Below are positions 1 to 64,000 of a DNA stretch of 64,000 bases, in pieces. Origin of the DNA: Denitrovibrio sp. (GTDB taxonomy: Bacteria; Chrysiogenota; Deferribacteres; Deferribacterales; Geovibrionaceae). The stretch covers positions 1 to 64,000 of the forward strand of contig PKTM01000012.1 in NCBI GenBank assembly GCA_002869145.1, given 5' to 3'. Within the stretch, counting starts at the first letter, position 1; every line of letters begins with the position of its first letter. A program made the position numbers and the translations under genes. The notes beneath the pieces were generated by a model. The model was not told the DNA's origin, made no database searches, and saw only the letters and a program-made list of their open reading frames with translations.

Positions 1-207
1 GATCTCATTGCTTAGCTGCTGCAAAGCATCCTCAGTCTCATTTATACGCAATTTGCGGAGATTTCTTTCCAGTTCTCTGGAAGTTTTTAAAGTATTTTCG
101 GTAACAGACTCCAGTACAATATATTCTATACTAAGCAGTCCGATGACAATACTAAGAAACACAAGCATCTTGTAGCTTTTGACAGAACGCCTTAACCACG
201 CCTTCAT
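1..207 (-). CDS. PilN/PilO-like pilus assembly membrane protein, partial
   Basis: This reading frame begins with ATG at 207 and runs off the left edge, giving 69 visible residues. It overlaps the stop of the upstream PilM/GspL-like gene by ATGA, so the two are translationally coupled. The N-terminus is basic (MKAWLRRSVKSYK), followed by one hydrophobic segment (about residues 14-33) and a charged helical stretch that looks like a coiled coil. That is the bitopic topology of PilN, PilO and GspM, which form the inner-membrane alignment complex with PilM/GspL. The family call rests mainly on position and topology because the periplasmic domain lies outside the window. Confidence 0.55.
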   Translation of the reverse strand, partial: MKAWLRRSVKSYKMLVFLSIVIGLLSIEYIVLESVTENTLKTSRELERNLRKLRINETEDALQQLSNEI

Positions 208-1580
208 TTAACCTTCTCCAGCTTTATCTTCACATCGGAATTAAGCCTGTCCATGTCATATCTGGAAGTATTTGTGACGGTATATTTACCGTTTGCTTGT
301 AGCTCTTCCAGCTGACTGTCTATAGCCTGCCTATGAATATCTATCTCTTTGAAGGAACTAAAGCTAACTGAACCGTTTATAAGCACTGTGCTTTTCTTCC
401 CCTCGCTACTAAAACGGACATTTTCATAATCGCCCGTTTCCAGAATGCCTGCCACGTCTTTATATAAATCAAAAGCGCCGTTAAAATTCTTATCTATCTG
501 CTTCAGATAATAAAGCCCGTATCTGCTCATCTGTGTATCTGTAAAGTTCTGAATATGTCTATCCAGCTTAAGGCCTATCACATTAGTCTGCGAACGCAGC
601 TTTTCTTTCGCAAAACCCATCTCTTCAAAAGCAGATATATTTATATATATAAGAAAAAATATGAAAATAAGTCCAAGTGCATTAGCTGTCTTTTTTAAAA
701 TATTAAAGCCGCGCTGCTCCTTTATGGATTCCGGTGTAAAATCATAGGAATTACTCAGCATGCACAGAGATATAGGTATCATATACCGATGAAAGGTCTC
801 CCTTGTGCAGTCATTGATTATCTTTGAGTGCATTATAACATTCTGAGGTTTCTGGTTAAAATCAAAAAGCATTTTTGACAGCTCTGTCATATCTATAAGC
901 AGACCCGACAGCACCATTCTGTCTACATCCACACGCATGTTTTTTGTAACAAACATGTATGTCAGATTTATGCTCTCATAAAAGATATTCTCTATAGCAC
1001 TTCCATCATCAGTGTATTCCATTGTCCTGCTGTAGATAATAGTATCCTCTTTGCTCACCGTTATGAGCACTTTATACTCATCAGCATAAGCGTGAAAAAC
1101 TACATCGTCATGGAAAAAGCTTTTAGAGGCAGCCATGAGGGCAAAGTCTGAAAGTGTAAACATGTTTACTTTCAGCTTCTGTTTTTCGGTCAGACCGGAA
1201 TGGTCTCTGAAAAGGTGCTCAGGGATGACGTACACTTTGTGGTGGACATTTCCTGATTTGTCTGGAGGAGCTGTTTTATCTATTTTGTATGCCATAAGAT
1301 AATCAACGCCCTCCTCCATATGCTCTTTCAGCTTATTTTTAGCAAGGAGCTTAAAGGTTGACGGATCTTTTACAGGGGGGACGTTAAGGCTTTCTATTAT
1401 GGTGTCGAAATAGTCTATACAGAAATATGTGATAAGATTTTCTGAAACTGATTTTAGATTTTCAGGTTCTGTGGTATAATGATCTAGCAGGGAATAACCT
1501 GACCGTGTCTTTTTTAAAAGCACAGCTTTAGCAATTTTTTCTCCGTATGCTGTGGTTATTTCCGTACTAAATAGTTTCAT
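204..1580 (-). CDS. PilM/GspL-like pilus or secretion assembly protein
   Basis: This is a protein of about 458 residues with a soluble N-terminal half, one membrane span near residues 295-315 (GLIFIFFLIYINISAF) and a periplasmic C-terminal domain. That order is typical of GspL, or of PilM fused to a PilN-like part: an actin-like cytoplasmic domain, a span, then a ferredoxin-like domain. I do not see clear nucleotide-binding motifs, so the family call is by architecture and context. The frame is open from a TTG at 1589, but ATG at 1580 (MKLFSTEITT) is the more natural start; neither has a strong ribosome site. The gene is divergent from the response regulator, histidine kinase and prepilin genes, which suggests a shared pilus-related unit. 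Confidence 0.6.
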   Translation of the reverse strand: MKLFSTEITTAYGEKIAKAVLLKKTRSGYSLLDHYTTEPENLKSVSENLITYFCIDYFDTIIESLNVPPVKDPSTFKLLAKNKLKEHMEEGVDYLMAYKIDKTAPPDKSGNVHHKVYVIPEHLFRDHSGLTEKQKLKVNMFTLSDFALMAASKSFFHDDVVFHAYADEYKVLITVSKEDTIIYSRTMEYTDDGSAIENIFYESINLTYMFVTKNMRVDVDRMVLSGLLIDMTELSKMLFDFNQKPQNVIMHSKIINDCTRETFHRYMIPISLCMLSNSYDFTPESIKEQRGFNILKKTANALGLIFIFFLIYINISAFEEMGFAKEKLRSQTNVIGLKLDRHIQNFTDTQMSRYGLYYLKQIDKNFNGAFDLYKDVAGILETGDYENVRFSSEGKKSTVLINGSVSFSSFKEIDIHRQAIDSQLEELQANGKYTVTNTSRYDMDRLNSDVKIKLEKVK

Positions 1581-1631
1581 AAATAACAATACAATAGAGC
1601 GAGTCTCTGTTCAAGAGTTTTTAAGGTGAAT

Positions 1632-2231
1632 ATGACAAGTATAATTCTTATCGAAGATGATGATGCGCTGAGAAAACAGCTTTGCTTCACACTGGAAAAT
1701 GACTATAAAATATTCGAAGCTAGCAACAGTCCTGATGCTATTGAAATGCTTAAGGAGAGCGATCCTGACATTGCAATCCTTGACCTTGGACTGCCCCCTA
1801 ATGAAAACACGCCTGATGAAGGGCTTTTTGTTATGAACCACATACTCGCTAACTACACCTGCAAAATAATAGTACTCACCGGGCAAAACACCAAGGAAGC
1901 CGCAGTTAAAAGCCTGGAAGGCGGATGTTTCGACTATCTTGAAAAGCCTGTTAACATAAACCAGCTTCTATTCTCCATTGAACGTGCGAAACTTTTTCTG
2001 GAGACAGAACAGGAGCTCAAAAGCAGAGGCGTAGAGAAGATTGAGCTTCAGGTGCAGATAGGTAAAGGGCTTCAGGAAGTCAGAGAATCTGCCGAGAAAA
2101 ACCTTATAATAAAGATACTGAACGAAACAGGGTTCAATGTTTATAAGTCTGCAAAGATGCTGGGAGTGAAAAGAGAGAGTCTTTACTATTTCATAAAAAA
2201 ATTCAACCTCGTCAGAGACAAAGATGATTGA
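1632..2231 (+). CDS. Response regulator with Fis-type DNA-binding domain
   Basis: The first 120 residues form a receiver domain: acidic pocket EDD near residue 8, phosphoacceptor D51 in ILDLGLPP, a conserved Thr in VLTGQ and Lys in EKPVN. A coiled linker leads to a C-terminal Fis-like helix-turn-helix (ILNETGFNVYKSAKMLGVKR). There is no AAA+ sigma-54 activation domain between them, so this is the two-domain RegA/ActR/PrrA type and not NtrC. A GTG at 1626 is possible, but TAAGGTGA at 1622-1629 is a well-placed Shine-Dalgarno for ATG at 1632. The stop overlaps the start of the histidine kinase gene by 8 bases, so the two are a cognate pair. The likely targets are the adjacent pilus genes (inference). 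Confidence 0.85.
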   Translation: MTSIILIEDDDALRKQLCFTLENDYKIFEASNSPDAIEMLKESDPDIAILDLGLPPNENTPDEGLFVMNHILANYTCKIIVLTGQNTKEAAVKSLEGGCFDYLEKPVNINQLLFSIERAKLFLETEQELKSRGVEKIELQVQIGKGLQEVRESAEKNLIIKILNETGFNVYKSAKMLGVKRESLYYFIKKFNLVRDKDD

Positions 2232-3279
2232 TGTTTTATACCAGACCCTGATTCTGTCCGGCCTTATCATTTTCGCAGTCCTTTTTTACCTAAAAAGAAT
2301 GGCCTCAAACTACCTCAGAGTTCTCACAGAGATTATAAAAACAAACGAACTTAACGAATATGACCCTGTTAAATTCCTGGAGAATCTTCCGCCGTTCATG
2401 AAAAAGCTCGGCATAAAAAAATACTCATATTTTGTGTTTTTCCTAGACACAGAGTACACAAAAACGGAAAATCACAGCAAAAATTCTATAAAGAAATTCG
2501 TTTGGGCACAGGACTTTACGGTATATGTAGAAATTTCTACGGGAGAGCTTAGATGGGAGCGCTCATATATGGGAACGCTTCTTGTTGAGACCATTTTCCT
2601 GCTGCTTAAAATAGATGTTAACCTCCACCTGAAGTCCGCGACTAAAGCGCTGTCAGAATTTAACAAAATAAATACTTTTTTATCACATGACATAAAAAAT
2701 CTAGCACAGTTCATTAACATTATGGAACACAATCTGAGCAAAACAGTCACAGATGAAAAGAAAGATAAACTTTTTGAGTATCTGAGAAGTACAGCACCTT
2801 CCCTTAAGCTTAGAGCGGACAGAGTCCTGTACTCCCTGGCGGAATCAGCGAAAGAATACCTTCCACAAAAGGACAGTGTTGACCCATACGAGATCGCTCT
2901 GGACATAGCCGACATTCTAAATGTTGAAATACAGCATCCTGACGAACCTATGCAGATTTGTATAGAAAGGAAGGGTCTTATTATTATTTTTGAAAATATT
3001 ATTAAAAATTTTTATGATAAAAGTATCACTGAAAAAGGGATACTAATGAAGATGAGTGCAGTAAAAGACGATAGTAAAGTGACTATACGTATGTCTGATA
3101 CCGGTTCAGCCATCCCAAACCCCGAAAAGATTTTTGAACCTTTTTACTCAGAAAAGAAAGGCGGGCTTGGAATTGGACTTTACCATTGTCGAAACATCGC
3201 TAATAATATGCAAGGAAAACTCTGGGCTGAAAACACACCCGAGGGACCTGTTTTTATACTTCAAATAAAACTATCCTGA
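2224..3279 (+). CDS. Sensor histidine kinase
   Basis: The 351-residue protein has one N-terminal membrane span (about residues 5-22), a roughly 120-residue sensor region, a dimerisation helix with phosphoacceptor H155 in FLSHDIKN, and a C-terminal HATPase domain. The ATP-binding motifs are an N-box-like IIFENIIKNF, a G1 box DTGSAIP, an F box IFEPFYSEK and a G2 box GGLGIGLYHC. The H-box followed by KN and the overall design resemble the PrsK group of kinases. It overlaps the response regulator gene and is followed 10 bases later by a prepilin gene, so the three are probably one operon. The sensed signal cannot be read from the sequence. Confidence 0.85.
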   Translation: MIDVLYQTLILSGLIIFAVLFYLKRMASNYLRVLTEIIKTNELNEYDPVKFLENLPPFMKKLGIKKYSYFVFFLDTEYTKTENHSKNSIKKFVWAQDFTVYVEISTGELRWERSYMGTLLVETIFLLLKIDVNLHLKSATKALSEFNKINTFLSHDIKNLAQFINIMEHNLSKTVTDEKKDKLFEYLRSTAPSLKLRADRVLYSLAESAKEYLPQKDSVDPYEIALDIADILNVEIQHPDEPMQICIERKGLIIIFENIIKNFYDKSITEKGILMKMSAVKDDSKVTIRMSDTGSAIPNPEKIFEPFYSEKKGGLGIGLYHCRNIANNMQGKLWAENTPEGPVFILQIKLS

Positions 3280-3289
3280 AGAGGGACAG

Positions 3290-3931
3290 ATGAAAAGAGG
3301 CTTTACACTTGTTGAACTCGCAATAGTTCTGATTATCATAGGTATCATTCTAAGCAGTGCTTTGAAAGCAACTGAGATAATTAAAGATGCAAAAGCTAAA
3401 AAAAACATCACCCAGATAACAAAGCTTGCCGATGCCCAGCATCAGTTTTTCGAAAGAACAGGCAGGTACGCAGGAGATTCTGATAACGACGGAAAGATCA
3501 ACAATGCGACCATAAACAGCAATTCTGAACCTAACGACACTAACACCACAACCGTTACTGACCCTGACTACGCTTTTGAAGAGCTGATAAATATGGGAAT
3601 TCTCTCTGAACAGAACAATGCAAATCTAGCATCACTAACTGTTGGCGGGCCGGCATATTTCGCCGGATACGAGTACACAGACACAGGCTCTGGCAACATT
3701 TATGTTTATAACATATTAGTGATAAGACAGGTTCCATGCCTCACAGCTTTTCAGATGGAGATATCGCTGGATAAGAACCAACCGGATGATGCTAATTCTG
3801 CAGGCACAGGGCGTGTTAGAAATATAAACGGAACGGCCATCCGCACAGCGGACGCCTGGACACTCAGTACCATTTGCGCTAATGACGTAGAGAAAAAAAC
3901 CGACATCGCTTATCTCTTCGACAGGTTCTGA
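3290..3931 (+). CDS. Type IV prepilin-like protein with N-methylation motif
   Basis: The protein starts MKRGFTLVELAIVLIIIG, the class III signal motif cut by prepilin peptidase between Gly4 and Phe5, with Glu5 of the mature protein present. The hydrophobic helix of about 20 residues is followed by a 190-residue soluble part with an insert rich in Asn, Thr and Asp and three Cys residues. At 213 residues it is larger than a minor pseudopilin and could be a major pilin, a minor pilin or a pseudopilin. It lies directly behind the two-component genes and next to PilM/GspL-like genes. A SD-like AGAGGGACAG precedes ATG. Confidence 0.8.
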   Translation: MKRGFTLVELAIVLIIIGIILSSALKATEIIKDAKAKKNITQITKLADAQHQFFERTGRYAGDSDNDGKINNATINSNSEPNDTNTTTVTDPDYAFEELINMGILSEQNNANLASLTVGGPAYFAGYEYTDTGSGNIYVYNILVIRQVPCLTAFQMEISLDKNQPDDANSAGTGRVRNINGTAIRTADAWTLSTICANDVEKKTDIAYLFDRF

Positions 3932-3953
3932 AAACAGGGCGAAACACTAGTGC

Positions 3954-6900
3954 TTATTTCTCGATAGCTTTTTTCAGCTCATCATACCTGGACTGGAATG
4001 TCGACACAGGTATACCCTTCACATCCTGTCTGAAAAGCCTTACCGGTGCATATTCAGCAAGGGCTTTTGAAAGAACAACAAGCCTTGTTTCCTCACCCAT
4101 CGCAGGAGCATTTTTTGTGCCTGACAACCATGAGTTCAGCACACCTTCGTTAATTTTTGTCACATCAAACGGGAACCAGATGTTTTCTGCATAAATAACA
4201 ATCTGCTCTTTACTGAATCCATATTTGCCCATGAGCTCTTCCGGTATGGATGTGTCAAACATGGCAAATATCCGACCGTCCGCTACTGTAAAGGCTAAAT
4301 CTACCCCAGCGGCCTTTAAAACAGACCCGAGCAGCGCCAGAATATCATCCCCATCACCCTTCTTCGCAAGCAGAACCTCTGATGGAAAAAGTACAGAATC
4401 AACCTTTGTATTGCTTCCATACACCTCTGTAAATGGGCGTTTCGCATCCGGAACAAAATTTATACCGAATCCGCTCAGATAATCCAGTGCAATCATCCCT
4501 GTGTAAAGCTTTTTAAGCTGGTTGTCGTCTGTCAGCCTGCTTGCTTCTAAAACCACCTCTGCTGCAATGTCTGCAACAGCCTTGTCTTCATCGTCCATGA
4601 ACAATGCCAGCTTTTCACAAGTGTTCCATCTGGTGGTGTGCGCATCAAAAATGGTCACAGGATACTTTATCTCTGTTTTATTTTCAGCATATTCGATTGA
4701 TATCACAGCATCAGCACGCTTGGTTCTGGAAATCTTTTTAAGGTCATCAGAAAATTCAGCAAAAAGCTGAAGCCTGACTCTATCAAGGGCGGGGATGCTC
4801 TCTAACTCTACACCTATCGGTGAGGGGAAATATCCCGGCACATCAAGTGTCAGCTCAGACTTTCTAATATTGTCGCTTGTTTCATTTTCTATGACAAGTG
4901 TCACAAAAGGTTTTTCTGTAAACTCCATAGGCATGTTCGCAAAAACAGGTTCCACGCCTGCCACGGAGAGAACTAGACGTTTATCTTCTTCAGGTTCTTT
5001 TTTTAGTGCCTTTACTGGCTCTTTTTTAGATTTTTCTGATTGTTTTTTTGCCGCTTCAATTTTCTCCGATTCATTTACTAATGCAGCTTTTACCTTTTCA
5101 TTAACTTCTGGTTTCGACATTCCGCTCACTGGTTTTTCTATCTGCGCCACATCAACCGCAACAGGTGAGCGTTTACGGTCCAGTGCAACCAGCTCGTCCA
5201 GTACATTCTGACCTACTTCGTTAAAAGCCTGATTCATAGCAGCCTTTATTCCCATGCTTTCATTCATATGGTAAACAACCGCACCTTTTGATGCGTCATA
5301 GATCTGCTGACCTCCCTTCGCATCATAAACCAGTATATTCATATCAATGCTTATCATTTTGAGGTTATCGCTCACACTGCTTTTGGATGCGGATGCACCC
5401 TCTTTCACAATAACAAGAACATCCAGATTATTAAGTGCAATATCTTCTTTATACCCCATAAAAGAGCAACCTTTTGAAGGTATCTCTACTACAGGAAAGA
5501 GAAGTGTATTGAGCTCACCAGCAAGCTCAGGTCTTATTATATCTCCATCACCGCAGGCAGTAAGTCCTATACGAAGCTCACGTTTTTTGTTGCCTATTAT
5601 CCTTAAATCCTGAAGATCAGCGAGAACAAGATTAGTGTCCAGAAAAACGATATAAAGACCTTCAAACTTTGATCCGGTAACTTTTGTATTGATAGGGTAA
5701 ATCCCTGTAGTATATTTATCTGTGTCAGAGAGGATCTTCTCTTTTACTAAAAATGATTTCTTTCTGGGGAGCTTCCCTGTTACACTCTCAACATGGTTTT
5801 TTATAGACTGGTTGCCGGCTTTTGATAATGCTATCTTCCCTAACCCTTCTCCGCTTCCGAAAACAGGAATGCGAACACGTACGAATTTTATCTTCGTTGC
5901 CGGCCCCTCATTTTCTGCCAGCCCAAGCGCACCCGCCATCCTTTCAGCATAAGGAGCCTCTGCGCCTGATATCAGGATTTTAGCTTCCTTCTGACTGCCA
6001 AGCTTAAACATGGCATAAGCGGCTATCGCCTCTGCTTTTTCATATCTGTAATGAAAAATCTCCTGCAAAACGGTCATAAGCTTCAGTGATTCCTCAAAAT
6101 CTTCATCTATCAGAGAATCCCCTATCTTATCTAAGAGATCGCTCCCTGATTCTTCCTTAAGCTCTTTCAGAGACTTTCCAAACGGCATAACCTTACTTAT
6201 GGCAATAGGCCCTCTGATGCTTCTTAGTATCTCATAGGACTGTTTATCCGGCATCTCAGTCATATCAATAACTATTTCCGATTCAGTGGTGACATCAATT
6301 TCGTTTGAGTTCAAAATTACATTACCAACTACTGCCCTGACATCTGAAAGCAATGACATCCCTTCCTGATTATGCGAAAATTCAGTTTCATCAATATTTA
6401 AATTGCTTGATTCCGCAAGCAGAGCAGTTTTGTTATAACCAAAAAGAGACCTGTTTATAGTGACCGAAGAGCCCTGAAAAATCTTTAAGCATATTTGGAA
6501 TGATTCGATACGACAGTCTTCAAAACTGGCATTAGAGTTTCCAATTTCGAAAAGTCCGCCGCCTCTGAAAAATGTATTTTCAAATTTGCCGCTACCTGCA
6601 CCAGCATCAGCAATGGCAATATTATATCCCTTACCTTTAAAGGTTACGCCTTCATTTTTGGAACCAAGCGTCTCTATAGCCCCATGCACTACAAGCGATG
6701 CGCCATCTTCAAAACGAATCACCGAACCAGCCTCTACTATAAGCTTAACACCTTTTGAAACTGTAAGCTGGTCACGGATAATGTATGGACTGCCGTAGCT
6801 GTAAAAGATTGTGTCCTCTTTTAATTCTACGGAAACATCAGTAGGCCCAGGTTTCACAGCTACTCTGGACACCTCTGATGCCTTGCTGAGGTTGTCAGCG

Positions 6901-7013
6901 AAATCCTTAGTGAAAACTCTGTAAAAGACCTTCTGCCCAAAAGAGACATCTTCGTCTATATATTCGCTAAGCTCTGTAACAGCAAGCTCCTTATACTCAG
7001 CTTCCCCTACCAC
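3954..7013 (-). CDS. C-terminal part of interrupted FnIII / beta-helix / transglutaminase-fold protein
   Basis: The open stretch continues, in the same frame, the gene that stops at 7086-7088. The GTG at 7013 is only the first start-like codon and has no ribosome site, so this part is probably not an independent gene. Reading from 7085 gives a fibronectin type III strand pattern (SGFKLKWDKPADDDIKEYVI), then a right-handed beta-helix region with a repeated polar/hydrophobic pattern. After that come a CsgG/FlgT-like segment (near MISIDMNILVYDAKGGQQIY), an Ala/Lys/Glu-rich linker and a C-terminal transglutaminase-like domain. In that last domain the usual GDCDD motif is GDGDD and the usual pGH motif is DGR, so the catalytic Cys and His are missing. 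The role is probably structural, at the cell surface or periplasm (inference). Confidence 0.55.
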   Translation of the reverse strand: MVGEAEYKELAVTELSEYIDEDVSFGQKVFYRVFTKDFADNLSKASEVSRVAVKPGPTDVSVELKEDTIFYSYGSPYIIRDQLTVSKGVKLIVEAGSVIRFEDGASLVVHGAIETLGSKNEGVTFKGKGYNIAIADAGAGSGKFENTFFRGGGLFEIGNSNASFEDCRIESFQICLKIFQGSSVTINRSLFGYNKTALLAESSNLNIDETEFSHNQEGMSLLSDVRAVVGNVILNSNEIDVTTESEIVIDMTEMPDKQSYEILRSIRGPIAISKVMPFGKSLKELKEESGSDLLDKIGDSLIDEDFEESLKLMTVLQEIFHYRYEKAEAIAAYAMFKLGSQKEAKILISGAEAPYAERMAGALGLAENEGPATKIKFVRVRIPVFGSGEGLGKIALSKAGNQSIKNHVESVTGKLPRKKSFLVKEKILSDTDKYTTGIYPINTKVTGSKFEGLYIVFLDTNLVLADLQDLRIIGNKKRELRIGLTACGDGDIIRPELAGELNTLLFPVVEIPSKGCSFMGYKEDIALNNLDVLVIVKEGASASKSSVSDNLKMISIDMNILVYDAKGGQQIYDASKGAVVYHMNESMGIKAAMNQAFNEVGQNVLDELVALDRKRSPVAVDVAQIEKPVSGMSKPEVNEKVKAALVNESEKIEAAKKQSEKSKKEPVKALKKEPEEDKRLVLSVAGVEPVFANMPMEFTEKPFVTLVIENETSDNIRKSELTLDVPGYFPSPIGVELESIPALDRVRLQLFAEFSDDLKKISRTKRADAVISIEYAENKTEIKYPVTIFDAHTTRWNTCEKLALFMDDEDKAVADIAAEVVLEASRLTDDNQLKKLYTGMIALDYLSGFGINFVPDAKRPFTEVYGSNTKVDSVLFPSEVLLAKKGDGDDILALLGSVLKAAGVDLAFTVADGRIFAMFDTSIPEELMGKYGFSKEQIVIYAENIWFPFDVTKINEGVLNSWLSGTKNAPAMGEETRLVVLSKALAEYAPVRLFRQDVKGIPVSTFQSRYDELKKAIEK

Positions 7014-7085
7014 AGCTTTATTAATAACGTATTCTTTGATGTCATCATCTGCGGGTTTATCCCATTTGAGCTTAAATCCGCTCTC

Positions 7086-7088
7086 TTA
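7086..7088 (-). other. In-frame ochre stop inside a FnIII domain
   Basis: Codons on the minus strand read GGA CTT TAA GAG AGC GGA TTT AAG. The frame is open on both sides for hundreds of codons, and the protein sequence on the two sides makes one fibronectin type III domain. A single base change from GAA would remove the stop. It may be a nonsense mutation, a read-through site or a sequence error. Confidence 0.8.
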
Positions 7089-8030
7089 AAGTCCGGTCTG
7101 AAAATCAACCGGCTTACCCGGAGGAATCGTGTCTACCGTAACAAGGTAAGGCACCTGATATTTTGACACCTTTCTTTTTTCGGAGTTTACAAGGAAAACC
7201 TCCATAAGCTGTCCTTTGAAATTTGTGCCGTCAGTCACTACATATTTGCCCAGATAAAGTCCGGGCTTCATCTCGTTCAAAGTGATGGCATCTGTCTGGC
7301 CAACTATGCTGAAATAAGCCTTCATCCCCTCATCGCCTTTCAAAGAGACAAGAATCTCCTCCTGTCCTTTAAACGGTGAATCCAGAGCATTCGTTACCAC
7401 AGAAAATATTGTTGGCGGACGTTCTGCAACTAAGCTTGGCGGTTCAGGTATGTCTTTTGCGATGTTCCTGCATAGTTTATCAAAAAGCTCGATTTTAACA
7501 CTGTCCCGCAGAACCATTGCTGACTGTACCGCTGTTGATATGGCTGCCCATGGCGAAAGCGGAACACCGCCTGATTTTCTACTGACAGATTCCTCTTTTT
7601 TCCAGAGAATCTGCCCTGTTTGAGCATCTACAAACTCTACACCCAGATTTACCGTAAGGCTTCCGAAAAAACCTGCATATATCTTGTCTATCCCAACAAC
7701 GTCAAGAAAAATGAGACCTTGCACCCCAAGATGCTCAGCCAGCTCTTTGTTGCTGAATTCACGCCACTTCTTTCCTGACTGCTGCTCCAGGAGAAAAAGT
7801 TTCTGATCAATATCCTCAAGCTCCATGTCTCTGTAATTCTTTGACCCTATGTGGTTGAAAAAAGTTACTCGAAGTTCATTCAGGTCTTCTGGCAGACCGT
7901 CACCAGAAATAGGGAGCACAGCGATATGTTCAGGCATTTTGGCGTGTGCCTGCACAGAAAATAACAGACAAAAAAAGGCCGCAGTAAATACGGCCTTGAT
8001 AAAGTTCTTTTTAATAGATTGAAAGTACAT
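7086..8030 (-). CDS. GNA1162/CsgG-type secreted protein, N-terminal part, ended by in-frame stop
   Basis: The 314 residues begin with a signal peptide (MYFQSIKKNFIKAVFTAAFF...AHA). A domain follows with the GNA1162/DUF799 and CsgG-like pattern: IAVLPISG, a conserved ELAEHLGVQGLIFLDVVGI stretch, and FVDAQTGQILWKKEE. The last residues (TIPPGKPVDFQTGL) are the first strand of a fibronectin type III domain, which is left incomplete by TAA. The other strands are encoded in frame immediately downstream. The full gene would span 3954-8030 (1359 codons). Its start overlaps the upstream TPR/CsgG lipoprotein gene by 20 bases, so they are one operon. The truncated product might still fold, because the stop lies at a domain border. 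Confidence 0.7.
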   Translation of the reverse strand: MYFQSIKKNFIKAVFTAAFFCLLFSVQAHAKMPEHIAVLPISGDGLPEDLNELRVTFFNHIGSKNYRDMELEDIDQKLFLLEQQSGKKWREFSNKELAEHLGVQGLIFLDVVGIDKIYAGFFGSLTVNLGVEFVDAQTGQILWKKEESVSRKSGGVPLSPWAAISTAVQSAMVLRDSVKIELFDKLCRNIAKDIPEPPSLVAERPPTIFSVVTNALDSPFKGQEEILVSLKGDEGMKAYFSIVGQTDAITLNEMKPGLYLGKYVVTDGTNFKGQLMEVFLVNSEKRKVSKYQVPYLVTVDTIPPGKPVDFQTGL

Positions 8031-10020
8031 CTAGATATTTACCTGCTTTATCTTCAATTTCGGCAACATCTTTGTTTTTCCGTTTCTTCAAAAGTATGGC
8101 GTTAACATACATTTCAACAGCTTCTCTCAGGTTATTTGAAGCCTCAAGCTTTTCTGCTTCTGTCAGGTATCTTTCATCCTGATCTTTGAAAAGATTCATT
8201 ACCTGTGAGGATATTGTGTCTATGGCTTCTTTTCGAACCACATTACTAAGTTCGATATCTGTAGGCAGGTTTGCCGCCTTCATCTCTATTTTGTAATCTC
8301 CTATATCGATACCGCTTGTTGCTTCGTCTCTGGACTCTTTCTGTGCTCTCACTGTGTTGCTGTATGTAACACGTCCCTGAGACGTCTCAACCACACGATA
8401 GCTTATGGAGAGGTAGCTTACTTTTTCGTGGAACGCTACATCATACTCTGCGTATTCGTAAATCGGTTTCATAATGTATTTATCAGGCTCAGGCGGTACT
8501 GGTTTCTTATCTTTACGAAGCTTTTCTGCGTCTTTAGACCAGTCTTCCCACTCTATATTTCTGACTTTGTTTTCACTTACTTTTACTCTGACCTTCTTCT
8601 TGCTGTTTTGAACATTTGTCTCTGTTCTGGAGTCCAGTACCTCTCCCATAAGCAGGAAGTCAGCGCTTTTTATTCTAAACGAATCAGGGTTTGACTGCTG
8701 TTCTGCAATGTTACCAGCGACAGCCAGTTCGTACTCACGCAGCAGTATTTCAAGTGCTCCACGCTCAATAATCTTCACATCGTCATTAAGAGTGTTCTGA
8801 AGGATCTGCATTATATTTGAAGTCACCTGAAGCCCAAGCTCGGGCTCGTTCACAGGACTTTTGAAAGGTATCACAGCTATGCTCTTCAGTGCTCTGGAGA
8901 GAATCTTATCCTCAACACTTTGCTTAACGGACCGCAGTCCATAATATGATGGGGCAAGGTCATAAAGCATGCTGAAATATAAATAAGATTGACCATACGC
9001 GCCCTCATCCATAGCCCTTTGACCTAGATAGAACATGTTATCGTAATACTGTTCCAGCTCATCTTTAGGGATGGAAACCATAGTTCGAATCTCCAAAGGC
9101 AGTCCTTTCATATTAGTAAAAGCTGATATGAAATTGTCATAGGCCTGTTTGATAAGATCCTGATCTGCATATTCAATACCCTGCATAAAACTTATTTCGA
9201 TAAGCTGAACCCTCGTCTCGTCTATAGCTCTCTGGGCTTCCTGTCTGGCATCCGGAAACGATAAGGCTTTTTTGTAATAATCCATAGCCTTGTCCAGTTC
9301 ACCTGATTCTTTCAGTCCATTGCCTTTTGCTATATAAAAGTCAGGGTTATCATTCTTTTGAGCCTGTGACATGTATTCGATTATCTTTTTGTTTTCAGGG
9401 TCTATGGATGCCATCTTTGCAAGCAGTTCTTTCGCCTCTTTCAAGTTATCTTCAGCTATTAGCTTCTCAGCTTTTTCCATGTTGGAGTCTATTGCCTTTC
9501 TAGCGTATTCTTCCTCAAGCTTGCCAAGTTTCGCAGGGGCTAAGCTTTTCACCGCTGATATCTCGCTATATGCAGTAAAGAAGTCGCTGGCTAAAGCTGC
9601 CTGAGCAGAGCTTGTTAATGCTGCTTTAACTGCACTTTCAGTAGCTTTTTCTGCACTCTGAAGTTTAAGGCTGTATTTATATGATTCTGATGTACCTGTT
9701 TCATATTTCATCGCCTTTTTAAGCTTCTCATCTACAGCGTTAAGGGTTGACTCGGACAATAATCCCCCGCCATCCAGTTTTTCTTTTACAAAACTGATAT
9801 TCTCGAGGTATATGTCCTGTTTTACAGTCATGGCCTCAACACAAAATCTTTTATCATCAGGAAATTTACTGCAAAGACTGCTTAAATTGTTATAAGCTTT
9901 CTCCTTCTGTCCTTGGTTGGCCATAGTAAGGGAAGAGACATAAACAGCCTCATCCTCTGCGGTCACACAGGCAGAAATAGAAGTCAGAAAAAAGACAGCA
10001 ATAACACAGTATTTAAAAAT
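8011..10020 (-). CDS. TPR / CsgG-family outer membrane lipoprotein (apparent ATT start)
   Basis: The frame has an obvious start only at GTG 9966, but reading upstream gives MFKYCVIAVFFLTSISAC, a perfect lipoprotein signal with lipobox ISAC, provided ATT at 10020-10018 is the initiator. TAGGAATAAG lies at the right distance as Shine-Dalgarno. The mature protein has TPR-like helical repeats over about 350 residues. A CsgG-type domain follows (KSIAVIPFKSP, IIERGALEILLREYEL, SADFLLMGEVLDSRTE), then a second short repeat region at the C-terminus. CsgG-family proteins form outer membrane secretion pores or periplasmic partners of envelope machines. It heads an operon with the interrupted GNA1162-type gene. 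Product length is 669 residues. Confidence 0.65.
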   Translation of the reverse strand: MFKYCVIAVFFLTSISACVTAEDEAVYVSSLTMANQGQKEKAYNNLSSLCSKFPDDKRFCVEAMTVKQDIYLENISFVKEKLDGGGLLSESTLNAVDEKLKKAMKYETGTSESYKYSLKLQSAEKATESAVKAALTSSAQAALASDFFTAYSEISAVKSLAPAKLGKLEEEYARKAIDSNMEKAEKLIAEDNLKEAKELLAKMASIDPENKKIIEYMSQAQKNDNPDFYIAKGNGLKESGELDKAMDYYKKALSFPDARQEAQRAIDETRVQLIEISFMQGIEYADQDLIKQAYDNFISAFTNMKGLPLEIRTMVSIPKDELEQYYDNMFYLGQRAMDEGAYGQSYLYFSMLYDLAPSYYGLRSVKQSVEDKILSRALKSIAVIPFKSPVNEPELGLQVTSNIMQILQNTLNDDVKIIERGALEILLREYELAVAGNIAEQQSNPDSFRIKSADFLLMGEVLDSRTETNVQNSKKKVRVKVSENKVRNIEWEDWSKDAEKLRKDKKPVPPEPDKYIMKPIYEYAEYDVAFHEKVSYLSISYRVVETSQGRVTYSNTVRAQKESRDEATSGIDIGDYKIEMKAANLPTDIELSNVVRKEAIDTISSQVMNLFKDQDERYLTEAEKLEASNNLREAVEMYVNAILLKKRKNKDVAEIEDKAGKYLDVLSIY

Positions 10021-10256
10021 ATATCTTATTCCTACAGAAAATTTGTATCTAATGGAACCCCCCGTACATGTCTCTTGGTTTCATAAGTTTACCTGATTAG
10101 GTAGTCGTTTCAAAGCTAAATTGATGGATTTTATTTATTTATGTGAGGAATTTGAGAACTAGAGCTATTTTTGGAAAACATTAGAAATACTATTTTAACT
10201 TAAGCAAATAAAAACCCGCCAAAAGGCGGGTTTTTATTTAATATTTGGTTTGTTTA
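10021..10256. other. Intergenic region upstream of the CsgG lipoprotein operon
   Basis: This AT-rich stretch separates two minus-strand transcription units. It holds the terminator of the M23 peptidase gene at 10212-10233 and, on its left, the presumed promoter and ribosome site of the lipoprotein operon. No further gene is visible. Confidence 0.6.
10212..10236 (-). terminator. Rho-independent terminator after the M23 peptidase gene
   Basis: A nine-pair stem (AAACCCGCC / GGCGGGTTT) closes an AAAA loop, with T runs on both strands, so it can work in either direction. It lies 20 bases past the stop of the M23 gene. Confidence 0.9.
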
Positions 10257-11174
10257 TCAGTTAGTGCCTACAATGAACTTCAGAGGATTCACAGGGATAC
10301 CGTTCACAAGAACCTCATAGTGTACGTGAGGCCATGTACTTCTTCCAGTGCTTCCCACTTCTGCTATTAAGTCGCCTTTGCTGATTTTATCCCCTGCTTT
10401 CACAAGCAGTTTGTTGTTGTGGCCGTACTTAGTAATGTATCCATAACCGTGATCAACAATAATTGTCTTGCCATATCCGGCCTTTCTGCCGGAAAAAACT
10501 ACTACACCCTTGGCTGCCGCCTTAACTTGAGTGTTGTATTTTGTTGCTATATCGAGACCTTCGTGGAAAACTCTTCGTCCTGTAAAAGGAGATACTCTGT
10601 ATCCGAATCCGCTAGATATCCAGCCTTTAACAGGCCATATGGTTGGTGTTGAGCTGAGCATAAGCTTTTGCTCTTCTAGAAAATCTGCCAGCTCGGAAAG
10701 ACTAACAGCTCTTTTTTCTATCTCTGCACCAAGGCTTGTAATTGTTGAGTTAAGCTCTTCAAAAAATCTCTTATCTTTGCGCTCAGAAACTTTTGAAAGA
10801 TCCTGAAGTACGTCTACTTCTTTACCGCCAACGGCAAGCTGTTTGCCTTCCTGAGTTGGCTGACCGTATGAGGCAAGATTTCGTACCTTGTCCTCGAGCT
10901 CCAAGACACCGGCTATCTTGTCATTAATGCTGATAAGCTGAGATTCGTATCCGGCTATCTTGTCTTTAAGGTTAAGGTTTTCCTCTTTATATTGTGTAAG
11001 AACACTGCGCTCTTTGTATAGATCATTTAAAAAATAGAACCCTGCTCCTGAAACAAAAACATAAAGTGCTAACGAGAGCATAATCAAACGAATTGTTCTA
11101 CTACTGATTTTACGGGTCTTCACATCACCAAGACGGGATTCGTCAAAAATCATCACGGTGTATTTCTTCTTCAT
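10257..11174 (-). CDS. M23 family metallopeptidase (LytM/NlpD-like)
   Basis: The 305-residue protein has a basic cytoplasmic N-terminus, one membrane span (about residues 28-50), a long coiled coil (residues 55-170) and a C-terminal M23 domain. The zinc motifs are present: HEGLDIA gives the HxxxD pair and HVHYEV gives the HxH pair; YGKTIIVDHGYGY is the typical core strand. Enzymes of this layout cut peptidoglycan cross-links in the periplasm or act as activators in cell division or shape. All zinc ligands are intact, so it should be catalytic. It is a single-gene unit between a terminator and proS. Confidence 0.9.
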   Translation of the reverse strand: MKKKYTVMIFDESRLGDVKTRKISSRTIRLIMLSLALYVFVSGAGFYFLNDLYKERSVLTQYKEENLNLKDKIAGYESQLISINDKIAGVLELEDKVRNLASYGQPTQEGKQLAVGGKEVDVLQDLSKVSERKDKRFFEELNSTITSLGAEIEKRAVSLSELADFLEEQKLMLSSTPTIWPVKGWISSGFGYRVSPFTGRRVFHEGLDIATKYNTQVKAAAKGVVVFSGRKAGYGKTIIVDHGYGYITKYGHNNKLLVKAGDKISKGDLIAEVGSTGRSTWPHVHYEVLVNGIPVNPLKFIVGTN

Positions 11175-11253
11175 ACTACCTCCGAGGAGCAGTTACACGA
11201 AATTTTGAAATATAATACACGAAAAACTTATGTTTTTCAAGGGATTATTACTG

Positions 11254-12963
11254 TTAAGCACTTAGTTCCTGTAGTTTTCTCACAATCTCTTCGCAACAGT
11301 CATCAACTGCTGTCTCAGAAGATTCTCCAGTGCTTCTAACCCCTATTTCCACCTTTCCATCTGCAAGAGTCTTTTTCCCTACAACTACACGCAGAGGTAT
11401 ACCTATAAGCTCGGCATCATTAAATTTAACACCAGCTCTTTCGTCCCTGTCGTCCAGAAGAACTTCTATCCCTCTATCTGTAAGGTTCTTATATATATTT
11501 TCGGCAGTTTCAACAACATCTTTATCTTTCATTGCCAGCGGAAGCACACATATTTTGAAAGGAGCAAGGTGCACAGGCCATTTTATCCCTTTCTCATCAT
11601 GGTTCTGCTCTATTGCAGCAGACACAACTCTTGTTACACCAATGCCGTAACACCCCATCACAAAAGGATTTCTCTTTCCATTATTATCAAGGAACATGGC
11701 ATTCATAGATGAGGAGTACTTTGTTCCAAGCTTAAATATATGCCCAACCTCTATCCCTTTAGTTATTTCATATTTTCCATCACATGCTACACAGTTGTCG
11801 CCAGCTTCAGCGTTTCTGAAGTCATCAACTGCCTCAAACTGAAAGTCTCTGCCGTGGTTCACGTTTATCTTATGTGTCTCTTTGGAGTTTGCACCTACGC
11901 AGTAATTCCCCATTTCAGTCACAGCAAAGTCGCCATAAACAGGTATCTTAATGTCACACGGACCGCAAAAGCCCATAGGACTTCCTGTGTGGTCAAAAAT
12001 TTCAGCAGGTGTGGCAAAATCCACAATAGATGCATCAAAATAATTTTTCACTTTTGCGAGATTAAGCTCATGGTCACCACGAACACAGACTGCGATTATT
12101 TTATCATCCACGTTCAGAACCATTGTCTTTATGATAGCAGCGTCTGGAACTTTAAGAAACTCAGCCACTTCGGCAACGGTTTTCGCTCCGGGAGTTTCTA
12201 TGTCTTCTGCTGGCTTCATTTCACCTGCGAAAGGCTTGTACTCATTTTTCAAAGGCGCCTTCTCTACGTTTGCGGAGTAATCGCAGGAATCACAGCTAAT
12301 AACAAAGTCTTCGCCTGTATCGGCTAGAACCATAAATTCGTGGGAGTATGAACCGCCTATTGCACCGGAATCCGCTTCCACAACTTTATATCTCAGCCCG
12401 CACCGCTCGAATATTTTACAGTAGGCATCGTACATTTTTTTGTAGCTTTCGTTTGCTCCGGCATCATCAACATCAAAAGAGTAGGCATCCTTCATTATAA
12501 ACTCACGCCCGCGCATAAGACCAAACCTTGGGCGAACCTCGTCACGAAATTTTGTCTGTATCTGATATAGATTTATCGGAAGAGCCTTATAAGAACTAAT
12601 ATAGCTCCTTATAATATCTGTGATAACTTCCTCGTGTGTAGGGCCATAGCAAAAGTCTCTGTTGTGCCTGTCTTTTATCCGCAGAAGCTCTTTGCCGTAA
12701 AAATCCCATCTGCCGGATTCCTGCCAGAGTTCTGCCGGCTGAACAGAAGGCATCACAAGCTCTATTGCTCCGGCTTCATTCATGCACTGACGGACTATCT
12801 CCTCTACCTTTTTTATCATAACAACGCCAAGCGGAAGATAACTGTAAATTCCGGAGGCTAGTTTTTTTATCATTCCGGCTCTAGCCATCAGCTTGTGGCT
12901 GACAACTTCTGCATCCGCAGGAACCTCTCTCAGTGTCGGGATAAAATACTTGCTGTATCTCAT
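11254..12963 (-). CDS. proS: Prolyl-tRNA synthetase
   Basis: At 569 residues this is the long bacterial ProS with the editing insertion between class II motifs 2 and 3. Class II signatures include LPLGVVMIKKVEEIVRQCM near residue 45, FRDEVRPRFGLMRGREFIMKDAYSF (motif 2) and the late GIGVTR of motif 3. The editing domain spans about residues 225-400 (VPDAAIIKTMVLNV and MGFCGPCDIKIPVYGD). The C-terminal anticodon-binding domain starts near HLAPFKICVLPL. It charges tRNA-Pro in the cytoplasm. ATG 12963 follows AAGGAGAGC, a strong ribosome site. Confidence 0.97.
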   Translation of the reverse strand: MRYSKYFIPTLREVPADAEVVSHKLMARAGMIKKLASGIYSYLPLGVVMIKKVEEIVRQCMNEAGAIELVMPSVQPAELWQESGRWDFYGKELLRIKDRHNRDFCYGPTHEEVITDIIRSYISSYKALPINLYQIQTKFRDEVRPRFGLMRGREFIMKDAYSFDVDDAGANESYKKMYDAYCKIFERCGLRYKVVEADSGAIGGSYSHEFMVLADTGEDFVISCDSCDYSANVEKAPLKNEYKPFAGEMKPAEDIETPGAKTVAEVAEFLKVPDAAIIKTMVLNVDDKIIAVCVRGDHELNLAKVKNYFDASIVDFATPAEIFDHTGSPMGFCGPCDIKIPVYGDFAVTEMGNYCVGANSKETHKINVNHGRDFQFEAVDDFRNAEAGDNCVACDGKYEITKGIEVGHIFKLGTKYSSSMNAMFLDNNGKRNPFVMGCYGIGVTRVVSAAIEQNHDEKGIKWPVHLAPFKICVLPLAMKDKDVVETAENIYKNLTDRGIEVLLDDRDERAGVKFNDAELIGIPLRVVVGKKTLADGKVEIGVRSTGESSETAVDDCCEEIVRKLQELSA

Positions 12964-12997
12964 TAAAATTGCTCTCCTTATTTAATATATCGGCTTC

Positions 12998-13032
12998 TTA
13001 CTTTTACTCCGGCAAAAGCCGGAAGCAAGTAA
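12998..13032. terminator. Hairpin between the MscS gene and proS, possible weak terminator
   Basis: A stem TCCGGC/GCCGGA with AAAA loop at 13008-13023 is extended by TTACTT/AAGTAA arms. It lies between two minus-strand genes. The T tract after it on the minus strand is poor, so it may be a leader hairpin of proS instead of a terminator. The rest of 13033-13112 is GC-richer than its surroundings and shows no gene. Confidence 0.4.
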
Positions 13033-13112
13033 TGAAACCTCCGATCCTCCGTCGCCCTGTATAAGCAGCTCTGTCGGTCGGGTCGCGCAGTTCGCTGTAT
13101 ATGAGCCAATAT

Positions 13113-14912
13113 CTAGGTTGACGACTTGTCTTTTTTCTCGGCTATGTTCAGGTCATTTCTGAACCAGACATCCTGTTGAGGGAACGGAATCTCTATACCA
13201 TGTTCTTTAAATTTATGCCAGAGGGAGGTTAAAAAAACATTTTTAACAGATGTTATCTGGAAACCTTCGGACATGTTAAGCCAGAAAAGCACCATGAAGT
13301 TAAGGGAGCTTTCTCCGTATTCCATAAACCAGACATCGTTCCCTTTGTATTCCACAACGTGTTCACAGTCGTCAATGGCTTCATACATAAGCTTTTGCGC
13401 CAGCTCTATGTCTGATGAGTAGGATATGCCGACAGGGACACGCACTCTTATAAACTTATCGCTTCTGGTGTAGTTGATTATTGTGTCAGATATAAACACG
13501 GAGTTCGGAACCATAATCTCTATATTGTCATAGGTTTGAACTGTTGTCGCAAACATATCTATAGAGGCCACTCTGCCGAATACTGTATTGGAGTTTACCC
13601 CCACAATGTTGCCCGCAGAACCCGGAAGCTCTACAAAATCACCAATGCTTATCTTTTTGGAAAACAGGAGGATAAAACCGCATACATAGTTATTAATAAC
13701 AGTCTGCAGGCCAAAACCTATACCTATGCCAAGGGCTCCAGCCATAGGAACAACTATCTGCCATGTAATTCCTATCTGGAGCAAGGTCGCTGTGAAAACA
13801 ATAAGCAGCCCTAGATTATATACAATTATCTCCACAGAGTCAGAGTCCTGTGCAAGCTCTCTGTCTGAAAAAAACATGCGAAGATACTTTGTGAACAGAA
13901 AGAGCAGACTCTTCAGAAAAACAAAAAGCATAAGAGCAGAGATGAGCCCAAGCACGGACAATGAAAAAAGCTTTGTCTCAAAAAGATACATCTGCTTAAG
14001 CTTCTCTAAAACATTTCCCATATCAAGTGCTGAATATATAAGCAGATAGTAGATATAAATAAAAATCATTAATATAAGCCGGCTTAAGCTCTTTCTGATC
14101 TGCGACCACTCAAGCTCTGTATAAGACTTCTGTACATAAAAATAGTCAACCACATGTGATATTTTATGAAAAATATAAGAAAGCAGTGCAAGCATCATCC
14201 CAAGGAGAGCCACACCCATAACTGCTCTGAAATCAAGGGTAAAGAGATTCAATACCCAAAGAGCTGAAATAAACAGGTATGCAACCAGAACAAGCTTAGC
14301 CAGTCTTATCATAAAGCCAAAAGAAGGGTATTTATCTTTCAAAGCTCTCAGCGCCTGCGGGAGAACCCCTTTAATATATATGAAAAAACCTAAAACAAAG
14401 AGCACCTTCGAAATTGATCTAGCCAAATCGTATGCATCCTGAAGCTCTTTCTTGTATATACCTGAAAACATTATAGAAATATCAACATAAAGCGCTATGC
14501 CTAAAGCTAAGAACGTAAGCATAAGCGCAGGAGCATACTGGAATTTTATTTTTAACCCCATGTAACGCATAGGGATCTTCATTAAAACAGCTGTAAGCCA
14601 GAAAAAACCAAGATAATTGAGTAATAAAAGGATAGGATTATCCTGATGCACCTTTACGGCGTAGTAAGTGCACATTATATATAAAAAAGGTGACAGTATA
14701 TATATTATCAGTTCCAGTTTCTGGTTTATCTCTTTTTTCGAAACCCTGATTTTATATGCATTTATAAGCAGATAACCTATAACTCCAAAAACACCTATTG
14801 ATATTGATGACACAGGGCTCTCTTGTATTCGCTGAATAAGCTCTGCAAATACAAATATTGTTGTATCTGAAAGAGTCTCCACCAAAAGTCCGATACTATT
14901 TGTAATACTCAC
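13113..14912 (-). CDS. MscS-family mechanosensitive channel, large form
   Basis: The 599-residue protein has about ten membrane spans followed by the MscS core. The pore helix and upper beta domain are seen at MAGALGIGIGFGLQTVINNYVCGFILLFSKKISIGDFVEL, and the C-terminal alpha/beta domain at VRVPVGISYSSDIELAQKLM. Extra N-terminal spans make it like the YbiO/YjeP or MscK-type long homologs, not the 280-residue MscS. It opens under hypo-osmotic membrane tension in the inner membrane. The start is GTG at 14912, five bases after ACGGAG. Confidence 0.88.
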   Translation of the reverse strand: MSITNSIGLLVETLSDTTIFVFAELIQRIQESPVSSISIGVFGVIGYLLINAYKIRVSKKEINQKLELIIYILSPFLYIMCTYYAVKVHQDNPILLLLNYLGFFWLTAVLMKIPMRYMGLKIKFQYAPALMLTFLALGIALYVDISIMFSGIYKKELQDAYDLARSISKVLFVLGFFIYIKGVLPQALRALKDKYPSFGFMIRLAKLVLVAYLFISALWVLNLFTLDFRAVMGVALLGMMLALLSYIFHKISHVVDYFYVQKSYTELEWSQIRKSLSRLILMIFIYIYYLLIYSALDMGNVLEKLKQMYLFETKLFSLSVLGLISALMLFVFLKSLLFLFTKYLRMFFSDRELAQDSDSVEIIVYNLGLLIVFTATLLQIGITWQIVVPMAGALGIGIGFGLQTVINNYVCGFILLFSKKISIGDFVELPGSAGNIVGVNSNTVFGRVASIDMFATTVQTYDNIEIMVPNSVFISDTIINYTRSDKFIRVRVPVGISYSSDIELAQKLMYEAIDDCEHVVEYKGNDVWFMEYGESSLNFMVLFWLNMSEGFQITSVKNVFLTSLWHKFKEHGIEIPFPQQDVWFRNDLNIAEKKDKSST

Positions 14913-15042
14913 AATATCTCCGTTAAAGGCATTTTCTATATTCTACACCATAAAAAACTGCAATACAAACAACTAAAAAAACATTTCTCTTTCATGTTAA
15001 ACTTTTTTCCTATAACATTTTATTAAGTGGCAGGTTGTACTT

Positions 15043-16713
15043 ATGGCAAAGAAAACTGTTGGTCAGTTGCTTAAAGAATCAGGATACGTTACCGAAGAAC
15101 AGATTCAAGTGGCCCTTGAGGTTAAGAAGATCAGAGACATGCTTCTTGGCGAGATTCTTATCGAGCTTGCATTTGTTTCACCGAGGGAGATAGCTCTTGT
15201 GGTTGCCGAGCAGTCGGGGAAGCCTTTTCTGGATATTAACGAACACCCGCCAAGCAAGGAAGCTCTGAAACTTTTCGACAGACAGATAGCAAAACAACTT
15301 GAAATGATACCTATAGAAAACAGAGAGGACACACTTGCTGTAGCTCTTTCTGACCCTTTTAACATAAACACCATAGACATTCTTCAGCGTAAAGCGGGCA
15401 AAAAAATAGAGGTTTATGTCTCTGACAAAGAGACCATCCTTAAAAACATAGAAATCAATTATTTCCTTCTCGAAAAACCTATAGACGTTGAGATACAGAA
15501 GCTTGTGAAAAAAGCAATAAGCTCTGGGCTTACAAGCGATCTGCCTCAGCTTCTTGAACTGATAATAAACAGTGCTATTATATCCAGAGCAACTGACATA
15601 CACCTTTCACCGGAAGACGTGGCGACACATATTTTCTTCCGTATTGACTGCATTATGAGGCATTTTTACGCATTTCCTATGGAGATGCACACAGCACTTT
15701 CTTCCCGTATAAAAATACTATCCAGCCTAGATATTGCAGAGCAGAGACTTCCGCAGGACGGCTCCATGAGCCACACTTTCTTTGACGAAGACTTCGACAT
15801 AAGAGTTTCCAGCATACCCACATCTTATGGTGAGGGGATAGTGCTCAGAATACTTACTAAAAACGTATCTCTTTTTAACCTGGAAAGCCTCGGGTTCGAA
15901 TCTGACACACAGACAAGGCTTTTAAAACAGCTGAAACGCCCTCACGGAATACTCCTGGTGACTGGCCCAACAGGTTCAGGTAAAACAACAACACTATACG
16001 CATCACTCAGAAAGATAAACTCACTTCAGCGTAAAATACTTACAGCGGAAGACCCTATAGAATATAAGTTTCCTTTTATAAAACAGACACAGCTTAACAT
16101 TAAAGCAGGATACACATTCGAACGTGCCATGCGAGCTTTCCTCAGACAAGACCCTGACGTTATACTTATTGGTGAGATGCGTGACGACGAGACAGCAGAG
16201 ATGGCTCTGCGTGCTGCCATAACAGGCCACCTTGTCCTATCCACACTGCACACTAACGATGCAGTGACCGCTATACCAAGGCTTATGGAGATGAATATCA
16301 AAGACTATATGATAGCATCAGGTGTCGGCGGGATACTTGCTCAGAGGCTGATCAGGAAAACCTGCCTGTTTTGCCGGGAGGAAGCTTCTGTTGCAGTTTC
16401 CGAACTGATAGACAGAGGCATCCCGGAGAAAATGCTATCCAAACACGGATTTGATAGCAGCAGCGAAATAAAGTTTCAGCAGGGTAAAGGGTGCGAACAC
16501 TGCAGAGACACAGGGTATTCCGGACGATGCACAATAAGTGAACTGCTGGATATTGACCAGGAGATAGGCGAGCTTATAGTTACTGGCGCGACGCCTCTGA
16601 CCATTTTTAATAAAGCAGTGGAAAACGGTATGATACCTATACTGGAATCAGGTCTTATAAAAGTTATACAAGGGATCACCACTCCCGAAGAGATACTGAG
16701 GGTGGCTCTTTAA
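15043..16713 (+). CDS. GspE/PilB-type assembly ATPase
   Basis: The protein (556 residues) opens with a GspE N-terminal domain (MAKKTVGQLLKESGYVTEEQ). A secretion ATPase core follows: Walker A GPTGSGKTTT, Asp box LTAEDPIE, Walker B VILIGEMRDDETAEMALRAAITGH and a His box STLHTND. A tetracysteine zinc site is in place (CLFC and CEHC). It hydrolyses ATP at the cytoplasmic side to drive pilus or pseudopilus assembly. The stop overlaps the start of the gspF-like gene by one base, so the two are coupled. Whether it belongs to a type IV pilus or type II secretion system cannot be decided from this pair alone. Confidence 0.92.
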   Translation: MAKKTVGQLLKESGYVTEEQIQVALEVKKIRDMLLGEILIELAFVSPREIALVVAEQSGKPFLDINEHPPSKEALKLFDRQIAKQLEMIPIENREDTLAVALSDPFNINTIDILQRKAGKKIEVYVSDKETILKNIEINYFLLEKPIDVEIQKLVKKAISSGLTSDLPQLLELIINSAIISRATDIHLSPEDVATHIFFRIDCIMRHFYAFPMEMHTALSSRIKILSSLDIAEQRLPQDGSMSHTFFDEDFDIRVSSIPTSYGEGIVLRILTKNVSLFNLESLGFESDTQTRLLKQLKRPHGILLVTGPTGSGKTTTLYASLRKINSLQRKILTAEDPIEYKFPFIKQTQLNIKAGYTFERAMRAFLRQDPDVILIGEMRDDETAEMALRAAITGHLVLSTLHTNDAVTAIPRLMEMNIKDYMIASGVGGILAQRLIRKTCLFCREEASVAVSELIDRGIPEKMLSKHGFDSSSEIKFQQGKGCEHCRDTGYSGRCTISELLDIDQEIGELIVTGATPLTIFNKAVENGMIPILESGLIKVIQGITTPEEILRVAL

Positions 16714-17921
16714 TGCAGCTATACTCCATCACAGCCATTGATGATCATGGAAAGAAGATTAAAAAGCTTATCGAGATGGACGACAACGAGGATGTCACCA
16801 GTTATATGGATTCCCTCGGCGCAAACATTATATCTGTTAAAAAACTCCCTTCATTTTACAGACACCTGAAGCCAAAAAAGAAGATAAAGACACAGGACGT
16901 CATTGAGGTTTTGGATAACCTGCACCTTATTGTCAAAGCAGGACTCCCCATAAACACAGCTTTAAACGACCTAGCCGCTGATGCTGATAACCCTGAAATG
17001 CGCAACGTGCTTGATGATGTGGCAAGGCGTGTCCATACCGGACTCAGCTTCTCCAAGGCACTTTCGAAGCATGAGAAAATATTCGGTGAAATTACCATAA
17101 ACCTTGTGCGTATTGGTGAAGAGACCGGCCAGCTGGACAGCACCATTAAAGATGCTGCGGAACATATTAAAAAAATATCTGACCTTATTTCAAAAACAAA
17201 ATCAGCGCTTATATATCCCTCATTTGCCCTTGTGGCGATGATGGGAACCATGATCTTCTGGCTGGTAGTGGTTATGCCGAAGATGATAGACGCTTTTAAA
17301 TCATTCCAGATAGAGCTTCCCCCTACAACCAGATTTATAATGGCTATGTCTGATTTCCTTCAGTCTTATCTTCTGCACATCGTAGTTTTATCCGTAGCAG
17401 CATTTTTCCTGCACGGTTTTTTAAGACGAACCAATGAAAAATATAGATACGTCACCGACAAGCTACTGACAAAAATGCCTATTTTCGGCAATGTTGTGCG
17501 TTATTTCAACTTTGCGTTCATTGCAGAATATATAAGACTTATGATTGCAGCGGGATTACCGCTTTATATGGCACTCTCTATTATGGAGGACAGCCTTAAG
17601 AACCTTGTGTATAAAAAATCAATAATTGATACCAGAGATCTTATCTCTGTGGGTAAATCCTTCTCTGCGGCGCTTGGCGAACAGAAGATGTATCCGAATA
17701 TTATCCTAAGAATGGTAAACATCGGTGAACAGACAGGAAATCTGGACAGCCAGCTTGAAAACGTGGCTCAATACTACTATCAAAAAGTGGATTATATCGC
17801 CACCAACATATCAAAGATGATGGAACCGCTGATAATCGGATTCATCGGAATATTTATGCTTATCATAATGATAGGACTTATGGGACCTATTTTCTCTCTC
17901 ATCACAAACATGCCAACCTGA
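16713..17921 (+). CDS. GspF/PilC-type inner membrane platform protein
   Basis: The 402-residue protein has two GspF domains, each with the signature pair of helices. The first includes LHLIVKAGLPINTALNDLA and IGEETGQLDS, the second YIRLMIAAGLPLYMALSIM and IGEQTGNLDS. Three membrane spans are present (near residues 165-190, 220-240 and 370-395). It forms the polytopic base that the ATPase turns during fibre assembly. It is coupled to the ATPase gene by TAATG overlap. Confidence 0.93.
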   Translation: MQLYSITAIDDHGKKIKKLIEMDDNEDVTSYMDSLGANIISVKKLPSFYRHLKPKKKIKTQDVIEVLDNLHLIVKAGLPINTALNDLAADADNPEMRNVLDDVARRVHTGLSFSKALSKHEKIFGEITINLVRIGEETGQLDSTIKDAAEHIKKISDLISKTKSALIYPSFALVAMMGTMIFWLVVVMPKMIDAFKSFQIELPPTTRFIMAMSDFLQSYLLHIVVLSVAAFFLHGFLRRTNEKYRYVTDKLLTKMPIFGNVVRYFNFAFIAEYIRLMIAAGLPLYMALSIMEDSLKNLVYKKSIIDTRDLISVGKSFSAALGEQKMYPNIILRMVNIGEQTGNLDSQLENVAQYYYQKVDYIATNISKMMEPLIIGFIGIFMLIIMIGLMGPIFSLITNMPT

Positions 17922-17965
17922 ACAGGTAACTACCGAAGTCTTACCACAAACATGAAACGTTTATG

Positions 17966-18706
17966 CTAAAAATTGATTTCTGCAAGAGCCGGGAACCACT
18001 GGATTAAGTATATGCTTAAAGTCTGAAGACTGTTAGTTGCCATAAGCACACCTATAAAAATCAGAAGCATTCCGGAGAGCTTCTCCACTACAACCACTAC
18101 CTTCCCTATTTTTTTCATAGAGTTCATGACAAAACCCACAGCAAGTGCGGAAATAAGAAATGGTATCCATAGCCCGAAACCGAAAGCCATAAGCAGCTTT
18201 ATCCAGTCCCAAGCAGTGCTTTCGCCTGCCGCAAGGGTGAAAATGCCTGCCAATACAGGCCCAACACAGGGTGTCCAGCCAAAGACAAATGCTATCCCCA
18301 GAAGGAATGCATTAATATAGAAAGGTTTTCCGGATTTACTGGAGTAGTTCCATTTCTTCTGTACCAAAAGCTTATTAATCCTGAGTATCCCCATCATGTG
18401 CAGACCTAATACTATAATCACAATACCTGCGATACGGCCTATTATGAGCTTATAGCTTTGAAGCAGTTCGCCAACTTTGGTTGCTGAGGCACCTAGAAGT
18501 ACAAAGATGAGCATGAACCCGAGGCCGAAAAACACTGCCCCGAGAAAGACCTTTACCCTTGCCGCTTTCTTGTCATTATTCTGAAGCGTCTCAAGCGACT
18601 CACCAGACATAAAAGAAAGATACCCCGGAAGGAGCGGCAGCACACAAGGGGAAAGGAAAGAAAGTAATCCTGCAAATACTGCTGTGTACAGTGAAATATT
18701 ATCCAT
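17966..18706 (-). CDS. ccdA: Cytochrome c biogenesis protein CcdA (thiol-disulfide transporter)
   Basis: The 246-residue protein has six membrane spans with the two conserved cysteines, one in LSFLSPCVLPLLPGYLSF and one in FGWTPCVGPVLAGIF. It carries electrons from cytoplasmic thioredoxin across the membrane to reduce periplasmic apocytochrome thiols. The gene is divergent from ccmE-ccmD, which fits a joint role in haem attachment. No thioredoxin-like CcmG/ResA partner is seen nearby. Confidence 0.93.
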   Translation of the reverse strand: MDNISLYTAVFAGLLSFLSPCVLPLLPGYLSFMSGESLETLQNNDKKAARVKVFLGAVFFGLGFMLIFVLLGASATKVGELLQSYKLIIGRIAGIVIIVLGLHMMGILRINKLLVQKKWNYSSKSGKPFYINAFLLGIAFVFGWTPCVGPVLAGIFTLAAGESTAWDWIKLLMAFGFGLWIPFLISALAVGFVMNSMKKIGKVVVVVEKLSGMLLIFIGVLMATNSLQTLSIYLIQWFPALAEINF

Positions 18707-18850
18707 TTACATTCTTTATAAATTTTTTTATTGATAAAGCAATCTTTTTTTTACATTATATACTCTACAGGTAGCAAAAAATCCTAAAGGGCAACCTTGG
18801 TGATAAAAATTATCGTTTAGTATAAATTTAAGTTGTGCCTTTGAAAAAGG

Positions 18851-18856
18851 TATAAT
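18851..18856 (+). promoter_or_regulatory. Candidate -10 box for the ccm operon
   Basis: TATAAT lies 66 bases ahead of the ccmE start in the AT-rich divergent region shared with ccdA. No strong -35 is found at the usual distance, so activation by a regulator would be needed if this is the promoter. Confidence 0.35.
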
Positions 18857-18921
18857 ATAGTACCAAATAATTTTAAACTTTTATGACAGTGGAATGTCTG
18901 TTATATAAACTGGAGAAAATG

Positions 18922-19329
18922 ATGAAAAAATCATGGAAAATTTTATTTGCGGGAGCGGTCTTTGTCGTTGCAATAGGCTATCTTCTCACTACAGGTTTCA
19001 GCTCAGACAGTGTTTACTATCTTGAGGTTTCAGAAGTACTTGAAAACCCTGCCAAGTTCAACCAGAAAGGTATGAGGGTTAGTGGTGATGTTGTTACAGG
19101 AACTATTGTAAAAGATTTCAAAAAACAGTATCTTGAATTCAACATGTCAGACGAAGAAGGAAAAGCGATGAAAGTAATATTCAACGGTATCATCCCAGAC
19201 ACCTTCAAAGAAGACATAGAGGTTATAGTGGAAGGCAAATACGACATAGACGGACAGGTTTTTCACGCTGCAACAGTTTTAACTAAATGCCCATCTAAGT
19301 ATGAGGCTGAAGTTGACGAAAAAAGTTAA
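18922..19329 (+). CDS. ccmE: Haem chaperone CcmE, cysteine (CxxxY) type
   Basis: The 135-residue protein has one N-terminal membrane anchor and an OB-fold periplasmic domain. It binds haem covalently and hands it to the CcmF synthase. The classical haem-binding His motif HxxxY is replaced by C123-P-S-K-Y127 (TKCPSKYE). This Cys version is known from some delta-proteobacteria and archaea. GGAG at 18912-18915 places the start at the second of two ATGs (18922); the frame is open from 18883. It is the first gene of ccmEFABCD. Confidence 0.93.
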   Translation: MKKSWKILFAGAVFVVAIGYLLTTGFSSDSVYYLEVSEVLENPAKFNQKGMRVSGDVVTGTIVKDFKKQYLEFNMSDEEGKAMKVIFNGIIPDTFKEDIEVIVEGKYDIDGQVFHAATVLTKCPSKYEAEVDEKS

Positions 19330-19362
19330 ACTTAATTATTAATTTTATTCAAGGGAGAAATA

Positions 19363-21279
19363 ATGGGACAAATAGGTAATTTATTTCAGCTTCTCGCTCT
19401 ATTTGCGGGCTTAGCTGCTTTCGGGCTGTACATTTATTCGATGCAGGCAAAATCGAAGTCTTACAACAAGATGGCAGACTGGTTTCTTATAGCGCAGGCT
19501 GTTGGAATTAGTTTAGCATCTGTAGTGCTTATCTATGCTCTGGCAACAGGGTATTACAAAATGGAATACGTGGCTCAATACACTGACCGCGCATTGCCTA
19601 TGATCTATAAGATCAGCGGATGGTGGGCAGGACAGGCCGGCTCGCTTCTTTTCTGGGGATGGCTTGTTGCAGTGTTAGCTCTTATTGAGCTTTTCAGAAT
19701 AAAAAACTACGAACTGAAACACAGATCGGTAGTGCTTGCAGTATCTGCACTCACTGCTACTTTTTTCCTTGTGCTCACAGTTTTCGTAACCAACCCTTTC
19801 AGCGAGCTGGATTTCTTTCCCCAAGACGGTATGGGGATGAACCCGCTGCTCCAGAACCCGGGCATGCTTTATCATCCGCCCACACTGTTTCTGGGATATG
19901 TTGGTTTTACAATCGTAGTAGGCCACTCTTTAGGTGCACTTATCTGTAGAGAGATTTCATCTTCCTGGGCTGTGGACACCCGCAAGTGGACTATAATAAC
20001 TTGGATTTTCCTTACCATAGGTATCGTGCTCGGCGGCGAGTGGGCTTATGTTGAGCTTGGCTGGGGTGGCTACTGGGCATGGGATCCTGTAGAGAACGCT
20101 TCTCTGCTGCCATGGCTTGTATCTACTGCTTTTTTTCACTCTATTATTATATATGAGCGTAAAGAGAAGCTGAAAATATGGTCGCACGCTCTGATACTGC
20201 TCACTTTCGAGATGACTCTTCTGGCTACTTTCATCACCAGAAGCGGTGTTCTGGACTCTGTGCACTCATTTGGTAAATCATCACTTGGATACTTCTTCAT
20301 AGTATTTATGGTCTCAACAACTGCCATATTCCTTTTTTATCTGTTTAAGATGCTTAAGCCTCTTTCACAGTCAGAAGGTACAGAGTTTAACTTCACTTCC
20401 AGAGAGGGGATATTCTTTGTCGGAAACTGGCTCTTTGTAGGGCTGACTCTTGTTATATTGATAGGAACTATGATGCCTGTTTTCTCTGGCATATTCCTCG
20501 CTGACAAAATAACTGTGGGTATCCCTTATTATAATAAAGTTACAGCTCCTTTTTTCCTAATGGTGCTTTTCGCAAGCGGATTTGCACCACTTTTAAACTA
20601 TGGAAATACAGAGAGCTCAGTGATTATCAAAAAAGTACTCCCATCACTTGCTGCTGGCGTGGCTGTAATGACAGGAATGTTCGTCTATGGTTTAACTAAT
20701 CCTCTGGCGATGGTACTGGCAGGTGTTACTACTTTTTCAATGGTGACAATAATAATTCAGGCAGCCTCTACTATAAAAAGAGGCGGAACAAAAGTTCTTG
20801 TTACAAACAGAAGGTTTTACGGCGGACTTATCGTACACATAGGTGTTGTGCTTATGGCATACGGAATTATCGCTTCATCTTTTTATAACGATCAGGCAGA
20901 TAAAGTTGTCGCTCCCGGCGAATCTTTCAGCTTTCACGGCTACACTCTTCAGGTAGGCGACATAGGTTTTGTAAAGAGAGAGAACTATACATCCGCATAC
21001 GCACCAGTAGGTGTTTATAAAGACGGAAAGAAACTCTTCACACTCGGACCTGAGCGTCGTTTCTATGAGAAAAACGAAGAGGCATTTGCTGAGGTGGCAA
21101 TAAGCTCGTCACTAAAAGGCGATCTCTACCTTATCCTCTCATCATATTCGAAAAACGAGAATTATGTTGGGATACAAGCAGTTTACCAGCCACTAATCTC
21201 TTGGATATGGATTGGTTGTGTACTGATGTGTGTTGGTGGATTATACGGAATAAGCGGGCGGAAAAAACAGAATGTCTGA
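19363..21279 (+). CDS. ccmF: Cytochrome c haem lyase subunit CcmF
   Basis: The 638-residue protein is highly hydrophobic with about 15 spans. It carries the haem-handling WWD signature (GWGGYWAWDPVENASLLPWL) and the conserved periplasmic His residues of the CcmF family (for example MLYHPPTLFLGYVG). It forms the thioether bond between haem carried by CcmE and the apocytochrome. AAGGGAGAAATA gives a good ribosome site. It overlaps ccmA by 8 bases. Confidence 0.96.
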   Translation: MGQIGNLFQLLALFAGLAAFGLYIYSMQAKSKSYNKMADWFLIAQAVGISLASVVLIYALATGYYKMEYVAQYTDRALPMIYKISGWWAGQAGSLLFWGWLVAVLALIELFRIKNYELKHRSVVLAVSALTATFFLVLTVFVTNPFSELDFFPQDGMGMNPLLQNPGMLYHPPTLFLGYVGFTIVVGHSLGALICREISSSWAVDTRKWTIITWIFLTIGIVLGGEWAYVELGWGGYWAWDPVENASLLPWLVSTAFFHSIIIYERKEKLKIWSHALILLTFEMTLLATFITRSGVLDSVHSFGKSSLGYFFIVFMVSTTAIFLFYLFKMLKPLSQSEGTEFNFTSREGIFFVGNWLFVGLTLVILIGTMMPVFSGIFLADKITVGIPYYNKVTAPFFLMVLFASGFAPLLNYGNTESSVIIKKVLPSLAAGVAVMTGMFVYGLTNPLAMVLAGVTTFSMVTIIIQAASTIKRGGTKVLVTNRRFYGGLIVHIGVVLMAYGIIASSFYNDQADKVVAPGESFSFHGYTLQVGDIGFVKRENYTSAYAPVGVYKDGKKLFTLGPERRFYEKNEEAFAEVAISSSLKGDLYLILSSYSKNENYVGIQAVYQPLISWIWIGCVLMCVGGLYGISGRKKQNV

Positions 21280-21979
21280 ACCTCTTATCAAGTTCAGTAA
21301 TGTTAATAAAAAATACGGACACATCCACGCACTAAACGATGTGTCCGTATCTTTTGATAAAGGGGAGTTTATAAGTGTTTTCGGCCCTAACGGTGCCGGT
21401 AAATCTACTTTTCTTAAACTTCTCTGTACTATGACATCTCCAAGTTCCGGAGATATCTTTTATGAGGGAACACCTCTCAAAAAACTTAAAGATGACTTCA
21501 GAAGCAGGTTTGGTGTTATTTCACACCAGCCTTTTCTTTATTCTGAGCTGACAGCCATGGAAAACCTGACATTCTATGCAAAACTTTACGGGGTTCAGAA
21601 CATAGAAGACAGGATAAAAGAGCTTCTAGGCAAAGTTGAGCTTTATAAAAGACGTAACGACAAGGTTAGAGGCTACTCCAGAGGCATGCTCCAAAGACTT
21701 TCTATAACGAGAGCCCTTCTGCATAATCCTTACATTGTGGTTTTGGACGAGCCTTATACTGGTCTGGACACACACGCTTCAGACATACTTACAAAGATAC
21801 TTGTGGAACTTTTCGATAATAAACACACTATTATAATGGTAACCCACAACATGAAGCAGGGCTTTGATGCTTCTTCGAGACTTGCCATCATAAGGCGTGG
21901 AAAACTCGTCTTTGACGAAAAGAGAGATAATGTCACTCTGGACGAATTTGAACATGTCTACACAGAGGCGGTGAGCTGA
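21272..21979 (+). CDS. ccmA: Haem exporter-like ABC ATPase CcmA
   Basis: This is a 235-residue ABC ATPase with Walker A GPNGAGKS, Q-loop SHQPFLY, signature YSRGMLQRLS, Walker B VVLDEPYTGLD and H-loop VTHN. The signature departs from LSGGQ, but YSRGM is seen in several ABC-2 type ATPases. With CcmB and CcmC it releases holo-CcmE at the cost of ATP. It is tightly packed in the ccm operon, overlapping ccmF at the start and ccmB by one base at the end. Confidence 0.92.
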   Translation: MSEPLIKFSNVNKKYGHIHALNDVSVSFDKGEFISVFGPNGAGKSTFLKLLCTMTSPSSGDIFYEGTPLKKLKDDFRSRFGVISHQPFLYSELTAMENLTFYAKLYGVQNIEDRIKELLGKVELYKRRNDKVRGYSRGMLQRLSITRALLHNPYIVVLDEPYTGLDTHASDILTKILVELFDNKHTIIMVTHNMKQGFDASSRLAIIRRGKLVFDEKRDNVTLDEFEHVYTEAVS

Positions 21980-22656
21980 TGACATACCTCTCTACTGTAG
22001 CTGCAATTGTCCGTAAAGATCTTCTGCATGAGCTGAAATCACGTGAAATAGTAGTATCCATGCTGCTTTTTTCCATACTTACTGTTGTGGTTTTCAGTTT
22101 TATATTTGAGCCGGGTTCAGAATTCAAAAACAGAGTTGTCGGCGGTATTTTGTGGATGTCTGTGACATTTGCCGGCATACTGGGGCTAAACAAATCCATG
22201 ATGAGCGAAGTAAACGGTGGAAACTTTTCTGCACTGTTGCTCGCTCCTGTTGATCGCTCAGCTATATTTTTTGGTAAAGCGATAAGCAACTTCATGTTTA
22301 TGATGATAGTCCAGCTTATCACTGTTCCTCTTTTCATCGTTTTGTATAATGTAAATATCTTTCATACAAGCTTTATGCCTATGACAGTTTTTTTAATGGG
22401 TACTTGGGGATTTGCAATTCTAGGTACACTTTTTTCAATAATATCAGTAAATACCAGAACACGTGAGGTAATGCTGCCTCTTCTTCTGCTGCCTGTTATG
22501 GTTCCTGTAATACTCGCTTCTGTGCAGGCTCTGAATATATATATTTTGGGTCTTGACGTCGCAGAGTCTTATAAATGGTTGAAGCTTTTGGCCGTTTTCG
22601 ATATTATATTTACAGTAGTTGTTTTTGCTGTTTTCGACTTTATCGTAGAGGATTGA
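21979..22656 (+). CDS. ccmB: Haem exporter-like membrane subunit CcmB
   Basis: The 225-residue protein has six predicted spans and starts with the CcmB-like region AIVRKDLLHELKSREIV. It is the permease partner of CcmA. The motif region around EVNGGNFSALLLAPVDRSAIFFGKA is typical of the family. The start ATG overlaps the ccmA stop (TGATG). Confidence 0.92.
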   Translation: MTYLSTVAAIVRKDLLHELKSREIVVSMLLFSILTVVVFSFIFEPGSEFKNRVVGGILWMSVTFAGILGLNKSMMSEVNGGNFSALLLAPVDRSAIFFGKAISNFMFMMIVQLITVPLFIVLYNVNIFHTSFMPMTVFLMGTWGFAILGTLFSIISVNTRTREVMLPLLLLPVMVPVILASVQALNIYILGLDVAESYKWLKLLAVFDIIFTVVVFAVFDFIVED

Positions 22657-22657
22657 T

Positions 22658-23314
22658 ATGAAATTAACTAAAATTCTTGATATTGCAGCTATTGCCGGCA
22701 TTTGTGTCGCACTATATTTTGCCTTTATGTTTGCCCCGCTAGAAAAAGTGATGGGTGCAGTTCAGAAGATATTATATTTTCACGTTGCATCTGCATGGAT
22801 TGCTTTCTTCGCTTTCTTTGTAACTTTTGTGCTGAGTATACTTTTTCTTGTCAAACAGAACTATCTGTTTGATGATATTGCAGAAAGCAGTGCAGAAATA
22901 GGTATACTATTTTGCACTATTGTCCTTATAACAGGGCCTATATGGGCAAGACCTATATGGGGGGTATGGTGGACATGGGACCCGAGACTGACAACCACAA
23001 CCATACTCTGGTTTATTTATGCCGGTTACCTTATGCTTCGTAAGTTTATAGACGAACCTGACAAGCGTGCCAAATTTGCCGCCGCTGTCGGGATAATTGG
23101 TTTCATAGATGTGCCGATAGTCTTCTTTTCTATCCGTTGGTGGAGAACTATTCACCCAAACGTGGTACAGGAGGGGGGCGGCGGTCTTCACCCAGACATG
23201 ACAAAGGCTCTGCTTGTTAGCGTGGCTGCCTTTTCACTGCTTTATGCGGCAATGCTTGTTAAGCGTACCCGTATTGCTCTGCTCACCAGAAAAATAGATT
23301 CACTAGAGGGTTAA
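22658..23314 (+). CDS. ccmC: Haem-handling protein CcmC
   Basis: The 218-residue protein has six spans and the WWD signature (PIWGVWWTWDPRLTTTTILW), with the two flanking His residues (YFHVASAW and IHPNVVQEGG). It loads haem onto CcmE at the outer face of the membrane. It follows ccmB by one base and precedes ccmD by two. Confidence 0.95.
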   Translation: MKLTKILDIAAIAGICVALYFAFMFAPLEKVMGAVQKILYFHVASAWIAFFAFFVTFVLSILFLVKQNYLFDDIAESSAEIGILFCTIVLITGPIWARPIWGVWWTWDPRLTTTTILWFIYAGYLMLRKFIDEPDKRAKFAAAVGIIGFIDVPIVFFSIRWWRTIHPNVVQEGGGGLHPDMTKALLVSVAAFSLLYAAMLVKRTRIALLTRKIDSLEG

Positions 23315-23316
23315 TT

Positions 23317-23448
23317 ATGCAAAACTTCACATATCTCTTTGCAGGATACACTGTAATATTTGTTATTTTAGGCTTTTACTTTGTGGTACTCGGCTCAAAA
23401 ATTTCTAACCTCGAAAAGCGGGTGGAAGCTCTCGACAGTAACGATTAA
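23317..23448 (+). CDS. ccmD: Small haem exporter protein CcmD
   Basis: This is a 43-residue protein (MQNFTYLFAGYTVIFVILGF...) with a single span followed by a charged tail (KISNLEKRVEALDSND). The Tyr before the span and the Lys/Arg-rich helix after it match CcmD, which helps release holo-CcmE. It is the last gene of the operon and is followed by a terminator. Confidence 0.88.
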   Translation: MQNFTYLFAGYTVIFVILGFYFVVLGSKISNLEKRVEALDSND

Positions 23449-23464
23449 ATTATTAGTCATCAAT

Positions 23465-23490
23465 GGGACATGTACTTGTACGTGTCCCTT
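23465..23490. terminator. Terminator between ccmD and the MFS gene
   Basis: GGGACATGTAC pairs with GTACGTGTCCC with one wobble, followed by TTCT. It lies between convergent genes and could serve both. Confidence 0.7.
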
Positions 23491-23494
23491 CTAC

Positions 23495-24628
23495 TTATCG
23501 TCTCAGTGCGAGTCTGCCGAAAATAATTGTTGAAAACATAAAGATACCTAAGAACAGTAAAAAGACGTTCCAGCTGTAATTTTCATAGATAAGCCCCGGA
23601 AGTATCGAACCAAGCGTTCCGCCTGAATAATAAAATGCAACATACAGCCCGTTGGTAACCCCTTTGTTTTTCTCTGCCAGTTTATTCAGATATCCAGACG
23701 CCACAGTGTGGCTCATAAACATTCCTGCGCAAAATATAAACATACCAATAAACATCAAATATATATCTGTAGATATAAATAGAAACAGTGACAGCAGAAA
23801 GAGTGTGAGCCCGGCAAAAATCGTATTCTGTTCACCTTTGAAAATTTTAATAAGCTTCATAGAGCCTAGAGATGTCACTATGCCCATGATGTAACCTGAA
23901 TACATAACACCTATCAGCATAGCACTGGAAGCTGGATTTATCTCGCGCAGTCTAAACGGGATAAAGTTCAAAACAGCAGCGAACATAAAGAACATGGTAA
24001 ATATCATTATATATATAACTGTAAACTGTCTTATAGAAAGCACATCGAATGTAGCTTTAAGATTCATTTTAGTAACTTCTGTTTTATTGTCTCCCAGCCT
24101 GCTTATGAGAACTGTTGATATAAGAAGTGTAATTCCAAGCAGCAGAAACATAACTCGCCAGTTAGTATAATAAGATATAAGACCTGAAAAAAACCGCCCT
24201 GAAAACCCGCCAAGTATGGTTGATGATATATAAACAGCCATTGTTTTTTGTACATTGCTTTTACTTGTCATAGTGGATATGTATGTCATCAGGCCTGTGA
24301 GTACAGCAGGTATAGCAAGTCCCTCAATAACACGAAGCAGTATGAGCAGGTTAAAAGATTGGGACATAAAGAATATAAACTGACAAATAGAGAGAATGAA
24401 CAAAGAGACTATCAGCATCTTTTTTGCAGAAACTGCTTCCAGCATATATCCGTAAATTATTGGCGCAATGCTAAGTGGAAACATTGTCGCTGTGGTAAGT
24501 AAAGCAGAGCGCGACTGGCTCACACCAAAATACTCCATTATTATGGGCTGCACTGGCTGAGGTGCATATAATGCAGAAAATGTCATTATGGTGCAAAAGA
24601 CAATTATGAACAGTTTAAATCTTTCCAT
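23495..24628 (-). CDS. MFS transporter, drug/metabolite efflux type
   Basis: The 377-residue protein has 12 predicted spans. The loop after the second span (EAVSAKKMLI) replaces the usual GxxxDRxGRR motif. The start of the protein, with ALYAPQPVQPIIMEYFGVSQS, is like the YnfM/arabinose-efflux-type MFS group. The substrate cannot be told. It is a single-gene unit convergent with ccmD. Confidence 0.8.
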   Translation of the reverse strand: MERFKLFIIVFCTIMTFSALYAPQPVQPIIMEYFGVSQSRSALLTTATMFPLSIAPIIYGYMLEAVSAKKMLIVSLFILSICQFIFFMSQSFNLLILLRVIEGLAIPAVLTGLMTYISTMTSKSNVQKTMAVYISSTILGGFSGRFFSGLISYYTNWRVMFLLLGITLLISTVLISRLGDNKTEVTKMNLKATFDVLSIRQFTVIYIMIFTMFFMFAAVLNFIPFRLREINPASSAMLIGVMYSGYIMGIVTSLGSMKLIKIFKGEQNTIFAGLTLFLLSLFLFISTDIYLMFIGMFIFCAGMFMSHTVASGYLNKLAEKNKGVTNGLYVAFYYSGGTLGSILPGLIYENYSWNVFLLFLGIFMFSTIIFGRLALRR

Positions 24629-24828
24629 CTAAACAGATTAATACAATTTGAGGTATTGAACAATTCATAATTTCATATGTGGACAATTAAAATATTTTCG
24701 TCATTATTAACCAATGAATGGCGATAAATAAATTAATTGCAATTGATAGTCACTGTGACCAGAAATCTCTGATTAAACATAGGTTTTAAGATAATTTGCC
24801 TGAGTACAGATTCATAATGATTTTGTGC
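24629..24828. other. Intergenic region between the porin and MFS genes
   Basis: This is a 200-base AT-rich stretch that should contain the promoter of the minus-strand MFS gene. No ORF with a ribosome site and no strong hairpin is seen apart from the porin terminator at its right end. Confidence 0.5.
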
Positions 24829-24861
24829 AAAAAAAAGGGCGGTCGCATTGACCGCCCTTTT
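24829..24861 (-). terminator. Rho-independent terminator of the porin gene
   Basis: A twelve-pair stem (AAAAGGGCGGTC / GACCGCCCTTTT) has a five-base loop and a run of eight T on the minus strand. It lies 20 bases past the porin stop. Confidence 0.93.
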
Positions 24862-24881
24862 GAATTAGCATTTAAGCTAAA

Positions 24882-26057
24882 TTAGAAGCTTATTTTCAGT
24901 GTGTTCTGAAGAATGTAAGCTGGATCTGGATCAGTTCCGCCATCAGCATCTACACTACCGTAACCGAAGTTAACTGTGTATGAAAGAGCTTCAGTGATAG
25001 CATAGCTAGCAGCAGCTTCAAAGTCCATTGCTGTAGAGTCATTGTTATCAATGTTGCTCATGATGTAGAAGAATGATGCTGTAAGGTCAAGCTTGTCGTT
25101 TACAGAGTAGTCAGCGTAAACACCGTTTGCCCATACACCAACTGTAGCAGCTGAGTAAGCGCCCCAGTCACCAAGTGTAGCTATCCATCTGTCATCAAAG
25201 TCACCACCGAGAGAACCGTTACCGTTTCTGCCGTTATCTTCATCAGGATCATCGTAAGCAGTTATAAAACCAACTTTAGCACCTGCAAATTTACCGAAGA
25301 TGTTAGCATATGCAGACCAGTTTGATGGGTCGTTAGATGACTCTGTTGAGAATGTTTTGTAGATGAATTCTGTCTCGAAGCCGATAGCGCCGAATGCGCC
25401 GCCAACTGCGATGTCAACAACTGTTACTGTTGTATCTGTATCAGCATCAGCCTGAACTGCACCGTTTGATACATAAGCAATAAGAGGAGCTACTGTGAGT
25501 CCACTGAATTTACCTTTGTATGCAAGGATGTATGTATCGCTGTCATCTTTCTCTGCGTCTTTTGTAGTTACGCCGAGACCGTTAGCTTCTGCATCTTTTT
25601 CAAGTATTGCATAAACGTTACCAGGACCAGCAGGTATAGTAGTTTTTACTCTGTATCTTGCACCAACTGCGTCTCCGAAAGAGTATCCCCAGCCGCCACC
25701 AGACATAAGGCCAACTTCAAGTTTAGCTACGCCAAAGTTGTGACCGAGCCAAACTCTCTGAAGGTGGATATCCTGATCAGCGTTTTCAACGTTACCGCCG
25801 CCAACATTCTCAGCAGTCCAGTTTCCATCAACGATTTCAAGTTTTGACTTGAAGAATGTGTCTTTGTCTGTCTGAGCATTGATCCAGAGATCAAAGTCGT
25901 GATCGTAAACCATGTTTACATCGTCTGTGTCTGTGTCCATGCTAGATACGTTTGAGTAGTAGCTACCACGTGCATGGTAAGAACCGGAAAGTGAAACTTC
26001 GGCAAATGCTGTAACAGCAGTAGCCATGATCATGAGAGCAATAAGAAGTTTTCTCAT
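24882..26057 (-). CDS. Outer membrane porin
   Basis: The 391-residue protein has a signal peptide (MRKLLIALMIMATAVTAFA) and alternating beta strands rich in Tyr, Gly and Asp throughout. It ends in a C-terminal strand closing with Phe (LQNTLKISF), the signal for BAM-dependent insertion. Acidic, Asp-rich loops (for example around DTDTDDVN) are typical of porins in this kind of organism. It is preceded by a good GGAGGAG ribosome site, a long promoter region and followed by a strong terminator, so it is likely expressed at a high level. Substrate specificity is unknown. Confidence 0.88.
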   Translation of the reverse strand: MRKLLIALMIMATAVTAFAEVSLSGSYHARGSYYSNVSSMDTDTDDVNMVYDHDFDLWINAQTDKDTFFKSKLEIVDGNWTAENVGGGNVENADQDIHLQRVWLGHNFGVAKLEVGLMSGGGWGYSFGDAVGARYRVKTTIPAGPGNVYAILEKDAEANGLGVTTKDAEKDDSDTYILAYKGKFSGLTVAPLIAYVSNGAVQADADTDTTVTVVDIAVGGAFGAIGFETEFIYKTFSTESSNDPSNWSAYANIFGKFAGAKVGFITAYDDPDEDNGRNGNGSLGGDFDDRWIATLGDWGAYSAATVGVWANGVYADYSVNDKLDLTASFFYIMSNIDNNDSTAMDFEAAASYAITEALSYTVNFGYGSVDADGGTDPDPAYILQNTLKISF

Positions 26058-26493
26058 TTCTTCTCCTCCTGTAGGTTTTTTTACATATTAAAGGTTTATA
26101 CCTTTTTTTCTTTTTTTTGTCCCCAGACTTTCGCCTGGTGACTATACAATTGTCTGATGCTATCACGGTAATTTTACCCTGTCAACATCAAAACAAATAT
26201 TTTTTAACAGTCTTGACATACACTTATCTGAATAAAAATTGATACACTGTATACTTTTTTTCACAGTTATACAGTGTACTGTATACAATAGTATGACTTA
26301 AAGTATATGTCAAAAAAATATTATTTTACTTTCAAACACCCAGTCACTTTTCAGTATATCGGTCTTTACCAGCAATACTTTAGAAAAGTAGCAGCAGATA
26401 ATATTAAATATTATAATCTGCTTTTTCTTTTAACTGAACTCTCATAAAATGAGAGTCCATATGTTACATAAAGCATATTTCATGCCAAATATG
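26058..26493 (-). promoter_or_regulatory. Long regulatory region upstream of the porin gene
   Basis: This is 436 bases without a gene, AT-rich, with poly-T tracts near 26101-26117 next to the porin ribosome site (26049-26056 side). The palindrome cluster described separately lies about 190-230 bases ahead of the porin start. The left part of the region (26330-26480) shows no feature. Confidence 0.55.
26243..26286 (-). promoter_or_regulatory. Palindrome cluster, candidate operator of the porin promoter
   Basis: TACACTGTATA at 26243-26253 is the exact inverse of TATACAGTGTA at 26268-26278. The second copy also forms the left arm of an overlapping palindrome, TATACAG-TGTA-CTGTATA (26268-26285). 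Three half-sites of one motif within 44 bases look like tandem binding of a dimeric regulator. I cannot name the regulator family. Confidence 0.55.
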
Positions 26494-28125
26494 TTATTTT
26501 GTCTCTATATAAATTAATTGCGATACATCACTGGCAAGCAACCCGGCGCTTGCGTTTCTAAGCATAAAGAGATACGTCCTTCCAAACTCTTCATACATAT
26601 AGTAATCCACAATTGTAGGCTCAAAGACCTCTGATACCCACATGTTTCTTAAGCGTCGCCCGTCCCATGAAAAAACAGCAAATCTTGAAGCGCCAAAAGT
26701 CTTTGATGTAGAGAGTATCTTATATTTCTGCTCATTTTGTACAACATAAATATTATTATCAGAATTAACGAAAACACGCCCTTTGATATATTTTTTACTT
26801 TTCTCTTGCATAAAAGGATCAATATCACCCTGATCTCTTAAATTCTCTTTTGCTGAAAGAGCCATTTCGTCAAGTATCTCATTTTCCAAAATGAAGTAGT
26901 AAGGGGTTTGCCCAAACTCTTCTACGGATGTATATTTTACTGCTGAGCCGTTGTACACGCTCAGATTGTACTGATCGTTTATGTTGAAGACTTCGTTAGT
27001 CCCGTCATTATCTAGATCGGAGTAGCCGAATCCATAGATGTTAATGTCGGGGCTTGCGGAAACCGCTCTTCCTCTTTCATACTTTCCGTTCATGTGTATG
27101 AAGTTGTGCACCATACCTATGTAGCTGCCATCCACTCCCAGCTTCTGGGCTACTATCTTCTTTACGCCTTTGACATGCACCGTACGAAAGATGTAAAGCA
27201 TTCCTGAATCAATCACTTTAAAACCTGAGTCCTGAAATTCCAGAATAGATGAGCTAACAGTTGTCTTGTATTTAACCTCTGTGACAAAAAGCTCGTCTGT
27301 GCCGTTTTCATTAAGGTCAGCCAGCTCGATGTTCTGGATATTATCAAACTCCGCATCAACACTTCCAGCTGGAACAAATGTTTTACCGTCAAAAGTGAAG
27401 ATATCTATCTCGTGCCTTGTGGCAGCCGCAATATATATTTTACCGTCAGGTTTTACATGACCCACAGCCATAGACTTGTAAGTTTTATTAATAGGGGCAC
27501 TTCTAAGGATGTCTTTGGTAGCTATAGTACCAACACCCTGCTCAAGGTCCTGGTCGGAAAAGTACTTGGAATGTATCAGGCTGCCCCCTGACTTATCAGA
27601 CACTGTGTACATTATCCCGCCCTCTTCTTCCTGAATGAATTTCAGAACTATTTCAGCGTTCTCTTTCATCAGGATATTCCTGGCGTTCCCCAGTTCCTCT
27701 TTAAGGAGCATTTCAAGCCTTACAGGCACCTTTTCCACCTGAACACTAACCTCTACAGGCGGGTTCATGGTTACAATGTCTCCCGGTTTAACAGACCTTG
27801 CCAGCTTGCTTATCTTTGCTGTGGAGTAAGCATCAGCTACCTCTCTGATCTGAATATCGCCTATGAATATCTTTTTATTGCCAAGCACCTGCTTAGTAAT
27901 AGGGTGAATAATAGGCTCATTCTCTCTATATATCTTCAGCTCAAGCCCTTCATAAACACCTTTGCTTCTGCCAAGGTCAGTTATAAGTGTGTTGTCCTCA
28001 ACGCTGACAACATATCCTGTAAACTTATCAAACATTTCATCTATATCAGTCACCAGCTTTTCAAATCTTGCAAACGCAAGTGCGGGTATCAATAAAAGCA
28101 CCAGAAAAATTATTTTTTTCATCAT
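26494..28125 (-). CDS. Secreted protein with FG-GAP/VCBS-like repeats
   Basis: A signal peptide (MMKKIIFLVLLLIPALAFA) leads into an N-terminal domain of about 110 residues with an SH3-like/flagellar-T-like pattern (VVSVEDNTLITDLGRSKGVYEGLEL). The remainder contains FG-GAP beta-propeller style repeats with Asp/Asn calcium-type loops (DLNENGTDELFV, DLDNDGTNEVFN). It should sit in the periplasm or outer face of the cell. It lies 23 bases before hslU on the same strand, so it may be cotranscribed with hslVU. Function is not known. Confidence 0.7.
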   Translation of the reverse strand: MMKKIIFLVLLLIPALAFARFEKLVTDIDEMFDKFTGYVVSVEDNTLITDLGRSKGVYEGLELKIYRENEPIIHPITKQVLGNKKIFIGDIQIREVADAYSTAKISKLARSVKPGDIVTMNPPVEVSVQVEKVPVRLEMLLKEELGNARNILMKENAEIVLKFIQEEEGGIMYTVSDKSGGSLIHSKYFSDQDLEQGVGTIATKDILRSAPINKTYKSMAVGHVKPDGKIYIAAATRHEIDIFTFDGKTFVPAGSVDAEFDNIQNIELADLNENGTDELFVTEVKYKTTVSSSILEFQDSGFKVIDSGMLYIFRTVHVKGVKKIVAQKLGVDGSYIGMVHNFIHMNGKYERGRAVSASPDINIYGFGYSDLDNDGTNEVFNINDQYNLSVYNGSAVKYTSVEEFGQTPYYFILENEILDEMALSAKENLRDQGDIDPFMQEKSKKYIKGRVFVNSDNNIYVVQNEQKYKILSTSKTFGASRFAVFSWDGRRLRNMWVSEVFEPTIVDYYMYEEFGRTYLFMLRNASAGLLASDVSQLIYIETK

Positions 28126-28148
28126 CTGTCTCCAGTCAGTTCTGTTAT

Positions 28149-29468
28149 TTATAATACGTATCTGCTGAGGTCTCTGTCCTCAACTATATCTTTCAGGTGT
28201 TCATCCACATATGCGGCATCCACCACTATTTTTTTATCGTCAATTTCAGGGGCTTCGTAGGATATCTCTTCCAGAAGTTTTTCCACTATAGTATGGAGTC
28301 TTCTGGCTCCAATATTTTCCAGCGACATATTAAGCTCGTCAGCCATCTCGGCAATACGCCTTATCCCTTCGTCTGTAAATGAAACATCAACACCGTCTGC
28401 ACCCAGAAGTGCCATGTACTGTCTGGTCAGGGAGTTCTCAGGCTCTGTCAGTATACGTACAAATTCCTCAGCTTTAAGGCTGTCCAGCTCCACCCTGATC
28501 GGGAAACGACCCTGAAGCTCAGGTATAAGGTCTGTTGGTTTTGCCATGTGGAAAGCACCAGCGGCTATGAAAAGGATATGGTCAGTGCGCACAATGCCGT
28601 ACTTTGTGTTTACAGTGGAACCCTCTACAATAGGCAGAAGATCACGCTGAACACCCTCTCTGGAAACGTCTCCGCCTTTGGTTGCTGCGGAACCGGCTAC
28701 ACATATCTTATCTATCTCGTCCAAAAATATTATGCCTGACTGTTCTACTCGTTTTATAGCGATGTCTTTAACATCGTCCATATCTATAAGCCTGTTGGTC
28801 TCCTGCTGTTCTAGGATTGTTCTGGCTTCTGCTATTTTCATTTTTCTTTTGCGTTTTTTGCTTGGGAACATGTTTTTCATCATATCGCCAAGCCCTGCGC
28901 CCATGTCGTCCATGCCTAGATTAGTAAAAACCTCCACATTTGGGGCAGCATCCTCTACCTCTACCTCCACCACACGTTCGTCAAGCTCGCCGTCATTCAG
29001 TTTGACCCGCAGCTTGTCTCTGGTACCTGTGTCCTGCTCTGCGTACCCTGATGAGGGCGGCAGAAGCAGATCGAGGAGTCTTTCGTTTACATTCTCTTTT
29101 GCCTTGTCTATAACACTTGTTTTCTTCTCTTCACGCACCATCCCCACGGCTATCTCCACGAGGTCACGCACCATACTCTCTACGTCACGCCCAACATATC
29201 CCACTTCGGTATACTTACTCGCTTCAACCTTTATAAATGGTGATCTGGAAAGCTTGGCAAGCCTTCTTGCCACCTCAGTCTTACCCACACCTGTGGGGCC
29301 TATAAGTATTATATTTTTAGGTGCTATCTCCTCCTGAAGGTATTCAGGAAGCTGGAGTCGTCTGTATCTGTTTCTCATGGCAACAGCAACGGCCTTTTTG
29401 GCGTTATGCTGGCCAACTACATATTTGTCTAGCTCTTCAACTATTTTTTTTGGGGTATATTCTTCCAT
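28149..29468 (-). CDS. hslU: ATP-dependent protease ATPase subunit HslU
   Basis: The 439-residue AAA+ unfoldase has Walker A GPTGVGKT, the pore motif GYVGRD, Walker [11 protein letters not shown], and a sensor 2 [13 protein letters not shown] near the C-terminus. The end (DLSRYVL) is the conserved tail that docks into HslV. The intermediate I-domain lies at about residues 110-240. It feeds proteins into the HslV chamber. It follows hslV by nine bases. Confidence 0.97.
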
Positions 29469-29477
29469 TTGGACTGT

Positions 29478-30005
29478 TTATATCTCCTCAATAATAAGAT
29501 TATCGTTTGTATAGATGCAGATGCCCGCTGCAATATTTAACGCTTTTTCGACAATCTCAGTGGCTGAAAGTTCGGTATTTTCAGCAAGTGCTATTGCCGA
29601 TGCCTGAGCGTAAGGGCCTCCTGAGCCTATTGCGGCCACGCCGTTCTGAGGTTCCACCACATCACCATTTCCAGTCATTATATAAAGCTCTTTTTCGTCA
29701 GCCACTATTATCATGGCTTCCAGCTTGCGCAGGTATCTGTCTGTACGCCAGTCTTTGGCAAGCTCTACAGCAGCACGCAGAAGCTGTCCGCTGTGCGCCT
29801 CCAGCTTTGCCTCAAAACGCTCCATAAGGGTAAACGCATCGGCTGTGGATCCTGCAAAACCGCACAAAACCTTGCCATTGTACACCTTTCTCACTTTCTT
29901 TGCATTGTGTTTCAGCACGGTATTACCGAAAGTGACCTGCCCGTCAGCACCTATTGCTGTTTTTCCGTCTTTTTTTACTGCGACTACAGTTGTACCTTTT
30001 ATCAT
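29478..30005 (-). CDS. hslV: ATP-dependent protease subunit HslV
   Basis: The family start M-x-x-G-TT fits ATG at 30005 ([14 protein letters not shown]), placing the catalytic Thr at the mature N-terminus; the frame is open from GTG at 30023 and that start cannot be ruled out. Conserved stretches include [21 protein letters not shown] and [14 protein letters not shown]. Twelve subunits make the proteolytic core of the HslUV chamber in the cytoplasm. About 175 residues is the usual length. Downstream is hslU. Confidence 0.95.
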
Positions 30006-30160
30006 ATCGAATTTTTTTACCACTCAAACTGATGTCCATGCAAGACAAAAATTAAGGTATTACATAATACTTAACATTAGCCATTTATATTTGCATACCT
30101 ATTAATAATAATATATGGTAAAAGGCTGAATAAGTCACTATTGGAGCAAATAGCGCTATA

Positions 30161-30784
30161 ATGAAAGCACTTTTGATACAATTTATTTTCAAACTCTACA
30201 TTTCCACATTCAGATACAGCGTAATTGTGGACGATAATGTTATTAAACTCGCAGATGAGGGGAAAAGGCTTGTCTTCTTCTGCTGGCACAACCAGCTTGC
30301 TATAACATTCGGTCAGAGTAAAAGATTTAAATTTGTCAGCATGATCTCCAGAAGCAAGGACGGTGACCTTCTGGCTCCGCTTGTGGAGAGTTTTGGCCAC
30401 GCTGTTGTACGTGCATCCTCATCAAAAGGGGCCAGTGCAGGACTTATGGAGATGGTTGAATATATGGATAAAGGCTATCATGCGGCTATGGCTGTGGACG
30501 GCCCAAAAGGTCCCGTTTATAAAGCAAAGCCGGGCACACTGTATCTTGCGAAAAAAGCCGACAGGATACTGGTGCCGGTACTGGGCAACTGTACAAGGTT
30601 TTTCCGGTTCAAAAGCTGGGACAGGTTCATTCTGCCGAAACCATTCGCAAAGGTGAACCTTCACCTTTGTGCACCAATAACAATAAGCAGCTCTCTGGAA
30701 AAAGAGGACGTGGAACAGGAGCTTTCTGAGGTTGAAAATAAAATAATGGAACTTACCCGTGTTCATTCTGAAAATATTATATAA
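30161..30784 (+). CDS. DUF374 lysophospholipid acyltransferase-like protein
   Basis: The 207-residue protein carries the DUF374 pattern: FCWHNQLAI near the start (an HX-type motif as in acyltransferases), SRSKDGDLLAPLVESFG, and VDGPKGPVYKAKPG. DUF374 proteins are relatives of the LPLAT acyltransferases. The position directly before waaA and an lpxL-like gene points to lipid A or envelope lipid work. Its stop is 26 bases inside the waaA frame, so the three genes are coupled. GGAGCAAATAG gives a ribosome site. Confidence 0.85.
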   Translation: MKALLIQFIFKLYISTFRYSVIVDDNVIKLADEGKRLVFFCWHNQLAITFGQSKRFKFVSMISRSKDGDLLAPLVESFGHAVVRASSSKGASAGLMEMVEYMDKGYHAAMAVDGPKGPVYKAKPGTLYLAKKADRILVPVLGNCTRFFRFKSWDRFILPKPFAKVNLHLCAPITISSSLEKEDVEQELSEVENKIMELTRVHSENII

Positions 30785-31982
30785 TCTGTTTATAGCTATT
30801 GCTGTTCCTGCGGCTATCCCCGTGGGTTACCTTGTCGCCCTTAAAAAGAAGGAGGACGAGGACTATTTCCAGCGCTTCGGGTTTATAACACTTCCTGAGA
30901 CTCCTGACAGTTCCGTCTGGTTCCACTGCGCAAGCGTAGGCGAAGTTCGCAGCTTGAAATCTGTTACAGAATACATCCGTGAAGACTTCCCTGAGCTTAA
31001 AATAATAATAAGCACCACCACAGCATCAGGCAAAAAAATGGCAGAGGCAGAGCTGGAGCCTTATTTCGCTTTTCTGCTGCCGCTCGAAAACTCCATGGCA
31101 ATCACTCATATAATAAAACAGATGAACGCAAAAGCCGTCTTCATTGTAGACACAGAACTCTGGCCAAACATGATAAACTCTGCTTCCACACACTCCAGAC
31201 TTTTCCTTATAAATGGAAGAATCTCTGACAGAAGCTTTAGCAGCTATAAAAAATTCAGTTTTATTTTCCGCAGACTTCTTGGGAAATTTGAAACCATATA
31301 CACCAAAAGCGACGAAGATACAAACAAGTTTGCAAAGGTAAAAGGCTCCAGAAGCAATATCTCAACCCTCGGCAACATTAAGTTTCAGACCAGAAGTGAA
31401 AAGATAAGCAGTGGGATTTTCAACTTTATAAAAAATCACAGAATATTTGCAGCGGCAAGCACACACTCAGGGGAAGAGGAGATAGTGCTTCAAGCATTTT
31501 CTAAAAGCTCCAGGTGCGACAGACTCATTATTGCCCCCAGACACATAAACCGTGTGCAAGATGTTAAAAAAATGGTTCAGGAGCACGGATATACTGCCAG
31601 CATGCTGGCTGAAAGGGACAGCTCCACAGACGTTGTTATTGTAGACAGATTCGGAACACTGGAAGAGCTTTATCAGCTCTCGATAAAGATATTCATAGGC
31701 GGTTCTCTGAACGACACTGGGGGGCACAACATTTTTGAAGCGCTCCAGTTTGAAAAGGATGTTTGTGTTGGCCCGAACATGAAAAACTTTCAGGAACTGG
31801 CGAAACTGGCAAATACTTCCGGAGTATCCACAACCATAAGAAATGCAGAAGAGCTGGCCTATTTTATAGATCAGGAGCAGAGAGAGCTGGACTTTGAAAC
31901 TTTTTTCGAAGCGATGAACGCCGAACAAAACCAGAAACTGGAAAACCTGAAAGAGATTCTTCAAAATGTATCTGATAATTAA
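30759..31982 (+). CDS. waaA: 3-deoxy-D-manno-octulosonic acid (Kdo) transferase
   Basis: The protein is 407 residues: an N-terminal membrane anchor, then a GT-B fold glycosyltransferase. Family marks include WFHCASVGEVRSLK, VDTELWPNMI, and late IGGSLNDTGGHNIFEAL. It adds Kdo to lipid IVA on the cytoplasmic face of the inner membrane. The start is GTG at 30759, overlapping the DUF374 gene, and its stop overlaps the next gene. Its presence shows the cell makes Kdo-lipid A. Confidence 0.95.
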   Translation: MFILKILYNLFIAIAVPAAIPVGYLVALKKKEDEDYFQRFGFITLPETPDSSVWFHCASVGEVRSLKSVTEYIREDFPELKIIISTTTASGKKMAEAELEPYFAFLLPLENSMAITHIIKQMNAKAVFIVDTELWPNMINSASTHSRLFLINGRISDRSFSSYKKFSFIFRRLLGKFETIYTKSDEDTNKFAKVKGSRSNISTLGNIKFQTRSEKISSGIFNFIKNHRIFAAASTHSGEEEIVLQAFSKSSRCDRLIIAPRHINRVQDVKKMVQEHGYTASMLAERDSSTDVVIVDRFGTLEELYQLSIKIFIGGSLNDTGGHNIFEALQFEKDVCVGPNMKNFQELAKLANTSGVSTTIRNAEELAYFIDQEQRELDFETFFEAMNAEQNQKLENLKEILQNVSDN

Positions 31983-32859
31983 AGCTGCCTACAGTTTTTT
32001 CAGTCTTTTTTCATTTAGCGCACTTCAAAGAACAGGCCAGACCATTGGCAGTCTTGCATATTATATCCTCACTTCGAGAAGAAAAGCTGCTGAGATCAAC
32101 TGCCGGATAATAGGCATAAAAGAAAATAATATTAGTCAAGTTGTAAAAAGTTCTTTCAGGCATACTTTCAGCGCATATTTCGAATCGTTTTATGTAAAAA
32201 ACATTGACGAAAGGTTCCTTGATGAAATGGTAGATGTAGAATATCTGGACGGTGTAAAGCCGGAGGGAAATAGATACTTTTTTATCTCTGCCCATTTCGG
32301 TGCTTGGGAGCTGGCACCTTATGTCATCACAAAAATACTTGGACTTAAAGGCGCTGCTGTTGCCAGAAAGATCAAAGACGAAAAGCTGGACAAGTTCATA
32401 ATGAAACAAAGAACTAACTCAGACATGCAGTATATACACCACAGAGGTGCGGGGGAAAAGATAAATGAATACATTGATAAAGAACTCTCAATAGGTGCTC
32501 TTCTTGATCACAGCTCCATGCCTGCCGATAGCTTTTCAATCCCATTTTTCGGACTGAACACTACTTTCATGAAAGGAATCCCTTTGTTGTCTGTGCGACG
32601 GGAATACCCTATTCTTCCGGCTTTTATAGTTCGAAAAGATAAGGGTTTCAAGCTCTTGGTATATCCAGTCATACACCCAAACAAAGACCTGAAACCAAAA
32701 CTGAGAGTTTATGACGTGGCGAAAAGGATAAATGAGGTTTATGAGGACGTTATAAAAAGACATCCCGACCAGTGGTATCTGATACATAAAAGATTTAAAA
32801 GACTGGCTGATGAAAATGGAAACTTTATAAAAAACAGCAGTGTTTACAAAAAAAACTAG
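31966..32859 (+). CDS. Lipid A late acyltransferase (LpxL/HtrB-like)
   Basis: The 297-residue protein belongs to the lysophospholipid acyltransferase superfamily. The HX4D-like motif is seen as HFGAWELAP, and later motifs include LDHSSMPADSFSIPFFG, IPAFIVRKDKGF-like and the C-terminal HPDQWYLIHKRFK. It adds a secondary acyl chain to Kdo-lipid A. It overlaps waaA by 17 bases and ends four bases inside the convergent DUF1461 gene. Confidence 0.88.
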   Translation: MYLIIKAAYSFFSLFSFSALQRTGQTIGSLAYYILTSRRKAAEINCRIIGIKENNISQVVKSSFRHTFSAYFESFYVKNIDERFLDEMVDVEYLDGVKPEGNRYFFISAHFGAWELAPYVITKILGLKGAAVARKIKDEKLDKFIMKQRTNSDMQYIHHRGAGEKINEYIDKELSIGALLDHSSMPADSFSIPFFGLNTTFMKGIPLLSVRREYPILPAFIVRKDKGFKLLVYPVIHPNKDLKPKLRVYDVAKRINEVYEDVIKRHPDQWYLIHKRFKRLADENGNFIKNSSVYKKN

Positions 32860-33602
32860 CCGCGCCTGTCTCTTACAATTAGCATGCTCCTGACAAACTT
32901 GCTCAGTATCCAGTAAAAAATAATAAACGCTATTACAGTGAACAAACCAAGAATAATACCGAAATCAGCGAAACTATCCGGAGCTTTAAGAATTGTGCTC
33001 ATAAGTGAATACTGATAGTAAAAATGCCATCTATGACCCTCCGGAAATACAAGTTCGTGCATTTTATAAAATATCTTTGTAAAACCAAAACCATATATGA
33101 CAGCAGCCATAAAAGCTCCGGCAGCGGCAAGAGCCCAGAATATGGTGGATAGAAAATACGGCCAAATCCCGCCGAATATCATAGTCAGCACAACAGCTGA
33201 CAGCAGCACAAACACAAGCCGCCAGAATGATTTGAGAAGGCTTATAAGATCAGAAACATCTTGCAGGTGTACAACCTCTTCTGTTGTAAGGAACTTTTTC
33301 TCACCACCCTTCACAGGGTAAGTGATTTCATCGAGCCCTTTCCCTTCGTTATCCACAGCCTTCAGCATATCTGAGAATATCCTTAGATGCAGACCCGAAG
33401 ATACATATGCAAAATCCTCTTTACCATGTTTGTTCTGAGGGGCATATTTCAGGACATGACCATGTATATCTTCCATCTGATAGACTATGGGGAAAAAGAA
33501 ATAGTTGGAATAAGCGGCATACCAAGCAGTAAAAACTGCGAAATATATAATAAGAATAACGGTTAAGAAGTTCAGAGCTATACGGTTAAATATATTAATC
33601 AT
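32856..33602 (-). CDS. DUF1461-like integral membrane protein
   Basis: The 248-residue protein has an N-terminal span, an extracytoplasmic loop of about 95 residues and three or four C-terminal spans. The loop between them contains FYKMHELVFPEGHRWHFYYQYS, similar to the conserved F-x-x-x-H-x-x-x-F core of the DUF1461/TIGR01906 family. No enzymatic function is known for the family. It is coupled by ATGA to a small membrane protein upstream and converges with the lpxL-like gene with a four-base overlap. Confidence 0.7.
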   Translation of the reverse strand: MINIFNRIALNFLTVILIIYFAVFTAWYAAYSNYFFFPIVYQMEDIHGHVLKYAPQNKHGKEDFAYVSSGLHLRIFSDMLKAVDNEGKGLDEITYPVKGGEKKFLTTEEVVHLQDVSDLISLLKSFWRLVFVLLSAVVLTMIFGGIWPYFLSTIFWALAAAGAFMAAVIYGFGFTKIFYKMHELVFPEGHRWHFYYQYSLMSTILKAPDSFADFGIILGLFTVIAFIIFYWILSKFVRSMLIVRDRRG

Positions 33603-33754
33603 TTATCTTTTTTATATGCAAAGTATACAAAAACTCCTATTACACACAAAAGAACCAGCACAAGTATTATCTTCTCAAATGAAAAACCGGAAGAACTAAA
33701 ATGCTCATGTGCGGCGGAATATCTGTCGCCTGGGGTGGCAGTATTAAAAAGCAC
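33599..33754 (-). CDS. Small single-span membrane protein upstream of the DUF1461 gene
   Basis: This is a 51-residue frame starting at GTG 33754 and preceded by GGAGG six bases away, a very strong ribosome site. The protein (MLFNTATPGDRYSAAHEHFS...) has a short polar N-terminus with two His, then one span (KIILVLVLLCVIGVFVYFAY) and a KKDK tail. Its stop overlaps the DUF1461 start as ATGA. Function is unknown; a partner subunit of the DUF1461 protein is a reasonable guess. Confidence 0.7.
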   Translation of the reverse strand: MLFNTATPGDRYSAAHEHFSSSGFSFEKIILVLVLLCVIGVFVYFAYKKDK

Positions 33755-33939
33755 AGTTCACCTCCATAAGGTTAATCTTATTATAAAATACGACATTTTG
33801 TAACAGGCCACAACCATCTAATTTCTTTTTAATCGAAATAATCTGTGAAACCTTTAAAATCCTTGAAAAATATACGCAAATATGCTTTTAATAATAGTTT
33901 CATGGTAAAAATCCATGACAATAATTTCTCAGGTGATAT

Positions 33940-35109
33940 ATGTCCGCATTGTTTCAGAATTATGCTAAGTACCCGCTCACTTTTATAAAGGGCGAAGGGT
34001 GCAAACTCACAGATGACAAAGGCGAAACATACTTTGACTTTGGAAGCGGCATATCTGTAGTAAATCTTGGCCATTCCAACCCTGCGGTAACAAAGGCCAT
34101 AACAGACCAGTCAGGCACGCTTATCCACACTTCTAACCTGTACAGCATACCTGTTCAGGAGCGGTTAGCGGATAAACTAAGCCGACGAGGTTTCCACGGA
34201 AGCTTGTTCTTTTGCAATTCCGGACTGGAAGCAAACGAAGCGGCACTGAAACTTGCCAGAATTTACGGAAACACAAAATACGAAGGGAAGCGCCTAAGAG
34301 TGCTTACACTTGAAAACTCTTTCCACGGAAGATCATTCATGACTCTCTCAGCCACAGGGCAGGAGAAGATAAAAAAAGGCTTCGAGCCGGTGGCAGATTT
34401 TTTTACACACATACCTCTGAACGATATCTCAGCATTAAAAAATGAGATAGACAAAGGGGACGTAGTTGCTTTTATGCTGGAACTTGTTCAGGGTGAAGGC
34501 GGACTGGATATGATAGAGGCGGACTACCTGAAACAGTGTGCAGAGCTCTGCAAAAAAGAGGGTGTACTGCTTATTTTTGACGAAATACAGACAGCATTCT
34601 GCAGAACAGGTAAGTTTTTTGCATATGAACATTTCGGCGTGGAGCCTGACATAATGACCCTTGCAAAAGGCATAGCTAACGGAGTACCTATGGGTGCTGT
34701 AATGGCAAAGCCTGAAATTGCAGAATATTTAGTTCCCGGCACTCACGGCACAACATTTGGCGGAAACTTTCTCGCCTGTGCCGCAGCGGAATCTGTTTTT
34801 GACACTATGAACGCAGACGGCTTCATAGAAGCTGTCTCTGAAAAAGGCGCATACATGAAAGAGGCACTGGAAAACATCTTTGAAAATTCTGATGTAACAG
34901 TGCTGGGACTCGGCATGATGCTTGGCATCAAAGTTCCGGGTAAACAAAAAGAGTTCATCTCAAAGGCCATTGGCAACAAACTTCTTCTGGTTCCAGCGGG
35001 GAATGACGTGGTTAGGATATATGCACCGCTGAACATATCCGAGGATGACATAGACAGAGGTCTGGAGCTAATAAGTAAGACCGCAGCAGAAATGGGACTC
35101 GGAGGCTGA
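33940..35109 (+). CDS. argD: Acetylornithine aminotransferase
   Basis: The 389-residue protein is a class III PLP aminotransferase. The PLP lysine is in LAKGIANGVPMGAV, the phosphate loop in CNSGLEANEAALKLAR, and the DEIQTAFCRTGKFFAYEH stretch carries the cofactor-binding Asp. It makes N-acetylornithine from the semialdehyde in arginine synthesis. argF follows one base after the stop. The 158 bases upstream (33782-33939) are AT-rich and probably hold the operon promoter. Confidence 0.94.
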   Translation: MSALFQNYAKYPLTFIKGEGCKLTDDKGETYFDFGSGISVVNLGHSNPAVTKAITDQSGTLIHTSNLYSIPVQERLADKLSRRGFHGSLFFCNSGLEANEAALKLARIYGNTKYEGKRLRVLTLENSFHGRSFMTLSATGQEKIKKGFEPVADFFTHIPLNDISALKNEIDKGDVVAFMLELVQGEGGLDMIEADYLKQCAELCKKEGVLLIFDEIQTAFCRTGKFFAYEHFGVEPDIMTLAKGIANGVPMGAVMAKPEIAEYLVPGTHGTTFGGNFLACAAAESVFDTMNADGFIEAVSEKGAYMKEALENIFENSDVTVLGLGMMLGIKVPGKQKEFISKAIGNKLLLVPAGNDVVRIYAPLNISEDDIDRGLELISKTAAEMGLGG

Positions 35110-35110
35110 T

Positions 35111-36028
35111 ATGAAAAGAGATTTTTTAACACTTCATAACTGGAGCAGTGAAGAGCTTAAAAAGCTTATAGCCACTGCCATCAAACTGAAAAAAGAGAAC
35201 AAAGACAATGTGAAGCACCACCTGCTGGAAGGTAAAAAGCTGGCGATGATATTTGAAAAGCCATCCACCAGAACAAGAGTGTCATTTGAAGTGGGCATGT
35301 ACGAACTGGGCGGCTACCCGTTATATCTGAGCGCAAACGACATACAGCTAAACAGAGGCGAAAGTATTAAAGATACCGCTCGCACACTCTCAAGGTATGT
35401 TGACGGGATAATGATAAGAACTAAAGGGCATAATATTATTGAAGAGCTTGCTGAACACGCCTCTATCCCAGTGATAAACGGTCTCACAGATGACTTTCAC
35501 CCTTGTCAGGTAATGGCAGATGTGCAGACTATATATGAATACACAGGGACTTACGATGTTAAAGTAGCTTTCATTGGCGATGGTAACAACATGGCTCAAA
35601 GCTGGCTGTTTGGTGCTGCGAAATTTGGAATGGACATCTCCGTTGCTTCCCCTGAGGGCTACGAGTGCAAAGCGGATATTGTAAAGGCGGCGGCGGCAGA
35701 GGCAAAGGTCACAGGGGCAAAAATTGAGATGGTGCGCAACCCGCTTGAAGCTGTAGAAAACGCTGATATCGTTATAACAGACACTTGGGCAAGCATGGGG
35801 CAGGAGTCAGAAAAAGAAGCTCGCAAGAAGATTTTCGCTGACTATCAGGTTAACCGGGCGCTAATGGACGCGACTGGCAAAAAATCATACTTTATGCACT
35901 GTATGCCCGCATACATAGGGCAGGAAGTGTCAGAAGAGATATATGAATCAGACATCTCAATTATCTGGGATGAGGCTGAGAATAGACTTCATGCACAAAA
36001 AGCAGTGATGCTGAAGGTTATGGGGTAA
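35111..36028 (+). CDS. argF: Ornithine carbamoyltransferase
   Basis: The 305-residue protein has the carbamoyl phosphate motif EKPSTRTRVSFE, the DDFHPCQ motif and the C-terminal HCMPAYIGQEV, with the Cys of the ornithine site. It makes citrulline from ornithine and carbamoyl phosphate. It lies in argD-argF-argG order, which covers the last steps before arginosuccinate lyase. Confidence 0.97.
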   Translation: MKRDFLTLHNWSSEELKKLIATAIKLKKENKDNVKHHLLEGKKLAMIFEKPSTRTRVSFEVGMYELGGYPLYLSANDIQLNRGESIKDTARTLSRYVDGIMIRTKGHNIIEELAEHASIPVINGLTDDFHPCQVMADVQTIYEYTGTYDVKVAFIGDGNNMAQSWLFGAAKFGMDISVASPEGYECKADIVKAAAAEAKVTGAKIEMVRNPLEAVENADIVITDTWASMGQESEKEARKKIFADYQVNRALMDATGKKSYFMHCMPAYIGQEVSEEIYESDISIIWDEAENRLHAQKAVMLKVMG

Positions 36029-36112
36029 TAAAACAATAAAACCCGTCGTTGCGAAAAGCACAGCTATTAAGCATCGTGATGACTTACTGATATTTCGGAG
36101 GATTTTAATAAA

Positions 36113-37324
36113 ATGGCAAAAGATAAAGTAGTATTAGCGTATTCAGGTGGTCTTGACACCTCAGTAATTTTAAAGTGGCTTCAGCTAAAAGGGTATGACG
36201 TTATTGCATATGTTGCAGATCTCGGTCAGCTTCCTGATGTAGAAGCTATAAAAGAGAAAGCGATGAAGTCAGGCGCAATAGCGTTTTATGCACTTGATCT
36301 TCAGGAAGAATTTGTAAGCGAGCTTGTTTACACTGCGGTTAAATTCAACGCACTGTACGAAGGACGATACCTTCTCGGCACATCACTGGCAAGACCTATC
36401 ATAACAAAAGGGATGGTTGATGTAGCTAACAAAGAGGGTGCAAAATTCCTCGCTCACGGAGCCACAGGCAAGGGTAACGATCAGGTTCGTTTTGAGCTTT
36501 CCGCTGCCAGTTTGAACCCGTCACTTAAAACAATTGTTCCATGGCGCATACCTGAGTTTTTTGAAAAGATCAAAGGGCGTAAAGAAGCTATGGATTTCGC
36601 AAAAGAGCACGGCATCCCCGTAAAGGCAACTGTCTCTCAGCCTTGGTCCAGCGATGACAACCTTCTTCATATAAGCTTCGAGGCGGGTATTCTGGAAGAC
36701 CCTGCGGTGAGACCTCCAAAAGAGATGTTTGAATACACAGTAGACCCTCAGGATGCACCTGATGCACCTGAGATAATCGAACTGGAGTTCGAAAAAGGGG
36801 AAGCTGTCAAACTTAACGGAAAAATACTCTCTCCTGCCAATATGCTGAAAGAGCTTAACAAAATTGGCGGTAAGCACGGTGTTGGCCGTGTGGACATGGT
36901 GGAAAGCAGATATGTAGGGATGAAGTCCCGTGGAGTATACGAAACACCGGGCGGAACAATACTTTACGCTGCACACCGAGACCTGGAAGCCCTCACACTG
37001 GATGGAGGCGTTATAAACCTTAAAGAAACCCTGATGCCTAGATTCTCCACACTGGTTTACAACGGCTACTGGTACTGTCAGGAGATGGATGCTATGCGTG
37101 CACTTCTTGAAAAAACACAGGAATATGTGAGCGGCAAAGTAAAACTTGAGCTTTATAAAGGGAACATCACATGTATCGGACGCGAATCAAAATACTCGCT
37201 ATACGATGAGAAAGTGGTTTCGATGGAAGACGATGAAGGCGCTTATGATCAGACTGATGCAGAAGGCTTCATCAAGCTCCATGCACTGCCGCTGAAAGCT
37301 CACGCTAAAAGAGCAAAAAAGTAG
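36113..37324 (+). CDS. argG: Argininosuccinate synthase
   Basis: The 403-residue protein begins with the ATP pyrophosphatase loop VLAYSGGLDTSVILKWL and contains LAHGATGKGNDQVRFE, typical of ArgG. It condenses citrulline and aspartate. TTTCGGAGG at 36092-36100 is a good ribosome site. An 84-base spacer from argF contains a stretch (about 36041-36085) that resembles a decayed intergenic repeat. argH is not within the window. Confidence 0.97.
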   Translation: MAKDKVVLAYSGGLDTSVILKWLQLKGYDVIAYVADLGQLPDVEAIKEKAMKSGAIAFYALDLQEEFVSELVYTAVKFNALYEGRYLLGTSLARPIITKGMVDVANKEGAKFLAHGATGKGNDQVRFELSAASLNPSLKTIVPWRIPEFFEKIKGRKEAMDFAKEHGIPVKATVSQPWSSDDNLLHISFEAGILEDPAVRPPKEMFEYTVDPQDAPDAPEIIELEFEKGEAVKLNGKILSPANMLKELNKIGGKHGVGRVDMVESRYVGMKSRGVYETPGGTILYAAHRDLEALTLDGGVINLKETLMPRFSTLVYNGYWYCQEMDAMRALLEKTQEYVSGKVKLELYKGNITCIGRESKYSLYDEKVVSMEDDEGAYDQTDAEGFIKLHALPLKAHAKRAKK

Positions 37325-37484
37325 CACTTCAGAAATAACACGAGACTGTGCCAACGAAAAGAGCGACTCTTTTGCGCTCCCGATGGTCGCTTACTTGTGT
37401 TAGAATATTAACTACGCTGTGAAAGCCCATCGGGTTTTGCAAATGCGTGTAACTGTAAATAAATAAGAGGAGTGACAATATAAA
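37325..37484 (+). other. Structured intergenic region between argG and glyQ
   Basis: CCCGATGG (37379-37386) pairs with CCATCGGG (37427-37434), which is followed by TTTT. Inside and around it, AACACGAG near 37337 can pair with CTTGTGTT near 37394, and GCGAC with GTCGC. The region could be an argG terminator with a long loop or a folded leader of glyQ. No T-box signature sequence is seen. GAGGAG at 37468-37473 is the likely glyQ ribosome site. Confidence 0.4.
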
Positions 37485-38402
37485 ATGTACTTTCAGGATG
37501 TGATACTGAAACTTCAGCAATTCTGGGCTGACAGAGGCTGTGTTATTTACCAGCCTTACGATATAGAGGTAGGTGCGGGAACATTTAATCCGGCGACTTT
37601 TCTTCGCTGTTTAGGGCCAGAACCATGGAACGTGGCTTATGTCGAGCCAAGCCGCAGACCAACTGACGGCCGTTATGGAGAAAACCCTAACAGACTACAG
37701 CACTACTACCAGTTTCAGGTTATCCTGAAACCATCTCCTGACAACATTCAGGAGCTCTACCTCGAGTCACTAAAATATCTTGGCGTAGACCCGAAAGAAC
37801 ACGACATCCGATTTGTTGAGGACGACTGGGAATCACCTACGCTTGGAGCGTGGGGTCTTGGCTGGGAAGTCTGGCTGGACGGAATGGAGATCACCCAGTT
37901 CACCTATTTTCAGCAGGCCGGAGGTATCGACCTTAAACCAGTTTCCGGTGAAATAACATACGGACTGGAGCGTATAACAATGTACCTTCAGGGTGTTGAG
38001 TCGGTTTATGACCTTAAATGGAACAAAGAGGGTATCACATACGGCGATGTATACCACGCAAATGAGGTTCAGTACTCTGCTCATAACTTCGAGCACGCAG
38101 ACACTGATATGCTTTTCAAACTTTTTGAAATGTATGAGAAAGAGTGCGTCAGCATTAACGATAAAGGGCTCCCTCTTCCGGCATATGACTACTGCCTGAA
38201 ATGCAGCCACACATTCAACCTGCTGGATGCCAGAAACGCCATATCTGTAACAGAGCGTACAGGATATATCGCACGTGTGCGGAACCTTGCTAAAATGTGC
38301 GCTGAAAACTATCTGAAACACAGAGTAGAGCTCGGGCTTCCCCTTGCGGATGAAGAAACAAGAGAAAAATTCAAACAGGCTCATCCAGAGCTATACATTT
38401 AA
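37485..38402 (+). CDS. glyQ: Glycyl-tRNA synthetase alpha subunit
   Basis: The 305-residue protein matches GlyQ from end to end: [57 protein letters not shown] and a class II catalytic core. It needs the beta subunit GlyS. In most genomes glyS follows directly, but here a terminator and accessory genes follow, so glyS must lie elsewhere. Confidence 0.97.
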
Positions 38403-38447
38403 CTCTTGTTAAGGTTTAAAATTTACAATAAAGATTTTATAACATAA

Positions 38448-38481
38448 GCGACTGGTAATAAAATTTACCAGTCGCTTTTTT
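38448..38481. terminator. Terminator after glyQ (left copy of twin terminators)
   Basis: An 11-pair stem GCGACTGGTAA/TTACCAGTCGC is followed by six T. It is almost the same as the hairpin at 39130-39163. It also terminates the convergent membrane protein gene, whose stop codon touches the T run. Confidence 0.92.
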
Positions 38482-38905
38482 ACACCATATTACAGACGTA
38501 AAAAGCAGCAATAAATGAAAGTCCAATAATTAATGCTATCAATCCAGTAGTGTTTAAACTCGCCAACTGCCTATTAACCTTACAAACCTTTTTTATCAAT
38601 TCATCTGATATATTGTTTTCATTATGTACTATGTCAATCATTTCAAGATGTAATATATGTGATCTTTTTAAAGAAAGCACAACTAAGATAAGTGAGATAA
38701 TAAAAAACAGTTCAGCAACGATGAAAAGAATTATATGGTAATATATTTCAGAAAAATCAACTGAACTCAAAGTCACACCTATAGCACCAGATGATATAAA
38801 TACTATTTTGTTATTAATATTATCTGAAACACTAGACGCACTCTCTGATAGTTGCCTGTTATAATAAACTAATTGAAGATAATCTTCTTCACTAATTTGA
38901 CTCAC
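38480..38905 (-). CDS. Membrane protein of the two-gene cassette, unknown function
   Basis: I do not recognise this 141-residue protein. It has a polar N-terminus of about 32 residues, then three hydrophobic segments (about residues 33-50, 57-79 and 117-139) with a charged loop containing HLEMIDIVHNENN between the second and third. It starts with GTG at 38905, after AGGCGATTTTT. It lies nine bases after the proline-rich small gene and is AT-richer than the neighbouring housekeeping genes. The pair sits between near-identical terminators, which suggests a compact inserted cassette. Confidence 0.65.
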   Translation of the reverse strand: MSQISEEDYLQLVYYNRQLSESASSVSDNINNKIVFISSGAIGVTLSSVDFSEIYYHIILFIVAELFFIISLILVVLSLKRSHILHLEMIDIVHNENNISDELIKKVCKVNRQLASLNTTGLIALIIGLSFIAAFYVCNMV

Positions 38906-38914
38906 AAAAATCGC

Positions 38915-39061
38915 CTATTTCCTTCGTGGGGGTGGTACAGGAACTCCTTTTTCAGTAATACGTTCCTTACCTCCATCAGGTCTTGGTGATGGGCTACTTG
39001 GAGAATCTTTAGTAGGTGTTGGCCTGCTGGGTGGAGTTGGGTTACTTTTTTTATCTGACAT
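38915..39061 (-). CDS. 48-residue proline-rich small protein of the cassette
   Basis: The frame starts at ATG 39061, six bases after GGGAGG, and ends with TAG at 38915. The product (MSDKKSNPTPPSRPTPTKDS...VPVPPPRRK) is about one quarter proline with Ser, Lys and Arg, probably unstructured, with no membrane span. It is followed by the membrane protein gene and preceded by a clear promoter. Function unknown; a small partner, antitoxin-like or SH3-type ligand role is only a guess. Confidence 0.65.
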   Translation of the reverse strand: MSDKKSNPTPPSRPTPTKDSPSSPSPRPDGGKERITEKGVPVPPPRRK

Positions 39062-39084
39062 AATACACCTCCCGAATTTTTGAT

Positions 39085-39113
39085 ATATTACCACAAAGAA
39101 AACAACTTCACAA
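39085..39113 (-). promoter_or_regulatory. Sigma-70-like promoter of the two-gene cassette
   Basis: On the minus strand TTGTGA and TAATAT are separated by 17 bases, ending 23 bases ahead of the small-protein ATG. It lies inside the twin terminators, so the cassette is a self-contained transcription unit. Confidence 0.65.
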
Positions 39114-39129
39114 TATTTTTACACACATA

Positions 39130-39163
39130 GCGACTGGTAACAAAAGTTACCAGTCGCATTTTT
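39130..39163. terminator. Terminator after the paralog operon (right copy of twin terminators)
   Basis: A 12-pair stem GCGACTGGTAAC/GTTACCAGTCGC has an AAAA loop and is followed by ATTTTT on the plus strand; on the minus strand the following bases are CTATGTGTG, so T-tract support there is weak. It lies 30 bases past the last paralog stop. Compare 38448-38481. Confidence 0.75.
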
Positions 39164-39193
39164 ATGCGTTATGATGAAATTCAGTGGGGGAAA

Positions 39194-39736
39194 TTACTCA
39201 ACCGACTCACGGTATAAACTCAGATACCCGTCACCATATAAATAGACAACCTTCCCTAAATCATCGGTAAAATCAGGAAATCCATCATCTCCAAGATTAT
39301 CGAGAAGCTGATATGTTTCATCTGCGATAGAAAGAAGCGTAACAAGTCCGTCTCTGGTTTCTTCATCCTTGTTAATAAGACGGCTTATCTTTCTCAGGTC
39401 TTTCCGTGAGCCCCTTGTAATGATTTTCCCTGTCCGTGTGTCCAGATCAATCTCAAACTCAGGGTCGTTCGTAAGTCCGTTAAGGTTAAGAAGAAACTCC
39501 ATCCTATCTCTTATATAGGAAACAAATTCCATAATATTTTCGAGACTCGGAAGAAATGACTCTTCATTTTCAGCAACGGTATCATCATTAATACATGAAT
39601 TTTCAAGTCTGTCAGCTTCGTCGAAAGCTTTTAGCGTATCTAAAAATATAGCAGCGGCATCAATATCTTGCACAACTCCGCAATTAGAGGATTCATTGCG
39701 GCCGCTGCCGTTCACATTTGATCTGTCACGATCCAT
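39194..39736 (-). CDS. Tandem paralog 3, unknown family
   Basis: I do not recognise this 180-residue acidic protein. Its middle and end align by eye with the two upstream genes: a NGLTNDPEFE segment that corresponds to GIPKDPPVE in the others, a strand pair around GKIITRGSRKDLRKISRLIN, then a helix with LLSIADETYQLL. It is the most divergent of the three and has a degenerate N-terminus. There is no signal peptide or membrane span. Its own leader hairpin precedes it, so its translation may be controlled separately from the other two. Confidence 0.7.
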   Translation of the reverse strand: MDRDRSNVNGSGRNESSNCGVVQDIDAAAIFLDTLKAFDEADRLENSCINDDTVAENEESFLPSLENIMEFVSYIRDRMEFLLNLNGLTNDPEFEIDLDTRTGKIITRGSRKDLRKISRLINKDEETRDGLVTLLSIADETYQLLDNLGDDGFPDFTDDLGKVVYLYGDGYLSLYRESVE

Positions 39737-39774
39737 AGCTCACCTCTTACCTCACTGAAAAGCAAGAGGTGTGC
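39737..39774 (-). promoter_or_regulatory. SD-sequestering leader hairpin before paralog 3
   Basis: On the minus strand CACCTCTT pairs with AAGAGGTG (39764-39771 with 39741-39748), extended by two more pairs past a mismatch. The 3' arm contains the ribosome site AGAGGTGAG just ahead of the ATG, so folding would hide it. Confidence 0.55.
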
Positions 39775-39787
39775 CATGTTTAAGTTA

Positions 39788-40396
39788 CTATAATGAATAG
39801 TTTTTTCCGTCCGATAAGATATCCAGTCCATCACCGTACTTTATACTGGCGTGGTGGTAATGTCTCTCTTCGTCAAAAAGGTAGGCAAATTTCTCAACAA
39901 CCTCCTGAGGTTCCTCACTGTCGCGGTATTCTTTCTGAAACCTTAGACTTTCAGCCATATTGATAACATGACTGGCTATTGCAAGTGTTGTCCTTGCAAG
40001 GTCTGAAATGTCCTCATCTTCATTGATAAGATTTGCGATCTTATCAATATCATCTCTGTCGCCCTTGATAATTATTTCAGTTCTTGTGTAGGAATACTGC
40101 ATTTCGACAGGTGGATCTTTTGGGATATCGTTTCTGACAAAAAGCAGATCAAGCATATAATCAAGACGCTCAGAAAGCTCTTTCAGACTGGCCTGATTAG
40201 GCAGCATAAGCGGTTCATTACTCAGCTTTGTTCCGGTTATCTGAACCTGTTTAACGCTTATCTGTGTGTTTTCCTGTCTCATAAGCTCAGCAAGCTGAGT
40301 ATGAAAACTCTCTGTCAATGCTCCACTTTTTGAACAGCACTCTTTCTTCTGCACCGAAGGCATCATATTGTCCTGTACAATTTTTGCAAAATTCAT
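39788..40396 (-). CDS. Tandem paralog 2, unknown family
   Basis: A 202-residue cytoplasmic-looking protein with no span or signal. Marks shared with paralog 1: LPNQASLKELSERLDYMLD near residue 60, RNDIPKDPPVEMQYSY, GDRDDIDKIANLINEDED, IASHVINMAESLRFQKEYR, and a C-terminal FAYLFDEE. The fold looks like a mixed beta-hairpin plus helices. The start overlaps the stop of paralog 1 as ATGA. I know no family with this motif set. Confidence 0.75.
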   Translation of the reverse strand: MNFAKIVQDNMMPSVQKKECCSKSGALTESFHTQLAELMRQENTQISVKQVQITGTKLSNEPLMLPNQASLKELSERLDYMLDLLFVRNDIPKDPPVEMQYSYTRTEIIIKGDRDDIDKIANLINEDEDISDLARTTLAIASHVINMAESLRFQKEYRDSEEPQEVVEKFAYLFDEERHYHHASIKYGDGLDILSDGKNYSL

Positions 40397-41028
40397 CCTA
40401 AACCTCCGCTTTGATTAAAATCATAAGAAAACAGTTTTCCGCCAGACAGCAGTGCAGACTCAGAGCCATACATGTAGCTGACTTCAGGGAGTTTTCTGTC
40501 ATCATTAAAAAGGTATGAATATTTTCTGATAATCTCATCAGCGCCATTGCTTCTGCGGTACTCTTCCTGAAACTCTAGAGATTCCTGCATTGCAGTTGCG
40601 TGGCTTGAGATCGCAAGAAATGTGCGAACATACTCTTTCAGGTCAGAGTCGGCATTGATAAGATTCTCTATTTCATCAGCATCTTCTCTGTTGCCGTAGA
40701 CTGTCACATTGTTTTGTGAAAAAGAATATTTCAGTTCGACTGGGGGGTCTTTTGGGATTCCGTTCTTGTCAAACAGACTGTCAAGCTGTTCGTCCAGACC
40801 TATGGCAAGCAGGGAAACATTTTCCATGGTAGGCAAAATAAGCCTGCTTTCAAAAAGCTTAGTTTCCGCCATGTTGAGGTCTGATTCCTCTATGGATATC
40901 TCTCCGGAATCTGATAATTCTTTTAAGATATTATAGAAATCATGTGCATTACCAACATCTTTTGGTCTTGCTTCTATCGTTTGCGCCGAAGGTGTTATAC
41001 TGTCAGCCACTAAAGATGGAATATTCAT
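40393..41028 (-). CDS. Tandem paralog 1, unknown family
   Basis: A 211-residue protein, the first of the three-gene unit. Shared marks: LPTMENVSLLAIGLDEQLD, KNGIPKDPPVELKYSF, GNREDADEIENLINADSD, ISSHATAMQESLEFQEEYR and YSYLFNDDRKLPEV. The N-terminal 50 residues (MNIPSLVADSITPSAQT...) resemble the N-terminus of paralog 2 (MNFAKIVQDNMMPSVQ). GGAGGTGAGCC before the ATG is a strong ribosome site held in a hairpin. Function unknown. Confidence 0.75.
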   Translation of the reverse strand: MNIPSLVADSITPSAQTIEARPKDVGNAHDFYNILKELSDSGEISIEESDLNMAETKLFESRLILPTMENVSLLAIGLDEQLDSLFDKNGIPKDPPVELKYSFSQNNVTVYGNREDADEIENLINADSDLKEYVRTFLAISSHATAMQESLEFQEEYRRSNGADEIIRKYSYLFNDDRKLPEVSYMYGSESALLSGGKLFSYDFNQSGGLG

Positions 41029-41067
41029 GGCTCACCTCCATTGCTTTCAATTAGCAAGAAGTGAGCC
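41029..41067 (-). promoter_or_regulatory. SD-sequestering leader hairpin before paralog 1
   Basis: GGCTCAC/GTGAGCC (seven pairs) encloses a second helper stem TTGCT/AGCAA. The ribosome site GGAGGTGA lies partly within the outer stem next to the ATG. The layout and the sequence CTTGCTAATTGAAAGC resemble the hairpin ahead of paralog 3. Confidence 0.6.
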
Positions 41068-41089
41068 CAAATTATAATTTATTTATAAA

Positions 41090-41656
41090 TTAATCCTCGT
41101 CATCAACATAGCTGAAAAGCATCCCTTCACGAAGTTTTTCCGCTGTGTCCTCTTCAACAAGCAGCTCAACAAGGGTAAAAGCGAATTCAGCCGCTGTTGC
41201 AGGTCCACGGCTGGTGATTATATTCTCATCCACAACCACTATAGCTTCCTGATATTCGGCATCTTTTTCCACAATGTCTTTAAATCCGGGATAACTAGTG
41301 GCCATGCACCCTTTCAAAAGACCTTTTTCTGCTAAAACAAAAGGCGCTGCGCATATTGCTGCTATGTATTTATCCTCTTCTGCAAACTTCCTAAGAAGCC
41401 TGTCACAAACAGCATCGTTCAGAATATTTCTGGCACCTTGGGTTCCTCCGGGCAAAACTATCATTTCAAAATCATCGCCGTCCAAGCTTTCCAGAGCGCA
41501 GTCAGGTTTAATCATTAACCCCTGAGCGCCCTTTATAAGACTGTCTCTCAGCCCGGCAACAACAACTTCCACTTCCGCTCTGCGTAGAATATCTATCACG
41601 CTCACAGCTTCGATCTCTTCAAATCCGTCAGCAAGAACTACTATTACTTTAGCCAT
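41090..41656 (-). CDS. DJ-1/PfpI family protein (YajL-like)
   Basis: The 188-residue protein has the DJ-1 layout: ADGFEEIEAV with the conserved Glu, IVLPGGTQGA, the nucleophile elbow Cys in AAICAAPFVLAEKGLL, and SRGPATAAEFAFTLVELL. The family includes YajL/DJ-1 chaperones and deglycases that protect against electrophile or oxidative damage. It is divergent from trpB2, with 112 bases between. Exact substrate is unknown. Confidence 0.9.
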   Translation of the reverse strand: MAKVIVVLADGFEEIEAVSVIDILRRAEVEVVVAGLRDSLIKGAQGLMIKPDCALESLDGDDFEMIVLPGGTQGARNILNDAVCDRLLRKFAEEDKYIAAICAAPFVLAEKGLLKGCMATSYPGFKDIVEKDAEYQEAIVVVDENIITSRGPATAAEFAFTLVELLVEEDTAEKLREGMLFSYVDDED

Positions 41657-41768
41657 TTTTCACCTCTCTAATATAAGATAACTAATGTATGTTGAAATGA
41701 CACTTAAATTATTATAAAATTCAGAATTGAACAAAGTTTTGTAAGACTAAAATATAGAAGGTGTAATT

Positions 41769-43118
41769 GTGAAAAAAATCTATCTGAATCCAAGTGAAAT
41801 GCCTACCCAATGGTTTAACCTACTTTCCGTAATACCTCAGCTGGCTCCACCAATAAGCCCTATGACAGGAAAACCTGCAACTCCGGAAGAGATGCTTGCA
41901 CTTTTCCCCGGACCTATACTTGAGCAGGAGATGAGCAACCAGGAGTTTTTCGATATTCCTGAAGAAGTTCTCGACATACTGACCATATGGAGACCTACTC
42001 CTGTTGTGCGTGCTGAAAGACTTGAGAAAGCACTTGGGACGGATTGTAAAATATACTTCAAAAACGAAGGTGTTTCACCAGCAGGCAGCCACAAAACCAA
42101 CACCGCTGTGGCACAAGCCTACTACAACAAAATATGCGGCATCAAAAAGCTAACCACAGAGACAGGTGCAGGTCAGTGGGGCAGCGCTCTCTCTTACGCT
42201 ACATCACTCTTTGACATGGCGCTCAGAGTATATATTGTCAAGGTCAGCTATTTCCAGAAGCCTTACCGTAAATCATTTATGAACATGTTCGGTGCAGAAG
42301 TTATACCTTCACCTTCCGATATGACCAATGCAGGCCGTGCTGAGCTTAAACGTGACCCGGAATCTAACGGTTCCCTCGGGCTTGCAATCAGCGAGGCTGT
42401 TGAAGAAGCTGCGATGAACAAAGACATTAACTATGCTCTCGGCTCTGTTTTGAACCACGTTCTTCTCCACCAGTCCATTATAGGTCTGGAAGCTAAAAAG
42501 CAGATGGAGATAGGCGGCGACTATCCTGATATGGTATTCGCATCCTGCGGCGGCGGTTCAAACTTCGGCGGTATCGCATCCGCATTTATCAAAGATAAAA
42601 TAGAAGGGAAAAAGGTTGACTGCGTAGCCGTTGAGCCTCTCTCATGCCCTACTCTTACAAAAGGCGAGTTCACGTTTGACTATGGTGACGTTGCAAAGAT
42701 GACACCTATCATGCAGATGTATACCCTCGGACACGATTTTATGCCTCCAGCTATCCACGCAGGCGGACTTCGTTATCACGGTGACAGCCCGATTGTCAGC
42801 AAAATGTATAACGAAGGGATAATAGACGCAAGAAGCGTGGGACAGCTCGACGTTTTCAAGTACGGGGTAATGTTTGCTAAGACAGAGGGCATTGTACCTG
42901 CTCCTGAATCAGCACATGCAATAGCCGGAGCATGCAACGAAGCTCTTGAGTGCGATAAGCGCGGCGAAAAGAAATCTCTTCTGTTTTGCCTTTCCGGTCA
43001 CGGATTTTTCGACATGGCTTCATATGATGCTTATTTCGAAGGCAAACTGGAAGACTATGAGTACCCGGAAGAAGCTATTGCGCAGTCACTGAAAGGTGTT
43101 CCTGAAGTTAAGTTTTAA
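41769..43118 (+). CDS. TrpB2-type tryptophan synthase beta-like PLP enzyme
   Basis: The 449-residue protein is longer than TrpB1 and matches the TrpB2 group. The PLP lysine is in GVSPAGSHKTNTAVAQAYY and the phosphate loop is SCGGGSNFGG. The N-terminal extension (MPTQWFNLLSVIPQL...) is typical of TrpB2. It converts indole and serine to tryptophan, though TrpB2 proteins often act without TrpA. Start GTG at 41769 follows AGAAGGTG. queH follows after 32 bases. Confidence 0.92.
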   Translation: MKKIYLNPSEMPTQWFNLLSVIPQLAPPISPMTGKPATPEEMLALFPGPILEQEMSNQEFFDIPEEVLDILTIWRPTPVVRAERLEKALGTDCKIYFKNEGVSPAGSHKTNTAVAQAYYNKICGIKKLTTETGAGQWGSALSYATSLFDMALRVYIVKVSYFQKPYRKSFMNMFGAEVIPSPSDMTNAGRAELKRDPESNGSLGLAISEAVEEAAMNKDINYALGSVLNHVLLHQSIIGLEAKKQMEIGGDYPDMVFASCGGGSNFGGIASAFIKDKIEGKKVDCVAVEPLSCPTLTKGEFTFDYGDVAKMTPIMQMYTLGHDFMPPAIHAGGLRYHGDSPIVSKMYNEGIIDARSVGQLDVFKYGVMFAKTEGIVPAPESAHAIAGACNEALECDKRGEKKSLLFCLSGHGFFDMASYDAYFEGKLEDYEYPEEAIAQSLKGVPEVKF

Positions 43119-43150
43119 AAGATGCATCTGAGAAAGCGGAACTTTCGATA

Positions 43151-43726
43151 ATGACGCAAAAAATACTATTACATCAATGCTGTGGTCCTTGCTCTACTTA
43201 TCCTGTAAAGGTTTTAAAAGAGCAGGGGCACAGTATTATGGGCTACTGGTACAACCCTAATATCCACCCTGTCACCGAGTTTTACAAAAGACTGGAAACC
43301 TTAAAGATTTTCAACGATAGTAACGGGATCAAGACTATCATTGACGAAGAGTACGGTCTTGTTGATTTTGTCCGTACCGCTGCATTCAGAGAGAGTGAAC
43401 GATGCAGATTCTGCTATCAGATGCGAATAGAAAAGGCAGCGCAGATTGCATCTAAAGGAAACTTTGACGCTTTCACCACCACACTTATGTACAGCAAATG
43501 GCAGGACCACGATCTGATGAAAGAGTTCTGTGAACTGGCATCTGACAAATACAAGGTGGCATTTCATTACGAGGATTACAGGGAAGGATGGCAGGAAGGC
43601 ATTAACATGTCGAAAGATCAAGGGATGTACCGACAGCAGTACTGCGGATGCATATATTCCGAAGAAGACCGCTACCGCAAACAGCTCTCTGCAAAATTCG
43701 CCAAAGGCGAGACCACATTTCTTTAA
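43151..43726 (+). CDS. queH: Epoxyqueuosine reductase QueH
   Basis: The 191-residue protein matches QueH (DUF208): HQCCGPCSTYPV near the start, CRFCYQMRIEKAA in the middle, and a late CGCIYSEEDRYRKQ. These cysteines hold the iron-sulfur and metal site. It reduces epoxyqueuosine to queuosine in tRNA wobble modification, replacing QueG. It overlaps the convergent nikO gene by four bases. Confidence 0.93.
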   Translation: MTQKILLHQCCGPCSTYPVKVLKEQGHSIMGYWYNPNIHPVTEFYKRLETLKIFNDSNGIKTIIDEEYGLVDFVRTAAFRESERCRFCYQMRIEKAAQIASKGNFDAFTTTLMYSKWQDHDLMKEFCELASDKYKVAFHYEDYREGWQEGINMSKDQGMYRQQYCGCIYSEEDRYRKQLSAKFAKGETTFL

Positions 43727-44469
43727 ACGTCACAGTTCAGTTTTTGCATACTGAGGGGCTTTTCAAGCCCTGTCTCTAAAAGCAGTTTTTCGTCATTGAA
43801 TATCTTTTCAGGTGTGTCGTCTGCGGCAATTTCACCCTTGTGCATAACAATAATCCTGCTGCAAAGCTCAGAAGCCATATCAAGGTCGTGAGTGGCTATT
43901 ATCTTAGTATGATTAAAAGTTTTCAGAAGCTCAATAAGTCTGCGTCTCGCTCTGGGGTCCAGGCTTGATGAAGGCTCGTCCATAACCAGTATATCCGGCG
44001 ACATGGCAAGAACACCCGCAAGCGCCACCGAACGTTTCTCTCCTGCGGATAGCTTATGTGTCATCCTGTCTTTCAGATACGTAGCACCCACTTTTTCCAA
44101 AGACTTATTTACAACGATCTCCGCCTCTGACGATGGTATCCCAAGGTTCAGTGGTCCAAATGCCACATCATCGTATACACTGGGCAAAAAAAGCTGATCG
44201 TCACTGTTTTGAAAAAGCATGCCAACTGCCTTGCGTATGTTGACCAAAGTACCTTTGGCAACAGGCAGATCACCAATACGAACCTCACCTTCGGATGCTG
44301 TCAGATAGCCGTTCAGGTGCAGAAGCAGAGTTGATTTGCCCGCCCCGTTCTCGCCAACCAATGCTACTGATTCGCCATGATGTATCTTGAATGTGATGCC
44401 GCTGAGGGCTTTGTATCCATCAGGATAATTATAGCTAAGCCCTTTCGCCTCCACTATGTGATGACTCAT
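43723..44469 (-). CDS. nikO: ECF-type nickel transporter ATPase (CbiO/NikO)
   Basis: An ABC ATPase of 248 residues with Walker A GENGAGKST, signature LSAGEKRSVALAG, Walker B ILVMDEPSSSLD and H-loop ATHD. It energises the T-component NikQ and substrate subunit NikMN. The start at ATG 44469 overlaps the nikQ stop by ATGA and follows GAGG; a longer frame to 44547 overlaps nikQ and is unlikely. Substrate nickel is inferred from the nikR gene next to it; the same families also carry cobalt. Confidence 0.88.
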   Translation of the reverse strand: MSHHIVEAKGLSYNYPDGYKALSGITFKIHHGESVALVGENGAGKSTLLLHLNGYLTASEGEVRIGDLPVAKGTLVNIRKAVGMLFQNSDDQLFLPSVYDDVAFGPLNLGIPSSEAEIVVNKSLEKVGATYLKDRMTHKLSAGEKRSVALAGVLAMSPDILVMDEPSSSLDPRARRRLIELLKTFNHTKIIATHDLDMASELCSRIIVMHKGEIAADDTPEKIFNDEKLLLETGLEKPLSMQKLNCDV

Positions 44470-45275
44470 GAAAATAACCTCATTATCTTGTCCCCCATCA
44501 TCAGTGTTATGTTGTGCTTTTTGAAAACTACAAACACAGTGCACCATAAAAAGACAAATGCCCAGTCTTTCACAGCAAATCCGCCTCGCTGCTCTATGTT
44601 AAGGTTTCCATTAAAGCCTCTGCTGTACATGGCCTGATGCATACGTCCTGCTCTGTCTATGGTGCGCAGAAGCAGCTGCCCAAAAATTGATGAGTAAATT
44701 TTCACCCCTGTCTTTCTTCCGCACTGACGGATATCTTTTGCCATAAACATGCGCCCCGCCTCTTCTGAAAGCACAAATATGTATCTGTATAAAAACATAA
44801 GCTGATTCACAAATATGTCCGGCACATAAAGCGACCCTAAAGCGCCACAGACCCGATAAAAACCTGTAGTACATATGAGTATCAGAACACAAAGCACTGA
44901 AAGTGTGAACTTCAGCATAATCGAGGCAAAAGAGATATATCCGCCAGTGATTTTCATTCCAAAATGGCTGGCTATCACCTGCTGGTCGGCAAAGATATTG
45001 CCAAAACCAACCATAAGCGCAAAAGGTGAAACGATGAGAAGAGTTTTGCCCAGATAACCCGCGGGGAGCTCACCAATGACAATAAGCAATGCAGGAAATA
45101 TGAAAAACGGTAAAAGATCAGTAACACTATACCTGTTAAAAGAGACGATAAAAACTATGAAGATGATGCTGGTGAGAAGCTTTGATAAAGGGTGAAGCCT
45201 GTGCAGAGGGGTGGATTTCTCCGCCAGTTCGTCCATGTAGCTTATCTGTATGAACTGCTTTTCAATTTTTGACAT
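44466..45275 (-). CDS. nikQ: ECF-type nickel transporter T component (CbiQ/NikQ)
   Basis: The 269-residue membrane protein has six predicted spans and the coupling motif of CbiQ in AGRMFMAKDIRQCGRK and DRAGRMHQAMYSRGF. It joins the ATPase to the substrate-binding membrane part. It overlaps nikO by four bases and follows nikMN by one base. Confidence 0.88.
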   Translation of the reverse strand: MSKIEKQFIQISYMDELAEKSTPLHRLHPLSKLLTSIIFIVFIVSFNRYSVTDLLPFFIFPALLIVIGELPAGYLGKTLLIVSPFALMVGFGNIFADQQVIASHFGMKITGGYISFASIMLKFTLSVLCVLILICTTGFYRVCGALGSLYVPDIFVNQLMFLYRYIFVLSEEAGRMFMAKDIRQCGRKTGVKIYSSIFGQLLLRTIDRAGRMHQAMYSRGFNGNLNIEQRGGFAVKDWAFVFLWCTVFVVFKKHNITLMMGDKIMRLFS

Positions 45276-45276
45276 G

Positions 45277-46257
45277 TCAGTTTTCCGCTCTTCTTTTTAT
45301 CATCTTTAAAAAGAATGCACTGAAAAAAACAAATGCTAAAACAGCAATACTGCCAAAAATTCCGGCTGCATAACTTCCAGATTCAGGCGCATCTTTAAAA
45401 GAGTAATCAGGCATAACAGCTACTCCCGACTGTATGCTTTCCGCTGCCTTGTGGACACTGCCGTTATTTGATAAAGGCTCGTAACTGTCTGTGGAGTTCA
45501 TTAAAGACCATTCCAGACCGTCTGGGTTTCCGGATGCATAAATTGAAACTACCCCACCTGTTATAAGTTCAGCTGCAAGCATAGCCAAAGCAGGTTTGTA
45601 AACACTTCCGCTGTGCTGATTGGCACTCAGCATCTCTGGTCTTGCCTGAAGTATGAAAAGTAGTATAAGTGCTGTTACTGCACCCTCCACCGCGCCTATG
45701 GCAAGGTGAATAGGCTGCATTAAAAACAGAAAAGAAGAGAAGCTGATATCTGTCATACCGGAGACCACTGTTTCTGTAACAACAGCAAACGAACCCATCT
45801 GAAGAGCTATGACAGCAGAAACAAAAGCAGCAAGCGCAATCAGCTTTCTGTCACTTGCCCCCCCTGCTATCTTTTTATATACAAGCGGATAGACTATATA
45901 ACATGTAAAAAAACCTAAGTTAAAAATGTTGCACCCGAGGGCAAGCAGACCGCCGTCTGCGAAAAAGAAAGCCTGTATGGTTAAAACGGAAGCTATAGAA
46001 ACAAAGGCCGCATGAGGTCCAAGCAGCACAGCCAGAAGAAGAGTACCCGTAAGGTGCCCGCTGGAACCTGTTGCGGGGATGGAAAAATTTACCATCTGGG
46101 CGGCAAAGACAAATGCTGCCAGAACACCCATCAAAGGTACAATTTTTTCGTCCATATCATTTTGTATTTTTCTGCATCCGTAGCCGAGAATTGCTAAAGA
46201 TACTGTCCAGCCTGCTGCACCCACTGCGGGGGATACAAGCGCGTCTGCCATATGCAA
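45277..46257 (-). CDS. nikM: ECF-type nickel transporter substrate subunit (CbiM/NikM with N-like tail)
   Basis: The 326-residue protein starts MHMADALVSPAVG, where the N-terminal Met-His-Met chelates the metal, as in all CbiM/NikM proteins. Motifs NFSIPATGSSGHLTGTLLLAVLLGPHAAF and LGCNIFNLGFFTCY follow. The C-terminal part has a short soluble loop (DGLEWSLMN) and one more span, like the separate NikN/CbiN or PDGLE domain, so it is a fused NikMN. It captures Ni2+ (or Co2+) at the membrane. Confidence 0.9.
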   Translation of the reverse strand: MHMADALVSPAVGAAGWTVSLAILGYGCRKIQNDMDEKIVPLMGVLAAFVFAAQMVNFSIPATGSSGHLTGTLLLAVLLGPHAAFVSIASVLTIQAFFFADGGLLALGCNIFNLGFFTCYIVYPLVYKKIAGGASDRKLIALAAFVSAVIALQMGSFAVVTETVVSGMTDISFSSFLFLMQPIHLAIGAVEGAVTALILLFILQARPEMLSANQHSGSVYKPALAMLAAELITGGVVSIYASGNPDGLEWSLMNSTDSYEPLSNNGSVHKAAESIQSGVAVMPDYSFKDAPESGSYAAGIFGSIAVLAFVFFSAFFLKMIKRRAEN

Positions 46258-46274
46258 TGTCTTACCCTCTTAAT

Positions 46275-46691
46275 TTAACCCAGATTACCGCCGGTTGTCC
46301 CCTTCATAAGCGAGCAGTGCTTAACTCCCTTCACAGACTTAAGCTCTCTGTAAAGACTGTTTATATCCGAAGCATCACCTTTCAGCACCAGAACTTCCAT
46401 GCAGTTGTTATGATCAAGGTGCACATGCTGGGAGCAAACCACCAGATTTTCAAAATTGTGCTGAATATGTACAAGGCTCTCCATCAGTCCGCCTTTGTGG
46501 TGGTCGTACACGATGCTCAAAGATGCGGCAACATCTGTCCCCTCTTTCCACTCTTCGTCCACCAGAAGATTTCTTATGAGGTGTTTCACCGCTTCCGAAC
46601 GGGAAGGAAATCCATTTTCCGTAAGGTAGCTTTCAAATTTTTCTAACAGGGAATCCTCAATAGAGACAGTTATTCTGGAAACTCTGGACAT
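46275..46691 (-). CDS. nikR: Nickel-responsive regulator NikR
   Basis: The 138-residue protein has a ribbon-helix-helix domain (SRITVSIEDSLLEKFE) and an ACT-like metal domain. The nickel ligands H78, H89, H91 and C97 have the exact spacing of E. coli NikR H76, H87, H89, C95. The start at ATG 46691 follows GAGGGGTTGG; the longer frame from 46754 has no such site. It should repress nikMQO at high nickel. It stands just upstream of nikM on the same strand. Confidence 0.93.
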   Translation of the reverse strand: MSRVSRITVSIEDSLLEKFESYLTENGFPSRSEAVKHLIRNLLVDEEWKEGTDVAASLSIVYDHHKGGLMESLVHIQHNFENLVVCSQHVHLDHNNCMEVLVLKGDASDINSLYRELKSVKGVKHCSLMKGTTGGNLG

Positions 46692-46704
46692 TTGCCAACC
46701 CCTC

Positions 46705-46733
46705 GGTAATACTTTTTTAAAAATAATATTACC
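46705..46733 (-). promoter_or_regulatory. Candidate NikR operator
   Basis: A perfect inverted repeat GGTAATA-N15-TATTACC lies 14 bases ahead of the nikR start. Size and separation of the half-sites match the two-half-site style of NikR operators, for which GTATGA-N16-TCATAC is known. Autoregulation of nikR and the nik operon is inferred. Confidence 0.6.
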
Positions 46734-46810
46734 ACATCTTTTATCTTTTAGCATATTTTTTCAAAATTTATACACTTGTATTCTGATATATCCGGCATTA
46801 CAATTTACAC

Positions 46811-47032
46811 ATGAATGCAGATTTCGGAAAAACACTTATTATTATCGGGGCTATCATAATGGCTGCTGGCGTGGTCTATATTATCCTGTCCAAAACAGGG
46901 ATAAACCTAGGAAAACTCCCCGGTGACATACACATTAAGAAGGACAACTTTTCTTTTCATTTTCCGATAGTTACATCGATAGTAATAAGCATTGTCATCA
47001 CCCTTATCCTGAACTTCTTTTTCAGAAAATAA
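46811..47032 (+). CDS. DUF2905 small membrane protein
   Basis: A 73-residue protein with two spans and the DUF2905 core GINLGKLPGDIHIKKDNFSFHFP. The family is widespread and has no known function. It is divergent from nikR. Confidence 0.88.
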   Translation: MNADFGKTLIIIGAIIMAAGVVYIILSKTGINLGKLPGDIHIKKDNFSFHFPIVTSIVISIVITLILNFFFRK

Positions 47033-47157
47033 TTATTTATCCAAACTGTAATTTAATACTTGAATAATTGCGGTAAAAGCGTATGTTTTCTGCGGTCTGC
47101 ATAATTATTTTCAGACGGCGGCAGTGTCTCTGGGCTTATGTCTTTCGGAGGCTTATT

Positions 47158-47862
47158 ATGAGGTTTAGTATTCCGGATTTTAATATCAGCAGGCAACCGG
47201 ATGAAACCACATGCGGCCCCACCTGCCTGCACTCTGTTCTCAGTTTCTTTGGAAGCACTGTGACTCTCAAAGATGTGATAGACAATGTTGACAGCTTAAA
47301 CAACGGCGGCACACTCTCTGTGATGCTCGCCAACTATGCACTTAGAAAAGGTTTTAATGCAACAACTTACACTTACAACCTTCAGCTTTTTGACCCGACG
47401 TGGTTTAAAAAAGGTGTAGATCTGGCAGACAAGCTAAAAAAACAGGCTGAGATCAAAACCGGCGAAACTCTTCTTAAGGCAACCAGCGAGTATCTGAAAT
47501 ATCTGGAACTTGGCGGAAACATTTTATACAAAGATATGTCCCCTTACCTTATACGTAAAATTCTTAATTCCGGAACCCCGATAATATGCGGTCTGAGCTC
47601 GACTTACCTATACAACTCCATGAGAGAATATGGCGAAAACTGCGATTATGATGACATAAAGGGCGTGCCCTCCGGTCATTTTGTTGTTGTTTACGGCTAC
47701 GATTCAAATAAACGAAAAGTCTTTGTGGCTGACCCGCTGCTTCCTAATCCAAGATCAAGCACACAGCTGTACAGCGTATCTATGAGCCATCTCATCTGTT
47801 CCATACTGCTAGGTGTGCTCACATACGACTCCAAACTGCTTATAATAGAACCCCCAAGGTGA
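47158..47862 (+). CDS. C39-like peptidase of an amidoligase cluster
   Basis: The 234-residue protein carries a papain-like cysteine protease fold: C19 in ETTCGPTCLHSVLSFFG, the catalytic His in SGHFVVVYGYD, and Asp in VADPLLP. GGAGG at 47147-47151 fixes the start at ATG 47158, though the frame is open from 47083. It precedes a RimK-like ATP-grasp and a GCS2-type ligase, a set known as an amide-metabolite cluster. The role would be to cut or transfer an amide product (inference). Confidence 0.8.
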   Translation: MRFSIPDFNISRQPDETTCGPTCLHSVLSFFGSTVTLKDVIDNVDSLNNGGTLSVMLANYALRKGFNATTYTYNLQLFDPTWFKKGVDLADKLKKQAEIKTGETLLKATSEYLKYLELGGNILYKDMSPYLIRKILNSGTPIICGLSSTYLYNSMREYGENCDYDDIKGVPSGHFVVVYGYDSNKRKVFVADPLLPNPRSSTQLYSVSMSHLICSILLGVLTYDSKLLIIEPPR

Positions 47863-47865
47863 AAA

Positions 47866-49332
47866 ATGAAAAAGATCATAATTGTAAACAACCCTTCTGA
47901 GTGGGCTTTTGACGTTCCAGAAGTGGAGGTTGTCTCAGCAGTAGACTATCTGACCAGATCGGACTTTATGGACAGCAAGAAACTGGAAATATTTAATCTC
48001 TGTAAGTCATACGGCTATCAGAGCTACGGATATTACGTATCTTTGCTGGCTGAGGCGAGGGGTCACAAGGCTCTCCCTTCCATAAAGACCATACAGTACA
48101 TGAAATCAAGAACCATGATAAAGGTTCTCTCAGATGAGCACGATTTGATGATACAAAAGCTTTTGGGCACTATTGTGTCCGAAGAATTTGTACTGAGTAT
48201 CTATTTCGGGCACAACCTTGCAAAAAAGTATGAAAAACTGAGTCTGGCTCTCTTTCGTATATTCGATGCGCCTTTTCTGCGTGCCAGCTTTGTGAAAACC
48301 AAAAAGAAGTGGCTGCTTCAAAATGTAGAACCGATACCTGCCAGCAGCATTCCGGAAGATCATAAAGACTTTGCAGAATCTGCGGCAAAAGAATACTTCA
48401 CTACACAGCGTCACTACACCACACGAAAGAAGAACTATCTCTATGATATGGCTATACTGGTGAACGAAAACGAGCCGATGCCCCCTTCTAATGACAAGGC
48501 GATAAACAAATTTGTTGGCGCAGCCAGAGACCTTGGCATTAACGCCATTTTGATACAAAAAGATGATGCAGTGAAAATATCCCAGTTTGACGCACTTTTC
48601 ATAAGAGAGACCACAAATGTTAACCACAACACCTATTCCATAGCAAGAAAGGCTGAGGCTGAAGGGCTTATTGTGGTGGACGAACCCGCATCAATAATGC
48701 GCTGCACAAACAAGGTATACCTTGCAGAACTGCTCAATGCAAAAAATGTAGCAACACCGAAAACAATTATTGTCCATAAAGGAAACATGAACGAAATGCC
48801 CTGGGGTCTGGACATGCCTGTAATACTGAAACTGCCCGACAGCTCTTTCTCTCAGGGAGTGCTGAAAGTTGACAGCATTCAGGACTGCAAAGCAACCGCG
48901 GCGAAAATGCTTGAGAAATCAGCACTCATAATAGCTCAGCAGTTCATGCCCACTGACTATGACTGGCGTGTTGGGGTCTTCGATGGTCAGCCTCTTTACG
49001 TCTGTAAATATTTTATGGCTCACAAGCACTGGCAGATAATAAAAAAAGACGACAAAGGGAAGGTAAAATACGGTTCTTACGAGACAATTCTGGCTCAGGC
49101 AGCACCGAAAGAGGTTATTAGCACCGCACTAAAGGCCTGCTCTGCAATAGGCAAAAGCTTGTACGGTGTGGATATAAAACAGGTTGGAAACAAGTTCTAT
49201 GTAATAGAGGTAAACGACAATCCGAGCATAGAAACTGGGCTTGAAGACAAGGTTCTGAAAGATGAACTCTATTTTAAGATAATGAAAGTGTTCAGAGACA
49301 GGCTGGACAGAACTATGCTGTGGAAGGGCTAA
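47866..49332 (+). CDS. RimK-like ATP-grasp ligase with RLAN N-terminal domain
   Basis: The 488-residue protein has an N-terminal domain of about 200 residues of the RimK-like (RLAN) type and a C-terminal ATP-grasp. ATP-grasp marks are VATPKTIIVHKG, DMPVILKLPDSSFSQGV, WRVGVFDGQPLYVCKYFM and the metal pair EVNDNPSIETG. It forms amide bonds from a carboxylate and an amine with ATP. It follows the peptidase gene by three bases and overlaps the GCS2 gene by one base. The substrates are unknown. Confidence 0.85.
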   Translation: MKKIIIVNNPSEWAFDVPEVEVVSAVDYLTRSDFMDSKKLEIFNLCKSYGYQSYGYYVSLLAEARGHKALPSIKTIQYMKSRTMIKVLSDEHDLMIQKLLGTIVSEEFVLSIYFGHNLAKKYEKLSLALFRIFDAPFLRASFVKTKKKWLLQNVEPIPASSIPEDHKDFAESAAKEYFTTQRHYTTRKKNYLYDMAILVNENEPMPPSNDKAINKFVGAARDLGINAILIQKDDAVKISQFDALFIRETTNVNHNTYSIARKAEAEGLIVVDEPASIMRCTNKVYLAELLNAKNVATPKTIIVHKGNMNEMPWGLDMPVILKLPDSSFSQGVLKVDSIQDCKATAAKMLEKSALIIAQQFMPTDYDWRVGVFDGQPLYVCKYFMAHKHWQIIKKDDKGKVKYGSYETILAQAAPKEVISTALKACSAIGKSLYGVDIKQVGNKFYVIEVNDNPSIETGLEDKVLKDELYFKIMKVFRDRLDRTMLWKG

Positions 49333-50006
49333 TGAGCAAATACAACCTTTTTGAAGGATACGGCATCGAAATAGAATACATGATAGTAGATGCTGAAACA
49401 TATAAAGTGACTCCTGTGGCAGACATGCTGCTCTCTAAACTCGCAGGTGAACCTGTGAGCGAGTATTCAGAAGACGGTTTAGGGTATTCAAACGAACTGG
49501 TAAAGCACGTCATAGAACTGAAAACTGACGGCCCTGCAAAAAGTCTTGAGCATCTCGCAAATCAGTTTCACAAAGGTGTGCAGAGGGTGTCTGAGATACT
49601 CAAAGATATGAACTGCATACTGATGCCTACCGCCATGCACCCTTTTATGGTGCCTGAGAAAGAGACTCAGCTATGGCAGGATGAAAGTGCAGAGATATAT
49701 GAAACATATGACAGGATATTCAACTGTAAAGGGCATGGCTGGTCGAACCTTCAGAGTGTGCATATAAACCTCCCCTTTGCCGGTGACGAACAGTTCAGAA
49801 GGCTCCATGCCGCCATAAGACCTATACTCCCTATAATACCAGCACTGGCTGCATCATCTCCTATTGTGGAGAGAGAGGTCACAGGAATTTTAGATAACAG
49901 GCTTGCTTTTTACAGAAAAAATCAGAGAACTGTCCCTGAAGTTGCAGGGAGTATCATACCGGAAAGGGTTTATACTGAAGCGGAGTATAATAAAGATATT
50001 TTCTAG
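49332..50006 (+). CDS. GCS2-type glutamate-cysteine ligase-like enzyme, N-terminal part, ended by in-frame stop
   Basis: The 224 residues match the front of GCS2/YbdK-type carboxylate-amine ligases: EGYGIEIEYMIVD, GLGYSNELVKHVIELKTDGPA, and LMPTAMHPFM. The start ATG 49332 follows GGAAGGG and overlaps the ATP-grasp stop by one base; the GTG 49320 start is unlikely. TAG at 50004-50006 cuts the frame, and homologous sequence resumes directly after it. Together the two halves give 355 codons, the normal size. In this cluster the enzyme would supply the second amide bond (inference). Confidence 0.7.
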   Translation: MSKYNLFEGYGIEIEYMIVDAETYKVTPVADMLLSKLAGEPVSEYSEDGLGYSNELVKHVIELKTDGPAKSLEHLANQFHKGVQRVSEILKDMNCILMPTAMHPFMVPEKETQLWQDESAEIYETYDRIFNCKGHGWSNLQSVHINLPFAGDEQFRRLHAAIRPILPIIPALAASSPIVEREVTGILDNRLAFYRKNQRTVPEVAGSIIPERVYTEAEYNKDIF

Positions 50007-50396
50007 GTTATCAAAAAGGCTATAGCGCCCCACGATCCTGAAGAAATCCTTGACCCAATCTGGCTGAACTCCAGAGGAGCAATAGCGAGGTTTGACAGGG
50101 GAGCAATAGAGATACGTCTGATCGACGTGCAGGAATGCCCGAAGGCTGATATAGCCGTAGCACTTCTCGTGAGCGAATCTGTTCGGCTTTTGACAAAATA
50201 TAACAATATCGAAAAACTTTGCCGGATTGATGAAAAGAGACTGCTTGAGATACTTCTCTCGTGTATCAAAGATGGCGAAAACACTCTGATAGATGACATG
50301 GATTACCTAAGCATCTTTGACATTGAGGAGCCTGTTAGAGCTTCCGAAATATGGAAATATCTCTTTTTTGAAACCGGTGTGAATAAAAACGCCTAG
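50007..50396 (+). pseudogene. C-terminal part of the GCS2-type ligase, same frame after the stop
   Basis: Reading on in frame after TAG gives VIKKAIAPHDPEEILDP and the conserved GCS2 core NSRGAIARFDRGAIEIRLID, with VQECPKADIAV after it. This carries active-site residues of the family, so a protein ended at 50006 should be inactive. There is no ribosome site in this part. The following 127 bases (50397-50523) show no gene. Confidence 0.75.
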
Positions 50397-50523
50397 TACA
50401 GCGGTGCGCTAACTAACATATTTGATAACGGAACTTTGAGCACACGGATAAAAAAGAGCAGGCGGAGCATTTCAGAAACATATATAAAGCTGTGCGAATG
50501 TCTTATCAACAACAAGGTATACA

Positions 50524-51201
50524 ATGACTGAGCTGATAGTCACCTGTGAACATGCAACGCCTTATTTGCCTGATAATACTATTGCCATACCTGGTGACGT
50601 ACCAGAACACCGCCTATACGACAAAGGTGCTCTTGAATGTGCGGAACACTTTGCAAAACTTACCAGTGCTAAGCTCTTCACTTTTGCTGTCTCAAGACTG
50701 CTGGTGGATGGAAACAGGAGCGTGAGCAACCCTAACCTGTTTTCAAAATACGCAAAAGCTATGGACGAGGATAAACGGCATCAGGCACTTCAGGAGTATT
50801 ACCTCCCTTTCAGAAGAGGGGTATATGAGGCTGTTTCCGCAAGCAAATTTGTTATCCACCTGTCCTTTCACTCATTCACATCTGAGCTGTACGGAAAGGT
50901 TCGGGACTATGAAGCAGGCATACTTTTTGACCCTGCAAGAGTAAATGAGAAAAAAATTGCAAAAGAGCTGATAAGATATCTTACAAAACATGCAGGCATA
51001 CGTGTTAAAAGCAATAAACCATACAAAGGCAGTGCTGACGGACACACAACCTCTCTCAGAAGTCAATTCAGCAAAGACAGATACACAGGCATAGAAATTG
51101 AACTTTCGCATAAACTGAGCATTGAAGAGATGCTTGGTATCACAGATGTTATCGCAACATATTTCCAACCCATTATTGCATCAAACAGCCAAGTAGTTTA
51201 A
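50524..51201 (+). CDS. N-formylglutamate amidohydrolase-like enzyme
   Basis: The 225-residue protein starts with VTCEHAT, the metal-site motif of the family, and has [27 protein letters not shown] and a C-terminal [14 protein letters not shown]. Members cleave a C-N amide bond next to a carboxylate. Homologs often lie beside ATP-grasp/GCS2 pairs, so it probably trims the cluster product. AAGGTATACA precedes the ATG. Confidence 0.85.
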
Positions 51202-51241
51202 ACTTTGTCCAGAAAGCAAAACTAACAAAAAGAGGCTTGAT

Positions 51242-51661
51242 ATGAAGTCATTTCGCAAAGAGCTCTGGTTTGACACCAGAGAGCGTATGGAGTTTATTAA
51301 TATCAATCACGATGTGGAACAGTGCATCAGAGAGAGCGGGATAAAAGAAGGACTTTGCCTTGTTAATGCTATGCATATAACAGCTTCTGTCTTTATAAAC
51401 GACAACGAAAGCGGACTCCATCAGGACTATAAGGACTGGCTGGAGGAGCTGGCTCCCCACGAACCACTCTCCAGATACCGTCACAACCTAACCGGAGAAG
51501 ACAACGGAGATGCGCACCACAAAAGACAGATAATGGGGAGAGAGGTCACAGTGGCCGTCACAAACGGAAAGCTTGACTTCGGACCTTGGGAGTGTATCTT
51601 TTACGGAGAATTCGACGGTCGAAGACGCAAAAGAGTTTTGGTTAAAATAATAGGCGAATAA
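51242..51661 (+). CDS. YjbQ-family protein (UPF0047)
   Basis: The 139-residue protein has the YjbQ pattern: [40 protein letters not shown]-like residues in [15 protein letters not shown] and [14 protein letters not shown]. coli YjbQ has thiamine-phosphate synthase side activity. Position in the cluster is close but no functional link is clear. Confidence 0.88.
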
Positions 51662-51735
51662 GACCTGTAATAGTTCATACTGAGCCTGCTTAAAAATTTG
51701 AGCATATCAGAGTGACGCAAAAGGAGTTTGTAAAC

Positions 51736-52584
51736 TTGATTTTACATATATCACATAACGATCTGGATGGAGTCACCTGCGGTGCTCTGACCAAAAGATT
51801 CCTTAAAGACGTAGATAATATATTCTGCAACTACAACGAAATAGACCCTATTCTGGAAGAGGTGAGTCTCAGAAAGTATGACCAGATACTGATAACAGAC
51901 ATGTCGCCCAGTAAAAGAGGGATAAACTATGTTCTGGGTGAAATAGAGGTTCTGGTTATAGACCACCACGAGACCTCCGCATGGCTGAAAGATGTCACCG
52001 CCACCATTCATAATATTAAAAAAAGTGCTACACTGCTCACTTATGAATGGCTTCGTGATATGGGCAAAGACGTATCAGATTATGAAGAGCTGGCGAACTG
52101 CGTGAATGACTATGACATGTGGCATCTGAAAAGAGAAGACAGCCTGCAGATGAATATGCTTTTTATGAAGCTTGGAGTTCAACGATATCTGGAAAGGTTT
52201 TCTAAAAAGTCATTTTCCACCTTCACCCATGACGAACAGCTCATAGTGGAGCTGGAAACCGAAAGACGTGACAAATACATTTATGCCGCAAGCAAATCGT
52301 GTGAAGTATTTAAAGATACTGATGGGCTTGAGGTATTTGTAGTTTTCGCCGAAGAGTATAATTCTGAGCTTGGCAACTACATAATAAAAGAGCTCGGCGC
52401 TGATTATGTGGTGCTAATCAACATGCAGCGCAAGAAAGTCTCCCTGCGCTCCAGAGCGGATGTAGACGTGCGCCGCATAGCTGAGATGAACGGAGGCGGC
52501 GGACATATGAACGCCGCTGGGTTTCCGCTCAATTTTGAATTCAGTACAATAGATTTTCTAATAGAAGCAGGTATTACACATTAA
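51736..52584 (+). CDS. DHH-family phosphoesterase
   Basis: A 282-residue protein with HNDLDGVTCGA at the start (a variant of DhhxD), DHHETSAWL in the middle and the DHHA1 motif GGGGHMNAAGF at the end. The metal residues are present, so it should cut phosphoester or phosphodiester bonds (nanoRNase or similar). TTG at 51736 is chosen as start because AAAGGAG lies nine bases before it; GTG at 51712 is an alternative. Its stop overlaps the engB start region by five bases. Confidence 0.85.
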   Translation: MILHISHNDLDGVTCGALTKRFLKDVDNIFCNYNEIDPILEEVSLRKYDQILITDMSPSKRGINYVLGEIEVLVIDHHETSAWLKDVTATIHNIKKSATLLTYEWLRDMGKDVSDYEELANCVNDYDMWHLKREDSLQMNMLFMKLGVQRYLERFSKKSFSTFTHDEQLIVELETERRDKYIYAASKSCEVFKDTDGLEVFVVFAEEYNSELGNYIIKELGADYVVLINMQRKKVSLRSRADVDVRRIAEMNGGGGHMNAAGFPLNFEFSTIDFLIEAGITH

Positions 52585-53152
52585 AGCTGAATTTATAACC
52601 TCTGCTAAAGAGCCAAAAGGCTATCCTGAGACAGAATTTCCGGAAGTAGCCTTTGCCGGACGAAGCAACGTCGGAAAATCAAGCATGATAAACACTCTGC
52701 TCGGCACAAAAAAACTTGTAAAAGTGGGCAAAACCCCAGGCAAGACAAGACTGGTTAACTTCTTTCTGGTTGATGACAAGCTTATGCTGGTGGATCTGCC
52801 CGGCTATGGGTTTGCCAAGGTTTCAAAAGCAGAGAAAGCTCAGTGGGGTGAAACCATTGAAAACTATTTCACCGAACGCACCCAGCTTTCCGCATGTGTG
52901 TTGATACTAGACATAAGACGTGACCCGAACGGGGATGACCTTGGCATGCTGTTCTGGCTTCAGCACTATAACGTCCGGGCAATCATTGCGCTAACCAAGT
53001 GCGATAAACTATCTAACAACCAACAGATTTCAAGGCTGGCGAAAATAAGTAAACAGCTTAACATAGACCGCGAAAGCTTTGTGCTGTTCTCATCTCTCAC
53101 AAGAAAGGGGAAAGATGAAATTTGGAAAAAGATCGAAGAGACCACCGCTTAA
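52580..53152 (+). CDS. engB: GTP-binding ribosome assembly protein EngB (YsxC), apparent ATT start
   Basis: The 190-residue GTPase has G1 GRSNVGKSS, G3 DLPGYG and G4 TKCDK. It helps assemble the 50S subunit. The N-terminus (KAEFITSAKEPKGYPETEFPEVAFAG) is conserved and must be included, which forces a start upstream of ATG 52685. The only fitting initiator is ATT at 52580, which overlaps the DHH stop as ATTAA and follows AGCAGG by nine bases. No ATG, GTG or TTG lies in frame between the stop codon at 52562 and 52685. Confidence 0.9.
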   Translation: MKAEFITSAKEPKGYPETEFPEVAFAGRSNVGKSSMINTLLGTKKLVKVGKTPGKTRLVNFFLVDDKLMLVDLPGYGFAKVSKAEKAQWGETIENYFTERTQLSACVLILDIRRDPNGDDLGMLFWLQHYNVRAIIALTKCDKLSNNQQISRLAKISKQLNIDRESFVLFSSLTRKGKDEIWKKIEETTA

Positions 53153-53684
53153 ACCCTTAGCTTTTGCTCTGGCTCTGGTCTGCTTTTTCATTTATGCAAA
53201 CCTGACAGCGGAAACAACAGCTCACAAGGCGGAAGTAACACTGCTCCCTGATGATAAGCTGCTGAGTGAACTGGTTAAAGACATCTCTGAAGCTAATACC
53301 AGTGTGCACATAGCTATGTATATGTTTAAGTCTTACAGAAACGAAACAAACGGAGCAGGTCTCATTAAACGCGCACTTATTAAAGCTGCAGACAGAGGCG
53401 CTGAAGTTTATGTTGTTCTGGACCAGACAGGCGAAGACGATTTTGTCGAAAAAGAGAATAAAAAACTTGGCAAAGAGCTTAAAGAGCACAATATTATAGT
53501 AGTTTATGATAAGGAAGATGTGCGCATGCACACCAAATGCGCCGTCATAGATAGAGAGATAACTTATATAGGCAGTCACAACTATACAAACAGCGCTATG
53601 AAATATAACAGAGAAATGACAGCAAAAATTGTATCAAAAGGGGCATCAGAAGATGCTATCAGACATATATTTTCAGTAAAATAA
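53115..53684 (+). CDS. Secreted single-HKD phospholipase D-like nuclease
   Basis: The 189-residue protein has a basic N-terminus and a hydrophobic signal or anchor (PLAFALALVCFFIYANLTA). One HKD motif is present (HTKCAVID), followed by IGSHNYTNSAMKYNREM. A single motif is typical of Nuc-type nucleases that dimerise. The start at 53115 lies inside the end of engB and follows AAAGGGG. It is coupled to engB but probably not related in function. Confidence 0.85.
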   Translation: MKFGKRSKRPPLKPLAFALALVCFFIYANLTAETTAHKAEVTLLPDDKLLSELVKDISEANTSVHIAMYMFKSYRNETNGAGLIKRALIKAADRGAEVYVVLDQTGEDDFVEKENKKLGKELKEHNIIVVYDKEDVRMHTKCAVIDREITYIGSHNYTNSAMKYNREMTAKIVSKGASEDAIRHIFSVK

Positions 53685-53693
53685 GGAGCAGGT

Positions 53694-53939
53694 ATGAAAA
53701 AGTTAGCAACAGTATTAATTTTGTCCATGATAGTGACAAGCGCAGTATATGCAGCGGAATCAGGAGAAGATTTATTTTATAAAAGATGTACAGCATGCCA
53801 CAGTTCAGCTTTGTCAATGGGCAAAAAGAAAGATGAAATAATGTGGAAATCAACAATTAAAAGGATGAAGAAGCACGGAGCAAGCATTTCTTCGCAAGAG
53901 ACTGAAGCGATTGCAGATTTTCTTTCAGGGAAAAAATAA
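53694..53939 (+). CDS. Small periplasmic c-type cytochrome
   Basis: The 81-residue protein has a signal peptide (MKKLATVLILSMIVTSAVYA) and one haem site CTACH at residues 32-36. The Met in SMGKKK or the later MWKS/RMKK positions could be the sixth ligand. It is a client of the ccm system seen earlier in the window. The next gene starts one base after its stop. Confidence 0.85.
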   Translation: MKKLATVLILSMIVTSAVYAAESGEDLFYKRCTACHSSALSMGKKKDEIMWKSTIKRMKKHGASISSQETEAIADFLSGKK

Positions 53940-53940
53940 T

Positions 53941-54468
53941 ATGAAATTTAAAGAGCTGGAACCTGCCAATTTTAAAGGAAACCCTTTCAAGATGATCAAC
54001 GATGACTGGATGCTCATCACCGCCGGGGAAAAAGATAATTTCAACACCATGACAGCAAGCTGGGGCGGAATGGGTATTATGTGGTTCAAGAACGTCTCTT
54101 TTGTTGTGGTTCGACCGAACAGATACACTTTCGAGTTTATGGAAAAACACGACCGGTATACACTCTCATTTTTTGAAGAGGAATACAGAGATGCCCTCAC
54201 TATCTGCGGAACAAAATCAGGAAGAGACACTGACAAGGTTAAAGAGGCAGGTCTAACTCCTGTTTTCGATAACGGCGGAGTTTATTTTCAGGAATCTAAG
54301 ATTGTTATGGTATGCAAAAAGCTATACTGGCAGGACATTACGCCTGATAATTTTCTAGCAGATTTTATACACGAGAAGTATCCGAACAAAGACTATCATA
54401 GAATGTATATAGGTGAGATAGAAAGCATGTTCGAGAAATGGGTTATAAACCCATTAGACCTGCAATAG
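53941..54468 (+). CDS. Flavin reductase-like protein (flavoredoxin family)
   Basis: The 175-residue protein shows the flavin reductase domain: NDDWMLITAGEKDNFNTMTASWGGMG and VVVRPNRYTFEF. Family members reduce or bind FMN. The start at ATG 53941 follows TCAGGGA. It ends 26 bases inside the convergent caspase-like gene. A GGGTTATAAACCC hairpin lies at its end. Confidence 0.85.
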   Translation: MKFKELEPANFKGNPFKMINDDWMLITAGEKDNFNTMTASWGGMGIMWFKNVSFVVVRPNRYTFEFMEKHDRYTLSFFEEEYRDALTICGTKSGRDTDKVKEAGLTPVFDNGGVYFQESKIVMVCKKLYWQDITPDNFLADFIHEKYPNKDYHRMYIGEIESMFEKWVINPLDLQ

Positions 54469-55804
54469 CAGGCTGAGTTTCGATACAGTCAGGGCAGACC
54501 CATTCCACTGCATCTCCGGCTGTCTGTTTTATGCGCTTTCTGACCTTTATAATATCTGAAACGAGCTGCAGGTTGGACTCTTTCAGTCTGCGGCTCAAAA
54601 CTGAACTAATCATATCTTTTCTTTCGTTCAGCTTTGTAAAAGTATCCATGTTTTTTGCTTTTATCCTGAAAGCTGCCTTGTATTGTCTGTCCATCGCAGG
54701 AACAACAAAAGGCGCCAGTATTATATAAGGATATTCGTCACTGTCATAGTTCACCCTCTTCATAGATTTAGCTTTCATTACAAAGTCTTTCCGCTCAGGG
54801 GCTAATACAGGCGGCATATTTTTTAGAGAATCATCAATCTCCCGCAGTCTTTCAAGTGCCTTTGAAGCATCAGGAGAGTGAGGATTCTTTTTAATGATAG
54901 CCAGCAGTTCTTCCTTTTCACCAGACATCTCTTTCCTAGGGGGTTCAGAAGCCTCAATAGAAGGCACATCGTTAAAAAACAGAAACTCACCTTCGAAACC
55001 GAGCATTTTCCCATGCACAGGTGTTTGTGTGCCTGAGGTGTACTGGGAAACCGACCTGCGAAGGTATTCTCCAAGCTCAGAACCAGTTATAACACTGTCC
55101 ATATTCTGATCTGCATCACCGGAAAGTGCTGTTACAAACCTTCTGCGAAAAATTGAGACATCAGGCACCATCTGATCCTCTGAACCGGAGGTGATAAACT
55201 GACGGACAGGTTTCTTCAGAAGCTCAGTAATCAGCTCAGGTATCGAACGCATGGCAGAGAAAACCGTTCCGGAAAAACAGCTGTCAAACATGAAAAGTAC
55301 TTGTTTGGAACGTATGTCTGATGCGTGTGAAGAGAAGAATGCTATAGGGATGCTGCCGCTTAGAAAACCATCTCTGTTTTCAGAAGGTCTTGCGGCATCT
55401 TTCAAAACTATATAGCCATTTTTTTCAGAGTTTTCAGTTAGGGTGTGTCCGTGTCCGGCATAATATATTAAGAGTCTTGCTGTCGGGTCATCTGCATAGT
55501 CTGAAATAAACCTGTCATATCTGGCAAAAAACTCAGCCTTGGTTAAGTTGTCCGCTCTTTCAACAAGAAAACCTCTGGATGAAAGCATTTCAGAGACAGT
55601 ATCTAAGTCTGTCTTAACTCCCGGAAGGTCTGGCCACCCACCTTCGTAATTATAAACTCCGGCAACAAGCGCTGCACTTACACTGAAAAGACTGTCTTTA
55701 TTAAGCTCAGATATATTGTCGGCATGTTTAATGGCTCTTGAATCTGCTAAAGCAGAGAGAGCAAACAGAATTACAAGTATTACATTTACAGCTTTTATCG
55801 TCAT
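54443..55804 (-). CDS. Secreted caspase-like peptidase (C14 family)
   Basis: The 453-residue protein has a signal peptide (MTIKAVNVILVILFALSALA) and a caspase-fold domain. Catalytic His is in LLIYYAGHGH, catalytic Cys in FMFDSCFSGT. A C-terminal region of about 200 residues contains a Pro/Glu linker and a helical part with RNC-like charged residues. The start overlaps the fliQ stop as ATGA, so it is coupled to the flagellar operon. In most genomes fliR or flhB stands here. Possible work in envelope or flagellar processing is inference. Confidence 0.85.
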   Translation of the reverse strand: MTIKAVNVILVILFALSALADSRAIKHADNISELNKDSLFSVSAALVAGVYNYEGGWPDLPGVKTDLDTVSEMLSSRGFLVERADNLTKAEFFARYDRFISDYADDPTARLLIYYAGHGHTLTENSEKNGYIVLKDAARPSENRDGFLSGSIPIAFFSSHASDIRSKQVLFMFDSCFSGTVFSAMRSIPELITELLKKPVRQFITSGSEDQMVPDVSIFRRRFVTALSGDADQNMDSVITGSELGEYLRRSVSQYTSGTQTPVHGKMLGFEGEFLFFNDVPSIEASEPPRKEMSGEKEELLAIIKKNPHSPDASKALERLREIDDSLKNMPPVLAPERKDFVMKAKSMKRVNYDSDEYPYIILAPFVVPAMDRQYKAAFRIKAKNMDTFTKLNERKDMISSVLSRRLKESNLQLVSDIIKVRKRIKQTAGDAVEWVCPDCIETQPAIAGLMGL

Positions 55805-56073
55805 TTTCCTACATAAGCTCCAAGATTGTTATAAAGGTTTATGGTAAATGTTGTTATCTTATCCAGCATCCAAGGTGCAAAAATCATAAGAGTAACAATA
55901 ACACCAACAATCTTAGGAATAAATGTAAGGGTCATCTCCTGAATAGACGTTACAGACTGGAATATACTCACAGAAAGACCAATTATCAGGCCTACTCCAA
56001 GCAAAGGAGCTGCAATTAAAAGACCTGTCTGAAGAGCCTGCACAAGGAGATCAATAGCTAAATCAGCACTCAT
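55801..56073 (-). CDS. fliQ: Flagellar export protein FliQ
   Basis: The 90-residue protein has two spans and the FliQ pattern (LLGVGLIIGLSVSIFQSVTSIQEMTL, FAPWMLDKITTF). It is part of the FliPQR export gate. It follows fliP by three bases. Confidence 0.95.
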   Translation of the reverse strand: MSADLAIDLLVQALQTGLLIAAPLLGVGLIIGLSVSIFQSVTSIQEMTLTFIPKIVGVIVTLMIFAPWMLDKITTFTINLYNNLGAYVGK

Positions 56074-56076
56074 ATG

Positions 56077-56808
56077 TCACCCAAAACTTTTGATAATTGA
56101 GGTTATAATAAGCCCCCAGCCATCAACAAACACAAAAAGCATAAGTTTGAATGGCACCGATATCATAATCGGAGGAAGCATCATCATACCCATGGACAAA
56201 AGCACACTTGCCACCACAAAATCTATGATGAGAAACGGCAGAAACAACAAAAATCCCATCTGAAACGCAGTGGAAAGTTCACTCACTACAAAGGACGCTA
56301 AAAGCACAAGGTCAGGTATATCTTCTGCGGTGCGAGGTGTTGGCTCGCCGCTGATAGCCATAAATGTGCGGACATCCTTCTTTCTTGTATTACTTAGCAT
56401 AAACTTGCGTATTTGTTTCTTAGCTTCGGTTACCATCTCCTGAAAAGTTATCTGCTCTTCAAAATATGGACCTAATCCTTTTTCATACATTTCAGTAAAA
56501 ACAGGATTCATTACATAAAAAGTAAGGATAAGCGCAAGTGACAAAAGCACCTGCGAAGGAGGCATAGACTGTGTCCCCATAGCTGTTCTTAACAGAGACA
56601 GGATGATAACTATTCTGGTGAAAGACGTCATCAGCACAAGAAAACCGGGCGCTATTGATATGAACGTGAGAAGAAGCATAAGCTGAATGGTAACAGCCAC
56701 ATCCTGAGGATTCTGTGCCTGTTCCATACCAAACCTGAAAGCTGGAAAGGGTACGGGGTCTGCCGCTATGACCGCCGTAAAAGGGATCGTAAGCAGCAAA
56801 AACACCAT
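56077..56808 (-). CDS. fliP: Flagellar export protein FliP
   Basis: The 243-residue protein has a signal peptide and four spans, with marks MGTQSMPPSQVLLSLALILTF and FMLSNTRKKDVRTFM. It is the main subunit of the flagellar export gate. Its ATG overlaps the fliO stop by one base. Confidence 0.96.
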   Translation of the reverse strand: MVFLLLTIPFTAVIAADPVPFPAFRFGMEQAQNPQDVAVTIQLMLLLTFISIAPGFLVLMTSFTRIVIILSLLRTAMGTQSMPPSQVLLSLALILTFYVMNPVFTEMYEKGLGPYFEEQITFQEMVTEAKKQIRKFMLSNTRKKDVRTFMAISGEPTPRTAEDIPDLVLLASFVVSELSTAFQMGFLLFLPFLIIDFVVASVLLSMGMMMLPPIMISVPFKLMLFVFVDGWGLIITSIIKSFG

Positions 56809-57590
56809 TAGCGTTTTTTTAATGATTCCAACCTCTCGTTTATCGTGTTTCGGGAAATGTCTACATCTTCTTTTATATCAGGAGACTTTTTGAAAAAGTT
56901 CATATAAGAGCCGAAATCCGCCTTTTTGGCAAAACCTGATTTTATACGGTTCACCTCATCTTCACCGTTTATCTTGTCAATGAGATTCATTGAGGTTTCT
57001 GTTACACCAATGATATAAATGACCTCATCAATTTCATAAAAATAAAGACTTTTGCGAATATCAATATCAGCTCTTCCAAGAAGCCTGCCTGTTCCTGGAA
57101 TGTCGCTGAGTATCTGTTTTTTATAGAACTTTTTTATCAAACCAAAGATTATGAGGATAAAGCACAGAACGATAAGCAGCCCCCAAATTATCCTGCCGTA
57201 ACTATCTTTAGTAACAGTAGGTTTTTCGGAGATAGCTTTCGGGAAAGGGAAGGTTATCTTCATCTCCCCTTCCTGAGACATAACTTCAGGGACAATTACA
57301 CCCTCTTGAAACTCCGCTATCATGCGCTTACGAGTGCCGTCTGTTGTGACATATACTCTTTTCAGAGGCATGTCCCAGAAATCCTGATCGAACTCAACTT
57401 CTTCTGTGGTTTCGAAGCTGACAACGTAGCTTTTATCAAGCTTAAGTGTATTCACATTTGAATAGCCTTTGTTAAAGCTGACTTTCAAAACTAGATTGTT
57501 GTCATCAAGGTCATATACCACTACCGCTGCATAAACGTTTGAAGCGGTAATAAGTAAAAAAAGTATTATATATCTAACGGTACATGCCAT
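56808..57590 (-). CDS. fliO: Flagellar protein FliO with N-terminal AMIN-like domain
   Basis: The start ATG 57590 gives a 260-residue protein with a signal peptide (MACTVRYIILFLLITASNVYA), a periplasmic AMIN-like beta domain of about 100 residues, a membrane span (WGLLIVLCFILIIFGLIKKF) and a cytoplasmic FliO domain (GRLLGRADIDIRKSLYFYEID). The start overlaps the end of fliN by 17 bases. FliO supports assembly of FliP. The extra AMIN-like domain may bind peptidoglycan. Confidence 0.85.
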   Translation of the reverse strand: MACTVRYIILFLLITASNVYAAVVVYDLDDNNLVLKVSFNKGYSNVNTLKLDKSYVVSFETTEEVEFDQDFWDMPLKRVYVTTDGTRKRMIAEFQEGVIVPEVMSQEGEMKITFPFPKAISEKPTVTKDSYGRIIWGLLIVLCFILIIFGLIKKFYKKQILSDIPGTGRLLGRADIDIRKSLYFYEIDEVIYIIGVTETSMNLIDKINGEDEVNRIKSGFAKKADFGSYMNFFKKSPDIKEDVDISRNTINERLESLKKR

Positions 57591-57861
57591 TTTTAAACAT
57601 CTCTGTGAGATCCTCCTTATCCAGTATCTCAGTGATACGAACAGAAAATCTCTCGTCAAGAACCATAATCTCGCCAAGTGCCAACGGCTTTCCATTTACA
57701 ATAAAATCCACCGGCTCACCTGATGTCTTGGTAAATTTCAGTATGGTTCCTTTTTCCCAATTTAAAAGCTCGCGTACTTTGACAAGTCTTCTCGCCAGCT
57801 CTACGTCAATGTCAAAAAGAACCTCTCCGAATTCCGTTTTGGCAACTTCAACATCTGCCAT
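57574..57861 (-). CDS. fliN: Flagellar motor switch protein FliN
   Basis: The 95-residue protein is a SpoA domain with RLVKVRELLNWEKGTILKF and FIVNGKPLALGEIMVLDERFSVRI. It forms the C-ring with FliM and FliG. It lies directly after the fliL region and no fliM is present in between. Confidence 0.94.
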   Translation of the reverse strand: MADVEVAKTEFGEVLFDIDVELARRLVKVRELLNWEKGTILKFTKTSGEPVDFIVNGKPLALGEIMVLDERFSVRITEILDKEDLTEMFKNGMYR

Positions 57862-57870
57862 ACGAACCCC

Positions 57871-57978
57871 TTACTGAGAAACAAACTCAGTGAAATATAT
57901 GTTAACTATTGTGCCCTCTGTTACAAGGCTGTTTATCCTGCGTAAAAGCTCCTGCTTCAGGATAAGCTTACCCTGAGC
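57871..57978 (-). pseudogene. C-terminal part of fliL, same frame after the stop
   Basis: Reading on in frame after TAA gives AQGKLILKQELLRRINSL, then TEGTIVNIYFTEFVSQ and a normal TAA at 57871-57873. This is the conserved FliL C-terminus (GK-x-x-L-x-x-E and VYFTEFV-like). No start codon or ribosome site is visible for a separate gene. Confidence 0.8.
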
Positions 57979-58407
57979 TTAACTGATCTCTTCATATCTT
58001 TTAGAGGCAAGCACAGTAAGAATGGCATCTCTTAGCTGTGGTTTTCTCATATCCAGTGCTTCTGGAAACTTTTTAGTATCGTACAGTTCAAGCTGAAGAG
58101 TAACCCTGAGATATCTTGACCCGCCGGAATCTGCCATGTTCACGATAAAATTTTCCATAGGATATAAAGGCCCGATGCCGCCACCCTCATTTACCTGTTT
58201 TTTCTGAACATTGGTATTTTGGCCTGACTGATTCATATCAGCATTCGTCATTGGTTCTGGCTTAAGGAAAAGCATGTAACCTGCCCCGCCAAGCACCCCA
58301 AGGATAATAAGCAGAAGAATTAAAATTATGATAAGCTTCAGCTTACCCCCTTTCTTCTTTTTCTTTTCCCCGGATTCTTCTTCGTTGGTTTTCTCATCAA
58401 CTGCCAT
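57979..58407 (-). CDS. fliL: Flagellar basal body protein FliL, cut by in-frame stop
   Basis: The 142 residues have a charged N-terminus, one span (LKLIIILILLLIILGVLGGA) and most of the FliL domain (MENFIVNMADSGGSRYLRVTLQLE). TAA at 57979-57981 removes the last 35 residues, which are encoded in frame just downstream. FliL surrounds the stator and helps torque. The start overlaps the motB stop by one base. Confidence 0.85.
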   Translation of the reverse strand: MAVDEKTNEEESGEKKKKKGGKLKLIIILILLLIILGVLGGAGYMLFLKPEPMTNADMNQSGQNTNVQKKQVNEGGGIGPLYPMENFIVNMADSGGSRYLRVTLQLELYDTKKFPEALDMRKPQLRDAILTVLASKRYEEIS

Positions 58408-59156
58408 TACTGATCTCCTGTTGGTTCTTCGTCAAAAATTTGTTTATTTGATTCGGCAAACTCAGGGCTGACAAAGTTGATTTCAACTCTCCTGTTTTTA
58501 GCTCTGCTTGCCGCGCTTATATTCGGTGTTACCGGGTGGTTTTCTGCATATCCTGCAGCAGAAAGTCTCTGCGCACTAACTTCTTTGGATATAAAATATT
58601 TTACCACAGAAACAGCCCTGGCTGTAGAAAGTTCCCAGTTGGAAGGGTAAAGAGCTGTACTGATAGGGATATCGTCGGTATGTCCTTCTACCATAATGTT
58701 AAAAGGAGACTCTTCTATTACCGCCGCCAGTTTATCCAGAAGCGGCTTTGCTTTTTCAAGCACTTCTGCACTTCCGGGTTCAAAAAGCATTTTGTCAAGT
58801 ATGCGCACAGAAACGCCCTTCTTAGTCTCTGCTATTGTGACAACCTCAGACATCTGTGCACTTTTAACATATTCCTTAAGGCTCTGGGTAATTTTACGCT
58901 GAACGCTTCGAACATTTTGAACAAATGACAGCCTTGAAAGGATGTCCTCCTGAGTCAGCTCCGTCTTGCTGCCCTCTTTCAGCACCCCTGTCGAACCCTG
59001 AAGAGACCCAAGGGCAACTTTAATCTTCCTCTTATCCATAGAGGCCATTGATAGTAGCAAAATAAAAAATGTCATGAGGAGTGTCGCCATGTCGCTGAAT
59101 GTGCTCATCCACATGGGAGCGCCTTTCTTACACTCTTCGCGTTTTTTCCTAGCCAA
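58407..59156 (-). CDS. motB: Flagellar stator protein MotB
   Basis: The 249-residue protein has the plug and span region (GAPMWMSTFSDMATLLMTFFILLLSM, with the conserved Asp) and an OmpA-like domain (VEGHTDDIPI, NWELSTARAVSVVKYF, NRRVEINF). It anchors the stator to peptidoglycan. The start is TTG at 59156 after AGGGG. It overlaps fliL by one base. Confidence 0.94.
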   Translation of the reverse strand: MARKKREECKKGAPMWMSTFSDMATLLMTFFILLLSMASMDKRKIKVALGSLQGSTGVLKEGSKTELTQEDILSRLSFVQNVRSVQRKITQSLKEYVKSAQMSEVVTIAETKKGVSVRILDKMLFEPGSAEVLEKAKPLLDKLAAVIEESPFNIMVEGHTDDIPISTALYPSNWELSTARAVSVVKYFISKEVSAQRLSAAGYAENHPVTPNISAASRAKNRRVEINFVSPEFAESNKQIFDEEPTGDQ

Positions 59157-59199
59157 AACAGCTACCCCTGTATAAAAAGTACAAAGTGCATGAACACCA

Positions 59200-59236
59200 A
59201 AATGCCGCTAAGACATATTGTCTAGTATAGGCATTT
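59200..59236 (-). other. Nested hairpin in the motA-motB gap
   Basis: AAATGCC/GGCATTT encloses AGACA-TAT-TGTCT. It lies in a 110-base gap between motA and motB, which are usually adjacent. It could slow transcription or adjust translation of motB. T runs are weak, so it is not a clear terminator. Confidence 0.45.
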
Positions 59237-59266
59237 ATATATATTTCCCAAGATGCATATGTTTCG

Positions 59267-60031
59267 TTAATCGAACTGAGATTTCCTCTGGGTCGGCGAA
59301 AGATAAGCATTAAGCTTCTGTTCGACTATTCGAGGGTTGTCTCCTGCCTGTATAGCCATGATACCGCCTATCATGATCTCTCTGAGAAGCTGTTCCTGAG
59401 CAGAGCGGCCTTCTATTTTCAGTTTAAAAGGGCCTGCAAAAAGGTTTGCAATCATCGCACCGTAAAGTGTGGTAAGCAAGGCAACTGCCATCGCAGGACC
59501 AATGGTGCTGGGGTCTTCCATAGACTGAAGCATCGCAACAAGACCAATAAGAGTACCTATCATACCCATAGCAGGGCCAAAACCTTCCAGACAGCCGAGA
59601 ACACTTGCGCCTATTTTGTGCCTTTCGCCCATGTATTCCAGCTCTGTCTCTAAAATATTTTTAATGACCTCCGGCTCAGTTCCGTCCACTGCCAGTCTTA
59701 TTCCCTTTTTTAAGAACTCGTCACTAACCTCGTCCTCTGCTGCTTCCAGTGAAAGTATGCCGTCTCTTCTAGCTTTAACAGCAAACTCAACAAGCTGAGA
59801 AATAAGTGAGGCAGGATCGTCCAGAGGATATTTCATGGTTTTCATAGAAAACTTTGCAATACCAAGTGCTCTGTCCATAGGAAAACTCATAAAAAGGATT
59901 CCAAGACACCCGCCGACAACAATAAGAACTGAAGGAATATCGAGATAAGGACCTATACCCGCTCCCATAAGCATCGCTGTGACAACAAGTATATATGCTA
60001 ATAACATACCTAAAACGGTTGCGATATCCAT
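59267..60031 (-). CDS. motA: Flagellar stator protein MotA
   Basis: The 254-residue protein has four spans, the cytoplasmic loop with KKGIRLAVDGTEPEVIKNILETELEYM and the motif PAMGMIGTLIGLVAMLQSMEDPSTIGPAMAVALLTTLYG. It forms the proton or sodium channel with MotB. GGGAGAGCCT precedes the ATG. Confidence 0.95.
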   Translation of the reverse strand: MDIATVLGMLLAYILVVTAMLMGAGIGPYLDIPSVLIVVGGCLGILFMSFPMDRALGIAKFSMKTMKYPLDDPASLISQLVEFAVKARRDGILSLEAAEDEVSDEFLKKGIRLAVDGTEPEVIKNILETELEYMGERHKIGASVLGCLEGFGPAMGMIGTLIGLVAMLQSMEDPSTIGPAMAVALLTTLYGAMIANLFAGPFKLKIEGRSAQEQLLREIMIGGIMAIQAGDNPRIVEQKLNAYLSPTQRKSQFD

Positions 60032-60127
60032 AGGCTCTCCCAGATATGAAATACACCCTTAACCTTTAAATTTAAAAAAAGGTTTCTGGTGTTTAAATAC
60101 AAATATATTGTATAGCTTTTCCTTATA

Positions 60128-60157
60128 AAGATACAGGACTTACGAGGCATCAGTCAA
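60128..60157 (-). promoter_or_regulatory. Candidate promoter of the motA-fliQ unit
   Basis: On the minus strand TTGACT and TATCTT are 18 bases apart, about 97 bases ahead of motA and downstream of the flgE terminator. It would restart transcription for motA and later genes. Confidence 0.45.
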
Positions 60158-60215
60158 CAGAAATAATGGTTTGAAAATGCTTTAGAGACCTTAAAGCAAA
60201 GACTCCTTCATAAAA

Positions 60216-60239
60216 AAGCCACAGTATTAACTGTGGCTT
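60216..60239 (-). terminator. Rho-independent terminator after flgE
   Basis: A ten-pair stem AAGCCACAGT/ACTGTGGCTT with a four-base loop is followed by T6 on the minus strand, 23 bases past the flgE stop. Confidence 0.9.
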
Positions 60240-60262
60240 ATTTAATCGCATTTTTAATTTTT

Positions 60263-62821
60263 TTAACGTTTAAGAGTCATCAGCTCCTGAAGCATTTGGT
60301 CAGAAGTAGTGATCACTTTTGAATTCGCCTGGAAACCTCTTTGGGTTGTAATCATCCCAACGAACTGAGATGAAAGATCAACGTTTGAATTTTCCAGAGT
60401 ACCGGAAGCAACCTCACCGCGGAATCCTGTGTTCGGCTCGCCTATTGCAGGATCGCCTGAGTTTGTTGTGGATTGAAAAGTGGTATCCCCAACCTTCATA
60501 AGTCCGTTAGGATTAGTAAATGTAGCAAGCGCTATCTGGGCTATTGTAGACACCTGACCATTGGTGTAATAGCCTATAACCTCTCCTGCAGAGTTGAACA
60601 GAGTTGATTCCAGAGTACCTGTGGTATATCCGTCCTGTGATGCGGAATTTATACCTCCATCATCAGAAGCCATGTACATTCCGTCGAACCTTGATGCTGT
60701 TCCAAGGTTAATAGCTACATCTGTAATAACTCCTGCTCCGGTTCCGGGATCAATATTCATTGTGAGCTCAGGCACTCTTGTGCCGTTAACTGTAGTCATG
60801 TAATTAAAAGAACCGTTTGAGTTAAAATGCATTAAAATTTCGCTTCCGGAGGCCTGATTAAGCGACACATCCACACCCTCATCCGGAGATGACAATGTAA
60901 GTTTCCATGAGTTTTCAGCCGAATCGTACATCTCAAAATTATACTGGACAGTATGAGAAGCACCTTGGTTGTCATAGACAGTCTGGGATGTTGTCAGTGT
61001 TCCGCCTGATGCATTTTGAGAAGTTGAGTACTCAAAATAGTCATAGAAAGCGTCGTAATCTCCGCTTCCGACTACTTCGAATTTTGCAAAATCTATCTCA
61101 TTTGGTTTGCCGTCGTTACCTGTTATCTTAAGTTTTCCTGAATTCTCGGTAAAGCTTCCTATATGATTTGCCAGGTCTTCCTCTGTTGCAGAATCATAAC
61201 CGTAATAGTTAGCAATAGCTTCGCGAAAATCCTGAATGGTATTACCTGCAACAGCGATACTCGCGGTTCCTGAAATAGGCTCTCCGCCTACCGAAGAAGA
61301 AAACTCGATAATAGCCGTGTTGTCCAGCCCAAGCTCAACACCTGCGCTTGTAAAAAGCTCTGAAAGTGGGTCATCATCCTGTGCTGTTCGGAGGAATATA
61401 TCACTTTCAGTCTGTACTCTGCCCGTGCCATCAACGGCAGGGTCATATCCTGGAGCAGCTGTATCTACATATGCAACAGACATGCTTGATGCGCTTGGCG
61501 GTACAATATTTGATTCAAAAGTGGTACCGCTGAATGATTTATCTACAGAAAGACCTGATATGCTAAGGGTACCTGAAGCTGAATTAATTGTATTATTTAT
61601 ATCATAGATAAACTGGCCTGTTGTGTTATCGTAAGTTACAGAAAACTCATCTGCACTTATGACATTCCCGTCTAGCTCTGTCTCCATGGCAGCAGCAAGC
61701 TCACTTAAAGTAGTAAAATCCCGACCGGCATATATAGTACTTTCAAAATACATTTCGTCACTGGTCTTTGAATCACTTGCATCATCGTAATTTGCAGCAA
61801 GGTCAGAAAGTCCAACAGCAAGAATAGGAGAGCCGCTAAATGAATTTATCGCGACATCCGCAGCATCCGCTGTGTATGTATCCCTGACAACCCTCACTGC
61901 TCCGTTTTGAACGTATACATTAAAATCTGTAACAGGACCGGAAAGAGCAGTTTCAGCTTCTTGATTCAATATATTCTCCAGCTGACTTGTAAAACCGCCA
62001 AGAGATGTATAGTCTGTACCGTATGTAAGTGTATGTGCATTTGAGTTTACATACACAAGCAGAGATTTGTCGTCCTCCAATCCGAGGTTAACATCAGACA
62101 CGTTATAAACATCTTTCATATCAGTACGGCCTGCAGCGTGTGCTTTTACTTTTATAGCTTCGTTATCAGCTAGGTCCATGCCGCCGCCATCGGAGCTGTA
62201 AACAGAAAAGATACTGTCTCCAGGGTCTGCGTAGTGCATAAGTTCAGGGTACTCAAGAACTGTCGGGTCAGCTTCAGTGTCTAAAACACCAGCCAAGGAA
62301 ACTTCAGTTGTCGCTTTAGCTACTGCGGTCTGGTAGTCAGAACTAAGGACAATATTGTCCACATTTGTATCTGTAAGCATTTCTCCGGTGTCAGGGTCTA
62401 CCATCCAGCCCTGAACAAAATATCCAGAGGAGTTAGTAAGAGAACCGTCTGCACCGAAACTAAAGTTACCAGCTCTGCTGTATAGGTAATTGCCTTCGCT
62501 TCCATCACCCAAAACAAAGAAACCGTCCCCCTGTATGGCAAGGTCAGTATCCACTTCTGTGGTCTGCATGGTTCCTGTCTCAAAAACTGTGTCCACACCC
62601 GCAAGGGCACTACCAAGACCAACCTGTGTGGCGTTGATACCTGCGCTGTTATCTGTAGGAGATGTACTGCCCGCTAAAGTCTGGCTGAGCAGATCCTCAA
62701 AAACGGCTCTACTAGCTTTATAACCAACAGTGTTTACGTTTGAAATATTGTTTCCCAGCACGTCCATTGCCTGCTGGTTTACACCCAGACCACTAATGGC
62801 TGAATAAAGTGACCGCATCAT
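60263..62821 (-). CDS. flgE: Flagellar hook protein FlgE, long form
   Basis: The 852-residue protein has the hook start (MMRSLYSAISGLGVNQQAMDVLGNNISNVNTVGYK) and the conserved end (NVDLSSQFVGMITTQRGFQANSKVITTSDQMLQELM). It is about twice the usual 400 residues. The middle (about residues 200-600) is an extra, Asp/Ser/Thr-rich insertion forming the outer hook domains. It follows flgD directly. Confidence 0.93.
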   Translation of the reverse strand: MMRSLYSAISGLGVNQQAMDVLGNNISNVNTVGYKASRAVFEDLLSQTLAGSTSPTDNSAGINATQVGLGSALAGVDTVFETGTMQTTEVDTDLAIQGDGFFVLGDGSEGNYLYSRAGNFSFGADGSLTNSSGYFVQGWMVDPDTGEMLTDTNVDNIVLSSDYQTAVAKATTEVSLAGVLDTEADPTVLEYPELMHYADPGDSIFSVYSSDGGGMDLADNEAIKVKAHAAGRTDMKDVYNVSDVNLGLEDDKSLLVYVNSNAHTLTYGTDYTSLGGFTSQLENILNQEAETALSGPVTDFNVYVQNGAVRVVRDTYTADAADVAINSFSGSPILAVGLSDLAANYDDASDSKTSDEMYFESTIYAGRDFTTLSELAAAMETELDGNVISADEFSVTYDNTTGQFIYDINNTINSASGTLSISGLSVDKSFSGTTFESNIVPPSASSMSVAYVDTAAPGYDPAVDGTGRVQTESDIFLRTAQDDDPLSELFTSAGVELGLDNTAIIEFSSSVGGEPISGTASIAVAGNTIQDFREAIANYYGYDSATEEDLANHIGSFTENSGKLKITGNDGKPNEIDFAKFEVVGSGDYDAFYDYFEYSTSQNASGGTLTTSQTVYDNQGASHTVQYNFEMYDSAENSWKLTLSSPDEGVDVSLNQASGSEILMHFNSNGSFNYMTTVNGTRVPELTMNIDPGTGAGVITDVAINLGTASRFDGMYMASDDGGINSASQDGYTTGTLESTLFNSAGEVIGYYTNGQVSTIAQIALATFTNPNGLMKVGDTTFQSTTNSGDPAIGEPNTGFRGEVASGTLENSNVDLSSQFVGMITTQRGFQANSKVITTSDQMLQELMTLKR

Positions 62822-63517
62822 TTAAGCACCCCCAAGAGAAGCATCTCTAACCGAAGTTATATATTCAGATTTTATATCGCTTCCGTCCACTTCATATACA
62901 AGTGAACCGTCAGTTGTTTTAATTCCTGTTACCAAACCGTTACCGTAGGTTTTGATATTTATGTCTTCACCGTCTGCACCTTTTGCAACAACAGCGAAGC
63001 TATATTTGCCGTCACCAGCATAATTACCATTAGCGTCTGTTCCGTCCCAGTAGAAGGTGTTCATGTCGGTACCTCTCACATCAGTAGAAAAACTCCTGAC
63101 AAAGTTACCCTGAGAATCTTTCACAACAACAGTAGTCTCTTTAGGAACCTGATCTGCCTGAAATGATATCGCTCCCGCACCATTGTGCAGGTAGGTGTCG
63201 TTACCTTCATATTCTACAATCTTTCCTATGAAGGACGCTGCAGATGCCATCTGTGACTGCATATTTGCATTTTCACTTCCGCCTGCAATCTTTTCTAAAT
63301 ATCCTTCCATATTTGTCATTAGCTCTACCTGGGTAAAGGTCGATGTCTGCTCCATAAGAGCAGAGTCATCCATAGGGTTTGTCGGGTCTTGGTTTTTAAG
63401 CTGAGTAATAAAAAGACTCAGGAAATCCCCCGAAGACAGCTCCCCCTGATTGTTGTTAATTTCCATCGCAGATTTATCATATGAAGAACTATCTACCGTT
63501 GTACTTGTGATTTGCAT
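62822..63517 (-). CDS. flgD: Flagellar hook assembly protein FlgD
   Basis: The 231-residue protein has the FlgD N-terminal part (GDFLSLFITQLKNQDPTNPMDDSALMEQTSTFTQVE) and a C-terminal FlgD-type Ig-like domain (FYWDGTDANGNYAGDGKYSF). It is the scaffold for hook growth. GGAGGTAGGCT precedes the ATG. flgE begins one base after its stop. Confidence 0.95.
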   Translation of the reverse strand: MQITSTTVDSSSYDKSAMEINNNQGELSSGDFLSLFITQLKNQDPTNPMDDSALMEQTSTFTQVELMTNMEGYLEKIAGGSENANMQSQMASAASFIGKIVEYEGNDTYLHNGAGAISFQADQVPKETTVVVKDSQGNFVRSFSTDVRGTDMNTFYWDGTDANGNYAGDGKYSFAVVAKGADGEDINIKTYGNGLVTGIKTTDGSLVYEVDGSDIKSEYITSVRDASLGGA

Positions 63518-63539
63518 AGCCTACCTCCGATGCCCGCCA

Positions 63540-64000
63540 TTAGGCGTAGACACCATCTGATTCTTTTGTATCTTCTTCCGCATCTTTGTTGTCTGTCAGT
63601 TTTTCAGCACCGTTTTGGCTGCTATTCTTCTTTTCTCTTCCTTCCCAGCCGTCAAACTGTTTCTGATCGAAATCCTTCATAGCAAATTCCAGATTGTCAA
63701 TAATTACACCTTTCTCTGCAAGCTGCTGGCGAATAGACTCTGAACTATTTGTAAAAAACTGTCTGGCAGTATCAGATTCAAAAAAGACTTTCCCTGAAAC
63801 CTTGCCGCCCTGCTCAGTAAGCTGAATCTGTATTTTCCCAAGCTCCTGCGGATGAAGCTGGATGTTTATCCTGTTTGCCTTCTGACTTTTGGCAAGCTCC
63901 ATAATTTCCGCGAATTTCATAATATCTCTTGGACCCTGAATTCTCATCTCGGTTTTTATTATCTTTTCAGAGACTTCTGTTTTCAGAATAATTTCTTCAC
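63540..64000 (-). CDS. fliK: Flagellar hook-length control protein FliK, C-terminal part (5' end outside window)
   Basis: The frame is open to the right edge, so the ATG at 63947 is not the real start. The visible part holds the FliK C-terminal domain (RINIQLHPQELGKIQIQLTEQGGKVSGKVFF, IRQQLAEKGVIIDNLEF) and an acidic tail (NKDAEEDTKESDGVYA). It sets hook length and switches export specificity. It stands directly before flgD. Confidence 0.85.
   Translation of the reverse strand, partial: EEIILKTEVSEKIIKTEMRIQGPRDIMKFAEIMELAKSQKANRINIQLHPQELGKIQIQLTEQGGKVSGKVFFESDTARQFFTNSSESIRQQLAEKGVIIDNLEFAMKDFDQKQFDGWEGREKKNSSQNGAEKLTDNKDAEEDTKESDGVYA

Follow-up and report, generated by a model that had tools for sequence, protein, structure and literature searches.

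Three adjacent paralogous genes of a Denitrovibrio genome, here termed A, B and C, encode a real new protein family that has a plausible home, short of being a new system. Our best explanation, to which we give a probability of roughly 0.45, is that A, B and C are accessory proteins under RpoN control that are exported through the flagellar type III gate but are not structural parts. What we have computed is the homology within the family, the sigma-54-like promoters, the conservation of an N-terminal FxxxPhi motif, the disorder of the N-terminus and the finding that nearly all carriers have flagellar genes.

Three paralogs of an unrecognized family

The three genes lie on the (-) strand of the window, i.e. 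the whole stretch of 64,000 nucleotides that was analyzed. Gene A (40393..41028, 211 aa) is the first paralog, supported by its ORF, by BLASTP and by AlphaFold2. The second, gene B (39788..40396, (-), 202 aa), is translationally coupled to A; the start codon of B and the stop codon of A share the sequence ATGA, B has no leader, and no promoter of its own was seen. Gene C (39194..39736, (-), 180 aa) is a divergent third paralog that has its own promoter and its own leader. BLASTP aligns A with B over 200 aa without gaps at 40% identity (E = 6e-49), A with C over 87 aa at 25% (E = 2e-10), and B with C over 100 aa at 31% (E = 2e-11). The ORFs and these similarities bear out the initial annotation, which had described three adjacent minus-strand paralogs. 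They are the only copies of the family in the whole source genome. Orthologs of gene C are present in both of the other Denitrovibrio genomes, with 58–60% identity.

The annotation had based the relationship on shared sequence motifs. The G-x-R-x-D-x-x-x-I-x-x-L-I-N motif is present in all three proteins (GNREDADEIENLIN, GDRDDIDKIANLIN and GSRKDLRKISRLIN). DPPVE, proposed as common to the core, is found in A and B, but C reads DPEFE. The MxESL of a proposed helix likewise occurs in A and B, though B alone has the A-x5-M spacing given in the annotation.

The annotation could link these proteins to no known family, and our searches led to the same result, with no credible match among family, solved-sequence or fold libraries. 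Searches of Pfam, NCBIfam, PHROGs and PADLOC gave nothing above cut-off. KH_DEAH11, Secretin_N, Rgg_C and BrxC were rejected since they fall below cut-off and the paralogs disagree. Profile matching to PDB sequences returned CCDC22 (E = 0.012), HP1076 (E = 0.12) and NpmA (E = 0.5), with no region in common, and we attribute these to chance. Comparison with known or candidate defence proteins gave a best E of 0.011 at 11 bits, insufficient for an assignment. A phage or mobile origin was rejected, as there was no match in phages or viral contigs. A role as FliK in hook-length control was also rejected; A, B and C give no match to the C-terminal Flg_hook domain (PF02120), while the FliK of the same genome matches it.

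The structures of A and B were predicted by AlphaFold2 using the window and relative sequences as input, with pLDDT = 72.8 and 73.5 respectively. The core is predicted at about 90 in each (residues 65–175 in B), and comprises a helix, two strands, a helix and a long helix. A Foldseek search with these models found no credible fold match, with best E values of 1.6–1.8 (pdb) and 0.18 (viral). The N-terminus of A and B is predicted to be disordered, with low confidence at residues 1–29 and 43–60 (below 50 in B) and one helix at 25–40.

Within the taxonomic family, 11 of 12 genomes, counting the source genome, have one to three recognizable copies each. Arrays are restricted to Denitrovibrio, with sizes of 3, 3 and 4 in three genomes when a diverged extra paralog of the two other species is counted, and the other genera of the taxonomic family have one orphan copy. 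Profile searching revealed remote single copies in two genomes from the other class of the phylum (G048 and G049) in G129, the sole sampled genome of its phylum, and in 9 of 68 genomes of a second phylum. A homolog is also encoded on a Methylobacterium plasmid. The family is rare, with four matches in a broad sample of 386 genomes and none beyond those already found. A broad pattern search of genome contigs using A alone gave no match, and the same search using A2 gave four loci, in the genera Denitrovibrio and Seleniivibrio.

The annotation had suggested looking for co-occurring genes, and no conserved functional partner emerged. Homologs follow a DJ-1 gene, lie near htpG or stand alone, and at the loci examined none is beside flagellar genes. 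The DJ-1/PfpI-family gene upstream of A (41090..41656, (-)) is a possible source of read-through into A, and a DJ-1 gene is the upstream neighbor shared by Denitrovibrio and Seleniivibrio.

The extra paralog of Denitrovibrio (L018, 6910–7500; L019, 9587–10204) has an acidic C-terminus and a FlgM-like sequence DEVNISSSA. In L019 its start (MNNAxxVNDSISPSTQ) is nearly identical to that of the adjacent A-type gene. We considered whether it was an unrelated gene with a borrowed N-terminus, but BLASTP similarity extending over ~106 residues identifies it as a diverged paralog, and it therefore provides no proof of a modular N-terminal signal. By eye, the homolog of G437 (L068, 9678–10295), a genome of another phylum, is more like the proteins of Denitrovibrio than like the others from its own phylum, which suggests that it was transferred horizontally. 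The Methylobacterium homolog (L049, 4743–5474) is flanked by a DUF736 gene and the gene of an IS630 transposase. Within the window, positions 38447–39164 hold a two-gene islet encoding a 141-aa membrane protein and a 59-aa proline-rich protein, flanked by two 36-bp terminator-like inverted repeats that are 92% identical. The islet is absent from the other two Denitrovibrio genomes, where gene C adjoins glyQ. At 54443–55804 of the window a caspase-like protein (of peptidase C14 type by eye, with YAGHG and DSCFSG) adjoins fliPQ.

Predicted sigma-54 promoters and the N-terminal motif

Gene C is preceded by a sigma-54 −24/−12 box of full consensus (39761..39777, (-); ATGGCACACCTCTTGCT, TGGCAC-N5-TTGCT), with +1 predicted near 39750. 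The box of A (41053..41069, (-); TGGGCTCACTTCTTGCT, GG-N10-GC) is sigma-54-like with a weak −24 element, and its +1 is predicted near 41042. It scores at about the 99th percentile of background, and homologs have a box in the same place. The start sites of both genes are all predicted. The distance from the −12 GC to the ATG is 24–27 nt in A, C and the homologs of Denitrovibrio and Seleniivibrio. A box is also found in 12 of 15 remote homologs, each with p < 0.016, i.e. better than 98.4% of random 120-mers taken from the same locus. The Fisher combined value of 2.5e-14 overstates the strength because related sequences share ancestry. These boxes differ in sequence and come from different phyla.

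The strict sigma-54 pattern occurs at 29 sites in the source genome, compared to 2 for the reversed control, and the C box is one of the 29. The genes downstream of strict sites include those for AmtB, GlnB, a NifV-like protein, chemoreceptors and FlgM (132 nt downstream), together with gene C. Similar boxes lie upstream of flgB, the flgF operon, flgH and the fliK-flgD-flgE operon, and the identities of FlgB, FlgF, FlgH, FliK, FlgD and FlgM were confirmed using Pfam. Beside flgB are genes for an NtrC-type response regulator (Sigma54_activat) and a histidine kinase. In silico, A and C thus share with flgB, flgF, flgH and fliK the presence of a box, and their box-to-ATG spacing is that of the rod/hook genes. 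We therefore consider it likely that the family is co-regulated with flagellar genes. The promoter alone is no proof of flagellar timing because sigma-54 also drives the AmtB, GlnB and NifV-like genes.

The annotation had reported that the proteins carry no signal. This is right as far as Sec is concerned, but the N-terminus has the layout of an export signal of the flagellar rod/hook type. Export substrates of this type are recognized by the gate through an FXXXPhi sequence in their N-terminal region (PMC10965912). In Salmonella FlgD it occupies residues 36–40 with small non-polar residues upstream; the rule is that such residues stand early in the protein, about 27 residues or more ahead of the motif (PMC8983047). 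Protein A has F31-Y-N-I-L35 (40924..40938, (-)), which resembles the gate recognition motif, and the alignment places F31-H-T-Q-L35 of B (40292..40306, (-)) and F31-L-D-T-L35 of C (39632..39646, (-)) at the same residues. In the source genome FlgB, FlgC, FlgD, FlgF, FlgG and FliK have FxxxPhi within residues 29–49. Small non-polar residues occur early in A (I3) and B (A4), 27–28 residues before F31; C has none that early.

Given that 28% of ordinary ORFs have FxxxPhi at residues 25–36, the argument rests on conservation of the motif and not on its presence. In alignment A1 (n = 17) F31 is found in 15 sequences, and the residue is hydrophobic at position 35 in 16 and at position 38 in all 17. 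Apart from M1 and F31, none of the first 62 positions has one residue in more than 10 of the 17. The motif is missing at that place in G048, G129 and the Methylobacterium homolog. The conservation of positions 31 and 35 could instead reflect a helix contact. FlhA is present in G129 and in all the carriers tested on the Deferribacterota side, and in eight of the nine carriers of the second phylum, the ninth genome being 72% complete. Most of the relatives that lack the family also have flagella; the co-occurrence is therefore consistent with our explanation but is no proof of it and does not discriminate.

These data also bear on whether the genes might be RpoN-controlled yet non-flagellar, with a role in, for example, nitrogen or envelope stress physiology and FxxxPhi as part of an amphipathic helix. 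The RpoN regulon of the source genome is broad, the family genes are never beside flagellar genes, and the Methylobacterium plasmid homolog has neither the motif nor the promoter box. Yet FxxxPhi is the best conserved feature of the N-terminus, the carriers are flagellated, and the box-to-ATG spacing is the same as that of the rod/hook genes. We regard a non-flagellar role as unlikely, if not remotely so.

Somewhat less probable still, in our estimation, is that the proteins stay in the cytoplasm as RpoN-controlled flagellar helpers, either export chaperones or regulators that bind the FlhB pocket and set the timing of export. The sigma-54 and FxxxPhi evidence would fit such helpers equally, as would a globular core and the absence of a Sec signal, and RpoN-controlled flagellar helpers exist elsewhere. 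HP1076 of H. pylori is one, a co-chaperone of FliS. Our proteins match no chaperone by sequence or fold, and the HP1076 profile match noted above contains no stretch that passes and has no counterpart in Foldseek, so this identity was rejected. Moreover, a disordered, fast-evolving N-terminus with a motif at residue 31 is more like a substrate than a chaperone.

The reading of A, B and C as export substrates suggests the following course of events. RpoN RNA polymerase would transcribe the genes at the stage of the flagellar rod and hook genes, activated, we infer, by a flagellar regulator. The disordered N-terminus, with a hydrophobic start and FxxxPhi at residue 31, would then dock on FlhB, as rod/hook substrates, which are exported through FlhAB, do by this motif on the C-domain of FlhB. 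Judged from the sequences, passage of the family through the flagellar gate has slightly less than an even chance of being correct. The globular core would be the cargo, and might act outside the cell or at the growing rod and hook.

Predicted promoters within leader hairpins

The leader hairpin noted in the annotation is real and strong, at −22.4 kcal/mol (z = −5.4) ahead of A and −27.9 kcal/mol (z = −7.1) ahead of C. None of the other sigma-54-linked starts, about 22 in the genome, has z below −2.3. The inverted repeat of A (41029..41067, (-)) has its 5′ arm in the −24..−12 region and its 3′ arm, which holds the Shine-Dalgarno sequence, over GGAGGTGAGCC, and that of C (39734..39778, (-)) spans the promoter, the Shine-Dalgarno sequence and the start codon. 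A sigma-54 transcript would lack the 5′ arm, which coincides with the promoter region from −24 to −12. The predicted probability that the Shine-Dalgarno sequence is unpaired is ~0 in the read-through RNA and mostly ~1 in the short RNA. We found no terminator separating the DJ-1 gene from A, or B from C. Read-through RNA, whether it comes from the DJ-1 gene or from A-B, would thus be expected to fold with its Shine-Dalgarno sequence hidden and not be translated, while RNA started at the sigma-54 promoter, without the 5′ arm, would be translatable. From this modeling we tentatively suggest that the hairpins of A and C may insulate them against read-through translation.

In the two other Denitrovibrio species three leaders share a hairpin, one of them only weakly. 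The Seleniivibrio group has none, except for a weaker stem in one species. The ortholog of C in Denitrovibrio G001 retains the 18-pair stem, in which several of the pairs are G-U. This last observation is informative on whether the repeats could be DNA operators at the start site, to which a repressor or an activator binds, rather than RNA hairpins. As operators might, the repeats overlap the promoter and have their centers close to the predicted +1. But G-U pairs keep the pairing of an RNA and spoil the symmetry of a DNA site, and the 3′ arm coincides exactly with the Shine-Dalgarno sequence and ATG. We consider the operator explanation doubtful.

The annotation had taken the array and the hairpin as signs of a dose-sensitive function. 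Despite the clustered paralogs and a Shine-Dalgarno sequence inside the stem, a dose-sensitive, translationally autoregulated array is very improbable, given that the family has expanded into an array in a single genus (3 to 4 copies, and 1 elsewhere), that the stem contains a sigma-54 promoter whose transcripts would lack the 5′ arm, and that the leader matches no known RNA or riboswitch in Rfam. Control of timing with the rod and hook, plus insulation from read-through, is a simpler reading.

Relation to known systems

The closest relatives in kind are the rod/hook substrates FlgB, FlgC, FlgD, FlgE and FliK. Like A, B and C these have FxxxPhi after a disordered N-terminus, an RpoN promoter in the same genome and no Sec signal. 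They differ in that A, B and C have no homology to rod, hook, cap or FliK domains, lie outside the flagellar clusters and occur in a minority of flagellated bacteria. There is some likeness to FlgM in the extra paralog, with DEVNISSSA where the FlgM of the source genome has DSVSLSSSA. However, the members of the family have a different core, and the anti-sigma factor assignment was rejected because none matches PF04316, which the genome's own FlgM matches at 5.5e-18. The Feds (flagellar co-expressed determinants) of Campylobacter jejuni are non-structural and sigma-28-dependent (PMC9856085). Compared by description, these and similar secreted proteins of C. jejuni resemble A, B and C in flagellar co-expression and in not being structural, but the boxes of the family are of the sigma-54 type.

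For the leaders, the nearest parallel is gene e of phage T4, the long transcripts of which are translated ~100-fold less well (PMC3014915); T4 soc and I-TevI have the same type of leader (PMC2988022). As predicted for A and C, the stem hides the Shine-Dalgarno sequence in long transcripts, and short transcripts are free of the 5′ arm, which contains their promoter. Sequestration in the long RNA and release in the short was found for A and C in silico only. The A and C leaders, which are predicted, belong to cellular genes and have a sigma-54 promoter, in contrast to the phage late promoter of T4. To our knowledge promoter-in-hairpin leaders have so far been known from phage T4 and its relatives. 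That Denitrovibrio has such a device, together with a non-structural family exported early, in the rod/hook class, under RpoN control and across several phyla, is possible as a whole, though on balance unlikely.

The family itself offers an unclassified fold and a conserved signature. If our explanation is correct, a conserved protein that is not a structural part would be exported at the rod/hook stage by the flagella of free-living bacteria in at least two phyla, raising the testable question of how flagellar export is used outside pathogens. The promoter-in-hairpin would be a compact block on leaky translation beside a neighbor that is constitutively read.
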